This document shows, piece after piece, positions 1 to 64,000 of a stretch of 64,000 bases of DNA. The position numbers were made by a program, and so were the translations under genes. Source of the DNA: Loxodes magnus (taxonomy: Eukaryota; Ciliophora; Karyorelictea; Loxodida; Loxodidae); NCBI GenBank assembly GCA_946699065.1, contig CAMPDV010000084.1:744001-808000 (forward strand). Reading direction: 5' to 3'. A model generated the notes under the pieces. That model was not told where the DNA came from, ran no database searches, and was given only the letters and a program-made list of their open reading frames with translations. The first letter of the stretch is position 1; the number at the start of each line of letters is the position of its first letter.

Positions 1-205
1 TGTAGGAGGAACTGGTAAATAAGAAAAATTATTTGGAAAGAACTTACAAATTTTTATCCTTCCTCGAATGGTTAGCTTTGAAGAAAAAAGATAACTCCAA
101 GACCATTCGGAAAGCTCGGAAGTGAACTTACGTGGAGACACCGGCGAGTCCGAGACCCTGTAAAAGGTAATGCAGGGGGTTATGGACCTATTAAGGAAAT
201 ATTCC
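1..205 (+). pseudogene. C-terminal fragment of a Gag-like ORF1 protein, cut by the window edge
   Basis: Read with UAA/UAG=Gln and UGA=Trp, frame 1 from base 1 gives a Trp/Arg/Gly-rich peptide containing NFYPSSNGQL and ending near GGYGPIKE. It resembles the segment just after the zinc knuckle of the ORF1 at 20153 (NQFYPSGGQIY, also Trp/Gly-rich), so I read it as the tail of another copy. The knuckle would lie left of the window. The stretch is GC-richer than its surroundings, as in the 20 kb copy. The similarity was judged by eye, and whether the copy is intact cannot be seen. Confidence 0.45.
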
Positions 206-220
206 ATTATCCATAAAATT

Positions 221-247
221 TTTAATTTAATTTAATTTAATTTAATT
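221..247. repeat. (TTTAA)n microsatellite
   Basis: About five tandem copies of TTTAA lie directly after the ORF1 fragment. It is a simple repeat with no other signal. Confidence 0.8.
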
Positions 248-551
248 AGAAAATACTTATTCATCTTTAAATTAATTTCAGGTAGAAATTTTTAGAAATA
301 TCTTTTTTAGAAATTTCGCAATCAACTGCTAAAAGTTTGTCTTTATAATTTGCTCAGTCATTTTTTTAATTTTTTAAATAAGATTACCCAAGATGTAATA
401 ACTAGAAAAATAAATATTTAGAATTAAATTATGAATAAAATTTTTGCAGTGTCCGTCAGACTATTGCTTAAGTAAAAGTTTTAAAATTTGAGGGGTCTAA
501 TTTTTAACGAGCTCTAGAATTCTAGTATCTTGACCAGCGAGCCCTACTTCT

Positions 552-1250
552 CTATCATAGTTTACTCTTGTTATGTCTAAAAACTTTTTCCAGTTCTAGA
601 TTCCTTTTAGTCTGTAAACTGTTCCATTCTCCCCATATCATATTTAGTTCTTTCTTTTTCTTATCTTCTATTAAATTTTTTTTCTTCAAGACTGTTCTTT
701 GATCTTCCTGAACTTGCAGCAATTCTTCAATATATATAATTGACTCTTGCAGTAGTAGCATATTTTCTTTAATATCCGTGTTTTTTATTTTTTCTTCTTT
801 GTTAAAAGGGCTTTTCCCATTTCCATCTTTTCATAATTATCATTTAATCAGACTAGTTTTGTGACTTAAGAAGTTCTTCTTGCTCGGAATAGTGTTTTCA
901 ATCTGATAATTTTACTCTTGGATTTTCTGAACTTGGAAGTTCGTCTGGCAAAATTGTTCTCTTTAATATTTCAAAAGGGCATCTAGTTCTCTCTTGATTT
1001 GCCGTCCTGAGATCTAAAGTCTCTTACTCCATGTTAGATCTGTTCAGTTAACCTTTCGTTCTTCTTATGGAGTTTCATAACATCTTCTTGGAGATTTAAA
1101 ACCACTTTGAAAAGCTGTTCCATGCTTATCTGACAGAAGAATTAAACTCAGAAACCTCCAGGTATAGGGCAGACTTCAGCTGTTTCCATGGCTTCTCCTC
1201 CGACGTAAGGATTTGATATGGGTTTTTTAGTAACAATTTTTCCTCCTCAT
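552..1250 (-). pseudogene. Gag-like ORF1 family, coiled-coil copy
   Basis: The minus strand encodes a coiled-coil segment beginning MEQLFKVVLNLQEDVMKLHK (Met codon at 1123-1121). It parallels YDQLIKVVLDLQEKVKKLKK of the copy at 17.3-17.8 kb and ALMVVNFNEEVQKQKQ of the copy at 12.6-13.4 kb. Upstream codons match the EEKPRKQAKN region of the 17 kb copy, so the homology extends past the coil. A second open stretch in another frame (761 to 555) is Lys/Glu-rich and ends at a TGA at 554-552. The frame change between the two parts suggests a disrupted copy. No zinc knuckle is visible. Function is inferred only from its relationship to the knuckle-bearing ORF1 at 20 kb. Confidence 0.45.
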
Positions 1251-1458
1251 AGCATTACTGTACTCTTAATTGTTGCTTTTTCGGTACAAGGAAAAAACCT
1301 TTTCTGAACTCAGATATTTTTTAAATAAAAATAAAGATTTATTTAACTAAGAACAAAGCAATAAAAATAAGAACGAATTGAAATTAATTTATAAATACTT
1401 AAGGAATATTTATAGAGATATCATTAAATAAGGTTATTTATATATATTATAAAGAAGT

Positions 1459-1463
1459 AAAAA
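1459..1463 (-). terminator. RNA polymerase III terminator of tRNA-Leu
   Basis: A run of five T on the minus strand begins two bases after the tRNA 3' end, the usual Pol III stop. Confidence 0.8.
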
Positions 1464-1464
1464 T

Positions 1465-1543
1465 GACAGCGGTGGGATTTGAACCCACGCCCCGAAAGAC
1501 TAGCGCCTAAAGCTAGCGCCTTAGACCACTCGGCCACGCTGTC
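1465..1543 (-). tRNA. tRNA-Leu (anticodon UAG)
   Basis: A full class II cloverleaf lies on the minus strand. The 7-bp acceptor GACAGCG pairs with CGCTGTC. The D-arm holds GTGGTCTAAGG. The anticodon stem CTAGC/GCTAG closes the loop TTTAGGC, giving anticodon UAG, which reads CUA (Leu). There is an extended variable arm, and the T-arm is GTGGG-TTCAAAT-CCCAC. A- and B-box sequences are canonical. Length is 79 nt with no intron. It reads leucine and is not a suppressor tRNA for the reassigned stop codons. Confidence 0.96.
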
Positions 1544-1549
1544 TTAAAT

Positions 1550-3770
1550 TTATTAACATCGGAATCTTAAATAATGAAAATAGCGTTTATTAGAGGTAAT
1601 ATTATATCTTTCTTTATAACTTCATTTTAAGCTTTTATTAAAAGTAGATAATTGTTTATATTCTTACACATATATCTGAATTTCCTTTATAAATGCTTAT
1701 AATAGCTAATACTGTTGTTTATAAGAAGCTTCTATTTAATAAATCTTAATAATGATTTTATATTTATAAATAAGCTTTCATTTGTTAATGTTGAAGTTAC
1801 TAGCTAAACAAAGGTTTTATTATTTATAACCTGAAATTTTTTTCTTATGTAATTAAAATAAAAAATAGCATACCTAACTATGCTAGCACAGATATAAACT
1901 TAAAATAGAATAAATTTAGATTCCTTTTAAAATTATAATTAGTTCGTAGTATTAAAGTGAAGAGTTTAAAACTCTAGCTATTATCCTAAATTTGTATTAT
2001 TTTATTAATTTCACTTTAATTATTTATTCAAATAAAAATTATTAGCTTATAAAGCTTAGTAGAACTATCATTTTCTTTATTAATATCAAAAGTTATTAAA
2101 ATGCATGAGGCTAGAAAATCTTAACTTGGTTCTTAATAATTCGGTCAGATTTAAGTGTAGCTAGTAAACTGATTTATAAATATATTATTACTGGTTAATT
2201 AACTATCAAGGTTACTAAATTTGTATTAGCAAGTTATAGTGATTTTCAGCTTTAATAATTCTTTATTATTTAATAAATTTTAGGGAAATTCTGATTCTTT
2301 TTTATGAACTTATTTTCAATAGAACTAAGAGAAAATTTAATATTAGCTTGCTTTTTAAGCTTTATTAGAAATAAGAAAAGATTCAAGGATTTAATTAGTA
2401 CATTTGCTGAATATCCTTTGTGCTTTAAATTTGATTTTAAATAGCCTATATAAAAAGTGATTAGAGAATAAGAAATAACTAGTTATTCAACTATAATATA
2501 CTTTTTATTAAACTGGATACTTAGCTTTTAATCTACTTATATAATTACTATTTTCTTAGCTTGCTATATAGCTTTCTTTAAATTAACTATTATTCCTTCT
2601 ATTTTTCTTTTTAGTGTATTTATGCTTAAGAAGAATCTACTTTAATTATTATTTTAAGTATTTAATAGCATGAAGGTTTTAATTAGTTAAATGATATTGA
2701 AATTAGAAATTATTTCTACTATAATTATTTTAAATAAACAAGTAGACTATCTCTATTTCTTATTTTGAATATTATGCGTTTGTTCTATCTTTGATCATAC
2801 TAAACTATTTGGTCCAAAATTTCAAAACCTAAATTCATTTAAGATATTAGACTACTAATTTCGATTTTTTTTATTTGTGATATAAAAAGTTCGAATGTCT
2901 TCTATCATTATACATTTAAGTACCTAAATTTAACAAAATTTGGATCTGATTAAATATTTGAAAGATATATAAAATTATTATTTTTATAATTGAATCATCT
3001 CAACTATATAAGAGTTTTTATTCTAAATAGCTATTCTAGTTTAAGTTATAGTTATATATTTATAAATAAAACTTTCTATAACCAAACTCTTAATAACTAC
3101 TAAAGATGGCTATATTTATATAGCCTTACTCTTTAATTTAAAGTTTACACTGAAACTATTTATTTAAAATTGAAAGTCTTAAAGTTCTGCTCTTTTGTTG
3201 ATTTTGATAATTCTATTTTATTTTAGATATAAGTTGATTACTTAGACATGAGAATAAATAATCCATTTATTAGCTCTAAGATCAAGATTTATTTAAATCT
3301 GAAAATAACCATAAAAGTTAATTTTAGTTATTAGCTTTCCTCTTTATTTTAACCAACTTCTTTATCCTAAATTTAAATTAAGAATATTACGCTATTAAGC
3401 TATGTATAATGAGTAGCTTTTAAAATTTAATTAAGCTTCTATAACTAAAGGTATTAATAGAGCTATTTAATATAGTTAGCTTAATATAACTAAACTATAT
3501 TTCTTAAAATTATGAAGTTTTAAGTCTTTACTCTTACAGTAAGAAAGATGCTTAGGATAATCTATTTTTATATATCTATGACTATTCACTAAATAGGGAT
3601 TTAATTCAAAACTGATTTATGGAGGATAAAAGATTGAAGGATTTGAAAGTGGGAGAGCAATTGAATAGTAACTAATAGATAGCTTATATGAGAAATAGAT
3701 AGAAGCACTTTATAGCTATAATATAGAATTTTAGTTTAACTCAAATAGAAAATAAAGTAAATAGATATTT
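1550..3770. other. AT-rich intergenic stretch
   Basis: I see no gene, RNA or repeat here. Short open stretches exist in every frame, as expected when stop codons are reassigned, and none shows a domain. Confidence 0.5.
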
Positions 3771-3773
3771 CTT

Positions 3774-5204
3774 TCAATTCGGATGTATGCTAAAATTCTA
3801 TTTATTGGACTCATATTGCTATTTGTTTTCTTCTTAAATAGAAATTTGCATGGGGGAACTTTCACTTTCTTCAGATTCTTAATTCTTGCTTTGAGTGGTT
3901 ATTTAAGTTTGAAGATATGATTGTTGTCTTGTGGTAGTAGTCGAAGTTTTTTAACTTTAGAAATAGAAAGGTTTTTGATTTATTTGATCGTTTATTTCAT
4001 TTTATTTAGGACTAGATTAAGTTTATTTTTTTCCTTCTTGTTCAGAAATTACTTAAGAAGAGATTTGAAAAGCCTCATCAATCATTTAAGGAATATGATT
4101 ATTTGTAAGAGCTTTAGAATTTTGAAGGTCAATTTAATTGATTTTTGTAGTATCGCCTTATAAGCTTAATCTATCAGTAGAGGCTAAAGTTAAATTTGAA
4201 CTTTGCATTGTTTGAATAGAATCTATAAGTACTTTTTATTTTTAGTCTTTATTGCTATCTAAGCTGTCTTTTTATTTATTATCTGGACTTGTTGCAATAT
4301 AATTGGTTTACTCAGTTCTAGAATCAACGGCTGGATGCTAAAATTATTGTTATCGAGGCTTTAGTCCTTCTTTATCCTTGAATAATACTTTATCCTAGCA
4401 CATAACTAGCATTAAGAAAACAATTAAAGGGTCAAAAAACAGAAAGTAGAAGAAAAAGCTTATGAAAAATGATGCTAATCAGGGAAGAACTTCACCAGAG
4501 CCAATAATTGCAGTAACACTTGAAACTATTATTATGATAATAATAAAGTATATGATCATTATAGCTTAGTGAACCTTGAAGCAACTATGAAGGATTACTA
4601 TTAATATTGATTTCCAAATAGATAATAGCAAAGCTATCAAAAAAGAGATACCAAAGTCCTTTCCAAAAAAACTACCTATATCACGTTCTAATTCTGCAAC
4701 TAGTACGTTAATCATTAAAATTAATATAGTGATAGTAAAGTCTAAATAAAGAATTGTTGATCTTCTTAAGGATTCAGTTTATAAATTTATCCAGGGACCT
4801 GATACTGACATGTATGATATTCATAATTTCAACTTTGGTAAGGCCATAGGGCTTCAGTAGTAATTTCCTTCAATATTATTAGAAGTTTTATTGCATTAAA
4901 ATTTTAGCTGGGTTATTCTTAAAGCAATGTATACTAAGCACAAGGCAAGTAAGAAATATGCAGATGCTGATTCATCTTTATTATCCTAACTTTTATTTTT
5001 CTTGTTTTAATGATTTATAGTATCATGCTATTATTCTTGACTAGCATCTTATCCTTCAGTTATTTCTTCTATATCACTTTAAAGCATACGCTTTTACTAT
5101 TCTATTATATCCAACTTATCGAATTTATCCTAACTTCTAGAAGCTAAAACCTGGAATTTTTCTACTACTAAGGTGGTTATAAATAAAATTAGAAGTGATT
5201 TCAT
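3774..5204 (-). CDS. Multi-pass membrane protein with signal peptide, 476 aa
   Basis: One uninterrupted frame runs from the ATG at 5204 to the TGA at 3776-3774. UAA/UAG are Gln, and three internal UGA (4856-4854, 4823-4821, 4481-4479) read as Trp. The N-terminus MKSLLILFITTLVV looks like a signal peptide. An acidic, Gln-rich luminal stretch follows. Then come about five hydrophobic segments, including AYFLLALCLVYIALRI, a long Ile run, and FFFYFLFFDPLIVFLMLVMC. The last ~180 residues form a polar Ser/Thr/Gln tail, probably cytoplasmic. The FDPL motif inside the last membrane helix recalls the C-terminal membrane region of polycystin/REJ-type ciliate proteins, but I cannot assign the family firmly. 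The gene stands alone and looks intact. The in-frame UGAs support the UGA=Trp code. Confidence 0.75.
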
Positions 5205-5841
5205 TTATAAAAATAAATACAAATCCACTAATTTAAGCTACCTTTAAAGAACCTAAATAAATAGAAATAAACTAATGTCAGGATTACTCACTTGGGGCTT
5301 TTTTTAATTTAAATCAGCTTATTTTATGATAAAGCATTCTTATATATAATGCTTTATCATTGAGATTATTCCAACAACATCTTGTCTATATTTTACAATT
5401 CAAACGGAATCGGATTTAGTAAAAATAAATATAAAGTATAGATAAGTTTTAAAAGGTAGAAAGTTTAATGATTTAGATAAAATCACATGGAGTAGCTTTG
5501 AATAAGCAAGAAGAAGATTTGTAAAAATTATACTAGAAACTAGAAATTTATAAACCATAAAGATAGTTCAATAGCTATCTAATCTTATTATCATTAAATA
5601 GTATAATTAGTTATTAAAAATATATAACAGTTTAATTAAACAAAAGAGGTTTATTAAAGCCTAAATTTAGCTAAATAAAGACTTCTAATAAGTTAACTAA
5701 GTTGGCTCTAACTTAAATTGTTTATTTATGATTTAAATTAAAAAATCCTCCTATAAAAAGAATTATTTTAAAAACTATAATATCTAAACTTAAGAAGAAT
5801 AAGGCTTGTAGTAGAATATAAAAAATGTCTTATAAAGATAA

Positions 5842-5910
5842 TATATAAATAAATAATAAATAAATTTGATTATAGAGCACGTAGCACCTCATTGGTGTGC
5901 AGCTCTTTTC
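5842..5910 (+). repeat. Left terminal inverted repeat
   Basis: Contains TTGATTATAGAGCACGTAGC followed by GGTGTGCAGCTC. It matches the reverse complement of 6711-6782 with few changes (for example GCACG versus GCGCG). Confidence 0.8.
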
Positions 5911-6411
5911 ATATCTCAATATATGTCCGTTTCTTCAAGTTAGCCTTCAGGCAATAAAAATTCTTCTCTTATTAGCTACATATCTTCCTCATTTTCCTCT
6001 ATATTATCTCTTGCTCTTCTGTCTTCTATCTATCTACTCTTTATTAGATCTTTATTACAAGCTTAATTTATTTTTTCTTATATATCTTACTAATTTTCAT
6101 TTCTAATTATTTTCTTCTTGATCAAGCTTTTATACTCTCGAAAAAATTATCCTTTTCCTGCTCTATAGTCTATTCCTATTCTTTTTTTCATTTAATTTTA
6201 TTTTCTATATATCCTCTTTTCCTTTTATCTAATATATTTTTGATATAATTTTTTATTATCAAATCAGCTTCAGCACATTTTACTTTTCTTAGGTTCTAAT
6301 TAATTTCTCGAATTTGGCCGTACCTCATATTATATCAAATAGTTCCATTCCTTATCTCTCTCTACTCCTATTGCTCTAAGATTTCAGATAAATTATTATA
6401 TATTATTTTTT

Positions 6412-6562
6412 AAAACCGCCATAGTTGTTCGAAGGTGAGCAACAATGTCATCTTCATCAGAGGTTGGGGAAGTTAAGTACCCATAATCGACTTTATGTCA
6501 TCCTCTGCTTTGGTGATGCAATGAGACACGATCCTCCATGTCCTTGGACCTCCAACAAGTAG
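6412..6562 (+). other. GC-rich structured segment inside the foldback element
   Basis: This ~150-nt island is far richer in G+C than its surroundings and can form several stems: GTTG/CAAC near 6424-6446, CAGAGG/CCTCTG closing a ~38-nt loop, TGGG/CCCA around GAAGTTAAGTA, and GTCC/GGAC near the end. It carries GCCATA and GGAAGTTAAG about 50 nt apart, which loosely echo two conserved blocks of 5S rRNA, but the 3' half does not match 5S. It may be a small RNA-derived sequence carried by the element. Transcription is unknown. Confidence 0.4.
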
Positions 6563-6580
6563 ATAAGATTACGAGTATTC

Positions 6581-6702
6581 TAAAATTATATCAGTATTGA
6601 ACATTTTTATCAGTACTGAATAATTATACCAGTATTGAACAAGTTTTATCAGTATCTGACAATTTTATCAGTAAGAAACATTCTTGTCAGTATGAAACAT
6701 TT
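6581..6702. repeat. Six imperfect ~20-bp subterminal repeats
   Basis: The unit is roughly TTTTATCAGTATTGAACA, repeated six times with substitutions and placed just inside the right inverted repeat. Short subterminal repeats at this position are often transposase-binding sites; here that is inference. Confidence 0.65.
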
Positions 6703-6710
6703 TTTTTTAA

Positions 6711-6782
6711 AGAGCTGCACACCAATGAGAGTGCTACGCGCTCTATAATCAAATTTATTTATTTATTATTATTTATATAATT
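6711..6782 (-). repeat. Right terminal inverted repeat
   Basis: Inverted partner of 5842-5910. GAGCTGCACACCAATGAG on the plus strand corresponds to the inner end of the left repeat. Confidence 0.8.
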
Positions 6783-7081
6783 TTTTTGTTTTCTATTTTA
6801 ATTTATTTTATTTAGTCCTATGAAGATTTCTCTATTCCTCTGCCTTACATATGTCCAATTCAATTTTAATGAAAAATAATTCTTATTTATTCGTTTGACA
6901 TAAAAGTATTTTTATTATATAATTGTTTAGTTGTTTTAATTATTTTCCTATTCTCCTCAGTTTTATTTCCTTCTCTTCTTCCCTTGCTTCTTCTATAATC
7001 ATATACTCTCCTTCTTTAATTATCCTCTTATCATCTTATTTGCTTGATTTGCTTTTAATTCAGGTTTGTTTATTGTTATCT

Positions 7082-7966
7082 TCATTTCTCCTTTAAGCAT
7101 TTTTAATTATCTTGTATTTAATTTTTCCTTTTTGCTGCTTCCACTCTTCTGCATTGTTGATCTATGTGCTCTTTCAATTTGCATAAACAGCAGATAAAAT
7201 TTACAGGGTGCTGTATTCTACTTTTTGTTTCCGTTCAGGTCTAATACTTCGCATATCCTCTTTGCTTCGTCTATATCCTTTAAATCTAAGTACACTTCAA
7301 TGTTACCTGCTAGCATTTTAATTTTTGAGAATGTATGCTATACCTCATCTCTAGATTTTCCATATTGTCTCATTACTTTCTTCATGTTTAAGTAATCGTC
7401 TATTATGAAGTAAACTGGATAGTTATGAATGTCAAAGTATTCTAATTAGTTTCTTGGTTATATAGGAATTCTAACACCTTTGAATGTTCATTCCCTAAAT
7501 TAAGCGAATTGCTAGTATCTTTCTTTATTGTTGAATATTAAATATACTATTCCGTTTTATTTGCCGATGAATTTGGCCACTGCTTGTCCGTACTCGCTCC
7601 ATATTTGATTCCTAAACACTTGTATTACTTTCAAGTCTATGACTTTTTTCTCACTAAATCAGTATTTTCAAGATAGTGGTATAAACAAACTGCGACCATC
7701 ATATCTGATAGATAATCATAGGCATTTAAGCAGACTCTTACCATTTAGTCTTCAGAAACGTTGGCTGAAATTAGTCGTTATCTCTTTTATTAAATTAAAG
7801 CTTCGGTTGAGATTTTTTTTGCCACTTCATTCCTTTCCTAATCTTGCTACTTTCTTTTAGTATAGTCCGTCCAATTATTGACACATTGGTATCCTTTTTC
7901 CGTTGAGTGTATTATTATACGAGTTTCATTGATAAATAAAAAGGATTTTAAGTAGTCTGAGAGCAT
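7082..7966 (-). pseudogene. Non-LTR-type ORF1 (Gag-like) with CCHC zinc knuckle, two frameshifts
   Basis: The protein begins at ATG 7966 with MLSDYLKSFLFINETRI and runs in one frame to ENTDLVRKK. It resumes in the next frame as KVIDLKVIQVFRNQIW and continues through a segment with RRM-like flavour (GIVYLIFNNKERY, NIEVYLDLKDIDEAKRI). After a further shift comes a CCHC knuckle, CCLCKLKEHIDQQC (about 7192-7151), with C-x2-C-x4-H-x4-C spacing, then a basic tail to the TGA at 7084-7082 or beyond. Both shifts fall in runs of five or six A, so they may be assembly errors rather than decay. One internal UGA (FRE-UGA-TFKG) reads well as Trp. RRM plus CCHC is the layout of ORF1 proteins of I/Jockey-type non-LTR elements, which bind element RNA. 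No reverse transcriptase lies next to it. Confidence 0.65.
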
Positions 7967-8039
7967 GGATTATAAGTCCTGTTTTAATTTATATAAAGAA
8001 AGTTGGACTAAAAAGCAAAAAAGTTGCAGAAGAAAGTAA

Positions 8040-8505
8040 TTTAGTATTTCACACTAAGTTGAAGGAGGTGGAAAAAAACTTGCGGAAGCTAAATGTTATT
8101 TAAAATATTTTTAAAAAAAATTAAAGACTATTTTATAAATAAAAATAGAGTAATAAAAACAACAAGTAGATAAAAAAATTTAAATATAAGAAATAATTAT
8201 CTACCTTTCACTTTCATATATATAACAATAAACAGATAAAATAATGAAAATTTAAACAAATAAAATAAAAAAATAAATTATCGAAGAGATATATAAAAAA
8301 AGAAAAAATTATATAAAACTTATCAAAAACATAAAAAAAAATAATTTAAAACGAAAAAAAAAAGCAAAACGAATTAATCGATTAAAAAAAAATAAAAAAG
8401 TTTAAAAAAATAATCTAATATAAAATGATAAAATTAAAAAAAAATAAAGAAAAAAGTAAAATAAGAAAAAAGTAAAAAACATAAAATTAAAAAAAAAAAT
8501 TTAAA
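8040..8505. other. A-rich low-complexity tract
   Basis: Long A runs broken by single T or G on the plus strand. I see no gene. Confidence 0.6.
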
Positions 8506-8510
8506 TTAAA

Positions 8511-9440
8511 TGAAAAGATTAAAATAAAAGTTAGTTTATAATTAAAATAAATGTGTTAATAATTTATGTTAAAGTATAAAAGAAGTTATAAAATAAAAAA
8601 AATATAGTGATAATTTGTAAAAGAAACGAGGTATAAAGGTGAACTAATAGAGTAGAATTAAGAAAATGGAGAAAAGAATGGTGTCACAGTTAGCAGGAAA
8701 ATATGGAGGAAATGAAATGAAGAGTATGGTGGAATTTTATAATTCGGAATGAATGGGTGATATAAGATAGAGTGTATCGGAATTTTTGGTAGGTTATAAA
8801 AGGTGGACGAAGATAGGAGAAATGAAGAAATTTGGAGAATATTATGTAGTATAGGGAGTTAAGTTGAAAGATATATATCCTTTGATAGGAGGGAAGCATA
8901 AGAAGATAAAAGTATGAGTATATGCAAAAGAAAAGGATGGAAAGTGTTAGAAGAATGTGTTTGAATCATGTATAGGTTTTGATAGAGATATAAATGAAGT
9001 ATTTTACGAAGTGAGTGGTTGGATAAGTATTGTATCAGGAAGATAGACGAGTGTATCAGCGGAGTTTAAATGAAAAGATTAAAATAAAAGTTAGTTTATA
9101 ATTAAAATAAATGTGTTAATAATTTATGTTAAAGTATAAAAGAAGTTATAAAATAAAAAAAATATAGTGATAATTTGTAAAAGAAACGAGGTATAAAGGT
9201 GAACTAATAGAGTAGAATTAAGAAAATGGAGAAAAGAATGGTGTCACAGTTAGCAGGAAAATATGGAGGAAATGAAATGAAGAGTATGGTGGAATTTTAT
9301 AATTCGGAATGAATGGGTGATATAAGATAGAGTGTATCGGAATTTTTGGTAGGTTATAAAAGGTGGACGAAGATAGGAGAAATGAAGAAATTTGGAGAAT
9401 ATTATGTAGTATAAGGAGTTAAGTTGAAAGATATATATCT
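8511..9440. repeat. 560-bp tandem duplication (1.66 copies)
   Basis: The segment 8511-8880 recurs at 9071-9440 with a 560-bp period and almost no differences (for example TATAGGGAG versus TATAAGGAG). The second copy then breaks into unrelated sequence. The whole unit is strongly purine-biased, with very few C on the plus strand. Open frames exist but no domain is recognisable. The near-identity implies a recent duplication or ongoing homogenisation. Confidence 0.9.
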
Positions 9441-9962
9441 ATTTTTTATGGGACTAGCATCTTATTATTATAGCATATGGCTTCTGATTCAGTGTTTGTC
9501 GGTTTTTTTCCCATTTTTTTTTTTTATGATAATTTTATTATAAAATAAAAAAGATTTAGCAGGTAAAATGAAAAATAAATTAATTTTCTAATGCGAAAAG
9601 TCATTTTCTATTTACATTTACATAAATGAGTTATCTTAAGATTATTAAAAAAAATTATTTATAAATTCTTAGTAATATTTTGTATAGTAGCTCTTGAGTT
9701 GTAATGCCAAGCACTTCAAATATAATAATTTAATTCAGAAATTTTATTATTTATACTTTTTTTACCAAAATAGTTAAAAAAATTATGATTATATTTGCAA
9801 AAATAAATATTAATTTATCTTATTTATGAAAATTTTTTACAGTTAATTATTCAAAATTTATGGTTATTTTTTTATGATACATATGTTACAACAATATTTA
9901 AATGTTTTAAGTCTCTTACTTTTATAAATATTTTTTTATAAAGTTATAAAAAGAAAAGAAAA

Positions 9963-10034
9963 GGGACAATTAGCTTAATATAGAGCATGGGACTGCAGAT
10001 CCTTTGCTCGTGTGTTTGATTTCCACATTGTCTT
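9963..10034 (+). tRNA. tRNA-Cys-like sequence (anticodon GCA), possibly decayed
   Basis: A 72-nt cloverleaf can be drawn. The acceptor GGGACAA pairs with TTGTCTT using two G-U pairs. The D-arm is TTAGCTTAATATAGAGCA. The anticodon stem GGGA/TCCT closes CTGCAGA, giving GCA (Cys). The T-arm TGTGT...CCACA has a mismatch, and its loop TTGATTT replaces the usual TTCGAAT. A T-rich run (TATTTTTT) follows, as at Pol III genes. The weak B-box suggests a pseudogene or a divergent gene. Confidence 0.6.
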
Positions 10035-10139
10035 TATTTTTTATGTTATATCTTTAAAAAGTAATAAATCGTTCATCAACTTATATCAAATTATTTAAAA
10101 TTATTTTTAAAGAAAAATAAAGTATAAATAGATTAATTT

Positions 10140-11680
10140 AAAAATTAAAAAAATTATTATTTTAAATTTTATATTTAACAGAATTTGAGTCTAAGATTAA
10201 TATTAAAAATAAAAATTTTCTAATTCTCTGATTTTATAATCAGCCTATTTGACAATACTTTATTTTCACTAATTTTCATCAATTATGGATGTGATTATTC
10301 TAAAATACATATTATTTTACTAATCTCAAATTTTACTTCAGCTTAAATGAAAACTTTTAAATATTTATATAAATAAGTAAACAAATTATTAAACTTTTTA
10401 TTTTCTAATCTTAATATGAAATCCAGTAAAACGTTTTCAAAAATGATTAGATCTATATCAATATTAAGATTCTAATTTTAAATATTAAGTAAAGTAGCAA
10501 AATTAATTAAAATTTTGAATTAAAAACATATTTATTTTTTAATTTTAATGATTAAAATATACCTATAAATTTATAAAATAACAAACTAGACCCTTTTCTA
10601 TTAAAAGAAGATTTAAAGTTTATTTAAGAATAATAGAAATACAAATAAAATAAGATTAAATTTGTTGATAAATTTCTAATTAAAAAAATAAATTATAAAT
10701 GATAGTAAATTTGAATATCATTCTTGATTATTTAAAATTTATTATTATTTAAATATTTTGAATCTAAAACAAAATTTTTTTGCTATTAAATTTTATAAAA
10801 CTTACTCATTTATGATTACAAATTATAAGCGAAAAACAATATTATTATAATAATAGTATTTATAATTTATTTACATATCTTATATTTATTATTTATATAA
10901 ATTTAATTTCATAGAAAAATAATTAAAAATAATTAATATTTAATAATTAATGCAATTGTTTCTAATTTAAAATTAATATAAAAGTTGTCTAATTATAGGT
11001 TTAAGAGATTGGAAAATGCTATTTTTTACTTGAAATAGATAATTAAAATTATGTAAGAAAAAATTATTTATTTATAAAATAAATTTAATCAATAGAGTAT
11101 ATATCCCTTCTTATTTTTAGTTTCAAATATCCCTTTCTATTAAAATTTATTTTTTAAACATTTTCTACGAAACTAATTGCAAATTTATCTTTTGTAATCA
11201 ATTAAAAACTCTATCAAGTTGATAAATGGTATTTATACTTTTATCGAAGAGAATTTTTTCTAACTATATTATAGCAAGTGGTTATCATACTTTCAAATAT
11301 ATATAAAAATTAAAATATAAATGAGATTAGCATTTTAAAGCCTTTGTATTATAAAAAAATGTATTTTATAGAAATTATAAAGTAAATAAAGAATATAATA
11401 AATAATTTTGCATTATGGATGGATTCTTTTATCTATTATAAAAATATTTAATTTCTCATTATATATTAAAATAATATATTTTTTATATTTTACAAAATAG
11501 TTTTAATTAATTTTTCATTAAACTTTAGCAAAATCTTTATAAATTTAAAAATATTTAGATATCAAATTTAAAATATTTAATTTGTAAAATGATTAAAAAT
11601 GTAATAAATCTATAATATTATTTTAAGCTATAATTAGAAATAAAAGAAATTATAAAAGTATGTATCCTATTTAAAAAATA
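10140..11680. repeat. Dispersed repeat A, copy 1
   Basis: This AT-rich, apparently non-coding block matches 32560-33960 in the same orientation over most of its length. A clear anchor is AAGATTAAATTTGTTGATAA and what follows. The second copy lacks roughly 10330-10600 and differs by scattered substitutions and indels. No coding domain or terminal repeat was found, so its class is unknown. Confidence 0.8.
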
Positions 11681-12643
11681 TAGTTAAACTTATTTAATAT
11701 AATTAAATAGCTTAAAAAATAATTTTCTTTATTTTTAAACATTTTAAGCATAGTTTTAAATAATTTTAAGTTATATATAGAAATAAATATTACTATTTAA
11801 TAAAAATTAGAAATTAAATAATTAAATTTATATAATTCTTTTAAATTTTATTTAATAGCATTTTCATTTCTTATTATTTTTATTGCTTATGTATATTTAT
11901 TTATAATTTTTATTATTAGATTCTAAATATTTTTAATAGTGAAATTTTATATTTAGTTTTTATTTGTTTAAATACATTTTTCTTCGTAATAATTTTATGA
12001 TTGAATTGTGTCATTTATAATATTTATCATATTCTTTTAGATTAAATATTATCTTATATTTGTTAAATTCTTGTCATAATAACTTATTAATATCGTAATT
12101 ATATTACTTAAAATTTAAGCTCCAATTAATTTAATTCTAGCGAATATCTTCCAATAAACTAAGCTTTTTCTCTAATAAATTAATCTATTTTTTATATTTT
12201 TAAATTATGTTCTTTCAAATTGGCATATTCTATTAAAAAATTACAATGATGCTTAATAAAGTTAGAAAAGTTATTTTTTTGCTCATTTTTTCACTTGGAT
12301 TTGTTTATATCAAGAAAAATTTGACCAAAATCTTATTTATCTCAGTATCAGATCCGGTTTTTTTTTTCAACTAGAATCGAATATTAAGTTTAAATGAAAT
12401 TCATAGTTTATTTAATAATTTTATCTTTTCATTAGTATATTGAATTCCTTCTTTTTTATAAAAACTCCTAATTTTTGGAGGAAAATAAATATCTATGTTA
12501 TGAATGTAAAGAAATGACACACTTTAAATGAAACTATTTGATTTTATATTAATTTTAGATAAAACAGCAAATAATAATTAATGTACTTATAATTATATGA
12601 AATTGTTTCTCTGCTATTAAGGAATTTTAAGAAGTACAGTGTT

Positions 12644-13390
12644 TCAAGCTCCTCGCTGTTTGTTAAAATGTTTGGGGCAATTTTATGATTTCGCGTTACC
12701 ATCCGCGATTTTTTTAATAGTTTTACATTCTACATTCCTGTCGGGCTTTGTTATAACTTCATATTCTTCCTCTTGTATATATTTCCTTTGTTATTGCAAA
12801 AAATCTTATTCAGCCCAATTTTTATGTTCGCTTTGCTTATCAGAAATTTCTTTGCCTCTATTGAAATTTCTTACAGTTCCGATATAGCTTTCATTGATTT
12901 TAGCAGCGAAAGATCTCTTCCTAATCGGAATTAGTCTCATTCGAGGTTGAACTTAGGGTTTGGCGACCATTGAGATCGATCCAGTATCTAGCTATTCCAT
13001 TCTCGATTCTTTTAAGAGTTGAATTTCCTATTCTTATTTCAATACTTAATCATTCAGCTAAGTTTTATTCTTATCTTAATGGTATTGGATGTTGAAGAAC
13101 GCATCTATTTAGCGCTCATAGTTATCTATATGATCCCTATCCATTTAATTCTTTTCTTCTGGCTTGAAAATTAGTCTTTCGTTCAACTATTTCTACTTTT
13201 AAACCTCTTCATTAAAATTCACCACCATCAATGCAAATTACTCAATATCAACTTGATTTGAGTTATATCCAAAGAATCGTTTCTAGCCATACAATGTCAT
13301 CTCCTGCTGATTTCGAGGTCTCTCTTCCGTTTCTGGAGTTTACAGAGTTTGTTTCTATCGTTTACCTTCTTTGGAAGTTGTTAGATCCAT
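12644..13390 (-). CDS. Gag-like ORF1 family protein, coiled-coil, intact (248 aa)
   Basis: The frame from ATG 13390 to the TGA at 12646-12644 is free of internal UGA when UAA/UAG=Gln. It encodes a charged, Gln-rich protein: a basic/polar N-terminus (MDLTTSKEGKRQKQ), a coiled coil starting near FALMVVNFNEEVQKQKQLNE, then RMRLIPIRKRSFAAKINESY, and a C-terminus with two Cys that do not form a CCHC knuckle. The coil aligns by eye with the copies near 1.1 and 17.4 kb, so it belongs to the same ORF1 family as the knuckle protein at 20 kb. The frame stays open for about 110 nt upstream without an ATG. An ATG at 13541 lies in another frame, so the true start is uncertain. A role in binding nucleic acid is inference. 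Confidence 0.6.
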
Positions 13391-13559
13391 TATTAAGTTT
13401 TTTTGCTGATCAAAAGGTTAGTCTAATTAAAGCAAAGATGTGAGGTTAGAAGAAATGGCATCTCGCTTGCTCTCTTCCTTTTTATCTTTGGAAGAGGTAG
13501 TAAAGAAGCCCTATTGGAGTTTGGTATTTTTTGAATTTCATATAAATAGATGTAATTTA

Positions 13560-15040
13560 TAATTATCAAAGCTAGAAAAACTTAAAATTTTATAAATTTA
13601 ATAATTTAAAATAATTTAATTATTAGATTTAACCTTTTTAAATAAAATTAGTTTTCAAATAGCTTACTAAATATTATTGCTTTTAAGAAAGCATCTTAAA
13701 CATTTTTTATTTTAAGTTTTGAAAATTAAATTATTCAATTAAATACGTTAAAGTTAATAATCTTAATTAATTTTAGCTTTTAATATTGCTTCATTAAGAG
13801 CTTGCAATTAGTTTTAGAATATAAAAATTAAAGATAGATAGTTTAATTAAAAGTCTTTTTTAAGTTTCTTTGCACAAAGAGGAAAATACTAAAATTCTAT
13901 AAACTTATTTTACATTTCAAATTACGTGGATCACCATGCAAATTATCTTTCTAAATTTATGAGAAAGATGTAAAACATATAGGATATCCTGCCTTATCTT
14001 CCATTTGTTGCTATATTCTTTCTTTTTCTTGTCGAAGATACTACTGTTTGAATAGCTTTTTCTGAAAGAATATTTAATTCAATCGAAAGGAGGAGAAATA
14101 GAGTGGTAAATAATATCTAAGATTACAAACTAAAAGTTTCATTAATACTCAATTTCCTCTTACATTTCCTCTCATATTTTTTCCTATTTTTCTTCACTTT
14201 CTTCTACATATTTTTACTATACATCTTGATTTTTTCTTATATTTTATCCTAATTACATTACTATAAGACTTGCTTATTCTTTACCTGATTTTCTTCTTTT
14301 TCTCTAATTCATATCATAACTGTTAAGCTTAGGAAGTCTTTCCTTTGAAAATCTCATATACTGCGCTATTTTAAGAAACTGTTCTTGCAATTATAAATAA
14401 AATAAATTTGACTCTTAAAGGTGGCGTAGGTTTTTCTTCTTTATAACCATCTAATTTTCTCTTAGATAGCTCGAGCATTTTCTTCAGTTCAATCTTTTGC
14501 TAAACCGAAAATAATAATTTTCCATTCTTTGTTATTTTAAGATGTATGTATTTGATTTTAAAGGGATATCTTAAGATTTGATAAATATTTCACATTTATT
14601 TAGTTTTATTTACTTTTCTTATTCAATTTATTAAGTACTAAGAACATTTTAAGTATTTTAGTGTATTTTTAGTGGTATGGGAGCATTTTATTATACTAAT
14701 CTAAGCATCTACTCTCCTGTTCGAACAACACATCTATTAAACTTACTAGCTCCTAGAATAAATTCGGCAACTCCTGCATCACTTAAGGAGCTTTTCACAC
14801 TTGGAAAGATTGCTAAACATAGAGTAGTAATTCCATTCAAATTTTTACAATTTCACCTTACTAAAGATGGATTCTTCTAAGTATCATATAAGCTAGGCAT
14901 TTTTCACGTTCTCTAAAATACTTTTCTGAAGCAACCCAATACAAAATTTCAGCTTATTGTCGTATTTTGCACTGAACTTCATGCTTTTTTGTGTAAATAT
15001 TTAATCTGTTAGTCTCTTTCAAATATGCTTTTCATTTAAA
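13560..15040. other. AT-rich stretch without a clear gene
   Basis: Pyrimidine-rich plus-strand patches occur at 14100-14330 and some moderately complex sequence near 14660-14880. Nothing can be assigned. Confidence 0.4.
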
Positions 15041-15274
15041 GACTTGGAATATTTCTAGCAAATCTTTCCTAAATAATTCTTTTGATTTAGTCAGATAATC
15101 CATCAACTGTTATATTTTATTGATGAGTTAAAAAGAAACTATAGACAAGACACCATAAGTCGGTTATTTAAGAATGCTTTACTATTTAAAAATCTCTCAT
15201 ATTATAAAGTATGAAGTCATAGTCACTAGGATGAAGAAAATTTTTATAATATCTATACTTTAAAGCTGCTTCAA

Positions 15275-15720
15275 GAGAGCTATTTCTCTTCATCATCAGT
15301 TCTTCCAATAACTATATTCCTTACAATTTCTACTAAAAGCTTACCAAATTTGTAGCTTTCACGGATTATTCTCTTAGAATTATTTATACAGTGTTTATCT
15401 TAGCCATATATAGGTTATATATATTTCTTCTCCTGATCTATAAAAAGTCATTAAAGTACCATGAATACATGTTAGGTAAGACTAAACCATTTCAAGAGCA
15501 TATATTTTTTATTTCCCTCTAATCTTAAAAACTTATTCTATGCATCAGGCTCTAGATGTACGAAAGATGATATTAATCAGTTTTAGTTCTCAGGATGTTT
15601 CATTCTCCAAAATGCATTATTAATTATACTGCAAGGTAATAATCCTAAAACACCTCGCTAATTTACACGCTTCATCCAGACCCAATTATTTGTTCTAAAA
15701 TACAAACAGGTACAGTTCTC
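15275..15720 (-). CDS. Unidentified coding-like segment
   Basis: A minus-strand frame gives protein-like sequence with varied composition, including CLYFRTNNWVWMKR, LGLLPCSIINNAFWRMKHPE, SSFVHLEPDAQNKFLRLEG and FGKLLVEIVRNIVIGRTDDE. One UGA falls where Trp is plausible. Toward the N-terminus a neighbouring frame looks equally good, so a frameshift or tiny intron near 15690 is likely. I do not recognise the family, and neither end of the gene was located. Confidence 0.35.
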
Positions 15721-17269
15721 GTTTGTAATGTTACGTCTGTTCTTGGTAATTAAAAAACTAGCATCAATTACTCATCAGCTTCAGTTTTATCATCATGAGT
15801 TTTATGGTATCATTAAGCATTTCAAATTCTACATTTTATCTCAATAAATTTTATCTCTCTGCAGTTCACTAAGTATGAGATGGTGTTTAATAATTAATTA
15901 TTGGAGACAGGCAATCTTAATAAGATATAAAAAGTACAGGGACTGTAAATTTAATGGTAATAAAAAGTGTTAATTAATATATAATAGATTTTTAGAATAT
16001 TTATACTACCGAAGACGCGGTATGGGTCAGAAGTAATTCTTTGAACTATTCTTCAGAGATAAAAAATAAAATGATATAATCACTAGCTAAAGATAAGTAG
16101 CAAGATGTGCTTTAAAAAAGTCTTAATTCTACTTTTAATGAATCTTACTTTATTGTCTTGAATTGGTTATCCTTTTAAAATAACATTGCAATGTATTATT
16201 TCAAATTCTATATAAAACTTCACACTGAATCTTAAATGGATCCCAACTCTGATGTAGCATTTCTTTTTAACAAAGAACAGTAACCTTAAATATTTAAAGA
16301 ATTTAAAATAAATGACTTAACATTTTCAAATAGAACTTTAAGATGCTAGTAGTAGCAAATAATTTTAAATAAAGTTTTAAATAAAATAGAATAAATTTTT
16401 ATTCAGATGTAATAGAATGTTGAGTGGGATGCCTACTTCACACCTTTATTTTGAAGATTAAGATAATAACGTTGATTAATAGAAATTTCCAACTTATACT
16501 TACACAATATTAAACAAGACAATGATTAGAGAAATAGTATCAATTTTCAAATTAATGACCTTTAGTTACAATTTTTATATTATTTGAAATATAGGTACTA
16601 TTAAATAAAACACTCTGAAATTTGCATTTAAGGAGAATAAGAAACCTACTAACATATTTCTTAATGAAACGCTCTGCAAGATTTAATGGAAGAATTTAAA
16701 GACTTGAAAAATTATGATTTACTTAAACTTATAACTTACAAAAAAATTAAATTAATCCTAACTTCCATACTCTAAGATAACTTTAACGAATTGACTACAG
16801 AATTAAATACTTTTACGCAAAATTGCTTCAAAGAAGAATTTAAATTTTAGAGTAAAAAAACGAACAAGTGGAAGAGTTAATGGAACAATTTAACTAGTGA
16901 GCAAGCGAAGAAGAAAATGATTAAAGAAAATTAAATCAAGATTATTGAGCTGGAAGTTGCAAAACATTTTTTATTATCTATATGAAATATGGTAAACACA
17001 TATAAATTTTAATTATTATATATATTAATCAATATAAGTCAAAAAAATAGCCATTTTTAATTTTTAACTTAGTTTTTAAATTATATATCAAAAAATTTTA
17101 ATTTAAATTAGAAATTAGTTATCATTTTCATATTATATCAAGATTAAAAATTGCTTGCAAGTACAATAATTTTTTTGTTTAGTTAAAATACTGAAAAAAT
17201 TTTAATTAATTATAAATAATAAAAATAAAAATTTAGGTTTAAATCTTGAGTTATTTTCATATTCAATTA

Positions 17270-17770
17270 TCATTGGATCATTCCTTTATTCTTTCAATTC
17301 CATTTAAAGCTGCAATTTGTACTGATTTTCTTCTATTTTTTCTAATTTGCTAATCATTTCTTTCTGCTTCTATTGTTAGTTTTGAGATTAACTGCTCTAG
17401 TCTTGTGATATATTTCAAAATGCTTTAAGGTCTCTTTTTAGGTCACAAGTCTCGATTCTATTTCCTCTGCAAGTTCAAGTTTTACATAAACTTCTTATTG
17501 TCTTTCTTCAACTTTTTGACCTTTTCCTGGAGGTCTAGTACCACTTTAATTAGTTAATCATAGCTTATATACTATTATGTGGTGAGATTCAAAGACTTCC
17601 GAGCGCATAATATTCTTAGCCTATTTTCTAGGCTTTTCTTCAAAGTTGGGAGATTCATCTTGATAGATGATCTTTTTGTTACCCTTTTCTAGGTCCTAGC
17701 TTTTTTAGGATGTCGTTAACTCCTACTTTTTAGGAGCCGCGAAGCATCTTTTTGAATCCTGACATCTTTA
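17270..17770 (-). pseudogene. Gag-like ORF1 family, coiled-coil copy
   Basis: The minus strand from ATG 17764 (MSGFKKMLRGSQ) leads into EEKPRKQAKN in one frame and a coiled coil KVVLDLQEKVKKLKKDNK in another. The coil continues as ITRLEQLISKLTIEAERN. Sequence and order match the copy at 0.55-1.25 kb and the coil of the 12.6 kb copy. At least two frame changes make it look disrupted. Confidence 0.5.
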
Positions 17771-17799
17771 AAAAAAATAAGGTTAAAAGATAATAATTA

Positions 17800-20130
17800 A
17801 TAAAGATAAAATGTAAGATAAACTTTAGAATTTATAATAAATAAAATTAAAAAAAGTAAAATTTAATTCAATTAGCAGATAATCCTTATTTTTTTAATTT
17901 AGATCCTATTAAAATAAAATAGATAAAAAGATATTTTAATTAATGTTATAATCTAAAAATATTAGAAGTAAAAAAAAAGTGAAATCTTAAAGGATTCTTT
18001 AGTAATAATATTTCTAGATAATCGTTAGTAAAGAGAAAGAAAGGCACAAATTTTAAAATTTTTTATTAAATTGACGATGAAAAAGTTAATATTAAAATTC
18101 ATTCCTAAAATGAATTACAATTTAAACATATTTAACTACAAATTTCTATAAATTTTACATCTTTTTAAAAAGCAAAATTTTTATATAAATTAAAGAACTA
18201 TTTCTAAAATTAAATAAATATTTTTATTATATATTAAAGAATTAAAAAATTTATAAAATGTGTAAGACAATTACAAATAAACCTTTCTTAAGAAAAGTTT
18301 AGCGTTTAGAAAATTATAAATAAATATACAATTACTAAAACATTTAAACTAAAAATTATATAAATATTCTTATTTTTAGCAAATTTTAGCTTTAAATTCT
18401 AAAATTAAAAGATTATCTTAATTTAATAAATAGAGTGATAAAGATATCTAATAGTAAAACGTTGAAATTAAAGAGATAATATTTATAGGATATTAATGAA
18501 TCTATTAAGTAAAAAATAATTTCTAAAGTTTTATTATTATTAAATAATTAATTCTTATGCTACATAATAATTTGATTTAGTATAAACTAGCTAAAATGTA
18601 ATAAAAATATAATATAAAATAAGTTGTTTAAGTTTAATAAATAAAATAGATTTAAAATACTTTGATTAATATATAGTTAAATATTCTAAAAGGGATTCCT
18701 TGATTATGAAAGTTTTAAATTAGGCTTTTTAATAAATTGAATATGATTTAGTGATAATTTTAGAATATTTAAAGTAAATTAGGATTATTTAATAAATGAT
18801 AATTGAATTTGATTAAAAAGGATAAAATGATTAGTTAGTATTTTGACTTAAAGTAGTTAATGAATAATAGACTAATGATTTAATGATTATATTGATTTTG
18901 AATAATAATGTTTATAGTTTTAAAATATTAGTAGTATAATCCCTTATAATGCTTTTATATTTTTGATGACTAATTTAAATTAATCTTTTTTGATAAAATA
19001 ATAATTTAATTAATTAATTTTATTATTTTTAAATTAAATATACTAATTATTTATTTATCAATTCATAGTCATTTAACATTATTTAAATAACATTTAACTA
19101 TATCAACAGTAACTATCAAAACTACTATTACTACTATCAAATATACTATTTACATATTTTTACTAACAAACCTAAATAACTCATTTCAAATTACTTCTTT
19201 AATAACTTATATAATATCTATTTATTATTTAACATACAAATATTACATTCTACTATTATAACAAAAACTATAACCTATTTTACTTCTACTAAATCCAAAC
19301 CCATACCTAGTTATTAGATTATTAGAAACTAAAAAAAACTAAATACCATTTACTTTATTCCTATTAATATCAAACCTCTACTAACATTATTTCTATTTCT
19401 TAAATAAGAAAAAGAAGCAATAGTTATAAGGGTACTTCTAAAACTAAAATTTAGAAATTTAAAATGTTTGCTTCAAAGTTTCCTCCTTAATAAACCGTTT
19501 TTTGAATTATTTACTTTACTATAATGAAGCATACTATTATTTCCTAAAATAGTATTTTAACATAAGAACAACATGTGTAAGAGAAAGATTTAGATTAGCT
19601 ATCTATAAATCATAAAATATTGTACAAGTGTTGGGATTATTAGTTTATTCTTACCTTTCATTTTAATATCGACAATGATAGCTCCAATTTAACAAAAATA
19701 ATTCTACTTAGTAAAAAGAAAAAAATTACCCCATTTAATCTTTATTCTCAAAATCAGAGCAAAGAAATAAATCTGAAGTAAGATAATTATTTATTAAAAA
19801 TGAAGAGTTGTCAAGATAATCGAAGCCTTCCTTACTTATGAATATTTGCAAATAGATATTATAATTGATTATTTCAAAGAGTTTAATAAGCATAGCAATA
19901 TTTAAATAAAAAAATTTATTCTAAGAATGCCTTTAAAGAAATGAAATCATGTCAACAGCAAAAAGATTTGCTAAACTAATAAGAGATATATAAAAAGTTT
20001 TCTCTTTAATAATATACGCTAAATACAATAGACATCTAATTTAAGAAACTATTTCAATCTAAAAACTAATTACTTATATTTATAATTTTTAATATGAACT
20101 GAATCATCGATATATCAAAACTCAATTCAA
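17800..20130. other. AT-rich stretch with a strand-asymmetry switch
   Basis: No gene recognised. The plus strand is C-poor and G-containing at about 18660-18960, then G-poor and C-containing at about 19040-19400. Confidence 0.4.
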
Positions 20131-20152
20131 TAAACTTTGTTTAGAGGAAAAA

Positions 20153-20968
20153 ATGGTAGAAGAGTTCAAGAAAGGCTTTTATACCACCTCCTAAAAAGGG
20201 GAGAGAAAGTAAGAACCCTCATCTTTAACTCACACATCTTCTTCCTAGAAATAATCTTCTTCTCAAAACCTTCAAGAATAATAAACTCAACTAGGAACTT
20301 CCAGATAAACTTAAAAAACGGGACAAAAGCACCAAAAGGCTACCCCGATGACACCAACTGAAGAGGAAGGACCTAGAAAGGTGCTGGAGACGCAAGAAGC
20401 AGCAGCCGTAAGAGAGTTTGCGATGCCACAGTTCCAGGAAGAGCAGGCATAAATTTTAGTCGCATTCTCTGACCTGAAGGAGGAAGTAAAGAGGCTACGA
20501 TTAGAGAATAGAGCTCTAAAAAATCAAGTTACTGAGCTCAAGGAATGGAAAGAAAATTTCTGGGAAGTCTACGATCGAGAGCAAAACACTTTCTTCAGGG
20601 AAATGGGATTGCTACAGCAGAGAACAACTGTGCTTGAAGAGAACAGCAAGTAGCAACAGTAGTAGGAATTCAAAGTTAGGACAATTCAAGATTCAATGGA
20701 CATAGAAGGAGCTACTAATTTACCAAGGAGTCCAGACAAGAAATGAATTAGGAATAAATCAAGATGCTTTTTATGCAAACAAACTGGACATAAATATAGA
20801 CAATGTTAGAAATTGAAGTTAATTAAATAATAGTACTGGAATAGAAAATAATAAGAAACATAATAGTACTAATATTAGGATAAGATTAGACGAGAATTCT
20901 GTAACTAATTTTATCCGTCAGGAGGTCAAATCTACAAATCGAAGTGGTATACAATCCAAGGCGACTGA
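20153..20968 (+). CDS. Gag-like ORF1 protein with CCHC zinc knuckle
   Basis: The ATG at 20153 opens a frame encoding a Ser/Gln-rich N-terminus, a Glu/Pro linker, and a coiled coil (residues ~105-180: FSDLKEEVKRLRLENRALKN, then TTVLEENSKQQQQQ). A CCHC knuckle follows, CFLCKQTGHKYRQC (20762-20803), with exact C-x2-C-x4-H-x4-C spacing. After it comes a Gln/Tyr/Trp-rich tail with NQFYPSGGQIY. An in-frame UGA at 20744-20746 lies before the knuckle and must be read through (as Trp) for the knuckle to belong to the protein. I end the gene at the TGA 20966-20968, but the next ~100 nt (RKSSEGSWFQPGYQTGP) also look coding. Zinc-knuckle coiled-coil proteins bind RNA or single-stranded DNA in retroelement particles; the role here is inference. 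The locus is GC-richer than its flanks. Confidence 0.75.
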
Positions 20969-21474
20969 AGAAAGAGTTCGGAAGGGAGCTGGTTCCAGCC
21001 AGGTTATCAAACTGGTCCTGTGAACACGAGGTTGAAAGTCCTCCAAGTTCACTAAACTCCAATTTAAACTTTTTAATTTAGTAATATATATATAAACTTT
21101 GCTTAAGTAGATAGGAATTTGATACATTTGAGCACATTTTCAAACGTAATCTTTTTACAAATATTTTAAAAAATTTTAATAAACTTAAAATAATTAATGG
21201 AAAATAGTGTAAAAGACTTGTTTTATATGACTAAACTATATTAATAAATAGTTTACAAAAGATAAGATAATTAAATTAGATAAGTACATAAAAATATTTC
21301 ATCAATAATATTTAGAAGATCATTAGAGATTTTAAGAACTAGAGTGAATAGAAAATAGGTTATATTAAAAACCCATAAACAGATTTAATGAGCTAAAAAA
21401 TTCTTTATCAAGATGAGAGTGAAAGAGAACCATGAATGAAATATACAAACTTTTAAATTTAGCGTAATTTGCAT

Positions 21475-22790
21475 GGTTAAATATCAATAATTATACAATT
21501 ATGTCTCAATATTTAAAATATTTAAACTTTTATAGTTTATTATTATGATTTATTATTTATTAATTTTAAGCTAAAATATGGGACTTTCTAATATAATTGT
21601 TGATATATATAAATAATAAAAATGATAGGAATAATAAAATTTAATCTTTTAGCATTTATAATATTAAAGGATAGTTTTAGTTAAAATATGTTTTTAATAA
21701 AATAAAGTAATTTAATTATAGTTAAATATTTTATGTAAGTATAATTTTCTTATTATTAGCAAATTAATAATAATGGCTTATGTTTAAATTTCTTTAACTG
21801 ACAATGATAAAATAATTAATTTTACATAATTATAATAAGTTTAATTAAATTAATATAAATTAATAATTTATACTTAACTTTAAAATATAATAAAAGTTAG
21901 TTAAGATTATTATTATAATTACTTATATTATTTAGAACTAAAAATTATACATTCATTAAATTTATAATTATTGATAATTCTTTATTAATTTTATTTTATA
22001 CAGTTATCTCTAAAGATATGTTTAACTATATTTACTTTTTAATTTACTAAATTATTGTTTTAATTATTGCAGATATTAATTATCAAATGTGAACCTTTAT
22101 ATTTTTATAATCTAGTAATCAAATGCTTATTGTTAACCAATTATTTAAAACTCATATCAAAATTATGAAAAGCATCCTCTTTATTAGTTTTAAATTGATA
22201 CAAAGATAATTAATTCTAGCTAAGCATATAATTATTGAATTATTTTAGATTTTTGATATAGTATTTTTAATATTAATATCTTACTATTATAAAAGATTAT
22301 TTTAAACTATATTTTGCTATCATTTAGAATTTTATATGACTAAAGTAATAAAGCTAAAGTTTCCTTTGGTTTACTTAGAACTTAAATTCCTTTTAAATAT
22401 TTCTTCTTTTATATTATCAATGTTTTACTAATTATAGTTAAATAAAGAGTTCTTTAAATGGCTTCATTAGCAATTTAATTAGTTTTTAGAGCTTAAATTT
22501 TAATATTTATTTATAAAAATAAATGGTATAAATTAAAGCTATTTAGTAATAATATATCAATTTAATAATAGAGTTATTGTATGAAACTGTTTATATAAAT
22601 TTTAAATTAAAAGAGTTTTTGAAATCTATAACTGCATGAATTGCTTCCTTCAATAAGACATTAGTAAATGTTTTTAATGCTTTTTAATTATAATATTGAT
22701 CTCATCAATTTTTAATTACTCTTGTTATAGTCTCTCTTTTATGTCTTCCTTTTTTACTTTTTCCATTTCTAATAATTCTAATCTTCTTGA
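21475..22790. repeat. Dispersed repeat B, copy 1
   Basis: Matches 53135-54540 in direct orientation over ~1.3 kb with indels. Both copies end at a block that on the minus strand encodes MEKVKKEDIKERL and KIDEI, so part of the repeat may derive from a coding sequence. No inverted or long terminal repeats were seen. Confidence 0.75.
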
Positions 22791-23184
22791 TATAAGTTTC
22801 TTGTGAAATACTTTTATTTATAAATCTAAATATCCAAAATAAGACTTTAGAAAGGAGTTTATAAGACCTTAATCATATATTATAAAGCGTCTTAAGTCAT
22901 AATTCTCAATATTTTACGATAGTCAATCTCTTATATTAGAATAGTATATGCATTTAAAAATGTGCTAAAATGTATCATATTATCCACACATACAGTAGGA
23001 ATTATCCATAGGATAATGACGATCTTAAAGATCTTTTCGAAAATTAAAAGATTGGGCTCTAAGTATATATATACTGATAATTTTTTGTCTAAATTATTTG
23101 TTCAACTTAGTGTAAGTAATTACTAGAAATTGGTTAAGTTAAGATTATTAAACTGCTTAGTATATTAATTAATTTCAACTAAAA

Positions 23185-23480
23185 AAGCTTTTAGACCGGA
23201 AACTCCTTTCCAATTGCACGACCCGACGCTCTCTTTTTATGGAATAACGGGGATATCCTGTTGTGCTCCAGGCACAGGTGCTAGGGAGCTCCATCGCTAT
23301 GAGCAGCCAGGCTTCAAGCCTCTACCAAGAGCGGATAATCTCAAAGATAGTGTTCCCTATAGAAAATGACTCTGACCAGTGACTTTCTCAGCGACAGGAA
23401 AGGAACTTGCTTCTAGCCATAAAACCAGAAAGTGTTGTCTTGAAGGTCATTCTCAGCTCCCACCATCTTTTCAATTATAA
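23185..23480 (-). repeat. GC-rich structured 3' end of the retrotransposon, copy 1
   Basis: On the minus strand this starts AAGATGGTGGGAGCTGAG and ends near GGAAAGGAGTTTCC. It matches 31868-32150 (plus strand) over its whole length. Hairpins persist although their sequences differ: GTGC-CTGGA-GCAC here versus GCTTT-TCG-AAAGC in copy 2, and GGAAA/TTTCC here versus CTGCAA/TTGCAG in copy 2. The block lies downstream of the RT on the same strand, as expected for a 3' UTR recognised by its own RT. Confidence 0.75.
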
Positions 23481-23799
23481 CTGCTTAGTATATATTTTAG
23501 CTTTTTTCATTCTCTTAAACTTTTGAGTAGCTGTATTATAAAAATATTATTGTATTCTGACTCTTATATATTTAGTAATGCTATAATAAAGTTTACCAAT
23601 TATCAGACCTCTATAGTATCGACCTGTAGAATTCCAAGATTAGTACAAATTAAAAAATGTTTGAAATCCTTTTTTTCAGTTGGTAATGAAAAGAGAGCCT
23701 ATTGTCGATGTTGGAAAATCAATACATTCTTATTTCATTTTATAATAGAGTTTAAAAAACTTTATTGCCATAATGTGTTTGAAAGATAACCATTTTAAA

Positions 23800-25870
23800 T
23801 CTATGAAATATAACTTGTTGATGTTGGAGTTGTTGCTTAAAGTGCTTTTCTTGAAATCATTCTCATATTTGATTCAATTCTATTCAAAACTCTAGTTATT
23901 CCTTTCTGAATACACCATGGTACTAGTTCTCTCCATATTCTACTTATGTAGTGTAAAAAATCTGCATAGAGTTTTAAAATATCAAGAAGTCACATTCTTA
24001 TATCTTATAAGTTAAAAAACAGCTTTTTTCATTGCAGCTAAATATTTGAACGCGACTTCTTTATTATGGGAATTAAAATTCTTCTTCTAATATAGCATTA
24101 AATCTAAATATGTTACTTTTTCCTTTTAAATAATTGGTTAATTATCTAATCATAAATTTAAATTTTATTATTTATAATGTTCTTTAAAATTTAGATGCAT
24201 TCAGATTTGATAACATTGATCTTTAAGTGATTTTATGTAAAAATGCTACTTGTTTCATTTATTAACTCCTGCATCTATTTTGAAGTTTTGGAAAGAAGGG
24301 TCGGATCATCTGCTCATCGTCTGCATGCAAAGCTAATACTCCAACCCTGGCATTTGAATTCCAATTAGGTACTTTTACTTTCCAAATATCTAATTACTAT
24401 GTCATAATACAACAATGCTTAAATTAGTCCATGCGAACTTCCTTACATAACTCCATTGTTGTATTATAATGTTCTGGCGTTCTTTCCATCTATTTTAAAT
24501 GAAGAATTTAGGTTTTTGTAAAACAACTCTAAGGCTTTTATTAGTCATAGTGGTAGTTTAACTCTCTTAAATTGATCTAATAAAAGTCTTCTTTCTATCG
24601 AGTCAAACATTTTTTCAACATCTATCAGTGTTGCTATCAATTTAGTCTTACTTTTAGCACTTTTCCAATTGTTATCAATTATTTGTTATATTATTCAAAT
24701 TTATTAAGTTATTTATCTATTTTTATAAATCCCATTTATGAAGGGTGAATCAAATTTCTCTAATAAAGCAGATTGTATAGTCTCTTTGTTAAAGCTTTAT
24801 CATATAGTTTTATAATAATATTAATAAGAGAAATAGGTAGTCAGTTTTTCCAGTCATCTTTATTTCCTTTTTTAAATATTGGAATTACCGACAATGTATT
24901 TAATTCCTAAGGGATTCTTCCAAATCTTAACGTATTATTAAGAAAAGAGTGAAGAATTATTAACAAATATTATCCACCATATTTCAGAAATTCACCTTTT
25001 ATTCAAGCTGAAACAGCTGCTTTTCCATTCGTAATTTCTTTATAATTTCTTGTATTTCTTGTATGGTAAAAAGATAAAATCCTTATAAATATGAGAGTTG
25101 ATAATCTTTAATTTCTTAAATACTATCTTATATTTTGTCTATTTTTTCATTACTAAGATTTATTTATTATTTAGTTAGATTAAAATTTTGTTAAAAATAA
25201 ATTATTCCATGAATCAATGGATTTATTTTTGATTTCTTAATTAAAGTTCATTTATTTTATTTTTTAGGGTCTTTAATTTTCTTAGTATGTGAAAATATTT
25301 CTTTAGAATCTCCATTTAGAAGTAAAAGTTTCTTTTTTGCTTTGTTTTTTCAAACTTTCACAAATTAGACTTGAAGTCATTCAGAATGTCGTTTCACTTT
25401 TTCATGAAGATTAGTTGCTTATTTGTTTATTCTTCCAGATATAATGTATGCTTCTTTATATAATGAGTTAGCCCTTTTAGGCCTACATATTTCTTAGTAA
25501 GATCTCGAGATATTTGTTATAACTTGAGTCTGGAATAAAGGATACTAATGTTTAATCAGCATTGTATTAGATGTTATTTTTGATAAATTCATATTAAACT
25601 TAAAGATTATCTTAATCTATCTAAAAGAATTCTAGGTAAGTTTGTAGGAAAGATTCTTAATATTTTTTCCTATCTATTGCATCTTATAACCTATTTATTT
25701 TATTTTCCTCAAATTCTTGCTCATCTTAAATTAATCTCACATAAAATTAAGTTTTGTTTTATAAATCAATTTGCAGGAAAAAATTTTCTTTTTGAACTAT
25801 AATATCATCTTATCACTGTTTATCTTATAAAATAATTGTTTGAAGAATTAAGTTTTTATCTTTAAATAAT
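23800..25870 (-). pseudogene. Reverse transcriptase (ORF2) of a non-LTR retrotransposon
   Basis: Conserved RT blocks appear in order on the minus strand: a charged linker (QEFEENKINRLQDAIDRK), KGEFLKYGGQYLL, PIFKKGNKDDWKN followed by LPISLINIIIKLYDK, IHPSQMGFIK, motif A IATLIDVEKMFDSI (near 24615), motif B NNGVMQGSSHG, the catalytic motif C LALHADDEQMI (near 24320, HADD in place of YADD), and a thumb-like VTYLDLMLYQKKNFNSHNKE. Three or more frame changes separate the blocks, so the gene is dead unless these are assembly errors. UGA sits where related enzymes often have Trp (LPL-UGA-LIKAL). Target-primed reverse transcription is the known activity of the family. Confidence 0.85.
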
Positions 25871-25899
25871 CTAGCAATTTTCAGTTGATATCATACTTT

Positions 25900-28690
25900 A
25901 TGAATAAATATAATTACAATCTTTAAAACATCAATCAAATAAATAAATGAACAATAAATAATGACTACTTAATTAGAAAATGAATATGAAAACATTTTAA
26001 TTTAATTTCTTGATAAGATATTTTAAATTTAAATTAGTGTTTAATCTTTTAAAAATTATATTAAATAAACTACTTTAAATGTTTTTATGTTTATGAATAT
26101 TTAGTATCTTAAATTAAAAAATATTATATTTTATATTAAATCAAACGTTTATTAAAGGAATGTTTAAATTATAAATTATAATTTAGTTATCTAATAATTT
26201 AAAATAAAACAAAAAATACTCATTATTAAAGTTATTTATGAAATTGTGTACTATTAGCATTATCGGCTTAGTAGAAACTTTGCTTTTTATTATGCTATAT
26301 ATGTTTCTTTTTATATTGTACGAAATATTTCCCATTTTTATAGATATAATTATAATAGTTATTAAATTACACTTTTGTATACTATTTTAATTAATACAAA
26401 AGATTAAAGTTTTTCTTTTATCCTTTTTGATATAATGAAAACTATATTGATTTCTTAATTATTTACACTTTCATTTTAGTAATCGTATTATTTAATATTA
26501 GAATATAGTTTTATTCTTATTTTAGATGGAAATATAAGATAATTTACAAGAAAGTGAAGATTTTTATAATTTTGCATATATTCAAATTATTTATATAGTT
26601 TACTAGCAAATGTTTCTATATGATAAATAATCAATCAATTTTTTACAAATATTTCAACTTTAATAAAATAGCTTCATTAGAAATTCAAATTTTAAGATTA
26701 ATAAATAAAATCAATTTTTTACATGCACAGTAGAAATATTTAAATTGCTTATAATCAGAAAGCTTATCTTTAAAGCTATTCCTTTTAATATTACAGAATG
26801 AGAAAAATTTTAAAGAGAAAAAATACTTAATATAACAATTTTTTCTTAAAAACTAATTTTTCTCTTCTAAATTAACATCTTTTCGAAAACTAAAAGCAGA
26901 TAGTTAGTCATAGTAAGCTCTTTTAAAAACTCTTTTACTCATCTTTTCAATTTTTAATGTTTTTCTAATTATTATAATAAAGCAGAATATTTTTAAACTT
27001 GATTAATAAATTTTTGTTTCTATATTTTATATAGTTAGGTTAGATATATTATTTAGATCCTTGTTTAATTACTTTTTTAGATTCTTTGTAAATTGGTCTA
27101 AAATTTATTATTACAGATGTATTGTACCTCATTTTTTCTATTTGATTGATCATATTTTTATAAAGAGATCCTTTAGCTCTTTTTAGATTAGTTATTTTTA
27201 AAAATTCGCATTATCTATTAAAAAGGTAGTTTTAAGCTCTCTTATATAAAAAATTTTTTACTGATTTTGTTTCTTCCTAAAATTGTCATTTATTTTTTTA
27301 TCTTTACTTCTTAAAAGTCATTTAGAAAACTTTTCAAATCTTTTAAAATTCTATCCCTTTAAGAAAAGGATTTATCCACCCGAAAATCTTTTGTAGCGAA
27401 TAACTCAGAGCGAAAAAGGATAATATTTTCACGATTTCATGGTTTATTTTATTATAGCTCCTTTTTTCTTGAGATCCTTTTCATTTAAGTAAATTCTTAT
27501 AGCATTAAAAATTTTTAAAGCGAATTTTTTCATTTACTCGAAAAGATGTTCAAAATTAAAAATTGTATTTTTTCCAAAGCATAAACAATAAATTATTTTA
27601 TAATTTCAAAAATAATTTACCTTATCAAAAATATATTTTTAAATCAAAAACAAAAAATTTTGTTAAAAACTTTCAAATCAAAAAATGTTCCTAACAAAAA
27701 AAATGTTTTTTATTTTTACAAAATACCATTTCAACAAAAAAAATTTCCAAATTCTATTTTAATATAAAATTTTTTTAATTCATATTTTTTTCTCAAAAAT
27801 CTTTTATATTTGGAATTTTTTCTTGAAATTTTATTCTTATTTAGAATTTTTTATCCCGAAATCAAAAAATTTATTCCATGCCGAAAATCTTTGGTAGTGT
27901 AAAATTCTGAGAAAAAAAACAAATTTTTTGTTTTCATGAAATTTAAGCTCTAAAATTGAAAGATAATGATAAATAAAAAAATTAATATAAGAAAATTTTA
28001 TTTTCCAATCGAAAACGAAACATATTAAACATATTAAACATAAAAATTAAAATTTATTATTTAATTTAAATACAAGAATAAAAATATTTTAATAAATTTA
28101 TATAACATTTAAATTAAAAAATTAAATTAGCATCCAAAAATACAAAATTTTACCGTTTTAAGTCTATTTAAAAAAATCCCCTTTTTAACATATTAAAAAA
28201 AATGTATCCCGTCCCAGAAATATTTATCAAAAAAAGTTTGCAAAAAAATTAAAAGATTTTAAAATTAATTTCCAAATTTTATTTCCAAAACATTTTAGAT
28301 AACTATTTTCAAAATTATTTTAGAAACATTTTTCTCAGAAATGTTAAAAACTTTTTTAAAAACTACTTTCAAAATTTTTAAAAATAAATCTATAAAATTT
28401 TATATAATAAAATTAAACTTAAATTTATTATACGTCTTCATTTAACAAAAGATATATTTTAAATATTTTTAAACATTACCACTTTAAATCACATACCTCA
28501 CTAATTTCTATAACCTATATTACTCAACCTTTTTTTAAAGCAAGAATATTTAAGAATATATAACCTTTTAATAAATAAAAAAAAAACTTCATAAAACTAA
28601 AAACATTATTACCATTCAACATTCATTTAAATGCATTACCAATATCTTATATCTTATATCTTTAATCGTAAAATTAAATTAAGTCAAATA
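25900..28690. other. AT-rich intergenic stretch
   Basis: No gene recognised. From 27360 to 28400 long A and T runs dominate, broken by two copies of a GC-richer ~33-nt motif (27379-27412 and 27880-27912). Confidence 0.45.
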
Positions 28691-28699
28691 GCAAGTTAC

Positions 28700-29786
28700 T
28701 CAACTCGAAACTCTCCATTTTCTCACAGTATTGTCTCTTGCTCCCGATACCAACCATCTATTGTCAACACTCAATGCTATAGATTATATTGCATATTTAT
28801 GCCCTTACAAAGTCTATATACATTCACCCTTATCAAAGTTCCAAATCTTGATTAAATGATCATCAGAACCAGAAAATATAACACTTGAATCAACACTTAA
28901 CTGAATACTACGTACAGCACCTGTATGACCTTAAAGAGTACGAATACACTAACCAGAAGAGAAGTCCCATATCTCAATTGTCTCGTCACCAGAACCAGAT
29001 ATGATATACCTATTATCCTTAGACACTATCACCGATGATACATAATTTGAATGCCCAGTAAGAGTTCTTAAAAGAATACCAGTCTAGAAATCCCAAATCT
29101 TTATAGTTATATCAGCAGATCCCGATATAATATATCTAGAGTCATAGGAGATTATTACCGATATAACATCAGAAGTATGTCCAGACAAAGTTCTTTGTAG
29201 AACACCATTGTGGAAATTTCAGATCTTTATGGTGCTATCGTAAGATCCTGATACTATATAGCTAGAGTCAGGGGAGATTACTACCGATGTAATAGGAGAA
29301 GTATGGCCTGTTATAGTTCTTATGAGAGCACCATTCTATAAATTTCAGATCTTTATGGTTTTGTCTTCAGATCCCGATATAATATAGTTAGAGTCTAGAG
29401 AGATTACTACCGAGTAAGCATGAGAAGTATATCCTGCTTTAGTTCTTTGGAGAGAACCAGTCTACAAATTCCAGATCTTTATCGAATTTTCAGAATATCC
29501 AGAACCTGATACAATTCAATTCAGGTCACTTGATATAGCTACCGAGTAAACAACTGAAGAGTGACCTGTGAGGACTTAGTCTAAAAAATATTAAAGAAAT
29601 ACCTTTACTTTGATCATAACTGATCCTGTTTATTAACTTTTAGTAGCATAAATTAGGTAGAATTTCATACTTAAAATGAAGTAGAGATATTTTCCCTAGT
29701 ATGTGGCTTCTCGCTTTTAAGAGTTTTCTTAAAAAAATACTTTTAATAAATTGCTTTTCTTTTTTCTCCGTTTCTTTTTTCTCCAT
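28700..29786 (-). CDS. Seven-blade WD40-repeat protein (352 aa, one 28-nt intron)
   Basis: The ATG at 29786 starts a basic N-terminus (MEKKETEKKEKQ). A GTAAAG...TTTTTTAG intron (29608-29581) restores the frame into seven WD40 repeats, each with GH(T/S)...SV...S.D...I.SGS.D.TIKIW(N/D). Repeat seven ends ...TVRKWRVSS directly before the TGA at 28702-28700, so the propeller is complete. The blade Trp codon is TGG in blades 1, 4, 5, 6 and 7 but TGA in blades 2 (29347-29345) and 3 (29221-29219). A third TGA (29518-29516) replaces an aromatic position in blade 1. Such propellers act as protein-interaction platforms; the partner is unknown. The neighbours are a dead retrotransposon and AT-rich DNA. 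The gene looks intact and is the strongest evidence for the genetic code used here. Confidence 0.93.
29581..29608 (-). other. 28-nt spliceosomal intron in the WD40 gene
   Basis: GTAAAGG...ATTTTTTAG on the minus strand. Removing it joins SYDQ to NQVLTGHSSVV and keeps one frame from ATG to stop. Confidence 0.85.
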
Positions 29787-29799
29787 TTTAATTTTTATA

Positions 29800-31860
29800 A
29801 CTTACTTCTATAATTTTTAATTAAAATAACTCAATTAATTTTACTTACTTAATTTAATTACAATTAAACAATTTAAGCATACTTATAAATATCTTATTTA
29901 TTAAACATTGATTTTTCAATTTTGTCTTAAAACAAGACAAGATATTAAACTAATAGTGCAAGCTTTTAAAATTTTAATTATTTTATATCCTTTTACTTTT
30001 AAATAAAAGGATAAATTATTATTTCAAAAGTTTATAACGAAGAATTATAACCCTATTATAATAACTTTAGAATGCATTTATTAATTACTATTTATTTGTG
30101 CTTTAAATCAAAGACTCTTAATAAAAAAACCTTATTTCGTTGTAGACTTTTTAAATGATAAATAAATTATTACAATTTTTTTAATCTACTGTTATTAATT
30201 ATTATTTTTCACTTACATTTAATCAAAAAAATTATTTATTTAAGCTTTTTACTAATTAAAAGAATGAAATAAATCAAGTTTTTCATTAATTAATTTGAAT
30301 AAATATTAAAAAACATCAAATTATTTAAATCAAAGCATTTTTAGAATTTATAAGATAAAACTTTTATTTACCCACTTTCTTACTATTATTTCATTAGAAC
30401 TTTTTACTTATAAAGATCTCTCTTAAAATAATAAAACAATATAATTTATTACTTATAATACTTATTATAAGCAAAATATATAAATGTAGTAAATATAAGT
30501 AGTAGAAAGTAAATATTTAAACTAACTATAAATGGTGTATCACTAATTTTATCTTACAATTATTAAATAGTAATATTTAATTTTATTATTAAAGTAAGCT
30601 TTAATATGTTTAATTATATCTATTAAATACTTAAAATTTTATCCTCTTAGCTTTATTAATTATTAATTAATTTCTCTTTAATTAATAAAGATATTAGATT
30701 AGTTATAATTAATACATTTAGATAACTTTCTCTTTTTATAGCAAACTAATATCTATTATTTATGTTATTTTTGTAATTATCATTTCAATAATACCTAAAT
30801 TATTCTAGATTATTTAAAGATAAAAACTTAATTATATTATTCTATACAAATCTATATTATATTGCTACCACTATTAATACTATCTTTATTAAAATTATTT
30901 GTTTGATATTTAGAAAATTATAAGTTTTTTTAAGAAAGAAACCATATTTTTAATATCTTCTATTACTATTTTCTGAATAATTAGAAAGAGTAAACTTAAC
31001 ATAATATGTTTCTTTATAATAAGCATGAGATAATATAAGTATTAGATTAGCAATATAAGTTATTTAAAACTAATCTAAAAGATTATTATTTACTCTTAAC
31101 AAATTTTATTAGTCTACTATTATTCTATATCTTTCTGTTCCTAATCAACAATTCTACATGTTTTGCTTTATAGCACATCCTCATTTATTAATCTTATTAT
31201 AAAAGATTCAAACCTTAAAAGATAATATAGATAGTTATAGAATTATTTGAAGCTGAGACATTAAAATAAGTTTGATTTTTAGATTATTTATAATTTTCCT
31301 AAATTTAAATTATATTTATACATTCCTTTTTATTAACTATCTTTTCTAATTAACTTTTGTTTGGAAAACTGATAAAAAGGCACATTTTGTAGAATATTTA
31401 GTCTTAATTTATTTAAGTTTATTTTAGTGAGTATAAGAATATATTAAATTTAAAGTATTAATGATACTAGTTATATAAAGCATTTAGGTAATTATATGTA
31501 CTAAAATAAATAGTAAAGAGAAAACATTATTCATATAATTAAATAAAGAAAAGCTAATTTAAATCTTCTATAGAGTCAATTATTCATATATCTAAAATCC
31601 TCTATTTATCTTTAAATCAAGTGTTTAATATATTATAGCCTCCTTTACTAACTCATTTAGTAATATTAATTCATAAAAACTTAAAAGAAAATTCCTTTTT
31701 TCTTTAACTGTACTTGCAAATATTCTAAGTACTTTAACTATTTAAAGATAGGTTTAATTAGAGACTAATAAGAAATTTTCTTATCCTCTAGATAAAATAT
31801 TTACTAAAGCTGTGATTGCATTTCTTATTAATGAAGAATAATATTTTAAATTAAAATAAA
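29800..31860. other. AT-rich intergenic stretch
   Basis: No gene, RNA or repeat recognised. Confidence 0.5.
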
Positions 31861-31867
31861 TAATTAA

Positions 31868-32150
31868 AAAGATGGTGGGAGCTGAGATTGACCTTCTGAA
31901 TCATACTTTCTGGTTTTATGGCTAGGAACAAGTTCCTTTCCTGTCGCTGAGAAAGTCCCTGGTCAAAGTCAACCTTTGCAAGGGAACGCCTTCCTCTTGA
32001 TTATCCACTCCTGATAGGGGCTTGACGCCTGGCTGCCCATAGCGATGGAGCTCCCTGGCAGCTGCTTTTCGAAAGCAACAGGATATCCCCGTTATCCTAT
32101 GAAGGGAGTGTTGGGGTCGTTAAACTGCAAGAAGTTGCAGTCCAAAACTC
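31868..32150 (+). repeat. GC-rich structured element, copy 2 (solo retrotransposon 3' end)
   Basis: The plus strand starts AAGATGGTGGGAGCTGAG and runs to the hairpin CTGCAAGAAGTTGCAG near 32135. It is homologous to 23480-23185 but inverted relative to it. No RT precedes it; the upstream DNA is plain AT-rich sequence. This fits a severely 5'-truncated retrotransposon insertion. A free-standing structured RNA gene is the alternative. Confidence 0.75.
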
Positions 32151-32559
32151 TTTAAGTTGTAATTAATTTATTAAATTAAAATAAGGAAAATTAATATTTT
32201 TCTATTTGTTTAATAAAAATTTAAAATAGTTGATATAAAATCTCTTAGTATTTTATAAAAAGCCAAAGTAAATGCAAAATAATTAATTAAATATAATTTA
32301 AAAAATATTAAGAAAATTTATAATTCTAAATGATATTTTAAATAAATATTTAAATATTTAATAATGTTTAGATTAAACATATAATAAATTATGTAATCTA
32401 GATTTTAACCTTAGAAATGTAGTTAAATATTTTTAAAAGTTAAATTAAAATTATAAGGAAAACTCAAGAAATTAAATTTTTCTATAAAAAATAAATATAA
32501 AATTTACTAATTATTTAATTGACACTATCAGTTTTATTAAATTATTTAAAAATATTACT

Positions 32560-33960
32560 AAAAGAAAAAAAATAAAGTATAAATTAATTAATTTATAAAA
32601 TTAAAAAAAATTATAATTTAAAATTTTATATTTAACAATAATTGTGTCTAAGATAAATATTATAAATAAAAATCTTACAGATCTAGCATCGATTGACTTT
32701 TTAAATAAAGAAATTCAACAAAAACTATAAAAAATTAAAAATGTAAAAAATGCTAAAAAATTCTCTAACTCTCAGATTTTTATAATCAGCCTATTTGAAG
32801 ATAGTTTATTTTTACGTTTTTTCATCAATTATGAATGTATTTATGGTAAAATACATAAGAAGATCTAAAGTTTATTTAAGAACAATAGAAATACAAATAA
32901 AATAAGATTAAATTTGTTGATAAATTTCTAATTAAAAAAATAAATTATAAATGATAGTAAATTTGAATATCATTCTTGAAAATTTAAAATTTAATATTAT
33001 TTAAATATTTTGAATCTAAAACTAAATTTTTTGTTATTAAATTGTATAAAACTTACTCATTTATGATTACAAATTATAAGCTAAAATAATATTATTATAA
33101 TAATAGAATTTATAATTTATTTACGTATCTTATATTTATTATTTTTATAAATTTAATTTCATAGAAAAATAATTAATAATGATTAATATTTAATAATTAA
33201 TGCAATTGTTTCTAATTTATAATTAAAATCAAAGTTGTCTAATTATAGGTTTAAGAGATAGGAAAATGTTAATTGTTTTTGATTAAAATAGGAAATTAAA
33301 ATAAGATAAATTATTTATTTATAAAATAGATTATATCAATAGAGCATAAATCTCTTCTTATTTTTAGTTTACAATATTCCTTTCTATTAAAAATTATTTT
33401 TAAACATTTTCTACGAAACTAATTATAAAAATCTCTTTTTGAATCAATTAAAAACTCTATCAAGTTGATAAGTAATATTTATACTTTTATCGAAGAGAAT
33501 TTCTTTCTAATTATATTATAGCAAGTGGTTATCATACTTTCAAATATATATAAAAATAAAATATAAATGAGACTAGCATTTTAAAGCCTTTGCATTATAA
33601 AAAATGTATTTTATAGAATTAATTTAAGCAAAAAATTATAAAGTAAATAAAGAATATAATAAATAATTTTGCATCATGGATGGATTCTATTTATCTATTA
33701 TAAAAATATTTAATGTCTTATTATATATTAAAATAATATATTTTTATATTTTACAAAATAGTTTTAATTAATTTTTCATTAAACTTTAGCAAAATCTTTA
33801 TAAATTAAAAAATATTTAGATATCAAATTTAAAATATTTAATTTGTAAAATGATTAAAAATGTAATAAAAATATAATATTATTTTAAGCTATAATTAGAA
33901 ATTAAAGAAACTATAAAATTTATGTATCCTATTTAAAAATTATAGTTACTTCTTACTTAA
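32560..33960. repeat. Dispersed repeat A, copy 2
   Basis: Direct-orientation partner of 10140-11680, lacking an internal ~270-bp part of copy 1. It begins about 400 bp after the solo structured element. Confidence 0.8.
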
Positions 33961-33999
33961 TTTTAAACTAGAATTTACAATAACTGCTAACTTTTTATT

Positions 34000-36900
34000 A
34001 TTATAATTATCTATATTATAAAATAAATATAAATTATATTAGCTTTATTATATTAATAAAAATACAAAAGAATGAGTAAGGAAATAAAGTAAATCTTAGT
34101 ATTAAAAAAGAAGATATTAATAAGATTTAAATTATTATATTTAATTAATTTTAATTTTATATTACTTTATTATAGTATAAATATATAAAATTAATTCTTT
34201 TTACCATGAAAGATAATTAACTTTAATTTTTAACTATATGCAATATATCTAAATATTATATATATATACACTTTATATTCATAAACAAAAATAATTTATT
34301 TAAAAATTATAGTTTATAAATATTATAATACTTTATCACTTTTAATTATATTATATTTAAAATACAATGTTTCATAGATTAAATGGAATGTAAATTTAAT
34401 AATCATTAGTATAATTTGCCTTTTTATTTAAAAGTAAAAGTTTATTTGTTAATTTAATTATTTACCCTCCTAATTATTTTACCTGTTTTATAGTTAATCT
34501 TGCAACTTATTTCTTTCTCCAGATTTATTTAAAGATTAATGAAAGAAAAAATAAATATGCTAGTATATAAAAATTATTTGATTATTATGCTAAAACATAG
34601 ATACTTAACCTAGAAATAATATATTGCTTTATATTATATGATAATTAAATTCTAGTCAGATTTAATTAATTTTACATTTAAAAAATTAACACTTTTTTAA
34701 TTTAGACTCATAAATTAAAATTTAAAATCTTTATAGCTTTATAATATTAGCAATTTGGTATAAAGTTGTAATGTATTTATATAAAATGTAGATTTTAGTT
34801 AAAAAGTTATAAATTAAAATAAAAGATAAAAGACTAATTCTGATTAATTAGTTATCTATCTTGTTATTAATTAAACTACTAATAATAAAACATATTAATA
34901 GAACTAGTAACTTTCTTCTAAATAATTAATATTTTTATAATAATTCTATAATTTTAAACCGCAATTTATAATATCTTTTGAACGAATTAAAGTAATTAAA
35001 TATTATATTATAAATGATCTAAATATAATATCAAATCATAAAATACTTTTATAAGTATTAAAAGTAAATATTAATACTTTTCGGTTTTTTATTATTTTAA
35101 ATGCTCACTAACTTTATTTTTTTATTTTCTTTATTTATTCTATCATCTTGTTAAAAGTCTTAAGTTATCTTTTTTATATTTTAATTAATTATCTCTACTT
35201 TTTAAGATAAGAGAACTTTGAGTGATATATTTCAACTAAATATGCTTATTAAAATTAAGTAAAATAGAATTTAATTTTTTTGATCTTGTAAAAATGAATT
35301 TAATCCTTTCCTCTTCTAATTACTTATTTGCTCAATTTAACCTGTATTTTCGACTAGGATTAATAGTTCATTTTTGAGATTATAGGCAGATTTGACTGAC
35401 AATTCGCTTATTTAAAGTTTTTTATTATTTTTTATATAAAAAATCTTACAATTTTTGTTCAATTAAGTCAAAAATTTTAAATTTATATCCTAAGACAGTC
35501 ATAACATCAATTTCACTTTCTTATCCTCAAAATTATTGTGATTTATCTTATCTTTCTTATCCATCTCTGATAACAATCTAATTTACCGAATTCATTTATT
35601 TACATCAAAATTGATCTTCATTCAAGCTTTGCTTAATTCTAAAAAAGATAGTTTCTATAAGAACTGAGATGTTTAATCTTATTATGATCTAAGCAATCAT
35701 TACCCTCAAGAACTTCCTTTATTTACTATTTTAAATGTTTTTCTAATTTCATTAAGCCAATTTCATTTTTAAGTTTGAGCTTAGTATACTACTCAAGAAA
35801 TATGAATAATAAAACATAAAAATATCTGTAAGCTGCTTCAAAACTTACATAGTCTTTTCTGCTTACAAAATATTTCGATTATGGAAAGAATTAGTATTAT
35901 GATGTATTAGTGACTATAGCAATTTATTATTAAATAACAAAAAAATTTGATTCATTTTGCCTTATAATAGCATCTGGATTGAAAAACAATGGCTTTTTTT
36001 CAAATCCATGAGATTAACTTATCTTATTTAAAATGTAAGGTTAAATCTCTAGAAATTGACCTCTAAAGGAAAAATTTTTCTAACTTATTTCTACCTTTCT
36101 TCAAATTGAAAATGCAAGAAATAAACTTTAGACAGGAAATCTAATAGAACGGCATTTTATTTTGCAAGAAATCGGTTTTAACGCAATTAAGTGCTTATTT
36201 AGGTAAAAAACTCTATGATATCTTATCAGACTAATAATCTAAAAAATGTAATTAAAACTTAGAATGGATTAATTAGAGCAGCTTCAAAATTAGACTCACT
36301 TTTCATTAAAGGTTGTTAAATCTGTAAAATTAATTGGCTAAAGCTGCTAAAAGGAACTGATAAAAGCTGCAATCACAAGAAAATTCGATTCTTTACTTAA
36401 AAAATTTTCTTGTAATAAAATAGGAAATCTAAAGCAAGAGTAAATGATGAGGTTTTAAAAACTATGATATACGAATCTGAGAGAAAGAGGTATATTATGA
36501 GATGTAAGTACTTAAAGACAAGGCTCAAACTTAGAAAGGAAAAATTATCTGATTTTTACAGCCATTTTATCTTAATTGTTTTAAAAGAGAAATACAATCA
36601 ATGCGTAAGATATGTTACTCAATTAAACCATATAATATATTAATAAACTCTATATCCAATTTAGATAAAGCTTTCAAAAAGCCATAAAATATTAAAGCTG
36701 TGTAAATAAATAAACTTAAGCTTAATATAATCCCGCCTAAATTAGTTCCTGTCGTCATGATTTAATAGTTTTTAAATTTAAAATAATATTATTAACTAAA
36801 CTAAGCTTTTTTAACTATTTTTCCTTCCTTTTAAATCTACTTTAACACTTAATTGTCAAGTTTCTGATTTTTTTTAATTAAAAGGATTCTTTCTGTTAAA

Positions 36901-38200
36901 TGAGAAATTCTTAGACAATTTTAAGGAATAGATTCTTAAATCTGTTTTTATCCCAATTCTCTATTTATTCAATCTGATTATTCATTACAATTAAGTAGCA
37001 ATGATTTACTTTAATATGTTAGTATGTTTAGTGAAAAGATTTAAAGTGAATAATAAAGAATAGGGATTAGAGAGTTATATATAGGTGTGATACAGATGAT
37101 AAGTCTATGCTAACCTTTTAGTAATAGTTAAAAGGTATGAAAATGGATATTGAGTTGTGTAAAAGCAAATTACTATATTACTTTAAAACATTCTTTATCA
37201 TACTAACATTTTCATATCATGTTTGCCCTTTAACTTAAGCTCATCTAATTATCTAATAATTATTCTAACAAAAGTGGAAATAAACTAATTTTTGGCTGTA
37301 ATGGTTGCCTAACAAAAGAAAGTTTAAAATAATATTGTAACTTAAGTTTTAGTTAATAGATATATAGAGATAATTAATTACTTTTTATTAATTCTATTAT
37401 ATAGCATTATTATTCTAAACATCATTACTTATACTCATTACTTTCATTATTTATCAACTTACCATTTTATCTATTATTACTATCATCTACTAAGATATTT
37501 TCCTTCTATCTCATTCAGCTTCTCAGTTTCTATATATTAAACTCTAAGTTATTCTAAAGTAAATAAAAACTAATTTAATCTACCTAATAAGCACTAATTC
37601 TTATAGCTTATGAACTAGTACATTATTAAATTTAATATATCTATCACCAATCATCTACAATCCTACTTCTTTCAATCTATTTATCATTTCTGTATTATCA
37701 ACGTTTTAACTATACCCTTTAATAATAAATTTATTAATTATCATATTTAAGCTTTCAATCAACATTCTCTTATATTAATTTAATATCAATCAAATTATTT
37801 TTAAGCATTGTTATAAAGATGCTATAAGCATTCTTATTTTCTCTTACATTTTAAAATTCCTTTCTCTTTAAATTTACATTACCTAAGTTAGTCCAATACT
37901 CTTTTTACTTTATATTAACTCTAGTTTTAAAATGTAAGAGACTCCTTCTAAAATTATCAAATTAGGAGTTAATATTTGTAATTATATCCTATTAATCATT
38001 GAGACTATAATTTACTTCCTAGTAGCATTTGAGAAATTTTCTTAGAGAGTAATTAGATTAAACTCTGCTCTAATAAGATTCCTTAAAATCTTGAGGTGTT
38101 TTAACTTAGAACAACAAGTTAACTTTTATTCTTCTAATAAGTTTGATTTCAGACTCACTTATTAGGCTGTAAATGAACTTAATCTGATTTATTTATTTAG
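34000..38200. other. AT-rich stretch with unresolved coding-like patches
   Basis: Between 35200 and 36450 the composition is more complex, and minus-strand frames give coil-like peptides such as SAYNLKNELLILVENTG. Competing frames look equally open, so no gene is called. The rest shows nothing recognisable; 37430-37930 is C-containing and G-poor on the plus strand. Confidence 0.3.
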
Positions 38201-41200
38201 ACAAAGCCCATTAATTTTGAAAGTTTTAAGAGCCGTATCTCGGCTATAATTTAAAGTGATAACTAGATAGACCAGCTCAAAAACTTTAGTCAGAGGAAGT
38301 TATTTAATGAATTGCAATGATTTAAGTAGTAAAGAGAGCATATCCTAATTATTACCAAGACTAGATAGCTTAGAGATTTTAATATAAATTGGAATTAACT
38401 GTCTTAACTTAAACTGCCTAAGGCTTTAAGTCTTAAAATTTTGATCAAACAATGTGAGCCATCTGGAGTTTTAGTAAAAGGCTATAGATCTTACTGTCCA
38501 ATCTGAGAAGGAGAACTGCTTGAAGAAGATGAACTGAATAGGAAGGATCACAAACCTAGTAAGTACAAACTTAATAGAAGATTAATATAATAGATAGATA
38601 ATACCTGTTCATTATTTTAGTAGACAGCAAAGGTAAAGTTATCGCATATCTGAATATATGAGATAGATATCTAATACTTCTAATTTCTAAATTTGCAGAA
38701 TCTCAATTTAAATCAAAGTCACATCCAAAATTTCCCATTATCAACTCCAAGAAGCTGATAAAACTGATAGTTAGACAAAACTAAATCTTTAAAGTTGTCA
38801 GAAATTGAATTTTCCTTAAACTAATTAAAAATTCTGAAAAATCTGGATAGTTATACTTAGTTGTAGTGCTTGAAGTTTCATATTATAAAAGTGAATCTTA
38901 AGAGAAAATGGCCATTAAGATGTAAAGTTTGACTTTCCTTGAAAAGATATACTTACGATAAAATCAATTTGATTGTAAGTATTACCAATTTTAAAGTAGA
39001 CGCTAAAGCTCTTAAAGCAGAAAGTCAGTTAAGAGACAGTAAAATTAGAAAAGTATGAGTAACAGAATAAAAATTAGAGCTTTAATCAATCTAGTTTAAG
39101 AACAAGTTAGAGTAACTAAATTATAATATAGTATGAAAGGATTAAAACCTTAGATTAGGATTAAATAGATGAAAAGAAAAACAAGAACTTAAATTTATGG
39201 CTGGAAATCTTGCTGATCTACTAAGTGAGAAAATTAAAATAGCAAGCTATTAAGAAAATTCTTAGTAAAAGTTAAATAACTTAAAGTATGCTAATTAGTA
39301 ACTTTTAAAAGGCTAATATCACTTATAGCTGCAAATTAGACTAATTCCAAGAGATGGGTAAGATTCTTTTAAATCCTTTTAGAAAGCTAAGATCCGTTTC
39401 ACATAAGAAGATCTTCATTTCAACCGTATTTCTTAAGAAATTAAAAAGACTCAGGATTTTTAAAGCTTCATGGTTATCAAGAGTTTTTCAGTAATAAGCT
39501 CTCAGATTCAGTTAAATTTAGAAAGTCATTTAAATTCTTATTACAAAACAGATAAACTAGTATAAAAAACTCCTTAAGTTTCATAAAGCCTATAATAATA
39601 TTAGAGCGAAAAGCGATTCAATTTATGCTATATGATTAAATAGTTCAGAAAAAATCAGTCTATTCTATTAACTTAAGCTAAACATCCAAGAAGTTAGGGA
39701 TATATAGAAAGTTAACGAATGCTAAGATAAAAGAAATGATAATAAGAAAGAGGTAAAGAAGCATACTTTGGCTTAAGGATACAATATCAATAAAAATGTC
39801 TTGTATGAAAAGTTCCTCGTCTACCTTGTTCTAATAGAACCTTGAAAAAAAAGCTAAAAAGTAATAGCAAATGACTTTAAAAGAAACTTCAGTATCTAGA
39901 AAAAATATAAAAGTATATTGGATGAATTAAAAAAGTAAGGATTTATACATAAAATACTAAGAAAATCTAAAATTAACAAAGTAAAATATTAAATAGCTGT
40001 TTATTAAAGAAAGAAAATCGAGATATCTACTAAGGAAAAAAGGAAATAAAAGCAAAAAGAGCTTTCTAGGTTGTAGAGATATTTAGTAGAGTTTAAATTC
40101 GCAGATCATTAGATTATTGATTTAGCACTTTAAGATGTTCTAAACTGTTTGAAATAAAAATAGATTGATGAGTACTAAAAGCTAATTTGTTTAGATAAAA
40201 AGAGCCTAAAAAGTTTTTAAATTCAGAGAAGGTCTTGAATAAAGATGCTAGTTGTTAATTAAAAAAATGAAGTGATAGTCATCAAACACGATCAAATAGT
40301 AGATTTACTCGTCTAATTAAAAGAACTAAAGTAGACATATTTTCTGAATCAAAATATGTTTATATTACAAGGTAAATTTCTGCCTTTAAAAGATTTAAAA
40401 GTGAAGCAATATAAATTGAACAGTAGATAACTCACAGGCAAAGACTTTATACATATTCTCTTTCAATAATTTTTTATATCGAGCTGTTAAAGCTTGCTGA
40501 GAATTAACATCATTTTGGTATGCATGGCAAATTTTTTATATGTAGGATTAAGAAATTATAAGAACTTTGATTTCTTTGTCAACGATATCACCAAGAAAGT
40601 TTTAAATATGAGTAATTTAATATTTTATTGTATAGGTAAAATAGCAAAGAATTGAATGATACTCAGTCTTTAAAGTATTTAATTATAAAAAAGCTTAGCA
40701 GGGTAATAAAAGATTACACTTATAAATTATATGAACTGATTAACATAAACGCTAACTGAATTTTGCTTCTGTTTACGAAAATTTCAGAATATTTGAGCAA
40801 ATAATAAACTCTTAATATGGATTCAACGTTTCACGGAAGCCCCTTGTGCTACGATAGCTTAAAGCAAATTAAAGAATCAAGTATAGCAGAAAGACATAAA
40901 CCTAAACTAATTTTCTTTGGCAAAGGAATAGTAAATTCTTTCATTGAATGTTTACTAGATAATTTTTCCTGGAAACATGAGAAAATGAACTACTAAACTT
41001 CAATAATTGTAAAGAGAAGAAATATATAAACTTCATTGAGAAAAATTTTCTTCCAGGCTGGTAAATCTATTTTCTTTCCAACAAAGAGAGTTAACTCAGT
41101 TTTCTATTCTTAAATCTGATTAGCATGGCAAGCTCTAAACAAATGGACATTCTTCTTATATATCAGTTTAAGCACTTTCTATAATACTCTTCTTTGTTAT

Positions 41201-41450
41201 GGGTTTAAAATAATTAAATTATCTTCATATGTTTATAATTTACTTGGCAAATAAGGTTCTGACTTTTCTTAGTCGCTTTCTTAGGATAAAGATATAAATT
41301 AAAAGGAAAAAATTTTAATTTTTATGGGATTGTCAGTTACTCAAGTAAAGGTTAACCAAGATCAACAACCTTGAAGTGAAAATGTTTTAAAAACTAGAGT
41401 AGTGCATAGGCCTTTTTACTAAAGTAAAGCATTCTCTTAGTTTATTGAAC
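38200..41450 (+). other. Probable coding-derived region, unidentified
   Basis: Plus-strand frames give protein-like sequence over ~3 kb, for example FFISSCQSLLRINIILVCMA (a likely membrane helix), LYVGLRNYKNFDFF, and MDSTFHGSPLCYDSLKQIKE from ~40818 to a TGA near 41117. The frames switch several times; one switch near 40640 could be a ~20-nt intron. In other places two frames compete. It may be one large membrane-protein gene split by tiny introns or indels, or a decayed gene. No family recognised. Confidence 0.35.
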
Positions 41451-42959
41451 TAGAATTATGAGACAATTAGTAGTGCTAGAATAACTTGTATTTTTTGAGT
41501 ATCAATTAATGATTAAATTTCTTCTTTTTATTTACTTAATATTAATACAGCTTTATCATAGTTAAGACACCCTAGGTTTAAGTATAGATACTAGCTATCT
41601 AATTACTATTAAATATTAAAATAGGAAGTAATAAAAATTGCTGATTACTAGTATCCTACTAATAACTGTAATATAACTGAAATAAGCTTTATACTAGTAA
41701 TTGATAAGCTAATAATTAGCATCTACTTTGAACATCTGCTTTAAATATTGATAAGCTTACTAAAAGAATGTACATTTAGATTTTAAATTAAACAAATAAA
41801 GGCATAAGTTATTATTGTCCTAGTTATTACTTATATTTATATAATATCTTTTAGATAATATTTCAATCTATTATTTCAAAGTATCTTTAGCTAATTAATG
41901 TAACAATTTTAGACTTATAAAAGCTAATTAAATTCCATAAGAGAACTAAACTATTACATTCAAGCTTTCAAAAGGGAATAGTATTTCTCTTGGTGTTTTG
42001 CTTAAATGAATTAGGACATTAGAAGGATTAATAATTTACTCATTCACTATTCTTAAAATATTCCTTTAGTTATTTACTAACATATAATAACTAACCCATC
42101 AAGCACTGACAACATTATAAACAAGTTTCAGTTAGTAACGTTTCTATTAAGCATAACTGTCTTTTAAAAAGATTTATTATGGGAGATCTTAAGATACAAA
42201 TAATAAAGGAGATTGAGAATATAAAATAGATTTTTTAGAGCTTGAGATTAAATAACTAAATGCTAATATTAGTATTACTTGATTAGCTATAAGAACAATC
42301 TTTAAATTGTAGTCCTAACACTATTAATATTAGCCTTACTTGCTATAAAGCTATTTAATCCTAATAATACTTCTATTGCTTATTAATATTTTACCTCTAA
42401 TATCATTCTTTTATATTTAACATTAAATATATATCAGTCTAAGTTTTTACTCTCATTTCAATAGTAATCAATCAAGCTTCTAACAAACTTACACAAAAAG
42501 GCTAAACTCTAATCTAAATTTTTACCTGCTTTTGAAGAATATTACAAAGAAAATAAATCTTAATAGTAAAGTAGAGTGTCTAAGATAATTGCTGAAACTA
42601 AATTAACTAATGTTATTTAAATAAAGCTTCAAAACATTACTAAGAGACAACTAGATTTATTATTAAACTAATTTCCTTAAGACATCGCTTGAAAAATAGA
42701 AGGAGCATTATATTGGTAGAAATAAAAAACTTTATTTTAAGACTAAAGATCTTAGATTAAATTCAGTCCCTCTATGATACATAAAATGTATAATAAGTAG
42801 AATAAATACATTAAAAAGGATTAAATAGAAGTTGATAGAAAGTTGAAGTTTTGTAGTGTAAAGTAGATTCAATTAGATAACTGCTAGAGAGTCAAAAGAT
42901 GGAAGTGATTAAGATTATAAATAAATCTAAAACCTTAGTATTAAACTGTAGTTAAATAA

Positions 42960-45570
42960 GAGATTTATTTTTGGAAAGCGGAGGGTCTTAAAAGGTATAT
43001 ATTTATCAAATAAGGTAATATGACTAAATTATACTCCTATAAACAGTATTTTAGGACTAGTATATTGAACTGCCTTACTCTACTCCTGTATTTTTAGTAA
43101 ATATGCGATGATAAAAGACGAGAACTCTATCGCTCATTTTAGTAATAGTATTTCCAAACTGAGCCTTATTGCTATAGAACGTAGAATTGTGGATTTCAGT
43201 GTAATTGATTTGGTATAATATAATAGCACCACCATATTAAGTGGTACTTGTACCTTTACTACCAAGTACGAGTTCTTTACTATAAAGCTAACTTATTTGT
43301 TCTTAGTTTGTATGTAAACTGCACTACTCGCGCTGTTTTCTGAACAATATAGGTTTTCTATTAGAATAGTGTTGAATGAGTCTAAATAAATCCCAGCAGA
43401 TATTTAATTAGTTTTATTGCTTTAAATTGTGGTATTACCAAAGATAATATTTGAGGCTTTATCACTAAAAACACAACAAATGTACAAGTATTTCCAGAAT
43501 AATTTAAAGCTCAAACTCTATCAAATTGATTGAATCCGTTTCCAGAAACCACCTCCCCTATTGTTAAAGATTTAGCAGCGTATAAAAAGATTATGGGAGT
43601 AACTTTTCTTTGACTAAATTAAATATCCATTGCTCATACGATACTTCCTAAATCCTGTGAAGAGACTATAATATTCTTCTAAGATTCGCTGTTCATAATG
43701 TATAAGAAAGTGAAACCCTGCATTCCTTCTACATTTATCAGATAAACTATTTACTGAAACTATTTTTTATTACCTTTAAAGGTTACTTTATCAAAGATCA
43801 GAACACCTTTATGAGCCAGATTGAGTAAATACTAACTATAGTTAATATAGCTAATTATCGTATTTTTAAGGATCACCTTTGAAATTTAATTAGCTACTTC
43901 TTTAGATTTGGTCGATTTACTGTCTGAAGTCGCTTAATTGTAATCCGTTATAATATGTTAGTCAACTTCAAGAAATTGCTATAAGAGTCATTGAAGATGC
44001 AGCTATTTATTACCAGGTAAGTCAACTAGATATTGTTATCCATGCTAGATAAGAAGATTAGCCTTCCTTTAATTAACCAGTTCAAGTTGAAAAAAGAATT
44101 GACCATTTAAATATTTTTATTAGTTTGAGTTTAATTTAGAGTCAGTAAAGAGAGAATGCCAGCTTCTGATGCTTAATATTTAACTAGGGTTGGCAATGAT
44201 ATAGAAGGTATCTATAAGTACATTGTCATTAGTTGCAAATATTATAGCTTAATATTCATCTGTATTACTAGAAAAAATAGAATCGAAAATACTGAGAAAA
44301 ATGCCAAAGTCTAGTTAAATAATTGATGGACCTTAGCCAATGCTTGAATGTCAGAGAATATCGTAATTTATATGATAACACTTTTAAAATATTGGAGATA
44401 TAGTAATGAAGCATTATTCTGATAGCCATTTATATAATTTTTGGAGAATTAGCTTTCCTTTATATATAGTAGTATGCTAGGAGTTGATTATCAAAAGGAG
44501 AACACATTTTGGGAATTTTATTACTATTAAGGCTAATTATTATCAAAGTATCAAAGTCTTGAGAGGTAAAGACCTGCAGTCATATAACTCCTAAGAAAAT
44601 CTTGTTATCGCCATAGAGAGAAGTTCAGTTACAAGTCTATTTCCACCGCTAGATTCTAGATATCTCTGATTTAAAAAGAAGAAAGCTCGTTTTCTGAGAG
44701 ATGGTATAAGAAATATTAATTACCATCTGGCTAGTAGTTTAATGAGACTCCAAAATACTTTGCAAATTTTTAAGTTTCGAAGTAAGAATTACTCTAGGAT
44801 TTTACCTGAAGTAAAGATATTTACAAGTAGTTTTCAATGCTGATAACTGTGGAGCATAAGTTGGAAATAAAGAAGGCATTCTGAATGAGTAACTTTTTAT
44901 CTAAGTTAAATTTAGATCAGGAATCATCTTTCTACTTACCTCCTTATTGATTATTTGACTATTATGAAAATCAGAACAGAAGAATATAACTAATTTTTTG
45001 GATTTAATTCGTTTACTACATGAAGCAAGTGTTTTCCTTGAAGGTCGAATTCTTTACATTAACATTTGGAATAATAGAGTATGAACTAGTTTATAAGGAA
45101 ATAATGTATATTGAGCTCTGATTTTTGTATCCACCGAAATTATTAGTAAATGAACAATTCTCAACATTTACAGTCAGATCTAAAGTTTGCTTTGTAAGAA
45201 CATACTAATAAATATAATTTCCCCGTTCCATGCCAAGTTACTACTAAAGATACAATCCTTGAAAAATATTCTAGTTACATAATATAAATAAATAAAAGCT
45301 TGATCACTACAACATTAATCATTTAGAAGCAATTTACGATCTTATTTTTATCAAAAGTTACTTAGGAGATAGTAATATCATTAGCAAAATAAGTGAAAAG
45401 AAAGCCATTTTAAGATAGTAGAAGGCTCTAATTCTTTTAGGTATTAAGGTTGTAATCTTATGATTTGCGTTATAAATCATGAAAAAAGTTAAGATCAGTT
45501 ACTGTTCCTTAGTATCATTAAAAGGTTTATATTTTTTACTTCTTAATATAGTTTGCAGTTAAAAGCACAT
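42960..45570 (-). pseudogene. Beta-helix (pectin-lyase-like) repeat surface protein, frame-disrupted
   Basis: The minus strand encodes successive short beta-helix turns typical of large ciliate surface proteins: FLFTYFANDITISQVTFDKN, CIFSSNLAWNGEIIFIS, VENCSFTNNFGGYKNQSSIY, VNVKNSTFKENTC, SQFSKNYINGYQNNASLLYL, GGAIILYQINYTEI, NSTFYSNKAQFGNTI. The ATG at 45570 followed by a 32-nt GTAAAA...ACTAAG intron (45539-45508) puts the start in frame with the first turns. Later one-base shifts (near 45320 and 45180, and more below) break the frame. UGA reads as Trp at several sites. The C-terminus was not located below ~42960. It diverges from the RING gene, with only ~210 bp between their starts. Confidence 0.6.
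45508..45539 (-). other. Probable 32-nt intron in the beta-helix gene
   Basis: Starts GTAAAAAATA and ends ATACTAAG on the minus strand. Its removal joins MCFQLQTILR to RTVTDLNFFHDLQRKS in the frame of the downstream beta-helix turns. Confidence 0.5.
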
Positions 45571-45779
45571 TAAATTTTTTTATTTATTTTTAATTAAATT
45601 TCATATTTTATTAAAGTTAATTTTAAAATTATATTTATTTAATATAATTCTATAAAAATAATTAAATTATATTATTTTCTTTATATACTTGTTTTCTTTT
45701 ATTTTATTATTTATTATTATTATTTAACGTATATATACGTGGATTTTGTTTAAAAGGAAAAGGTTTTTTTAAATTAATA
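45571..45779. promoter_or_regulatory. Shared intergenic region of two divergent genes
   Basis: About 210 bp of nearly pure A+T separates the beta-helix start (minus) from the RING start (plus). It contains an AACGTATATATACGTGG palindrome near 45726-45742. A shared promoter is inferred from the geometry only. Confidence 0.35.
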
Positions 45780-48073
45780 ATGTAATCTGAAATGTCCTAG
45801 ACTGCTAAATGTCTTTAGTGTCAAGGAGATTTTAATGGGTAGATTAAAATACCAATTTCATTACCTTGCAAACACAACATATGTTATACCTGCGTCAATG
45901 ATTAGTATTAGAAAAGTTAGGCGATCAAATGTGTATTCTAAAATTGCTAAAAAGTTCATAAAATTCATCCAGTAAATTTACAATAAGACACTTAGTTACT
46001 TAAACATCTTGAACAAAAGAACCTCATGGGAAATATAACGATGTTATAGAATCAATCTTCAAGAGTTCATCAAGCTTAGACTTAATTGTCCAAGGTATAC
46101 AGTCTTTTCATCTAGTAGTTGATAAAGCACGTGAGTACTTATATGTTTAAGGAGAATATCAGCTTACAAAGACAGTTGATTTAGCAGGATAAGTAAATTT
46201 AATAATAATTGAGGTTTTTCAAAATCTTGAAATAGATGATGGACAAAAAAGGGAGCAGCTAGTAGTAGATCATTTGTTAAGAATTTCCTTAGAGTGAGCA
46301 ATAAGTTTCAAAGTTGATAGCTGATGTTTAAAAAATCATCTAGAAGAACAATCAGGTATCGGTTAAAGTATTTGAGGAGCTAGACTCTTGCAAGTTTAAT
46401 CTAGCTTAAGTGACATAGGAAAATAGTTACTTGAAGAATGAGATGTAAAAGTTGAGAGATTAAATCTAAAATCAATAATAGCAGTTATCATCTCTGCAAG
46501 TTAAGTAAATCGAATAGTAACAAGTAAAGCCTTAAGTGATATAGCCTTAATAAATTCAATGACCTCAAAATATCTCTTAGTAGGTTAAGCTATAGGACAT
46601 CTAGATAACTATTGTATCGCCAAACAATAAAACGGTATCGTTATCAGTAAAATAAGAGACTAGTATAGGTTAGATAAAGCAATAGATCTAAGTTTAAACT
46701 AAGTTAATAACTAACGGTTTGAGTATCGTTAAGAATAAGGTTATTTTGGATGATGGTTAAACAGTAGCGAGTTAGAAGTTGTTGAATGGTGAGAGGTTGC
46801 AAATGGAATTTAGTAAGTTCAAATTTAATTTTCTTACAATAATATAGACAGTAAATAGTTATAACTTTAATAAAGAGCAAGGTGAGTTTAAGATTTACTT
46901 TAATTAAAAGGATGTAAGTCTTAAATAATTTATATTATAGGAGGTAAGGATTAATTATAATATTTAGATGGTAAGTTAGCATTTAAAAATTTAGCATGTA
47001 AGTTTCAATTTAAATGTTTCGCGATAAGTTTGTAAGTATCGGTTTTACTTAATTACGTTTAAAGGGAGTAAGTTTCATTTTAATAAATTATCACTTAATT
47101 TAGGTAAGTTAAAGTCTAAGGTGAAAATGAAGAAAGTAAGTTAAAGTTTAAGGTGAAAATGAAGAATGTAAGTTAAAGTTTAAGGTGAAAATGAAGAATG
47201 TAAGTTAAAGTTTAAGGTGAAAATGAAGATTGTAAGTTAAAGTTTAAGGTGAAAATGAAGATTGTAAGTTAAAGTTTAAGGTGAAAATGAAGGGAGTAAG
47301 TTAAAGTTTAAAGTGAAAATGAAGATTGTAAGTTAAAGTTTAAGGTGAAAATGAAGAACGTAGGTTAAAGTTTAAGGTGAAAATGAAGATGGTAAGTTAA
47401 AGTTTAAAGTGAAAATGAAGATTGTAAGTTAAAGTTTAAGGTGAAAATGAAGATAGTAAGTTAAAGTTTAAGGTGAAAATGAAGAATGTAAGTTAAAGTT
47501 TAAGGTGAAAATGAAGAATGTAAGTTAAAGTTTAAGGTGAAAATGAAGAATGTAAGTTAAAGTTTAAGGTGAAAATGAAGATTGTAAGTTAAAGTTTAAG
47601 GTGAAAATGAAGATTGTAAGTTAAAGTTTAAGGTGAAAATGAAGAATGTAAGTTAAAGTTTAAGGTGAAAATGAAGATTGTAAGTTAAAGTTTAAAGTGA
47701 AAATGAAGCATGTAAGTTAAAGTTTAAGGTGAAAATGAAGCATGTAAGTTAAAGTTTAAGGTGAAAATGAAGGGAGTAAGTCAAAGTTTAAGGTTAAAAT
47801 GAAGATGGTAAGTAAAAGTTTAAGGTGAAAATGAAGAAAGTAAGTTAAAGTTAAAGGTTACATTTAGAATGTAATGTTCTATTTTAGTATGTAAGTATTT
47901 TTTTATAGGTTATTTGTAGATCGTAATGAGTTTAATATTGATTTAGGTGGTAAGTGTAATTTTATTGTTAATATAGAATGTAAGTAATTTTAACATTATA
48001 AGGGGGTAATGAGGTTTTTAAAGAAATTTTTAGGATGTAAGGGCTAATTCTATGTTATGTAGTGAGGAGTTGA
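45780..48073 (+). CDS. RING-finger / ubiquitin-like protein with ~40 mini-introns in its 3' part
   Basis: Exon 1 (45780-46812) encodes 344 residues: a C3HC4 RING (C11, C14, C30, H32, C35, C38, C51, C56; CKHNICYTC at the centre), a Gln-rich coiled coil (~85-260), and a ubiquitin-like fold (276-344) with ITIVSPNNKTVSLSV, IVKNKVILDDGQTV and GERLQMEF matching strands 1, 3-4 and 5. Together these suggest a RING-type ubiquitin E3 ligase. One in-frame UGA (codon 261) reads as Trp. After TTT-A the sequence becomes consecutive GT...AG segments with 3-nt (once 6-nt) exons. Spliced in phase 1 it adds ~42 residues rich in Trp, Tyr, Gln and Asn (NKQGWDAFWKK ... LYREWGLRS) and stops at TGA 48071-48073. If the first intron is retained the phase shifts to 0 and the stop is TGA 48063-48065. 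Unspliced translation stops at 47154-47156 inside the array. Confidence 0.8.
45810..45947 (+). other. RING-finger domain of the 45780 gene
   Basis: Spacing is C-x2-C-x15-C-x-H-x2-C-x2-C-x12-C-x4-C. All eight zinc ligands are present in an uninterrupted frame. RING domains recruit ubiquitin-loaded E2 enzymes. Confidence 0.9.
46605..46812 (+). other. Ubiquitin-like domain of the 45780 gene
   Basis: About 69 residues follow the ubiquitin pattern: two N-terminal strands with NNKTVSLSV, a helix (IGQIKQQIQ), VKNKVILDDGQTVAS like the ubiquitin LIFAGKQLEDGRTLSD region, and a last strand LQMEF. There is no di-Gly processing site at its end, so it acts in cis rather than as a conjugated modifier (inference). 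Confidence 0.75.
46813..48062 (+). repeat. Tandem mini-intron array with single-codon exons
   Basis: About 40 consecutive segments begin GTAAG, GTAAT, GTAAA or GTGAG (once GTAGG) and end in AG. Outer segments differ in body and length: 46813-46847, 46851-46875, 46882-46910, 46914-46940, 46944-46967, 46971-46994, 46998-47028, 47032-47064 and 47068-47103 on the left; 47840-47867, 47871-47887, 47891-47919, 47923-47946, 47950-47976, 47980-48002, 48006-48033 and 48037-48062 on the right. Most outer ones are T-rich and end TTTAG or ATAG, like ordinary ciliate introns. Each pair is separated by exactly 3 nt, except one 6-nt exon at 46876-46881 and no exon at 47103/47104. The triplet exons cannot be explained by drift of a simple satellite, because the AG-NNN-GTAAG frame holds even where bodies are unrelated. 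Confidence 0.8.
47104..47839 (+). repeat. Core of 23 near-identical 32-bp units (29-nt intron + 3-nt exon)
   Basis: Units start every 32 bp from 47104 to 47808. The 29-nt part begins GTAAGTTAAAGTTTAAGG and ends AAAATGAAG; 16 units match the consensus exactly and the other seven carry eight substitutions in total. The following 3 nt vary: AAA, AAT, AAT, ATT, ATT, GGA, ATT, AAC, ATG, ATT, ATA, AAT (x3), ATT, ATT, AAT, ATT, CAT, CAT, GGA, ATG, AAA. Variation is thus concentrated in the would-be exons. A period of 32 is not a multiple of three, and every unspliced frame meets TGA inside the repeat, so the array cannot be a coding repeat as it stands. Confidence 0.95.
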
Positions 48074-48079
48074 GAGTGA

Positions 48080-51000
48080 AGGACTTTATGAACAAATTAA
48101 AACTTTACTTAATTAAGAATTAAAAAATATCTATATTTATAATTATTATTTTCTAATATACTATAGAGTAGGTATTAATAAGTTTACTCTATAAGTAAGT
48201 GCTTTTTTAAGTAATAATAATTTATATAAGTTTACAACTATTAGATAGTTTCTAAGTATTTGGATATTATGTTATTATATGTTTGTTTAAAATTTAGAAG
48301 TGGTGTTAATCTTAAGAGGTTGTTAAATAGGAGGGTTAGAGAGTTAAAGTAATAAATAAATATTGTAAAATGGGTGTGAAGTAGGTGAGTATAGGTGGAT
48401 AAAGTTTCTATTTGAATATTATTAAAAGGTTATATTTTAGTTTTTAAAATTTAATTTATTTCTTAAGTTTTAGTGTAAGTATAAGCTGTATTTAAAATTA
48501 TTTAAGTTTGAAGTATTTTATATATTTAAGAATGTGAATATTTAAGTAAAATTAATATTAAAAGAGTATTTATAATTTTACTGTAAAAATTTTAGGGAGT
48601 ATTAGGCGTATAAAAATTTGTATTTGAATTTTTTGTAAGTTATTTAATTTTTTTTTTGAAAAATTTTGAATTTTATGGATAGAAAATTTTTTAAATATTT
48701 CTAAATTTTTTTTTAGAATTAAGTTTAAAATTTTTTTTATGAATTAAGTTTGATTTTTTTTTAAGTTATATAGAATTTTTTCGAAAAATTTTAATTTTTT
48801 AGAGTTAGAATTTTTTTTTTTGAATTTGTTCTATTAGAAAGTTTTTTTTTTAATCAAAGCAGCATGTTAAAAAAGTAAAAAGAATTTTTTTTGAAAGTGT
48901 CTGAGTATATATTTTTTAGTATTAGTTAATTTTTTTTTATTGTATTTGTTTCTTTTTAATATTTTTATTATTTGAATTTGTATTTCAGGTATCCAAAATT
49001 TCCAAAAATTTTATATTTGTTTTTTTGCTCAGCGTTTTGCACTACAAGAGATTTGGGGACGAAATAAATCTTTTTCAAAAATTTTTATTTCTGCAAGTAT
49101 TTTTATCTAAGAAAATCATTTAAAATTTAAATTTTTTTAGAAAAGATGAAAAATAAAGATTTTTTTTATCGTTTTAAATTTCTTACATGTTTTTTTTACA
49201 AACAACTTAAAAGATAAAAAAATATTTAGAAGGCTGATAAATATTTAAAAAAATGCAATTTTTAGCATAATCATCTTAAAAATATCTAGAATGGTTTTCA
49301 ATGAGTTTTAAATTTACATAAAATGAATTTTGCTTACCTAATTTTAAAAAGAATTCGAATGAGAAAAAATAATATTCTTAGATTTTTTATTTATTTTTTT
49401 AAATAAATTAAGATCTAGTTTAAAAAAAATACGTACTCTGTTTTTGAAAATAAAAAAATAAAAAAATATAAATTTTAAAAGATTTAATAATTAAGTAAAT
49501 AGAAAAAACAGTATCTGAAAAAGAAGTTAAAAACTAAAGCCTAAAAAATCTGAACCTATCTAAAATAAAAATATTGCTCTTACTTAATTTAAATTGAAAA
49601 TATTCAGAACTAAATACAAAAAGAACTTTATATCAAAAATAAAAAATAAAACAAAATTAGAATCTTAGTTGAAGTAAAAATAAAGACATTAGTTGTTATA
49701 TATATAGCTATTTCAAAATAAGATTTTGTTAATCTTTAAAAACGCTTAGAACATTTTAGATATAGTTACCTTAAAAAAATATTTTTTTTAATTCGTCATA
49801 AAAAAATTAACATTTAACTATAAACCACTAAGTTAAAGGTAAAAAATCTAAACGCCCTGAATTTAATTGAAATTTTTCATTAAAATATAATGTATCTTAA
49901 TTAAATCTATTATATCTAATATATTATAAAGCATCTCTAAAGATTTAAATTTGCTTAATTCTCAAAATAAATAAATTACTTAATAAAATGTTCTAAATTT
50001 CTTATAATGGACTTAGATGAGAGTAACATATTAAAAATCCTAAATGTAATAGAAACTATTGATTTAATCATAGTTTAAGCATAAAATTATTTTAATTTAA
50101 TCTTTCATAAAAAATCATATATCTATTTTTGATAAAAGTAGATTAATAGAAGAAAATTAGTTCACAGTTAAATTCTATAAGGTAAATATTTAATAATCTT
50201 TTTATCTTTTAATCAAGATTCTTATGTACTAAATTTTTACAATTTAAATATTTGACTGAAATATAAATTCCAATTTATTTATAAAAGTCTTACTCTACTA
50301 CTGTAATGTTTTAAAACTTAACTGAGACGTATAATTAAAAAAATTATCAAATAAAATCTTTAAATTCATTATAAAACTTTAAACTATAATTAAAAAAGAG
50401 GCAATTAATGAATTTTCATAGGAAATTTTATTAACATTTAATTAACCAGAAGTACATTTTTTATAATAATCATTTATGTATTCTTTTTATCGAATAGTAT
50501 TACAGAAATATTAATAATGAAAACATAACCTCGAAAAGTATTTTCTCATATTAATTTTATAAATTTATTTAAAGTAGCTATAAATAAATATTATTAAATC
50601 ATAAATAAAACATTTAATTAATACTATCTAAAATATTATTAAACTCTATTTAAATAAATTTAATAATAGTAATAATAAATAATATAAAAGCGGTCTCTAG
50701 ATAAATAGTATTCTAAAAATAATTTTAGGACCAAATTCATCAAAATTAAATGAAATTATAAAAAAAGAGTATTTAACAAAATTTTGATAAATTATTAAAA
50801 AATAAATTATATCTTGATCAGAATTTATAGAATTAATTTTAAGTAAAACTAAGATCAATTTTTATTTAAATCTATAACTTAAAATCTTAATCTAATTTAA
50901 AACTTCGTTTTAATATATAAACTAATTTAATAAAAAAAGCAAATAATAAGAATTAAATTATCCTAATTATTTAATAAGATGATGATCGAAAATAATTTTC

Positions 51001-53130
51001 TTTATCTTAGATAAGAAAAATAAATTTCGAAAAAAAATTAGTATCTAAAATTAGTTGAAGAAGATAAAAAAAGTAAACGAAAAAAAAAATTAGCAAAAAA
51101 AATTACATAAATTTAATAAAACTTTCCTTTGCGTATGTACTTTTTTTTAATTATAATAAAATACTGCTATTTTTTCTAAATAAATTATTTTTGACATGCT
51201 CGTACCTTTTAAATTTTATAAATATTATTAAAAATTTTAATAATTTTTAACTTTTTTCTACATAGGTAAATTTTAGACGTTCTGACCTCTTTCACTTTTT
51301 AGATATTTGTAAAAATGTTTACAGATTAAAATAAACATTTTTGTTCTGCTTTCTATTTATACAGTTTATCTAAAGATCAATTTAAAATTAAAAAAATTAT
51401 TACATCATAATTTTTCTTCTGAAATTAGTCTATAAATAATCAAACTTCTTAATTAATAAAGAAAATATCGACATCACGTATATTTTTTTTAAATAATATC
51501 GAAAAGGAGCAATAAAAATTATTTGTATAGTATTTGTTACAGAAAAGGAAAACAAAGTAAGTTAAGAGTTAAAAAAACTGTAAAAGTATACAAAATTATA
51601 AAATGTATATATTTTTTTATTGTAAAAAATTTAATAAAAAATTTTCAAATTCTTGAGAAAGTAAGAATAGTTAGCTTTTAAATTTATTTTTAAGTTTTAG
51701 TCCTAAAGATAGCAGAATACTATTTTAGGGACATTTATTTATAAAATATTTTGATTGAGCCTTATTAACTCATATTATTTATTCAAACTAGCAAATTTTT
51801 CTTGCGAAGAAAACAATAATATAAATGTTTTCAAAGATATTCTAATTATCAGAGATATTAAATTTATTTAAGAAATTACATTTGAAGTAAACGCGGTTTT
51901 TTTTTTTCCTGGGCCGAAACACTCAGTTTTTAAAGCACGCTACAAATGATATAAATGATTTAAGAATGAAACATTTATTAAAATGTATATCTGTTAAACT
52001 TAAAATGAAGTCATAAAAGTAATTATTTGAATAATTCACTTAGTAAATCTAAAATTAATTGAATTAGATAAATAGTAAAAGTTAAACTTTGATTTGAGTA
52101 CGGCGCATAAAAAAATGCCTCAGCTTTTCTCATAAAAGAAAATTTTTTTAGTTAAAAAAAAAGCTTAAGCAATCAATAGAAATTAAAAAAATATTATCTT
52201 TTTATTGTAACTTTAAATTATTTTAAAAATTAAATTTATTTATAATAAATATTTTAGTTATATATCATTTAAGATTCTTATTTACACTTTATTTAAACTT
52301 AAAATGAGAAAAAGCATTTTTATCTTTGATAGTAACAAAAATTCTAATAGGTAATTCTTAATCTCTTTTTCATCTTGAGAAATTAATAATTATAAATTTA
52401 GAAAAAAACTATTTTAAAAAATAAATGCTTCCTAATTTTTATTTGATATTAATGCAAAATTATTTTTATAAAATTTCTTGTATTTTGATAAATTATTTCT
52501 TTAATTATCGAACTTTTAAATTAAAAAATACGGTAAATAAAATTAATGAATTACTTTTATTTAAATCCAATTAAAAGAGATTTTAAATAACTTTTTTAAA
52601 AATTCAAAGAATAAAAATTTTATTTTTTTAAACAAATAAATACATTATTTTCACAATATTTTTATGTAATAAAAAACATATTAATACTTATAAATAATAA
52701 GAAAAGTATTTTTTAAACAAACAATTACAAATGTTTAACAAAATCTTAAATATGGAATAACAAAAAAGTTTATCTTAGTTTAATTATTTATAAATCTTTT
52801 TCCAATTTTTATAAAATTTGAAAAACATATTTAAAATGAGAAATTTTTTAAATTTAAAGAAAAATAATCATCATTTTAATTTTTATTAAATTATTTTTAA
52901 TGATTAAAGAAATCTTATTAAGCAATAATTACATAAATTATAATTTATCACTAAGATAGAAAAATACTGAAAATTCAAAAAAGCATTTAAAAAGATTAAA
53001 AAAACATAAAAATTTATAGATAAAAATGTAAGAAAATATTGAAAGATGAATATTTTAACCTGAATATTCTTTAGTTATTTTTATAAAATTTATAAGCAAA
53101 AAATATTACATAAAATAATTATGAAGGTAG
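48080..53130. other. AT-rich stretch after the RING gene
   Basis: The first ~500 bp are G-containing and C-poor. From 48640 to 49450 long T and then A runs dominate. A GC-richer motif near 49027-49058 is the reverse complement of the motif at 27.4 and 27.9 kb. No gene recognised. Confidence 0.45.
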
Positions 53131-53134
53131 CGTA

Positions 53135-54540
53135 ATTTTCAAATTTAAATGCCAATAATTATACAATTATTTCTCAATATTTAAAATATTTAATCTCTTA
53201 TATGTTTTTTATTATTACTTATTTTTTAAACTTTTAAACCTTGAATAAGAGTATAAAATTATTAATTTTAAAAAATTAAAATAATTTATTTTAATAATTG
53301 CTATTTATTTTGCTATTTTTAATTTAAATATATGTATTTTCTTATAAACGTGTATATAAGTAATAAAAGAGATTGAAAAAAACATTGACTTTTAGTATTT
53401 ATAATATTAAAGAATTGTTTTAGTTAAAATATGTTTTTAAATAAAAGAAATAAAGTAATTTAATTATAGTGAAATATTTTATGCAAGTATAATTTTCTTA
53501 TTATTACAAATTATTAATAAAGGTTTAGTTAAATATCTTTAACTGGCAATGATAAAATAATTCATTTTACATAATTATAATTATAATTATAATAAGTTTA
53601 ATTAAATTTTTATATTTAAATTAATAATTTATACTCAACTTTAAAATATATTATAAGTAAGTTAAGATTATTATTATAATTGCTTATATTATTTGGAACT
53701 AAAAGTTATACATTAATTAAATTTATAAATATTTATAATTCTTTATTAGATTTATTTTATACAGTTTTTTCTGAAGATATGTTTCACTATATTTACTTTT
53801 TATTTCACGAAATTATTGTTTTAATTATTGTAGTCGTTAATTATCAAATGTGAACTTTTTTATTTTTATAATATAGTAATCAAATGCTTATTGTTAACCA
53901 TTTATTAAAAATTCATATCAAAATTATGAAAAGCTTCCTTTTTATTAATTTTTAATTGATACAAAGATAATTAATTCTAGCTAAACATATAATTATTATA
54001 TAATTTTATATTTTTGATATAGTATTTTTAATATTAATATCTTACTATTATAAAGTATTATTTTAACTATATTTTGCTATCATTTAGAATTTTATATTAT
54101 TAAAGCCATAAAGCTAATGTTTCGTTTGCTTTACTTAGTACTAAAATTTCTTTAAGGTATTTCTTCCTTTATATTCTTCGTGTTTTATTAATTAAAGTTA
54201 AATAAAGAGTTCTTTAAATGAATTCGTTAGCAATTTAAATAGTTTTTAGAACTTAAATTTTAATATTTATTTATAAAAATAAAGGGTATAAATTAAAGCT
54301 ATTTAGTAATAATATTTCACTTTAATAAAATAGTTATTGTAAGAAACTGTTTATTTATTTATTTTTAAATTTAAATTTAAAATAAAAAACATCTATAACT
54401 GTAAGAATTGCTTCCTTCAATGAGACTCTAATAAATGTTTTTAATGTTTTTAATAATAATCTTGATCTCATCAATTTTCAATTATTCTTGTTTCAGTCTC
54501 TCTTTTATGTCTTCCTTTTTTACTTTTTCCATTTCATATA
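53135..54540. repeat. Dispersed repeat B, copy 2
   Basis: Direct-orientation partner of 21475-22790. The minus-strand peptide MEKVKKEDIKERLKQE near its right end is shared with copy 1 (MEKVKKEDIKERL). Confidence 0.75.
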
Positions 54541-54699
54541 AATCTAAACTTTTTGACAAGTGAAAACAATTTTTAAGGGTAAAAGGAGGTTTATAAGTTT
54601 TTGTAGGAGTTGTATGTGGAATTTCTGATCGGAAAAGGCAGAAATGGGAGGAGTAGGCAATGACAAGAGAAAACAATTTTTAGTTTTAAAATATTTCAT

Positions 54700-55490
54700 C
54701 AAGATTAAGGTTTTTTTATTTAAGTATGTTTCTTTTTTTCACGCCTTTTAATTTTAGAATTTTAGAATTTTTTCAATTACATATTCAGATTTTTTTAATT
54801 TTTTTTCTTAAAATACTGTCTCATATCTCTTGCAGCTTACTTTCAACATATTATTTTAGCCCTTTATTTTTTTTATTGGCTTTGTTTTCTGATTAGTTTT
54901 TTCATAAATTTTTCCGATTTTAAAACTTTTAAGACATATAGCTTTTTTTGATTTTAAATTTTTTTCTCTTTGTGTTTTTAAGCGCTAATGAGTAAGTACT
55001 TCTTTTCTTTAAAGTAATTAATTTATTTATTTGAGTACTAACTTTTTTTTTAATTTTAAATCGATTTCTCTCTTCCTTCGTGACTACTGAAATAACTTTT
55101 ATTTAAATACATTTTAGGGTTTTACTTCTATTTCTTCTTCGTTTTTTTTATCTTTCTCTGTTCATTTAAGTGTTTATCTTTTTTATTAAATCCTTTATCG
55201 CAGAAACTTTTTTCTCTTTTTTTTCTCAGTTGCCTTTTTTTCCTCCTTATTCTTATGTTATTTTTATTTTTCTTTTGTACTTATTTGATCATAGAATTTT
55301 TTGCAGTTTCTTCACTCAGATTTCTTTCGAATCGCGAAAGTATCATTTCTTCACTTTTTTTTTGTTTTATCTTCTTTTTCTTTTACTTATTTTTTTTATA
55401 GAATGTTACTTTCTGCGCTTGTCTAGATTCTTTTTAGTTTTTCCAGTCTATTTTTTTGATCTTTTTGTTTTTTAGCTAGTTTTTTTTTTT
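54700..55490 (-). other. Lys-rich coil-like sequence, possible tail of the NACHT gene
   Basis: The minus strand stays open and is dominated by Lys, Arg and Glu (for example EEMILSRFERNLSEETAKN). It directly follows the NACHT reading and may be its charged C-terminal tail. The strand is strongly A-rich, so simple-sequence bias is the alternative. Confidence 0.3.
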
Positions 55491-58360
55491 GGATTTTTTA
55501 TTATGTTTTTTTAATTTTTTTTTATGATGGTCTTAGTTCTCTTTCTCAAGTCATAAGATTTATTCTATTCCTTCCGCTAGGCTGAATTTTACCATTTGCT
55601 TCTCATTATCCTTTCTCAGTTTCCTAACCTCTGCTTGGTGGTTTATCACTATTTAATCAGCCACTCCAAGCTCATCTGTCTAGAATTTTTAATTTCGGAC
55701 ACACATATACCCGATAGATCCAAACACGTAAATTAGTAATCCATCCAATTCAATATCGTTATATTATTAGTTGCCGCTATTTATAAATAAACATTAGTAC
55801 TGGACATTCCCACTATCTCCAATAGATTTTATTACACACTTGAATTATTATTTGCAGAATTCGAATTATAAATCTCTCTCACAAACTATAGTATCTCCAG
55901 ATTGTCCATTATCAAAAATTTATTTATATTGTGAACTTCTATTGCTTATGCCTTAGCGGATGAAACTAAATCTATAATATTCTTTGCCACATAATAATCT
56001 CTTACCGACGCATGAATAAACTCAAACCTCTTTTTATTATTCTATTCCTTTGTCTATATCAGACACCCTATATAGTTTTAATCGTCCGTAAACTACTCTA
56101 TCCACTTTTGATTCACTTCATCAAAGCTTGATGTCTCCACCGAACCCTGTAACATCTTCCATGCCGCATTCTTTTAGATACTTTCAAACAACTTTATTTA
56201 CTAATTGAGCACCTTACTTTTTAAACCCTGATTTTACAATTTTTTTTAGGTTCTTTTGTTTCACTAAACTATGAAAATCTCATATATTCTAGACTTTTAA
56301 ACTACTTAACCACTTTTTAAATAATCTAATATATCTTCCTCACTCAAACAAATATATAGCAGAAAGGGATTACTGATAATTTCTTTCAGACCAGGTATTC
56401 TCTATATTAATGCCATCATCTCTTATATTTAAGATGCTTTCACTTGACTTGAAACTTGACTTGCACTTTATTATTACTGGTTCTTCTTAGCTAGGACTTT
56501 TTCTATATATTTTTCTGTCTAAACGATATCAAATGGCTTTATATACAGTTCCTATAACTCTTATAATTAGATTCTTTCGCTACTGTATGGTGAAAAATAA
56601 TGTTGGTAATTTTTTCTTTTAATGCATAATTAACTCTACATGTTATTACATATTTTGCCTGAGGATACTTTTGCTTTAATTTATTACTACTGATAATAGC
56701 CTTGCATTCTCCCAACTCATCATACGCGTCAAATAAGAACAGAATCTTTCTAAATTTCAATGTCTCATTTCTTTCTATTTAATAATTATCTAAACCAGAT
56801 TCTATTAATTTGTCTTTGAATGCTTTTATAGTTGGGAGATACACATATATGGATAAGTATTCATGTTTCTAGTCTAGATATTTTTAGGCTAAAATCTTCA
56901 GGAACAAGGACTTTCCAGAACCGGAATCTCCCAGAAGTAATAATCCTGCCTTAGTATTGTTTTCTAAAAATTTCAAAACTTCAAGGTCAAGATTATCCTC
57001 AGCTTATGAGTTAGGATTAGGTGCGCAAAGTAAACTTACGTAATATTCTTGCTTCTCCGAAACCTCTTCTTTTAAAGTCCTTATCATATTTTAATATATA
57101 CTACTGCTAATGCCCTTAAGTGCCAACCAATTCTCTTCTATTATTTAAGTAAATAAAACAAAATGCTCTGGATCCATTAATAATTCTAGAATTATCTAAC
57201 GCTCTTTTACATTCTTGCTTAAACTCTCTTTTTTTAACTTAAATATTCTTTCCTTATAAGTGCAAGCTATTTGGTTCTTTTCAAAGTCAATTCCAAAAAT
57301 GTCTTCATTGCATAGTACCTTATCTACAAATCTTTGTAGTCACATAGTTTTTCTAAAAGATTACATGAGTCTTCTACCAATTCTGCACTAGCTTACGGGT
57401 TTTTTATCATGTGTTTTAGAAGATAGCATGCTCTAAATCTTAATTCTATTTTTTTTTCAAAAAAATATCTCAAAATTGGTAAACATTTTATTTTGAGTAT
57501 TGTCTCACTAAATCTCATGCAAGAGCATCTAAGACTCGTAATCTAATAATCTTTTTATAGTTGAGCTTCTAATTTACCCAACCTTTTCCTCATAAGAAAA
57601 ACTTCTTTATAATAGAGATCGCTTCTAACCCTATAACTCCAACTCCAAACGTCAAGGCAATTATTCATTAAGTAACTTTTAAAATCTTACATAGAATTCC
57701 AAAATATTCGGTTTCTTTGCTATCTGGAATATTCTCCAGAATCATCGAACTAAATCTTAAGTAAAAATCTAGTTCTGGACCTTCAATCCTATTTTTATTT
57801 TTATTTACTAACTTTAAGCTATCATTTATTTTTAAAATGAGCTCTTCTTTTGTTTTTTCATTTATAAAGGAGTTTTACTCGTTCTTCTAAAGCAAAATAG
57901 CCAATAACTCAGGAAGATTTAGTACAAGCTACTCTTTCAAAAGCAAAGACCATCCTTCACCATATTTATGGGAAATAATTTAAATGAATTGATTTATAAG
58001 AACTAATGGATCATTGATATTGGCAAACTTATTCTTTTGAATTATTTGAATTCCTTGTAGAACTTTATCCATCTTTTATTCATTCAAACCTTCTTTTAAG
58101 AGCTACAATCCTTCTTGATAAATCTTTTGTTCCTTATTACCAAAAATTAGTTCATTTTCTTGATATTTCTAACTTTTATCATTGCTTAACCCTTATTTTG
58201 ATACTGGCTAATTACTCTACTTATCTTTATTTTTTTAATCTTTAAATTTTTTATCCAGAGAACCACAACAATCTCCTCCTTTTAGCTTCATTCTTTTCTA
58301 AATATTTAGCTTATCTCTCTTATTAGAAATAAGCTTAATTTTTTAATCTATAAGATTCAT
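55490..58360 (-). pseudogene. NACHT-domain (STAND) NTPase with frameshifts
   Basis: From ATG 58360 the frame gives a ~330-residue alpha-helical, HEAT/armadillo-like region (LVLNLPELLAILLQK, RACYLLKHMIKNPQASAELV). The NACHT ATPase follows: P-loop LLLLGDSGSGKSLFLKILA (56940-56890), Walker B RKILFLFDAYDELG (~56748-56707), sensor-like KYVITCRVN, the LYIKPFD block, NPFLLYICL, YEIFIVQ-Trp-NKR (Trp is a UGA at 56263-56261), and RFEFIHASVRDYYVAKNI, the usual end of the winged-helix part. A short CLDLSGICVSEIKN may begin a repeat domain. STAND NTPases oligomerise on sensing a ligand. At least three one-base frame changes (near 57510, 57340 and 56595) interrupt the reading; they could be decay, sequencing error or unrecognised tiny introns. 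Confidence 0.8.
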
Positions 58361-58399
58361 TTAATTATTCTAGCACTTTGTAATTGCATGTCTTTTTGA

Positions 58400-60230
58400 A
58401 TCAGTAAAATAAGAAAAGTTTTGAAGGAAGTTATAATATTCAAATTGTTGAGATTACTATAAAGAGATCTTTATCTAATTATTTGGAACTTGTTCATCTT
58501 ATGAATCTAGGAAAGTTTAACTCTCTTTATGATTCTTGTATTCATATTCATTCATTTAATTACTTGAAGTTTAGCGTTCATCCCTTTCTAGTATCATTTG
58601 ATTGTTATTAATCGTCTTCATAAAGAAAGGCGAACCAAATCGGATTAAAAGAATATGTGACTTTAAGAATTCATTTGTCTAGCTTTATTACTGAAATCCT
58701 TGATAGTTTCTCAGAACTTAACTGAAAAGATAGCAATTCGAATTGCAAATTTCAGTAAACATTTTATTATCTTAAAGACTAAATTCTCTTAAATACCTTA
58801 AATTATATAAAACATTAAATAAAATCAATTAATATTAGCTTTATCATCTATAACTGTAAAAGCTAATTGTCTAAATAATTAATAATTAAATCATTTTATA
58901 CTCTAGCTCTATAAACCTAAAACTAATTAAAATCAGTTAGCTTTAAATTAAGTCTATTAAATAGATTTAATTCTTAAATATAGTAAAAAGAAAAAGAATC
59001 TAATGAATCACAATTAAAAAGCTAATAAGTAGATAAATAGCAAAGTATCAAATTGAAAAGCAGCTAATTTATACATGGTAAGCATTAAATTTATTAATTT
59101 AATAGGCTTTGCTGATAGCATCTTATTTGATATCCAAGTAACTTATAAAATAGCCAGATATTTGCTTATTTTTGACATAGCTTAAAATAAATCTAATAAT
59201 TAAGTATAAAATCTTTTATTTTCTATTTAACTGAGAGTATTTTAAGTTCCTAACTGAAAAATATAATTAAGATACTAATTGTAATACTAATTGAAGAGAT
59301 TCTACATAATTAAAAATAAATAATTAGTTTCATAACAAATTCTTCCCTAAAAAAGAAAATCTGAAGAAGACAGTCTTTTATTAAGCTCAAAAAATAGATT
59401 TAAACTAAAAAAGCTTTTTATTAGTTAAAGAAGGAAAATGATTACTATTTAATATATTATTTTCACTAAAATTTCTTAATAATAAAAATAAAATAAATAA
59501 GCAAAAGAAGGTTATTATTGTAATAAAATAAGCTTTTAAATAAAGGTTTTAATAATAGTAGAATCATATATCTAATATAATAAAATATAATAATTTCTAT
59601 AATTAAGGTAATAATAATTAAGATTATATATATTATATTTAATAAAAAGTAAAGCATAAGATAAAAGAAAAACTTATTTTAACTAGTTAACTTTATTTAA
59701 ATTATATTAGATGTATTATCTAATTTCTACTATTCAGATACTCACTAAATTTAGCAATTATAATAAAATGTCTTAATGAACTAAAGAAAAATTAAGTTTC
59801 TAATTATTTTAATAAATCTATTTGAAACTAAAATTAAGACAAGCTCTAATAACTATAAAGAAGCTAGCTTATATAATAAGAATAAAATAAAGCTAAACAT
59901 TTATTAATCAAAAATCTTATAATTTATCTTAATTAATTATAAGCCTTTAGCTTTACTTAGTTACATGTCTTTAGGATTTTAAGACTAAGAATTATCTTTA
60001 TTTATAAGGTATTTTAGTAGATAAAATTAAGGCTAATTTTTAATAATGCTAGATGTTGCTGTTAGAAAATAAAATTGAAGCTAGTTAAAATTATTAAAGA
60101 TAAGCTAGCATGACTAATATGATTAAAACTAGATGATAATCTTAATTCCTAAAATCTAATAAAATGAGGAATTAATTAAATCGACCAAAATAAATTATAC
60201 CTAGAAAATTCAAGAAAAGTTATAAATATT
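58400..60230. other. AT-rich intergenic stretch
   Basis: No gene, RNA or repeat recognised. The first ~350 bp upstream of the NACHT start probably hold its promoter. Confidence 0.4.
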
Positions 60231-60253
60231 TAAGTTAAAGCTGAAATTCGAGA

Positions 60254-62152
60254 ATGCAATTCCGAAGAAGATTCCTTCAAGGGCTGAGAAGTTATATGAA
60301 GAAACTAGTTAATAATTAAATTTTAGGAAAGATAAATACCATAGAATTAAAAGATTACATGAGAGGGACAACAATAACGAAAATAATAATTTAGAGATAT
60401 TAAGTTGCTACAAAATTAAAAGAATGCATAAATCTATTTAAAAAGTTATTCTGTGTAATTTTTCTGCTAGATATCGGTGCTAAAAGAAGAAAGAAATTTA
60501 AAACATGCTTAATATTAAGCATGACTATAATCAGAAAATTAGATAAAAAGGCTGAAAAATCTCAAAATCAAATGATACAAGTTTAAAATGAGTAGAATTA
60601 GCATTCATTATATTGCTGTAGAAATTCGCAGGAAATATATTAGCGCAGGAATTAGCTCTATTTGCGTCTCCCAAAGAAGTTATGATAATTTCGAATGCGG
60701 TTCTTTGGTTTATTTAAGCTTTTAACGTTTTTTCAAACCTAAATTTTAATTTTATTTTTGCCTTTATTTATTCAAAAAAGCTGATTACGCATTTCTTTAT
60801 CTCTTAGTATTTCCCATTCTAATTTGTGCATTTTCATAGCTCTTCTATTTCTTAAAATTATAAGTTTGCTTAAAAAACTCCAACAGCTGAGAAATATAAT
60901 ATCTTAGAATAGCTCTTAAGATATTAATATTTGTAGGTCAATGAAGACTAACTTATATAAATAGGTTATTATCTTCTATTATCTTCCAGTACCTATAGGT
61001 ATTTATTTACTTACTTAAAATTTTGAAAATTCAGTTTTCTCTGATTTATTATAAACTTTAATCTCTTTATTAAAACTTTCCTAAATTGATGGATTCTTAA
61101 ATCTTACTACCTTAGTAATTAAGATTCTTATAGGTTTATGCTTCTAATTTTTCTAAATTTATAAATACTTACTCTTTTATTATTGCATGCCTCGTGCTAT
61201 ATAGATTGTCTTTTGTCTTGTTTACACTTTTTATATTTTTCCATCTTTCATGAATTTGATTCTTCATTTTAGCTCTAATAGGATATTTCTATAGGAATGT
61301 TTAGTTGTATATGTAAATATTAAGGCTACATTTTTTTGGAAAATAAAGTGTTAAAATATCTATTTTCTGCTTACTTGAAAAGCTTAAACCACCCCATTAA
61401 ATTTGTAATAAATTAAGATTTCACTGTAATAAAGGTTACTTATGAACTGTTTTCCTAAGCTCTATTTTAATAAATAGACACTTACATTTGTTTAATTTTT
61501 AAGTTAAATTAATTAAAAAAGGAAAAGCTGAACATTAACTTATTAAAGCAAATAATTATCTTCTTAATAAAACTTACTAAACAATTCCATAGTTGTAGAG
61601 ATTAAATCTTATTATAGGAGAGCTATAGAATCAGTTAAGTCTTCTATTTTTTTGATACTATATTCACAAGTTGTGACAGTTAGTATATAAGATTGAAAAA
61701 AGAGATTTAATTCTTAATAGAATAATATAAACATTAAAAGTAACAAGTCAAGATTAAGATAACAACACTTTAATATCCTTAATATATACATTTATAACCT
61801 AATTCAAATGCAACTTAAAGGTGTGATATTCAAGCTCCACTTAAAATTTTATATCCTATCTGCTGAGACATCAACCCTTAAAAAATATTCTGGACTTAAT
61901 TTAAAGAAATAATTTTTAAACAGCAATGAAGATTCCAGAAAAGATGCTTAAAAATATCGAAGTTAAATGAAGAGATAATCTGAAAGTTTTAAATTAAATT
62001 CAAGGATTTTCTAGAAGTAAAACCTCAATAAGGCGGAACATCAAGAACTCAAAAATTAAAAATAACTAAGAGGCAGTAGAGGTGGAAAAAAGAATAGTTT
62101 AAGATCACAATATAGATAGGAATAATGTCTTAAGCTTACAAGTTAAATTTGA
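60254..62152 (+). CDS. Possible polytopic membrane protein, frame unresolved
   Basis: A frame from ATG 60254 runs 374 codons to TGA 61376-61378 with two in-frame UGA. It is rich in hydrophobic segments (LFCVIFLLDIG, NLCIFIALLFLKIISLL, VIIFYYLPVPIGIYLL, IQIVFCLVYTFYIFPSF). Between 60241 and 60860 a second frame looks at least as natural (IPSRAEKLYEETSQQLNFRK, GNILAQELALFASPKEVM), so introns or frameshifts are likely. Downstream, ATG 61808 to TGA 62150-62152 gives a 114-residue Lys/Gln/Ser-rich tail (MQLKGVIFKLHLKFYILSAE ...). I do not recognise the family. Openness alone is weak evidence under this code. Confidence 0.35.
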
Positions 62153-62159
62153 TTTATCT

Positions 62160-64000
62160 AATAATTTTTAACTTATTGAATTATTTAGAATAAGATCATT
62201 AGCTTGCTTGATTATCTTTCAAACATTATTTAAATTTTAATCTTCTAGTTATAAGCATTAAACCAAAATAATAGAATCATATTATATAAATAAGAGGGTT
62301 ATTAAAATAATAATAATGAGACTAAAGTTTAGATAAAGAGAGTTAGTACTATTTAAAGAATAAGGAAAATAATAATTAGTAGATTATTAAACTAAAAGTA
62401 TTTCTATTAATTAATATATTAATATATCTTTAATATACATCTTAATTAAATTAAACAAAACTTACTTCTTCACTTTAATTCAACAATAGAACATTTAACT
62501 GGGACCAATCAAAGTTAGAATGCCTTAGAAATTTTAATTAAAACTTTATCTGCGTTTAAACTAACTGAGAAACTATTCCAAAATTAGAATTGGAGACTTA
62601 GATTATTAAATAAGAATGATTATGATAATTTACAAATAAGAAAGTTTAAGTCATAATCTAAAAGAAATTAACAGATATTACTAAATTAAAATCTTAAGAC
62701 TTTAAGGATTTACTGAAGCTATTAGAAACTATTTTTATTTGAAAGAGAAAAACATTTAATTGGGCAGAATAAGTATAAAGAGCTTTAAAATATTCGCTGA
62801 AAGTAAAATCAAGAAATATAAAATAAAAAAAGAAGAAAGAAGAAAGTATTATAATCAGATTAAATTTCATTTAGATACTCAGAAAAATCTTAAAAAAAGA
62901 AAGGAATGCCTCATTAAATAACAAAATTGACTAAAAATAGATATAGAAAAATAATTTAAGACCATAAAAATGAGCTACAGCTTTCAATTCTATAAATGGA
63001 AAGAGGAAAATGGAATTTAAAGAAAGATATTTAATGTAATAAAAAATAGGAAATAAGACATAGAAAAAGACAACTAAAATGAAATCAATCTAGAAAGACA
63101 ATTTTAATTTTCTCTAGTCAAATTTTGTTAGCATGAACTGATAGAAAGTGACTGAGGGATTTTTAGCAATGATTTCACAAAATTATTTAAGATATCTTAA
63201 GTTTAAATTAGGATTATAAAACTTACCTTTGAATATTTGGAAAAAGCTTAAGAAATGTAAAAAAGATTAAAGCTAGAATATAAATATTTAACTAGCTATA
63301 TTTAAGTTATTGTTCTTTACAATCTTTAAAATATAAACTTTATAAATAATAGATAAAAGAAGCACTAACTAATCTATAACTACTAAATACATTTAATAAT
63401 TGGAAATGTCTCTAGCTAAAATAATAAAGTATTATAATTAAATAAAGGAAATTAATAATAAAATGAAAGTTAAAAATAATAGCATTAGTAAGCTTATATA
63501 TGTAAATTAACTAAGGCTAAATAACTAATACTAAGAAGCTTAGTATTTAAAAGTAACTAATAAATTAAACATTCCTTTCTTAAGTTAATCTTAATCAATA
63601 GATATCTTATATTACTATAATTACTATTTATTTTAGTAGTATATTATTTATTTTTACTTATTAAAGCACATTCCATTAAAATAATTGAATGAACTACATT
63701 AGATGATAGTTATCTTAAAATATTAGGATACTAAAGATTTTAAAATATATGAAATACTGTGCTTGATACACAGTTAGAATAATTAAATAAAAATAATGAT
63801 AGATATAATCACTAATATAACTAACTATTATAAATTTATTACCTATAGTATTTAAGCAGTGTCTTAAATTTGGATATAAGATTTATTAATTGAATCTACA
63901 GTTAAGCCTTAATTATTTATGTGGTTGACTCATAAGAAAGAATTAAAATATAAATAAGAAATACTTATAAATTTAGAATAAAAACACAAAAATAAAACTT
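62160..64000. other. AT-rich stretch to the window end
   Basis: Patches at 62460-63250 have slightly mixed composition, but no domain or RNA is recognisable. Confidence 0.4.

Follow-up and report, generated by a model that had tools for sequence, protein, structure and literature searches.

Results

Organization of the gene in the window

The window, a 64,000-nucleotide stretch of Loxodes magnus DNA, carries on its forward strand a predicted gene whose first exon runs directly into an array of GT..AG segments (Table 1). Exon 1 reads TAA and TAG as Gln and its single in-frame TGA (46560-46562) as Trp. The RING-like finger displays the C3HC4 ligand pattern, with the last pair spaced C-x4-C versus the usual C-x2-C; it weakly matches TRIM25, and against Pfam it scored 20.9 bits, below the curated cut-off of 25.2. 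Its eight ligand positions were invariant across 28 aligned sequences, six of the eight having served to select those sequences, and of 31 genes in which this could be assessed, 28 carried the finger in the same frame as the ubiquitin-like domain. The ubiquitin-like domain also fell below its curated Pfam cut-off (19.3 versus 25.4 bits). Its structure was modeled with a pLDDT of 81 to 87 as a beta-grasp fold, and, among the top matches listed, most of the single-ubiquitin chains gave TM-scores by target of about 0.8 to 0.9. Outside this domain the model was poor (mean pLDDT, 57), including the probable coiled coil (blocks of 32 to 65). A B-box zinc finger, a criterion for TRIM proteins, was absent from the eight Pfam families listed at E values up to 1. 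The protein family appears ubiquitin-ligase-like, and its members may act as E3 ligases.

Table 1. Features of the predicted gene (positions in the window)
Feature	Position	Strand	Details
Exon 1	45780..46812	+	344 codons plus one carried base (A)
RING-like zinc finger, residues 11-56	45810..45947	+	C11 C14 C30 H32 C35 C38 C51 C56
Long helices, probable coiled coil, residues 64-156 and 172-246	45969..46517	+	structure model
Ubiquitin-like domain, residues 274-344	46599..46811	+	Pfam, structure model, fold comparison
Left framework	46813..47103	+	9 introns, 24-36 nt; exons ACA, AGCAAG, GAT, GAG, ATG, CAT, TTT, GGA and one zero-length junction
Hypervariable part	47104..47839	+	23 units, each a 29-nt intron (GTAAGTTAAAGTTTAAGGTGAAAATGAAG) plus one variable triplet
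Right framework	47840..48062	+	8 introns, 17-29 nt; exons AAT TAT ATC GTG AAT GGG GAT
Last exon	48063..48073	+	predicted stop TGA 48071-48073

When parsed from 46813, the array (46813..48062) comprises 40 GT..AG segments of 17 to 36 nt each. Neighboring segments are separated by 3 nt at 37 of 39 junctions, the exceptions being one of 6 nt (AGCAAG) and one of 0 nt, and up to 30 of the 3-nt exons follow one another without interruption. The left framework would translate from N-K-Q-G-W-D-A-F, and the right framework would end in L-Y-R-E-W-G. The sequence-only reading had described about 40 mini-introns spaced by 3 nt and an in-frame TGA soon after the last AG, and both descriptions agree with the parse, in which that first TGA is the stop in Table 1. 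More in-frame TGAs lie downstream of it. The same reading gave most segment ends as TTTAG or ATAG; this holds loosely for the outer segments and fails for the 23 repeats, which end in GAAG. One correction is also needed: 23 of the 40 segments form a 32-bp tandem repeat (47104-47839), so the segments are not independent.

Spacing of the outer segments and of related arrays

Outside the tandem repeat, exactly 3-nt-spaced chains of seven segments on the left (46813-47103) and eight on the right (47840-48070) were found, while the longest chain in a first-order Markov null (2,000 sequences per outer part) did not exceed four. A chance origin of the outer spacing is excluded. On the forward strand of the window outside the array, AG-N3-GTAA was not enriched (18 occurrences, versus 11 to 32 for other spacings from 0 to 12). 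Genome-wide, two successive 3-nt spacers occurred at 10,158 places, compared with 122, 18, and 6 places for spacers of 2, 4, and 6 nt; the reversed-pattern controls for 3, 2, 4, and 6 nt gave 0, 0, 1, and 0. Long arrays spaced by 2 and 4 nt also occur in the genome, and the array unit is therefore able to spread without the frame being kept. An estimate of 586 arrays, obtained by dividing pattern matches by matches per gene, was discarded as inflated because the long arrays contain pattern matches too. Instead, family size was taken from domain matches and framework sites. The ubiquitin-like domain was found at at least 150 genome places (E values of 8e-19 or lower; of 592 candidates, 150 were scored), and a 25-mer of the right framework, with up to two mismatches, at 143 places (control, 0).

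Comparison of paralogs

At all 45 distinct loci examined, the array lies behind a RING/coiled-coil/ubiquitin-like exon. Three duplicates (L082, L088, and L090, with exact shared stretches of 2673, 1848, and 1907 nt) were removed. Of the 34 genes parsed, 29 were kept; L059 was left out for more than three zero-length junctions, L060 and L084 for broken arrays, and L072 and L080 because their arrays exceed the retrieved stretch. The chains of L053, L092, L093, and L094 are cut at the ends of the retrieved stretches. The parse arrived at ..WG in 32 of the 34 genes. Because the parser accepts only exon lengths divisible by 3, and reaching ..WG-L/F was a condition for inclusion among the 29, the frame and final W-G of these clean genes are partly by construction. 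Two observations lie outside this bias. The first is the parser-free offset of GTAAG inside the arrays of the 29 genes: an AG stood exactly 3 nt upstream in 761 of 793 cases and at 0 nt in 41, other offsets being rare. The second is the left framework, which played no part in choosing genes, and in which N, G, and W were each present in 29 of 29 genes (W as TGG in 27 and TGA in 2).

In six deep paralogs, exon identity was 0.733 at the same position versus 0.267 at other positions, while intron identity was 0.553 at the same position versus 0.522 at others and 0.527 when shuffled. For this comparison, the L045 and L054 segments were taken by hand, the last parsed L045 segment being omitted so that the ends correspond. 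The array of the C15 paralog was read without a defined start. The one-codon exons of these paralogs encode a near-identical ending, mostly YREWG. Where framework codons are split by introns, most of their variation is synonymous or conservative (TGG/TGA, AAC/AAT, and CGT/CGC). Array exons that were not multiples of 3 occurred in two of three genes with a broken RING frame versus none of 31 others, three of which (L086, L087, and L089) were not assessable for RING (Fisher test by hand, approximately 0.005). No spliced retrocopy was found: of 178 candidates, 40 were scored, and every one of these stopped where exon 1 ends.

Array introns measured 17 to 44 nt in the 29 genes, with up to 47 per gene, and their lengths span all three residue classes while exon length stays fixed. 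Only 129 of 976 are 25 nt or shorter, compared with 93% of published L. magnus introns, whose modal length is 17 nt (PMC11441545). In 513 copies of the main (A) unit, scanned without requiring terminal GT/AG for a match, the four terminal GT/AG bases together showed three changes, versus a mean of 5.1 at other sites. Among 105 copies of the 31-nt B unit, 38 differed at the last G; most of these belong to a 35-nt variant that has TTTAG at its end instead. An AG also stands inside the main unit at position 17, which equals the species' modal intron length, and some splicing may therefore occur there. The predicted tail needs internal TGA to be read as Trp, which fits the genome, where TGA lies inside many of 150 listed tubulin matches.

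A predicted hypervariable tail built from a small set of triplets

Between the conserved ends (N..GW and YREWG), the predicted tail differed in 29 of 29 genes. The tails are composed of about 11 triplets set on two near-invariant introns; of the 565 inner exons, 537 carry one of these common triplets (28 lie outside), and 557 start with AA, AT, CA, GG, TG, or TT. Because the codons are split, this alphabet would yield 19 amino acids and no TGA; the predicted tails (536 residues) contain 19 amino acids and no Cys. Among 8,008 possible sets of six dinucleotides, 256 reach 19 amino acids and none more, and 160 of the 256 do so without TGA. This optimality, noticed post hoc, is shared by about 1.6% of AT-weighted random sets. 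TGA formed 3 of 942 junction codons in the predicted coding phase; in the two alternative phases, with 913 codons each, it formed 46 and 88. As proof that junction codons are translated, this depletion was discounted: shuffling the order of the inner exons gave 3.1 expected TGAs versus the 3 observed, so that the alphabet itself accounts for the avoidance, which does not point to selection on exon order.

Triplet hypermutation was considered, as the triplets vary far more than the introns, and was rejected because 557 of 565 share the six initial dinucleotides; in addition, the 28 uncommon triplets among 565 are of about the same order as intron point changes (approximately 1% per site). In one close pair (L078 and L079), exon 1 was identical over 1033 nt and the tails were rearranged in blocks. 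By eye, introns that are half A and half B were present in L051 and L059. Comparison among relatives demonstrates, at the level of DNA, the predicted exon/intron structure, its frame, the conserved ends, the restricted alphabet, and block rearrangement.

Discussion

A probable protein-coding array of one-codon exons

Very probably, the array forms the 3' portion of a gene that encodes a protein, with 40 spliceosomal introns that would be removed singly and a tail of recombining cassettes. Under intron definition, introns of 17 to 36 nt would be excised one by one, and 37 three-base exons and one six-base exon would be joined to exon 1. The resulting RING/coiled-coil/ubiquitin-like protein would be 386 residues long, including a tail of 42 residues in which a hypervariable stretch lies between a conserved start (N-x-x-G-W) and a conserved end (Y-R-E-W-G-L). 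Each codon would be interrupted after its first base, which would close one exon, with the other two bases opening the following one. That the segments are spliceosomal mini-introns, each exon holding one codon's worth of bases, had been suggested from the window sequence; the paralog comparison supports this suggestion, since exons kept while introns drift argue for both splicing and translation.

An alternative is that the repeated units are spliced at the AG of position 17, giving 17-nt introns, 15-nt exons (GTGAAAATGAAGNNN), and a tail of acidic pentapeptide repeats. We consider this very unlikely. It has the modal intron length of the species and an AG at that position in its favor, and the frame is kept in both readings owing to their difference of 12 nt. 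However, few bases of the unit vary as much as the G of that AG (14 changes), and the AG is displaced by one base in 3 of 23 window units, which would alter the frame. In addition, no such AG is present in the 31-nt B unit or in units found in L054 and the C15 paralog, yet the 3-nt rule holds there.

It is also very unlikely that introns invaded an ordinary exon one by one in an introner-like burst, leaving the old coding sequence as triplets. Such a burst would directly give identical introns with different triplets between them, but inserting every 3 nt requires a ruler. The triplets between corresponding introns differ in close paralogs (TTT, GGA, and ATT), and tails differ between genes with identical or near-identical exon 1. 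Moreover, approximately 11 triplets account for 537 of 565 inner exons.

We regard as highly improbable a noncoding minisatellite or 3' untranslated region that merely resembles introns. The 23 units are indeed in tandem repeat, and the same unit also occurs in long arrays whose spacers are mixed, but the outer exons are conserved where the introns are not, framework codon changes are mainly synonymous or conservative, and exon length is fixed though intron lengths cover all three residue classes. Equally hard to sustain is the removal of the 1.25 kb as one or a few long introns, with the inner sites unused or serving only recursive steps. GT and AG do stand at the outer ends and zero-length junctions occur, but very short introns are typical of the species (PMC11441545). 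Furthermore, the one-codon exons near the 3' end are kept across deep paralogs, which would be needless if the array were skipped.

Ciliates remove internally eliminated sequences (IESs) from DNA, and on that ground the segments might be excised from DNA and not from RNA. This is barely conceivable, as the segments are present in an assembly of 705.73 Mb, equal to the published macronuclear one (706 Mbp) and so presumably macronuclear itself, the available text of the macronuclear assembly paper reports no canonical IESs, and the GT..AG ends are intron ends.

A possible diversity-generating system

Returning to the proposed protein-coding array, the hypervariable stretch would be a concatemer of cassettes, each a near-invariant intron plus one of approximately 11 triplets. 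Unequal recombination between identical introns would add, remove, or reorder single residues in frame; because the repeat is intronic and each unit adds three coding bases, rearrangement could proceed without frameshift. Recombination is the mechanism that we infer for tail change, and the tail may be a recognition surface (of self, other cells, or invaders) selected for diversity. The family is most likely a recombining recognition repertoire with a putative function. More tentatively, with the balance somewhat against it, we propose a diversity-generating system whose exons, at three bases apiece, would spell out a combinatorial peptide library: about 11 cassettes would give 19 amino acids while being unable to form the only stop codon, identical mini-introns would serve as both splicing units and recombination sites, and the peptide would be displayed on at least about 150 RING/ubiquitin-like proteins, which together would make up a repertoire for recognition inside the cell. 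Arrays that extend this unit over kilobases elsewhere may be a cassette reserve.

The gene family, the predicted hypervariable peptide between conserved ends, and the small triplet set are new relative to the sequence-only reading. If RNA confirms the model, 37 one-codon exons in a single gene, 30 of them in one run, would exceed the exon densities that we found described. The arrays would be a sharp test for spliceosome models, with up to 47 introns to be removed accurately from one short stretch and, as an exon has 3 nt, no room for exon definition. They would also represent a route to hypervariable proteins that is absent from the literature searched: a recombining repeat is hidden in introns and one codon is exposed per unit, so that every rearrangement is in frame. 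If true, a single-celled eukaryote would possess a gene-encoded repertoire of many peptides on ubiquitin-ligase-like scaffolds.

Comparison with known systems

TRIM proteins have a RING, a coiled coil, and a variable C-terminal part, as does the Loxodes family, which differs in its ubiquitin-like domain, in having no B-box among its Pfam matches, and in a variable peptide that would be encoded by micro-exons. In schistosomes, transcripts of micro-exon genes (MEG) are diversified by exon skipping. The 35 MEG genes of Schistosoma mansoni have exons of 3 to 81 bp (6 to 81 in the introduction of that paper), mostly 15 bp, and introns of 0.1 to 5 kbp (PMC10526429). Both systems have serial very short exons, variable proteins, and a family dispersed over the genome, and a run of symmetrical very short exons is found in the Loxodes arrays as well. 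In contrast to MEG genes as described in the available text, the window gene would have 37 three-base exons (30 in one run) and introns of 17 to 36 nt; the long introns of MEG genes are not found in the 29 Loxodes genes (17 to 44 nt), the repeated unit is the intron, and the family domain lies at at least about 150 places.

The tiny introns of heterotrichs and karyorelicts share their very short length and the same ambiguous code with the array, and the main text of that report mentions neither microexons nor hypervariable genes (PMC11441545). The fungal lipS gene, with two 3-nt exons and more than ten introns, shares 3-nt exons with the array but, as described, has no run of dozens (PMC5639578). 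In the hnwd non-self recognition genes of Podospora anserina, the whole WD40 repeat is coding, with diversifying selection at four positions; recombination keeps the repeats nearly identical, and alleles change as repeats are gained or lost (PMC2873952). Like hnwd, the Loxodes arrays combine near-identical homogenized units, hypervariable codons, and changes in the repeat array, with block rearrangement seen in one close pair. Unlike hnwd, whose recognition role is described, the Loxodes family would have its homogenized part in the intron, with three expressed bases per unit and a putative role in recognition.

Structure of the array and of the exon in front of it

The mini-intron array proposed in the sequence-only reading was borne out as a chain of 40 GT..AG segments from 46813 to 48062, and so was its 3-nt spacing with two exceptions (37 of the 39 junctions measure 3 nt, and the other two 6 and 0 nt). 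The longest 3-nt-spaced chain comprised 7 segments in the left outer part and 8 in the right, and chance chains did not exceed 4 for either part in 2000 Markov sequences each. The middle consists of 23 units of a 32-bp tandem repeat, in which 3 bases vary and the 29 intron bases are almost constant.

In exon 1, the RING-like finger (20.9 vs 25.2) and the ubiquitin-like domain (19.3 vs 25.4) both scored below the Pfam curated cut-offs. Eight putative RING ligands were invariant in 28/28 aligned sequences, six of them having been part of the motif used for sequence selection. The best match among PDB sequences was weak (TRIM25 RING, E 0.005). In the structure model, the last block (pLDDT 81-87) matched ubiquitin; TM-scores by target were about 0.8-0.9 for most single-ubiquitin chains in the top rows.

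TAA and TAG are read as Gln in this genome, and many of the 150 tubulin matches listed carry an in-frame TGA. The published code of Loxodes magnus is table 27, with TGA as Trp or, close to the poly-A tail, as stop (PMC11441545). Tubulin copies recur with a 3342-bp period at C441:147748-175110, with one in-frame TGA per copy. Ubiquitin units also form tandem arrays, often spaced by about 1.05 kb, on contigs C32, C537, C930, C1577, and C2553.

Features in the window and long arrays of the 29-nt A unit on other contigs
Feature	Location	Description
Exon 1	window 45780-46812	344 residues; RING-like finger, long helices, ubiquitin-like domain, one in-frame TGA
Two tRNA genes	window 1464-1543 (-) and 9964-10034 (+)	Leu; second by Rfam only
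G-rich stretch	window 8518-9440	some hundreds of bases, recurring 560 bp further on (by eye)
Tandem repeat	window 29078-29482	126 bp, 3.2 copies, 77% matches
Long array	C675 204.6-216.6 kb (204633-216648)	
Long array	C469 0.8-6.7 kb (824-6740)	
Long array	C4762 from 0.1 to at least 11 kb (129-11213)	
Long array	C1005:132-144 kb	
Long array	C1570:110-117 kb	

Evidence for splicing

The best reading of the array is that its segments would be introns removed by splicing. Comparison of relatives, through spacing, exon conservation, framework codons, and the GT/AG bases, supports the earlier proposal of spliceosomal introns and single-codon exons. Within the arrays of 29 cleanly parsed relatives, a parser-free count placed an AG exactly 3 nt upstream of GTAAG in 761/793 cases; other offsets were 0 nt (41), 1 nt (2), 6 nt (2), 10 nt (1), and 12 nt (8), and one GTAAG site can score at two offsets. 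Intron lengths ranged from 17 to 44 and were spread over all three residue classes (585, 201, and 190).

Among six deep paralogs (the window gene, L021, L036, L045, L054, and L055), the last six exons were 0.733 identical at the same position vs 0.267 at other positions, and the introns were 0.553 identical at the same position vs 0.522 at other positions and 0.527 when shuffled. The resulting tails end in YREWG (window gene, L054), LREWG (L055), LCEWG (L036), or YRVWG (L021). In the left framework, codons formed only by splicing gave N (AAC 26, AAT 3), G, and W (27 TGG, 2 TGA) in 29/29 genes each. The right framework showed Y in 29/29 and R in 22/29 (C in 5 others); W and G at the end were likewise found in 29/29, but were an entry condition for this set. 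The ..WG ending was reached in 32/34 genes.

A similarity-only scan for the A unit gave 513 copies, in which the four GT/AG bases accumulated 3 changes in total and the other positions 5.1 changes each on average; the G of an internal AG at position 17 had 14 changes. The last G of the 31-nt B unit was altered in 38/105 copies, mostly in a 35-nt variant that ends in TTTAG and is followed by a zero-length exon, so that its AG was moved, not lost. At L059:1978-2362, 11 consecutive 35-nt introns are joined by zero-length exons and add no codon, a run resembling recursive splicing.

The RING and the ubiquitin-like domain shared one frame in 28 of the 31 genes assessable among the 34, and the RING frame was shifted in L060, L071, and L084. 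Array exons departed from the 3n rule in L060 and L084 only. These three genes are probably decaying copies.

A hypervariable tail and its triplet alphabet

Between N-x-x-G-W-x-x-x and x-Y-R-E-W-G lies a variable stretch of 9-32 residues. The tails were distinct in 29/29 genes, with a mean pairwise identity of 0.33 vs 0.31 when residues were shuffled; the median nucleotide identity of exon 1 was 0.917 (406 pairs, three genes being compared by shorter stretches). Many inner exons sit on the two nearly invariant introns A and B, of which 318/410 and 53/61, respectively, were exact copies (counted within 5 differences). The 565 inner exons were AAT (92), CAT (78), GGA (75), ATT (71), ATG (54), TGA (46), TTG (43), ATC (30), AAA (27), TTT (12), ATA (9), and others (28).

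Each tail codon is split, position 1 coming from one exon and positions 2 and 3 from the next. AA, AT, CA, GG, TG, or TT starts 557/565 inner exons, and these six dinucleotides, each combined with four bases, yield 24 codons for 19 amino acids, with TGA absent. The tails use 19 amino acids, and Cys is absent among 536 residues. Among all 8008 sets of six dinucleotides, 19 amino acids is the maximum, reached by 256 sets, 160 of them without TGA. This optimality is striking, but it was noticed after the fact. The order of exons showed no TGA avoidance beyond the alphabet's own effect. Members on contigs C2 and C62 have a different intron and partly different triplet sets (CGA, AAT, TGA, CCT, and CTT; AAC, AAG, TTG, ACT, AAA, CGA, and TTT).

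Rearrangement of cassettes in blocks

Exon 1 of L078 and L079 is identical over 1033 nt, and the flanks differ at 2/239 bases on the right and 20/2052 on the left, most of the left-hand differences lying upstream of the gene. The variable parts of the two genes hold 16 and 29 units, respectively; blocks common to both are duplicated and stand in a different order, and AAT invariably follows a marker intron variant (3/3 and 5/5). In L086 and L087, exon 1 is 99.8% alike over 442 nt, divergence starts at the end of the second intron, and the 3' flanks are 85% alike. By eye, hybrid introns, half A and half B, occur in L051 and L059.

In a gene set that includes the L078/L079 pair, 6-triplet words recurred more often than in 300 shuffles, both between genes (3 vs 0.14, shuffle maximum 2) and within genes (3 vs 0.07, maximum 3). 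Words of 5 triplets were in excess on average, yet inside the shuffle range, and 2-triplet words showed no between-gene excess over shuffles. Single-base change in array introns was slow, at about 1% per site. Together, the shared blocks, word recurrence, and rate of intron change indicate that cassettes (intron plus triplet) are copied in blocks while single bases are slow to change. Arrays were identical in three duplicated loci; thus, scrambling does not occur at every copy.

Extent of the family

In the assembly searched (705,730,643 bases; 706 Mbp for the published macronuclear assembly of Loxodes magnus, PMC11441545), a genome-wide pattern search found 10,158 places with two consecutive introns joined by 3-nt exons and 0 in the reversed control. 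Spacers of 2, 4, and 6 nt gave 122, 18, and 6 places (controls 0, 1, and 0). The 25-base right-framework motif, with up to 2 mismatches, occurred at 143 places (control 0). The ubiquitin-like domain search scored the best 150 of 592 candidates (weakest of these, E 8e-19), and a relative as query the best 150 of 765; the family counts take in copies on alternative contigs (three duplicates found).

An array was present in 45 distinct loci examined, namely the 34 genes, L053, and ten more distant loci (L021, L036, L045, L054, L055, L092, L093, L094, L097, and a C15 locus), and in 30/30 loci cut out by the domain search. Conversely, a ubiquitin-like frame lay upstream of 12/12 arrays picked from the intron-pattern matches listed, the first 100 or so of the 10,158 places being open to sampling. 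The 12 were on C2, C5, C10, C12 (two), C15 (at 1.387 Mb, frame by eye), C41 (three), C58, C59 (at 147 kb), and C60; listed places on C15 (269 kb), C39 (two), and C59 (97 kb) lay outside this set. C62, another intron-pattern place, is among the domain matches listed. The C15 paralog has its own RING and introns mostly of 16-24 nt, and its exons are again 3 nt.

Among the matches listed, the rare 2- and 4-nt spacers were concentrated in a handful of long A-unit arrays, where the reading frame is evidently not kept. These may be runaway satellite or a cassette reserve, and they contrast usefully with the frame-keeping genic arrays.

Mechanism, function, and known systems

At the level of sequence comparison, the gene structure, frame, constant ends, and cassette alphabet can be considered established, as can block rearrangement in one close pair. 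The spliceosome would remove the array introns one at a time, and unequal recombination within identical introns could change the arrays. On a ubiquitin-ligase-like scaffold, the tail may serve as an exposed segment for binding, and it may be selected for diversity. That the family amounts to a full recognition repertoire is a tentative proposal, to which we give somewhat less than an even chance. Exons of 3 nt would be difficult to anchor by mapping.

Among the matches listed in searches of open-licence full texts, none described consecutive one-codon exons or this gene family, and microexons and hypervariable genes go unmentioned in the main text of the published Loxodes study (PMC11441545). 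A fungal gene with two 3-nt exons has been reported (PMC5639578). The hnwd genes of Podospora, a recognition system, likewise combine homogenised repeats with diverse codons (PMC2873952). Closest in gene structure to the present family are the schistosome micro-exon genes (PMC10526429).
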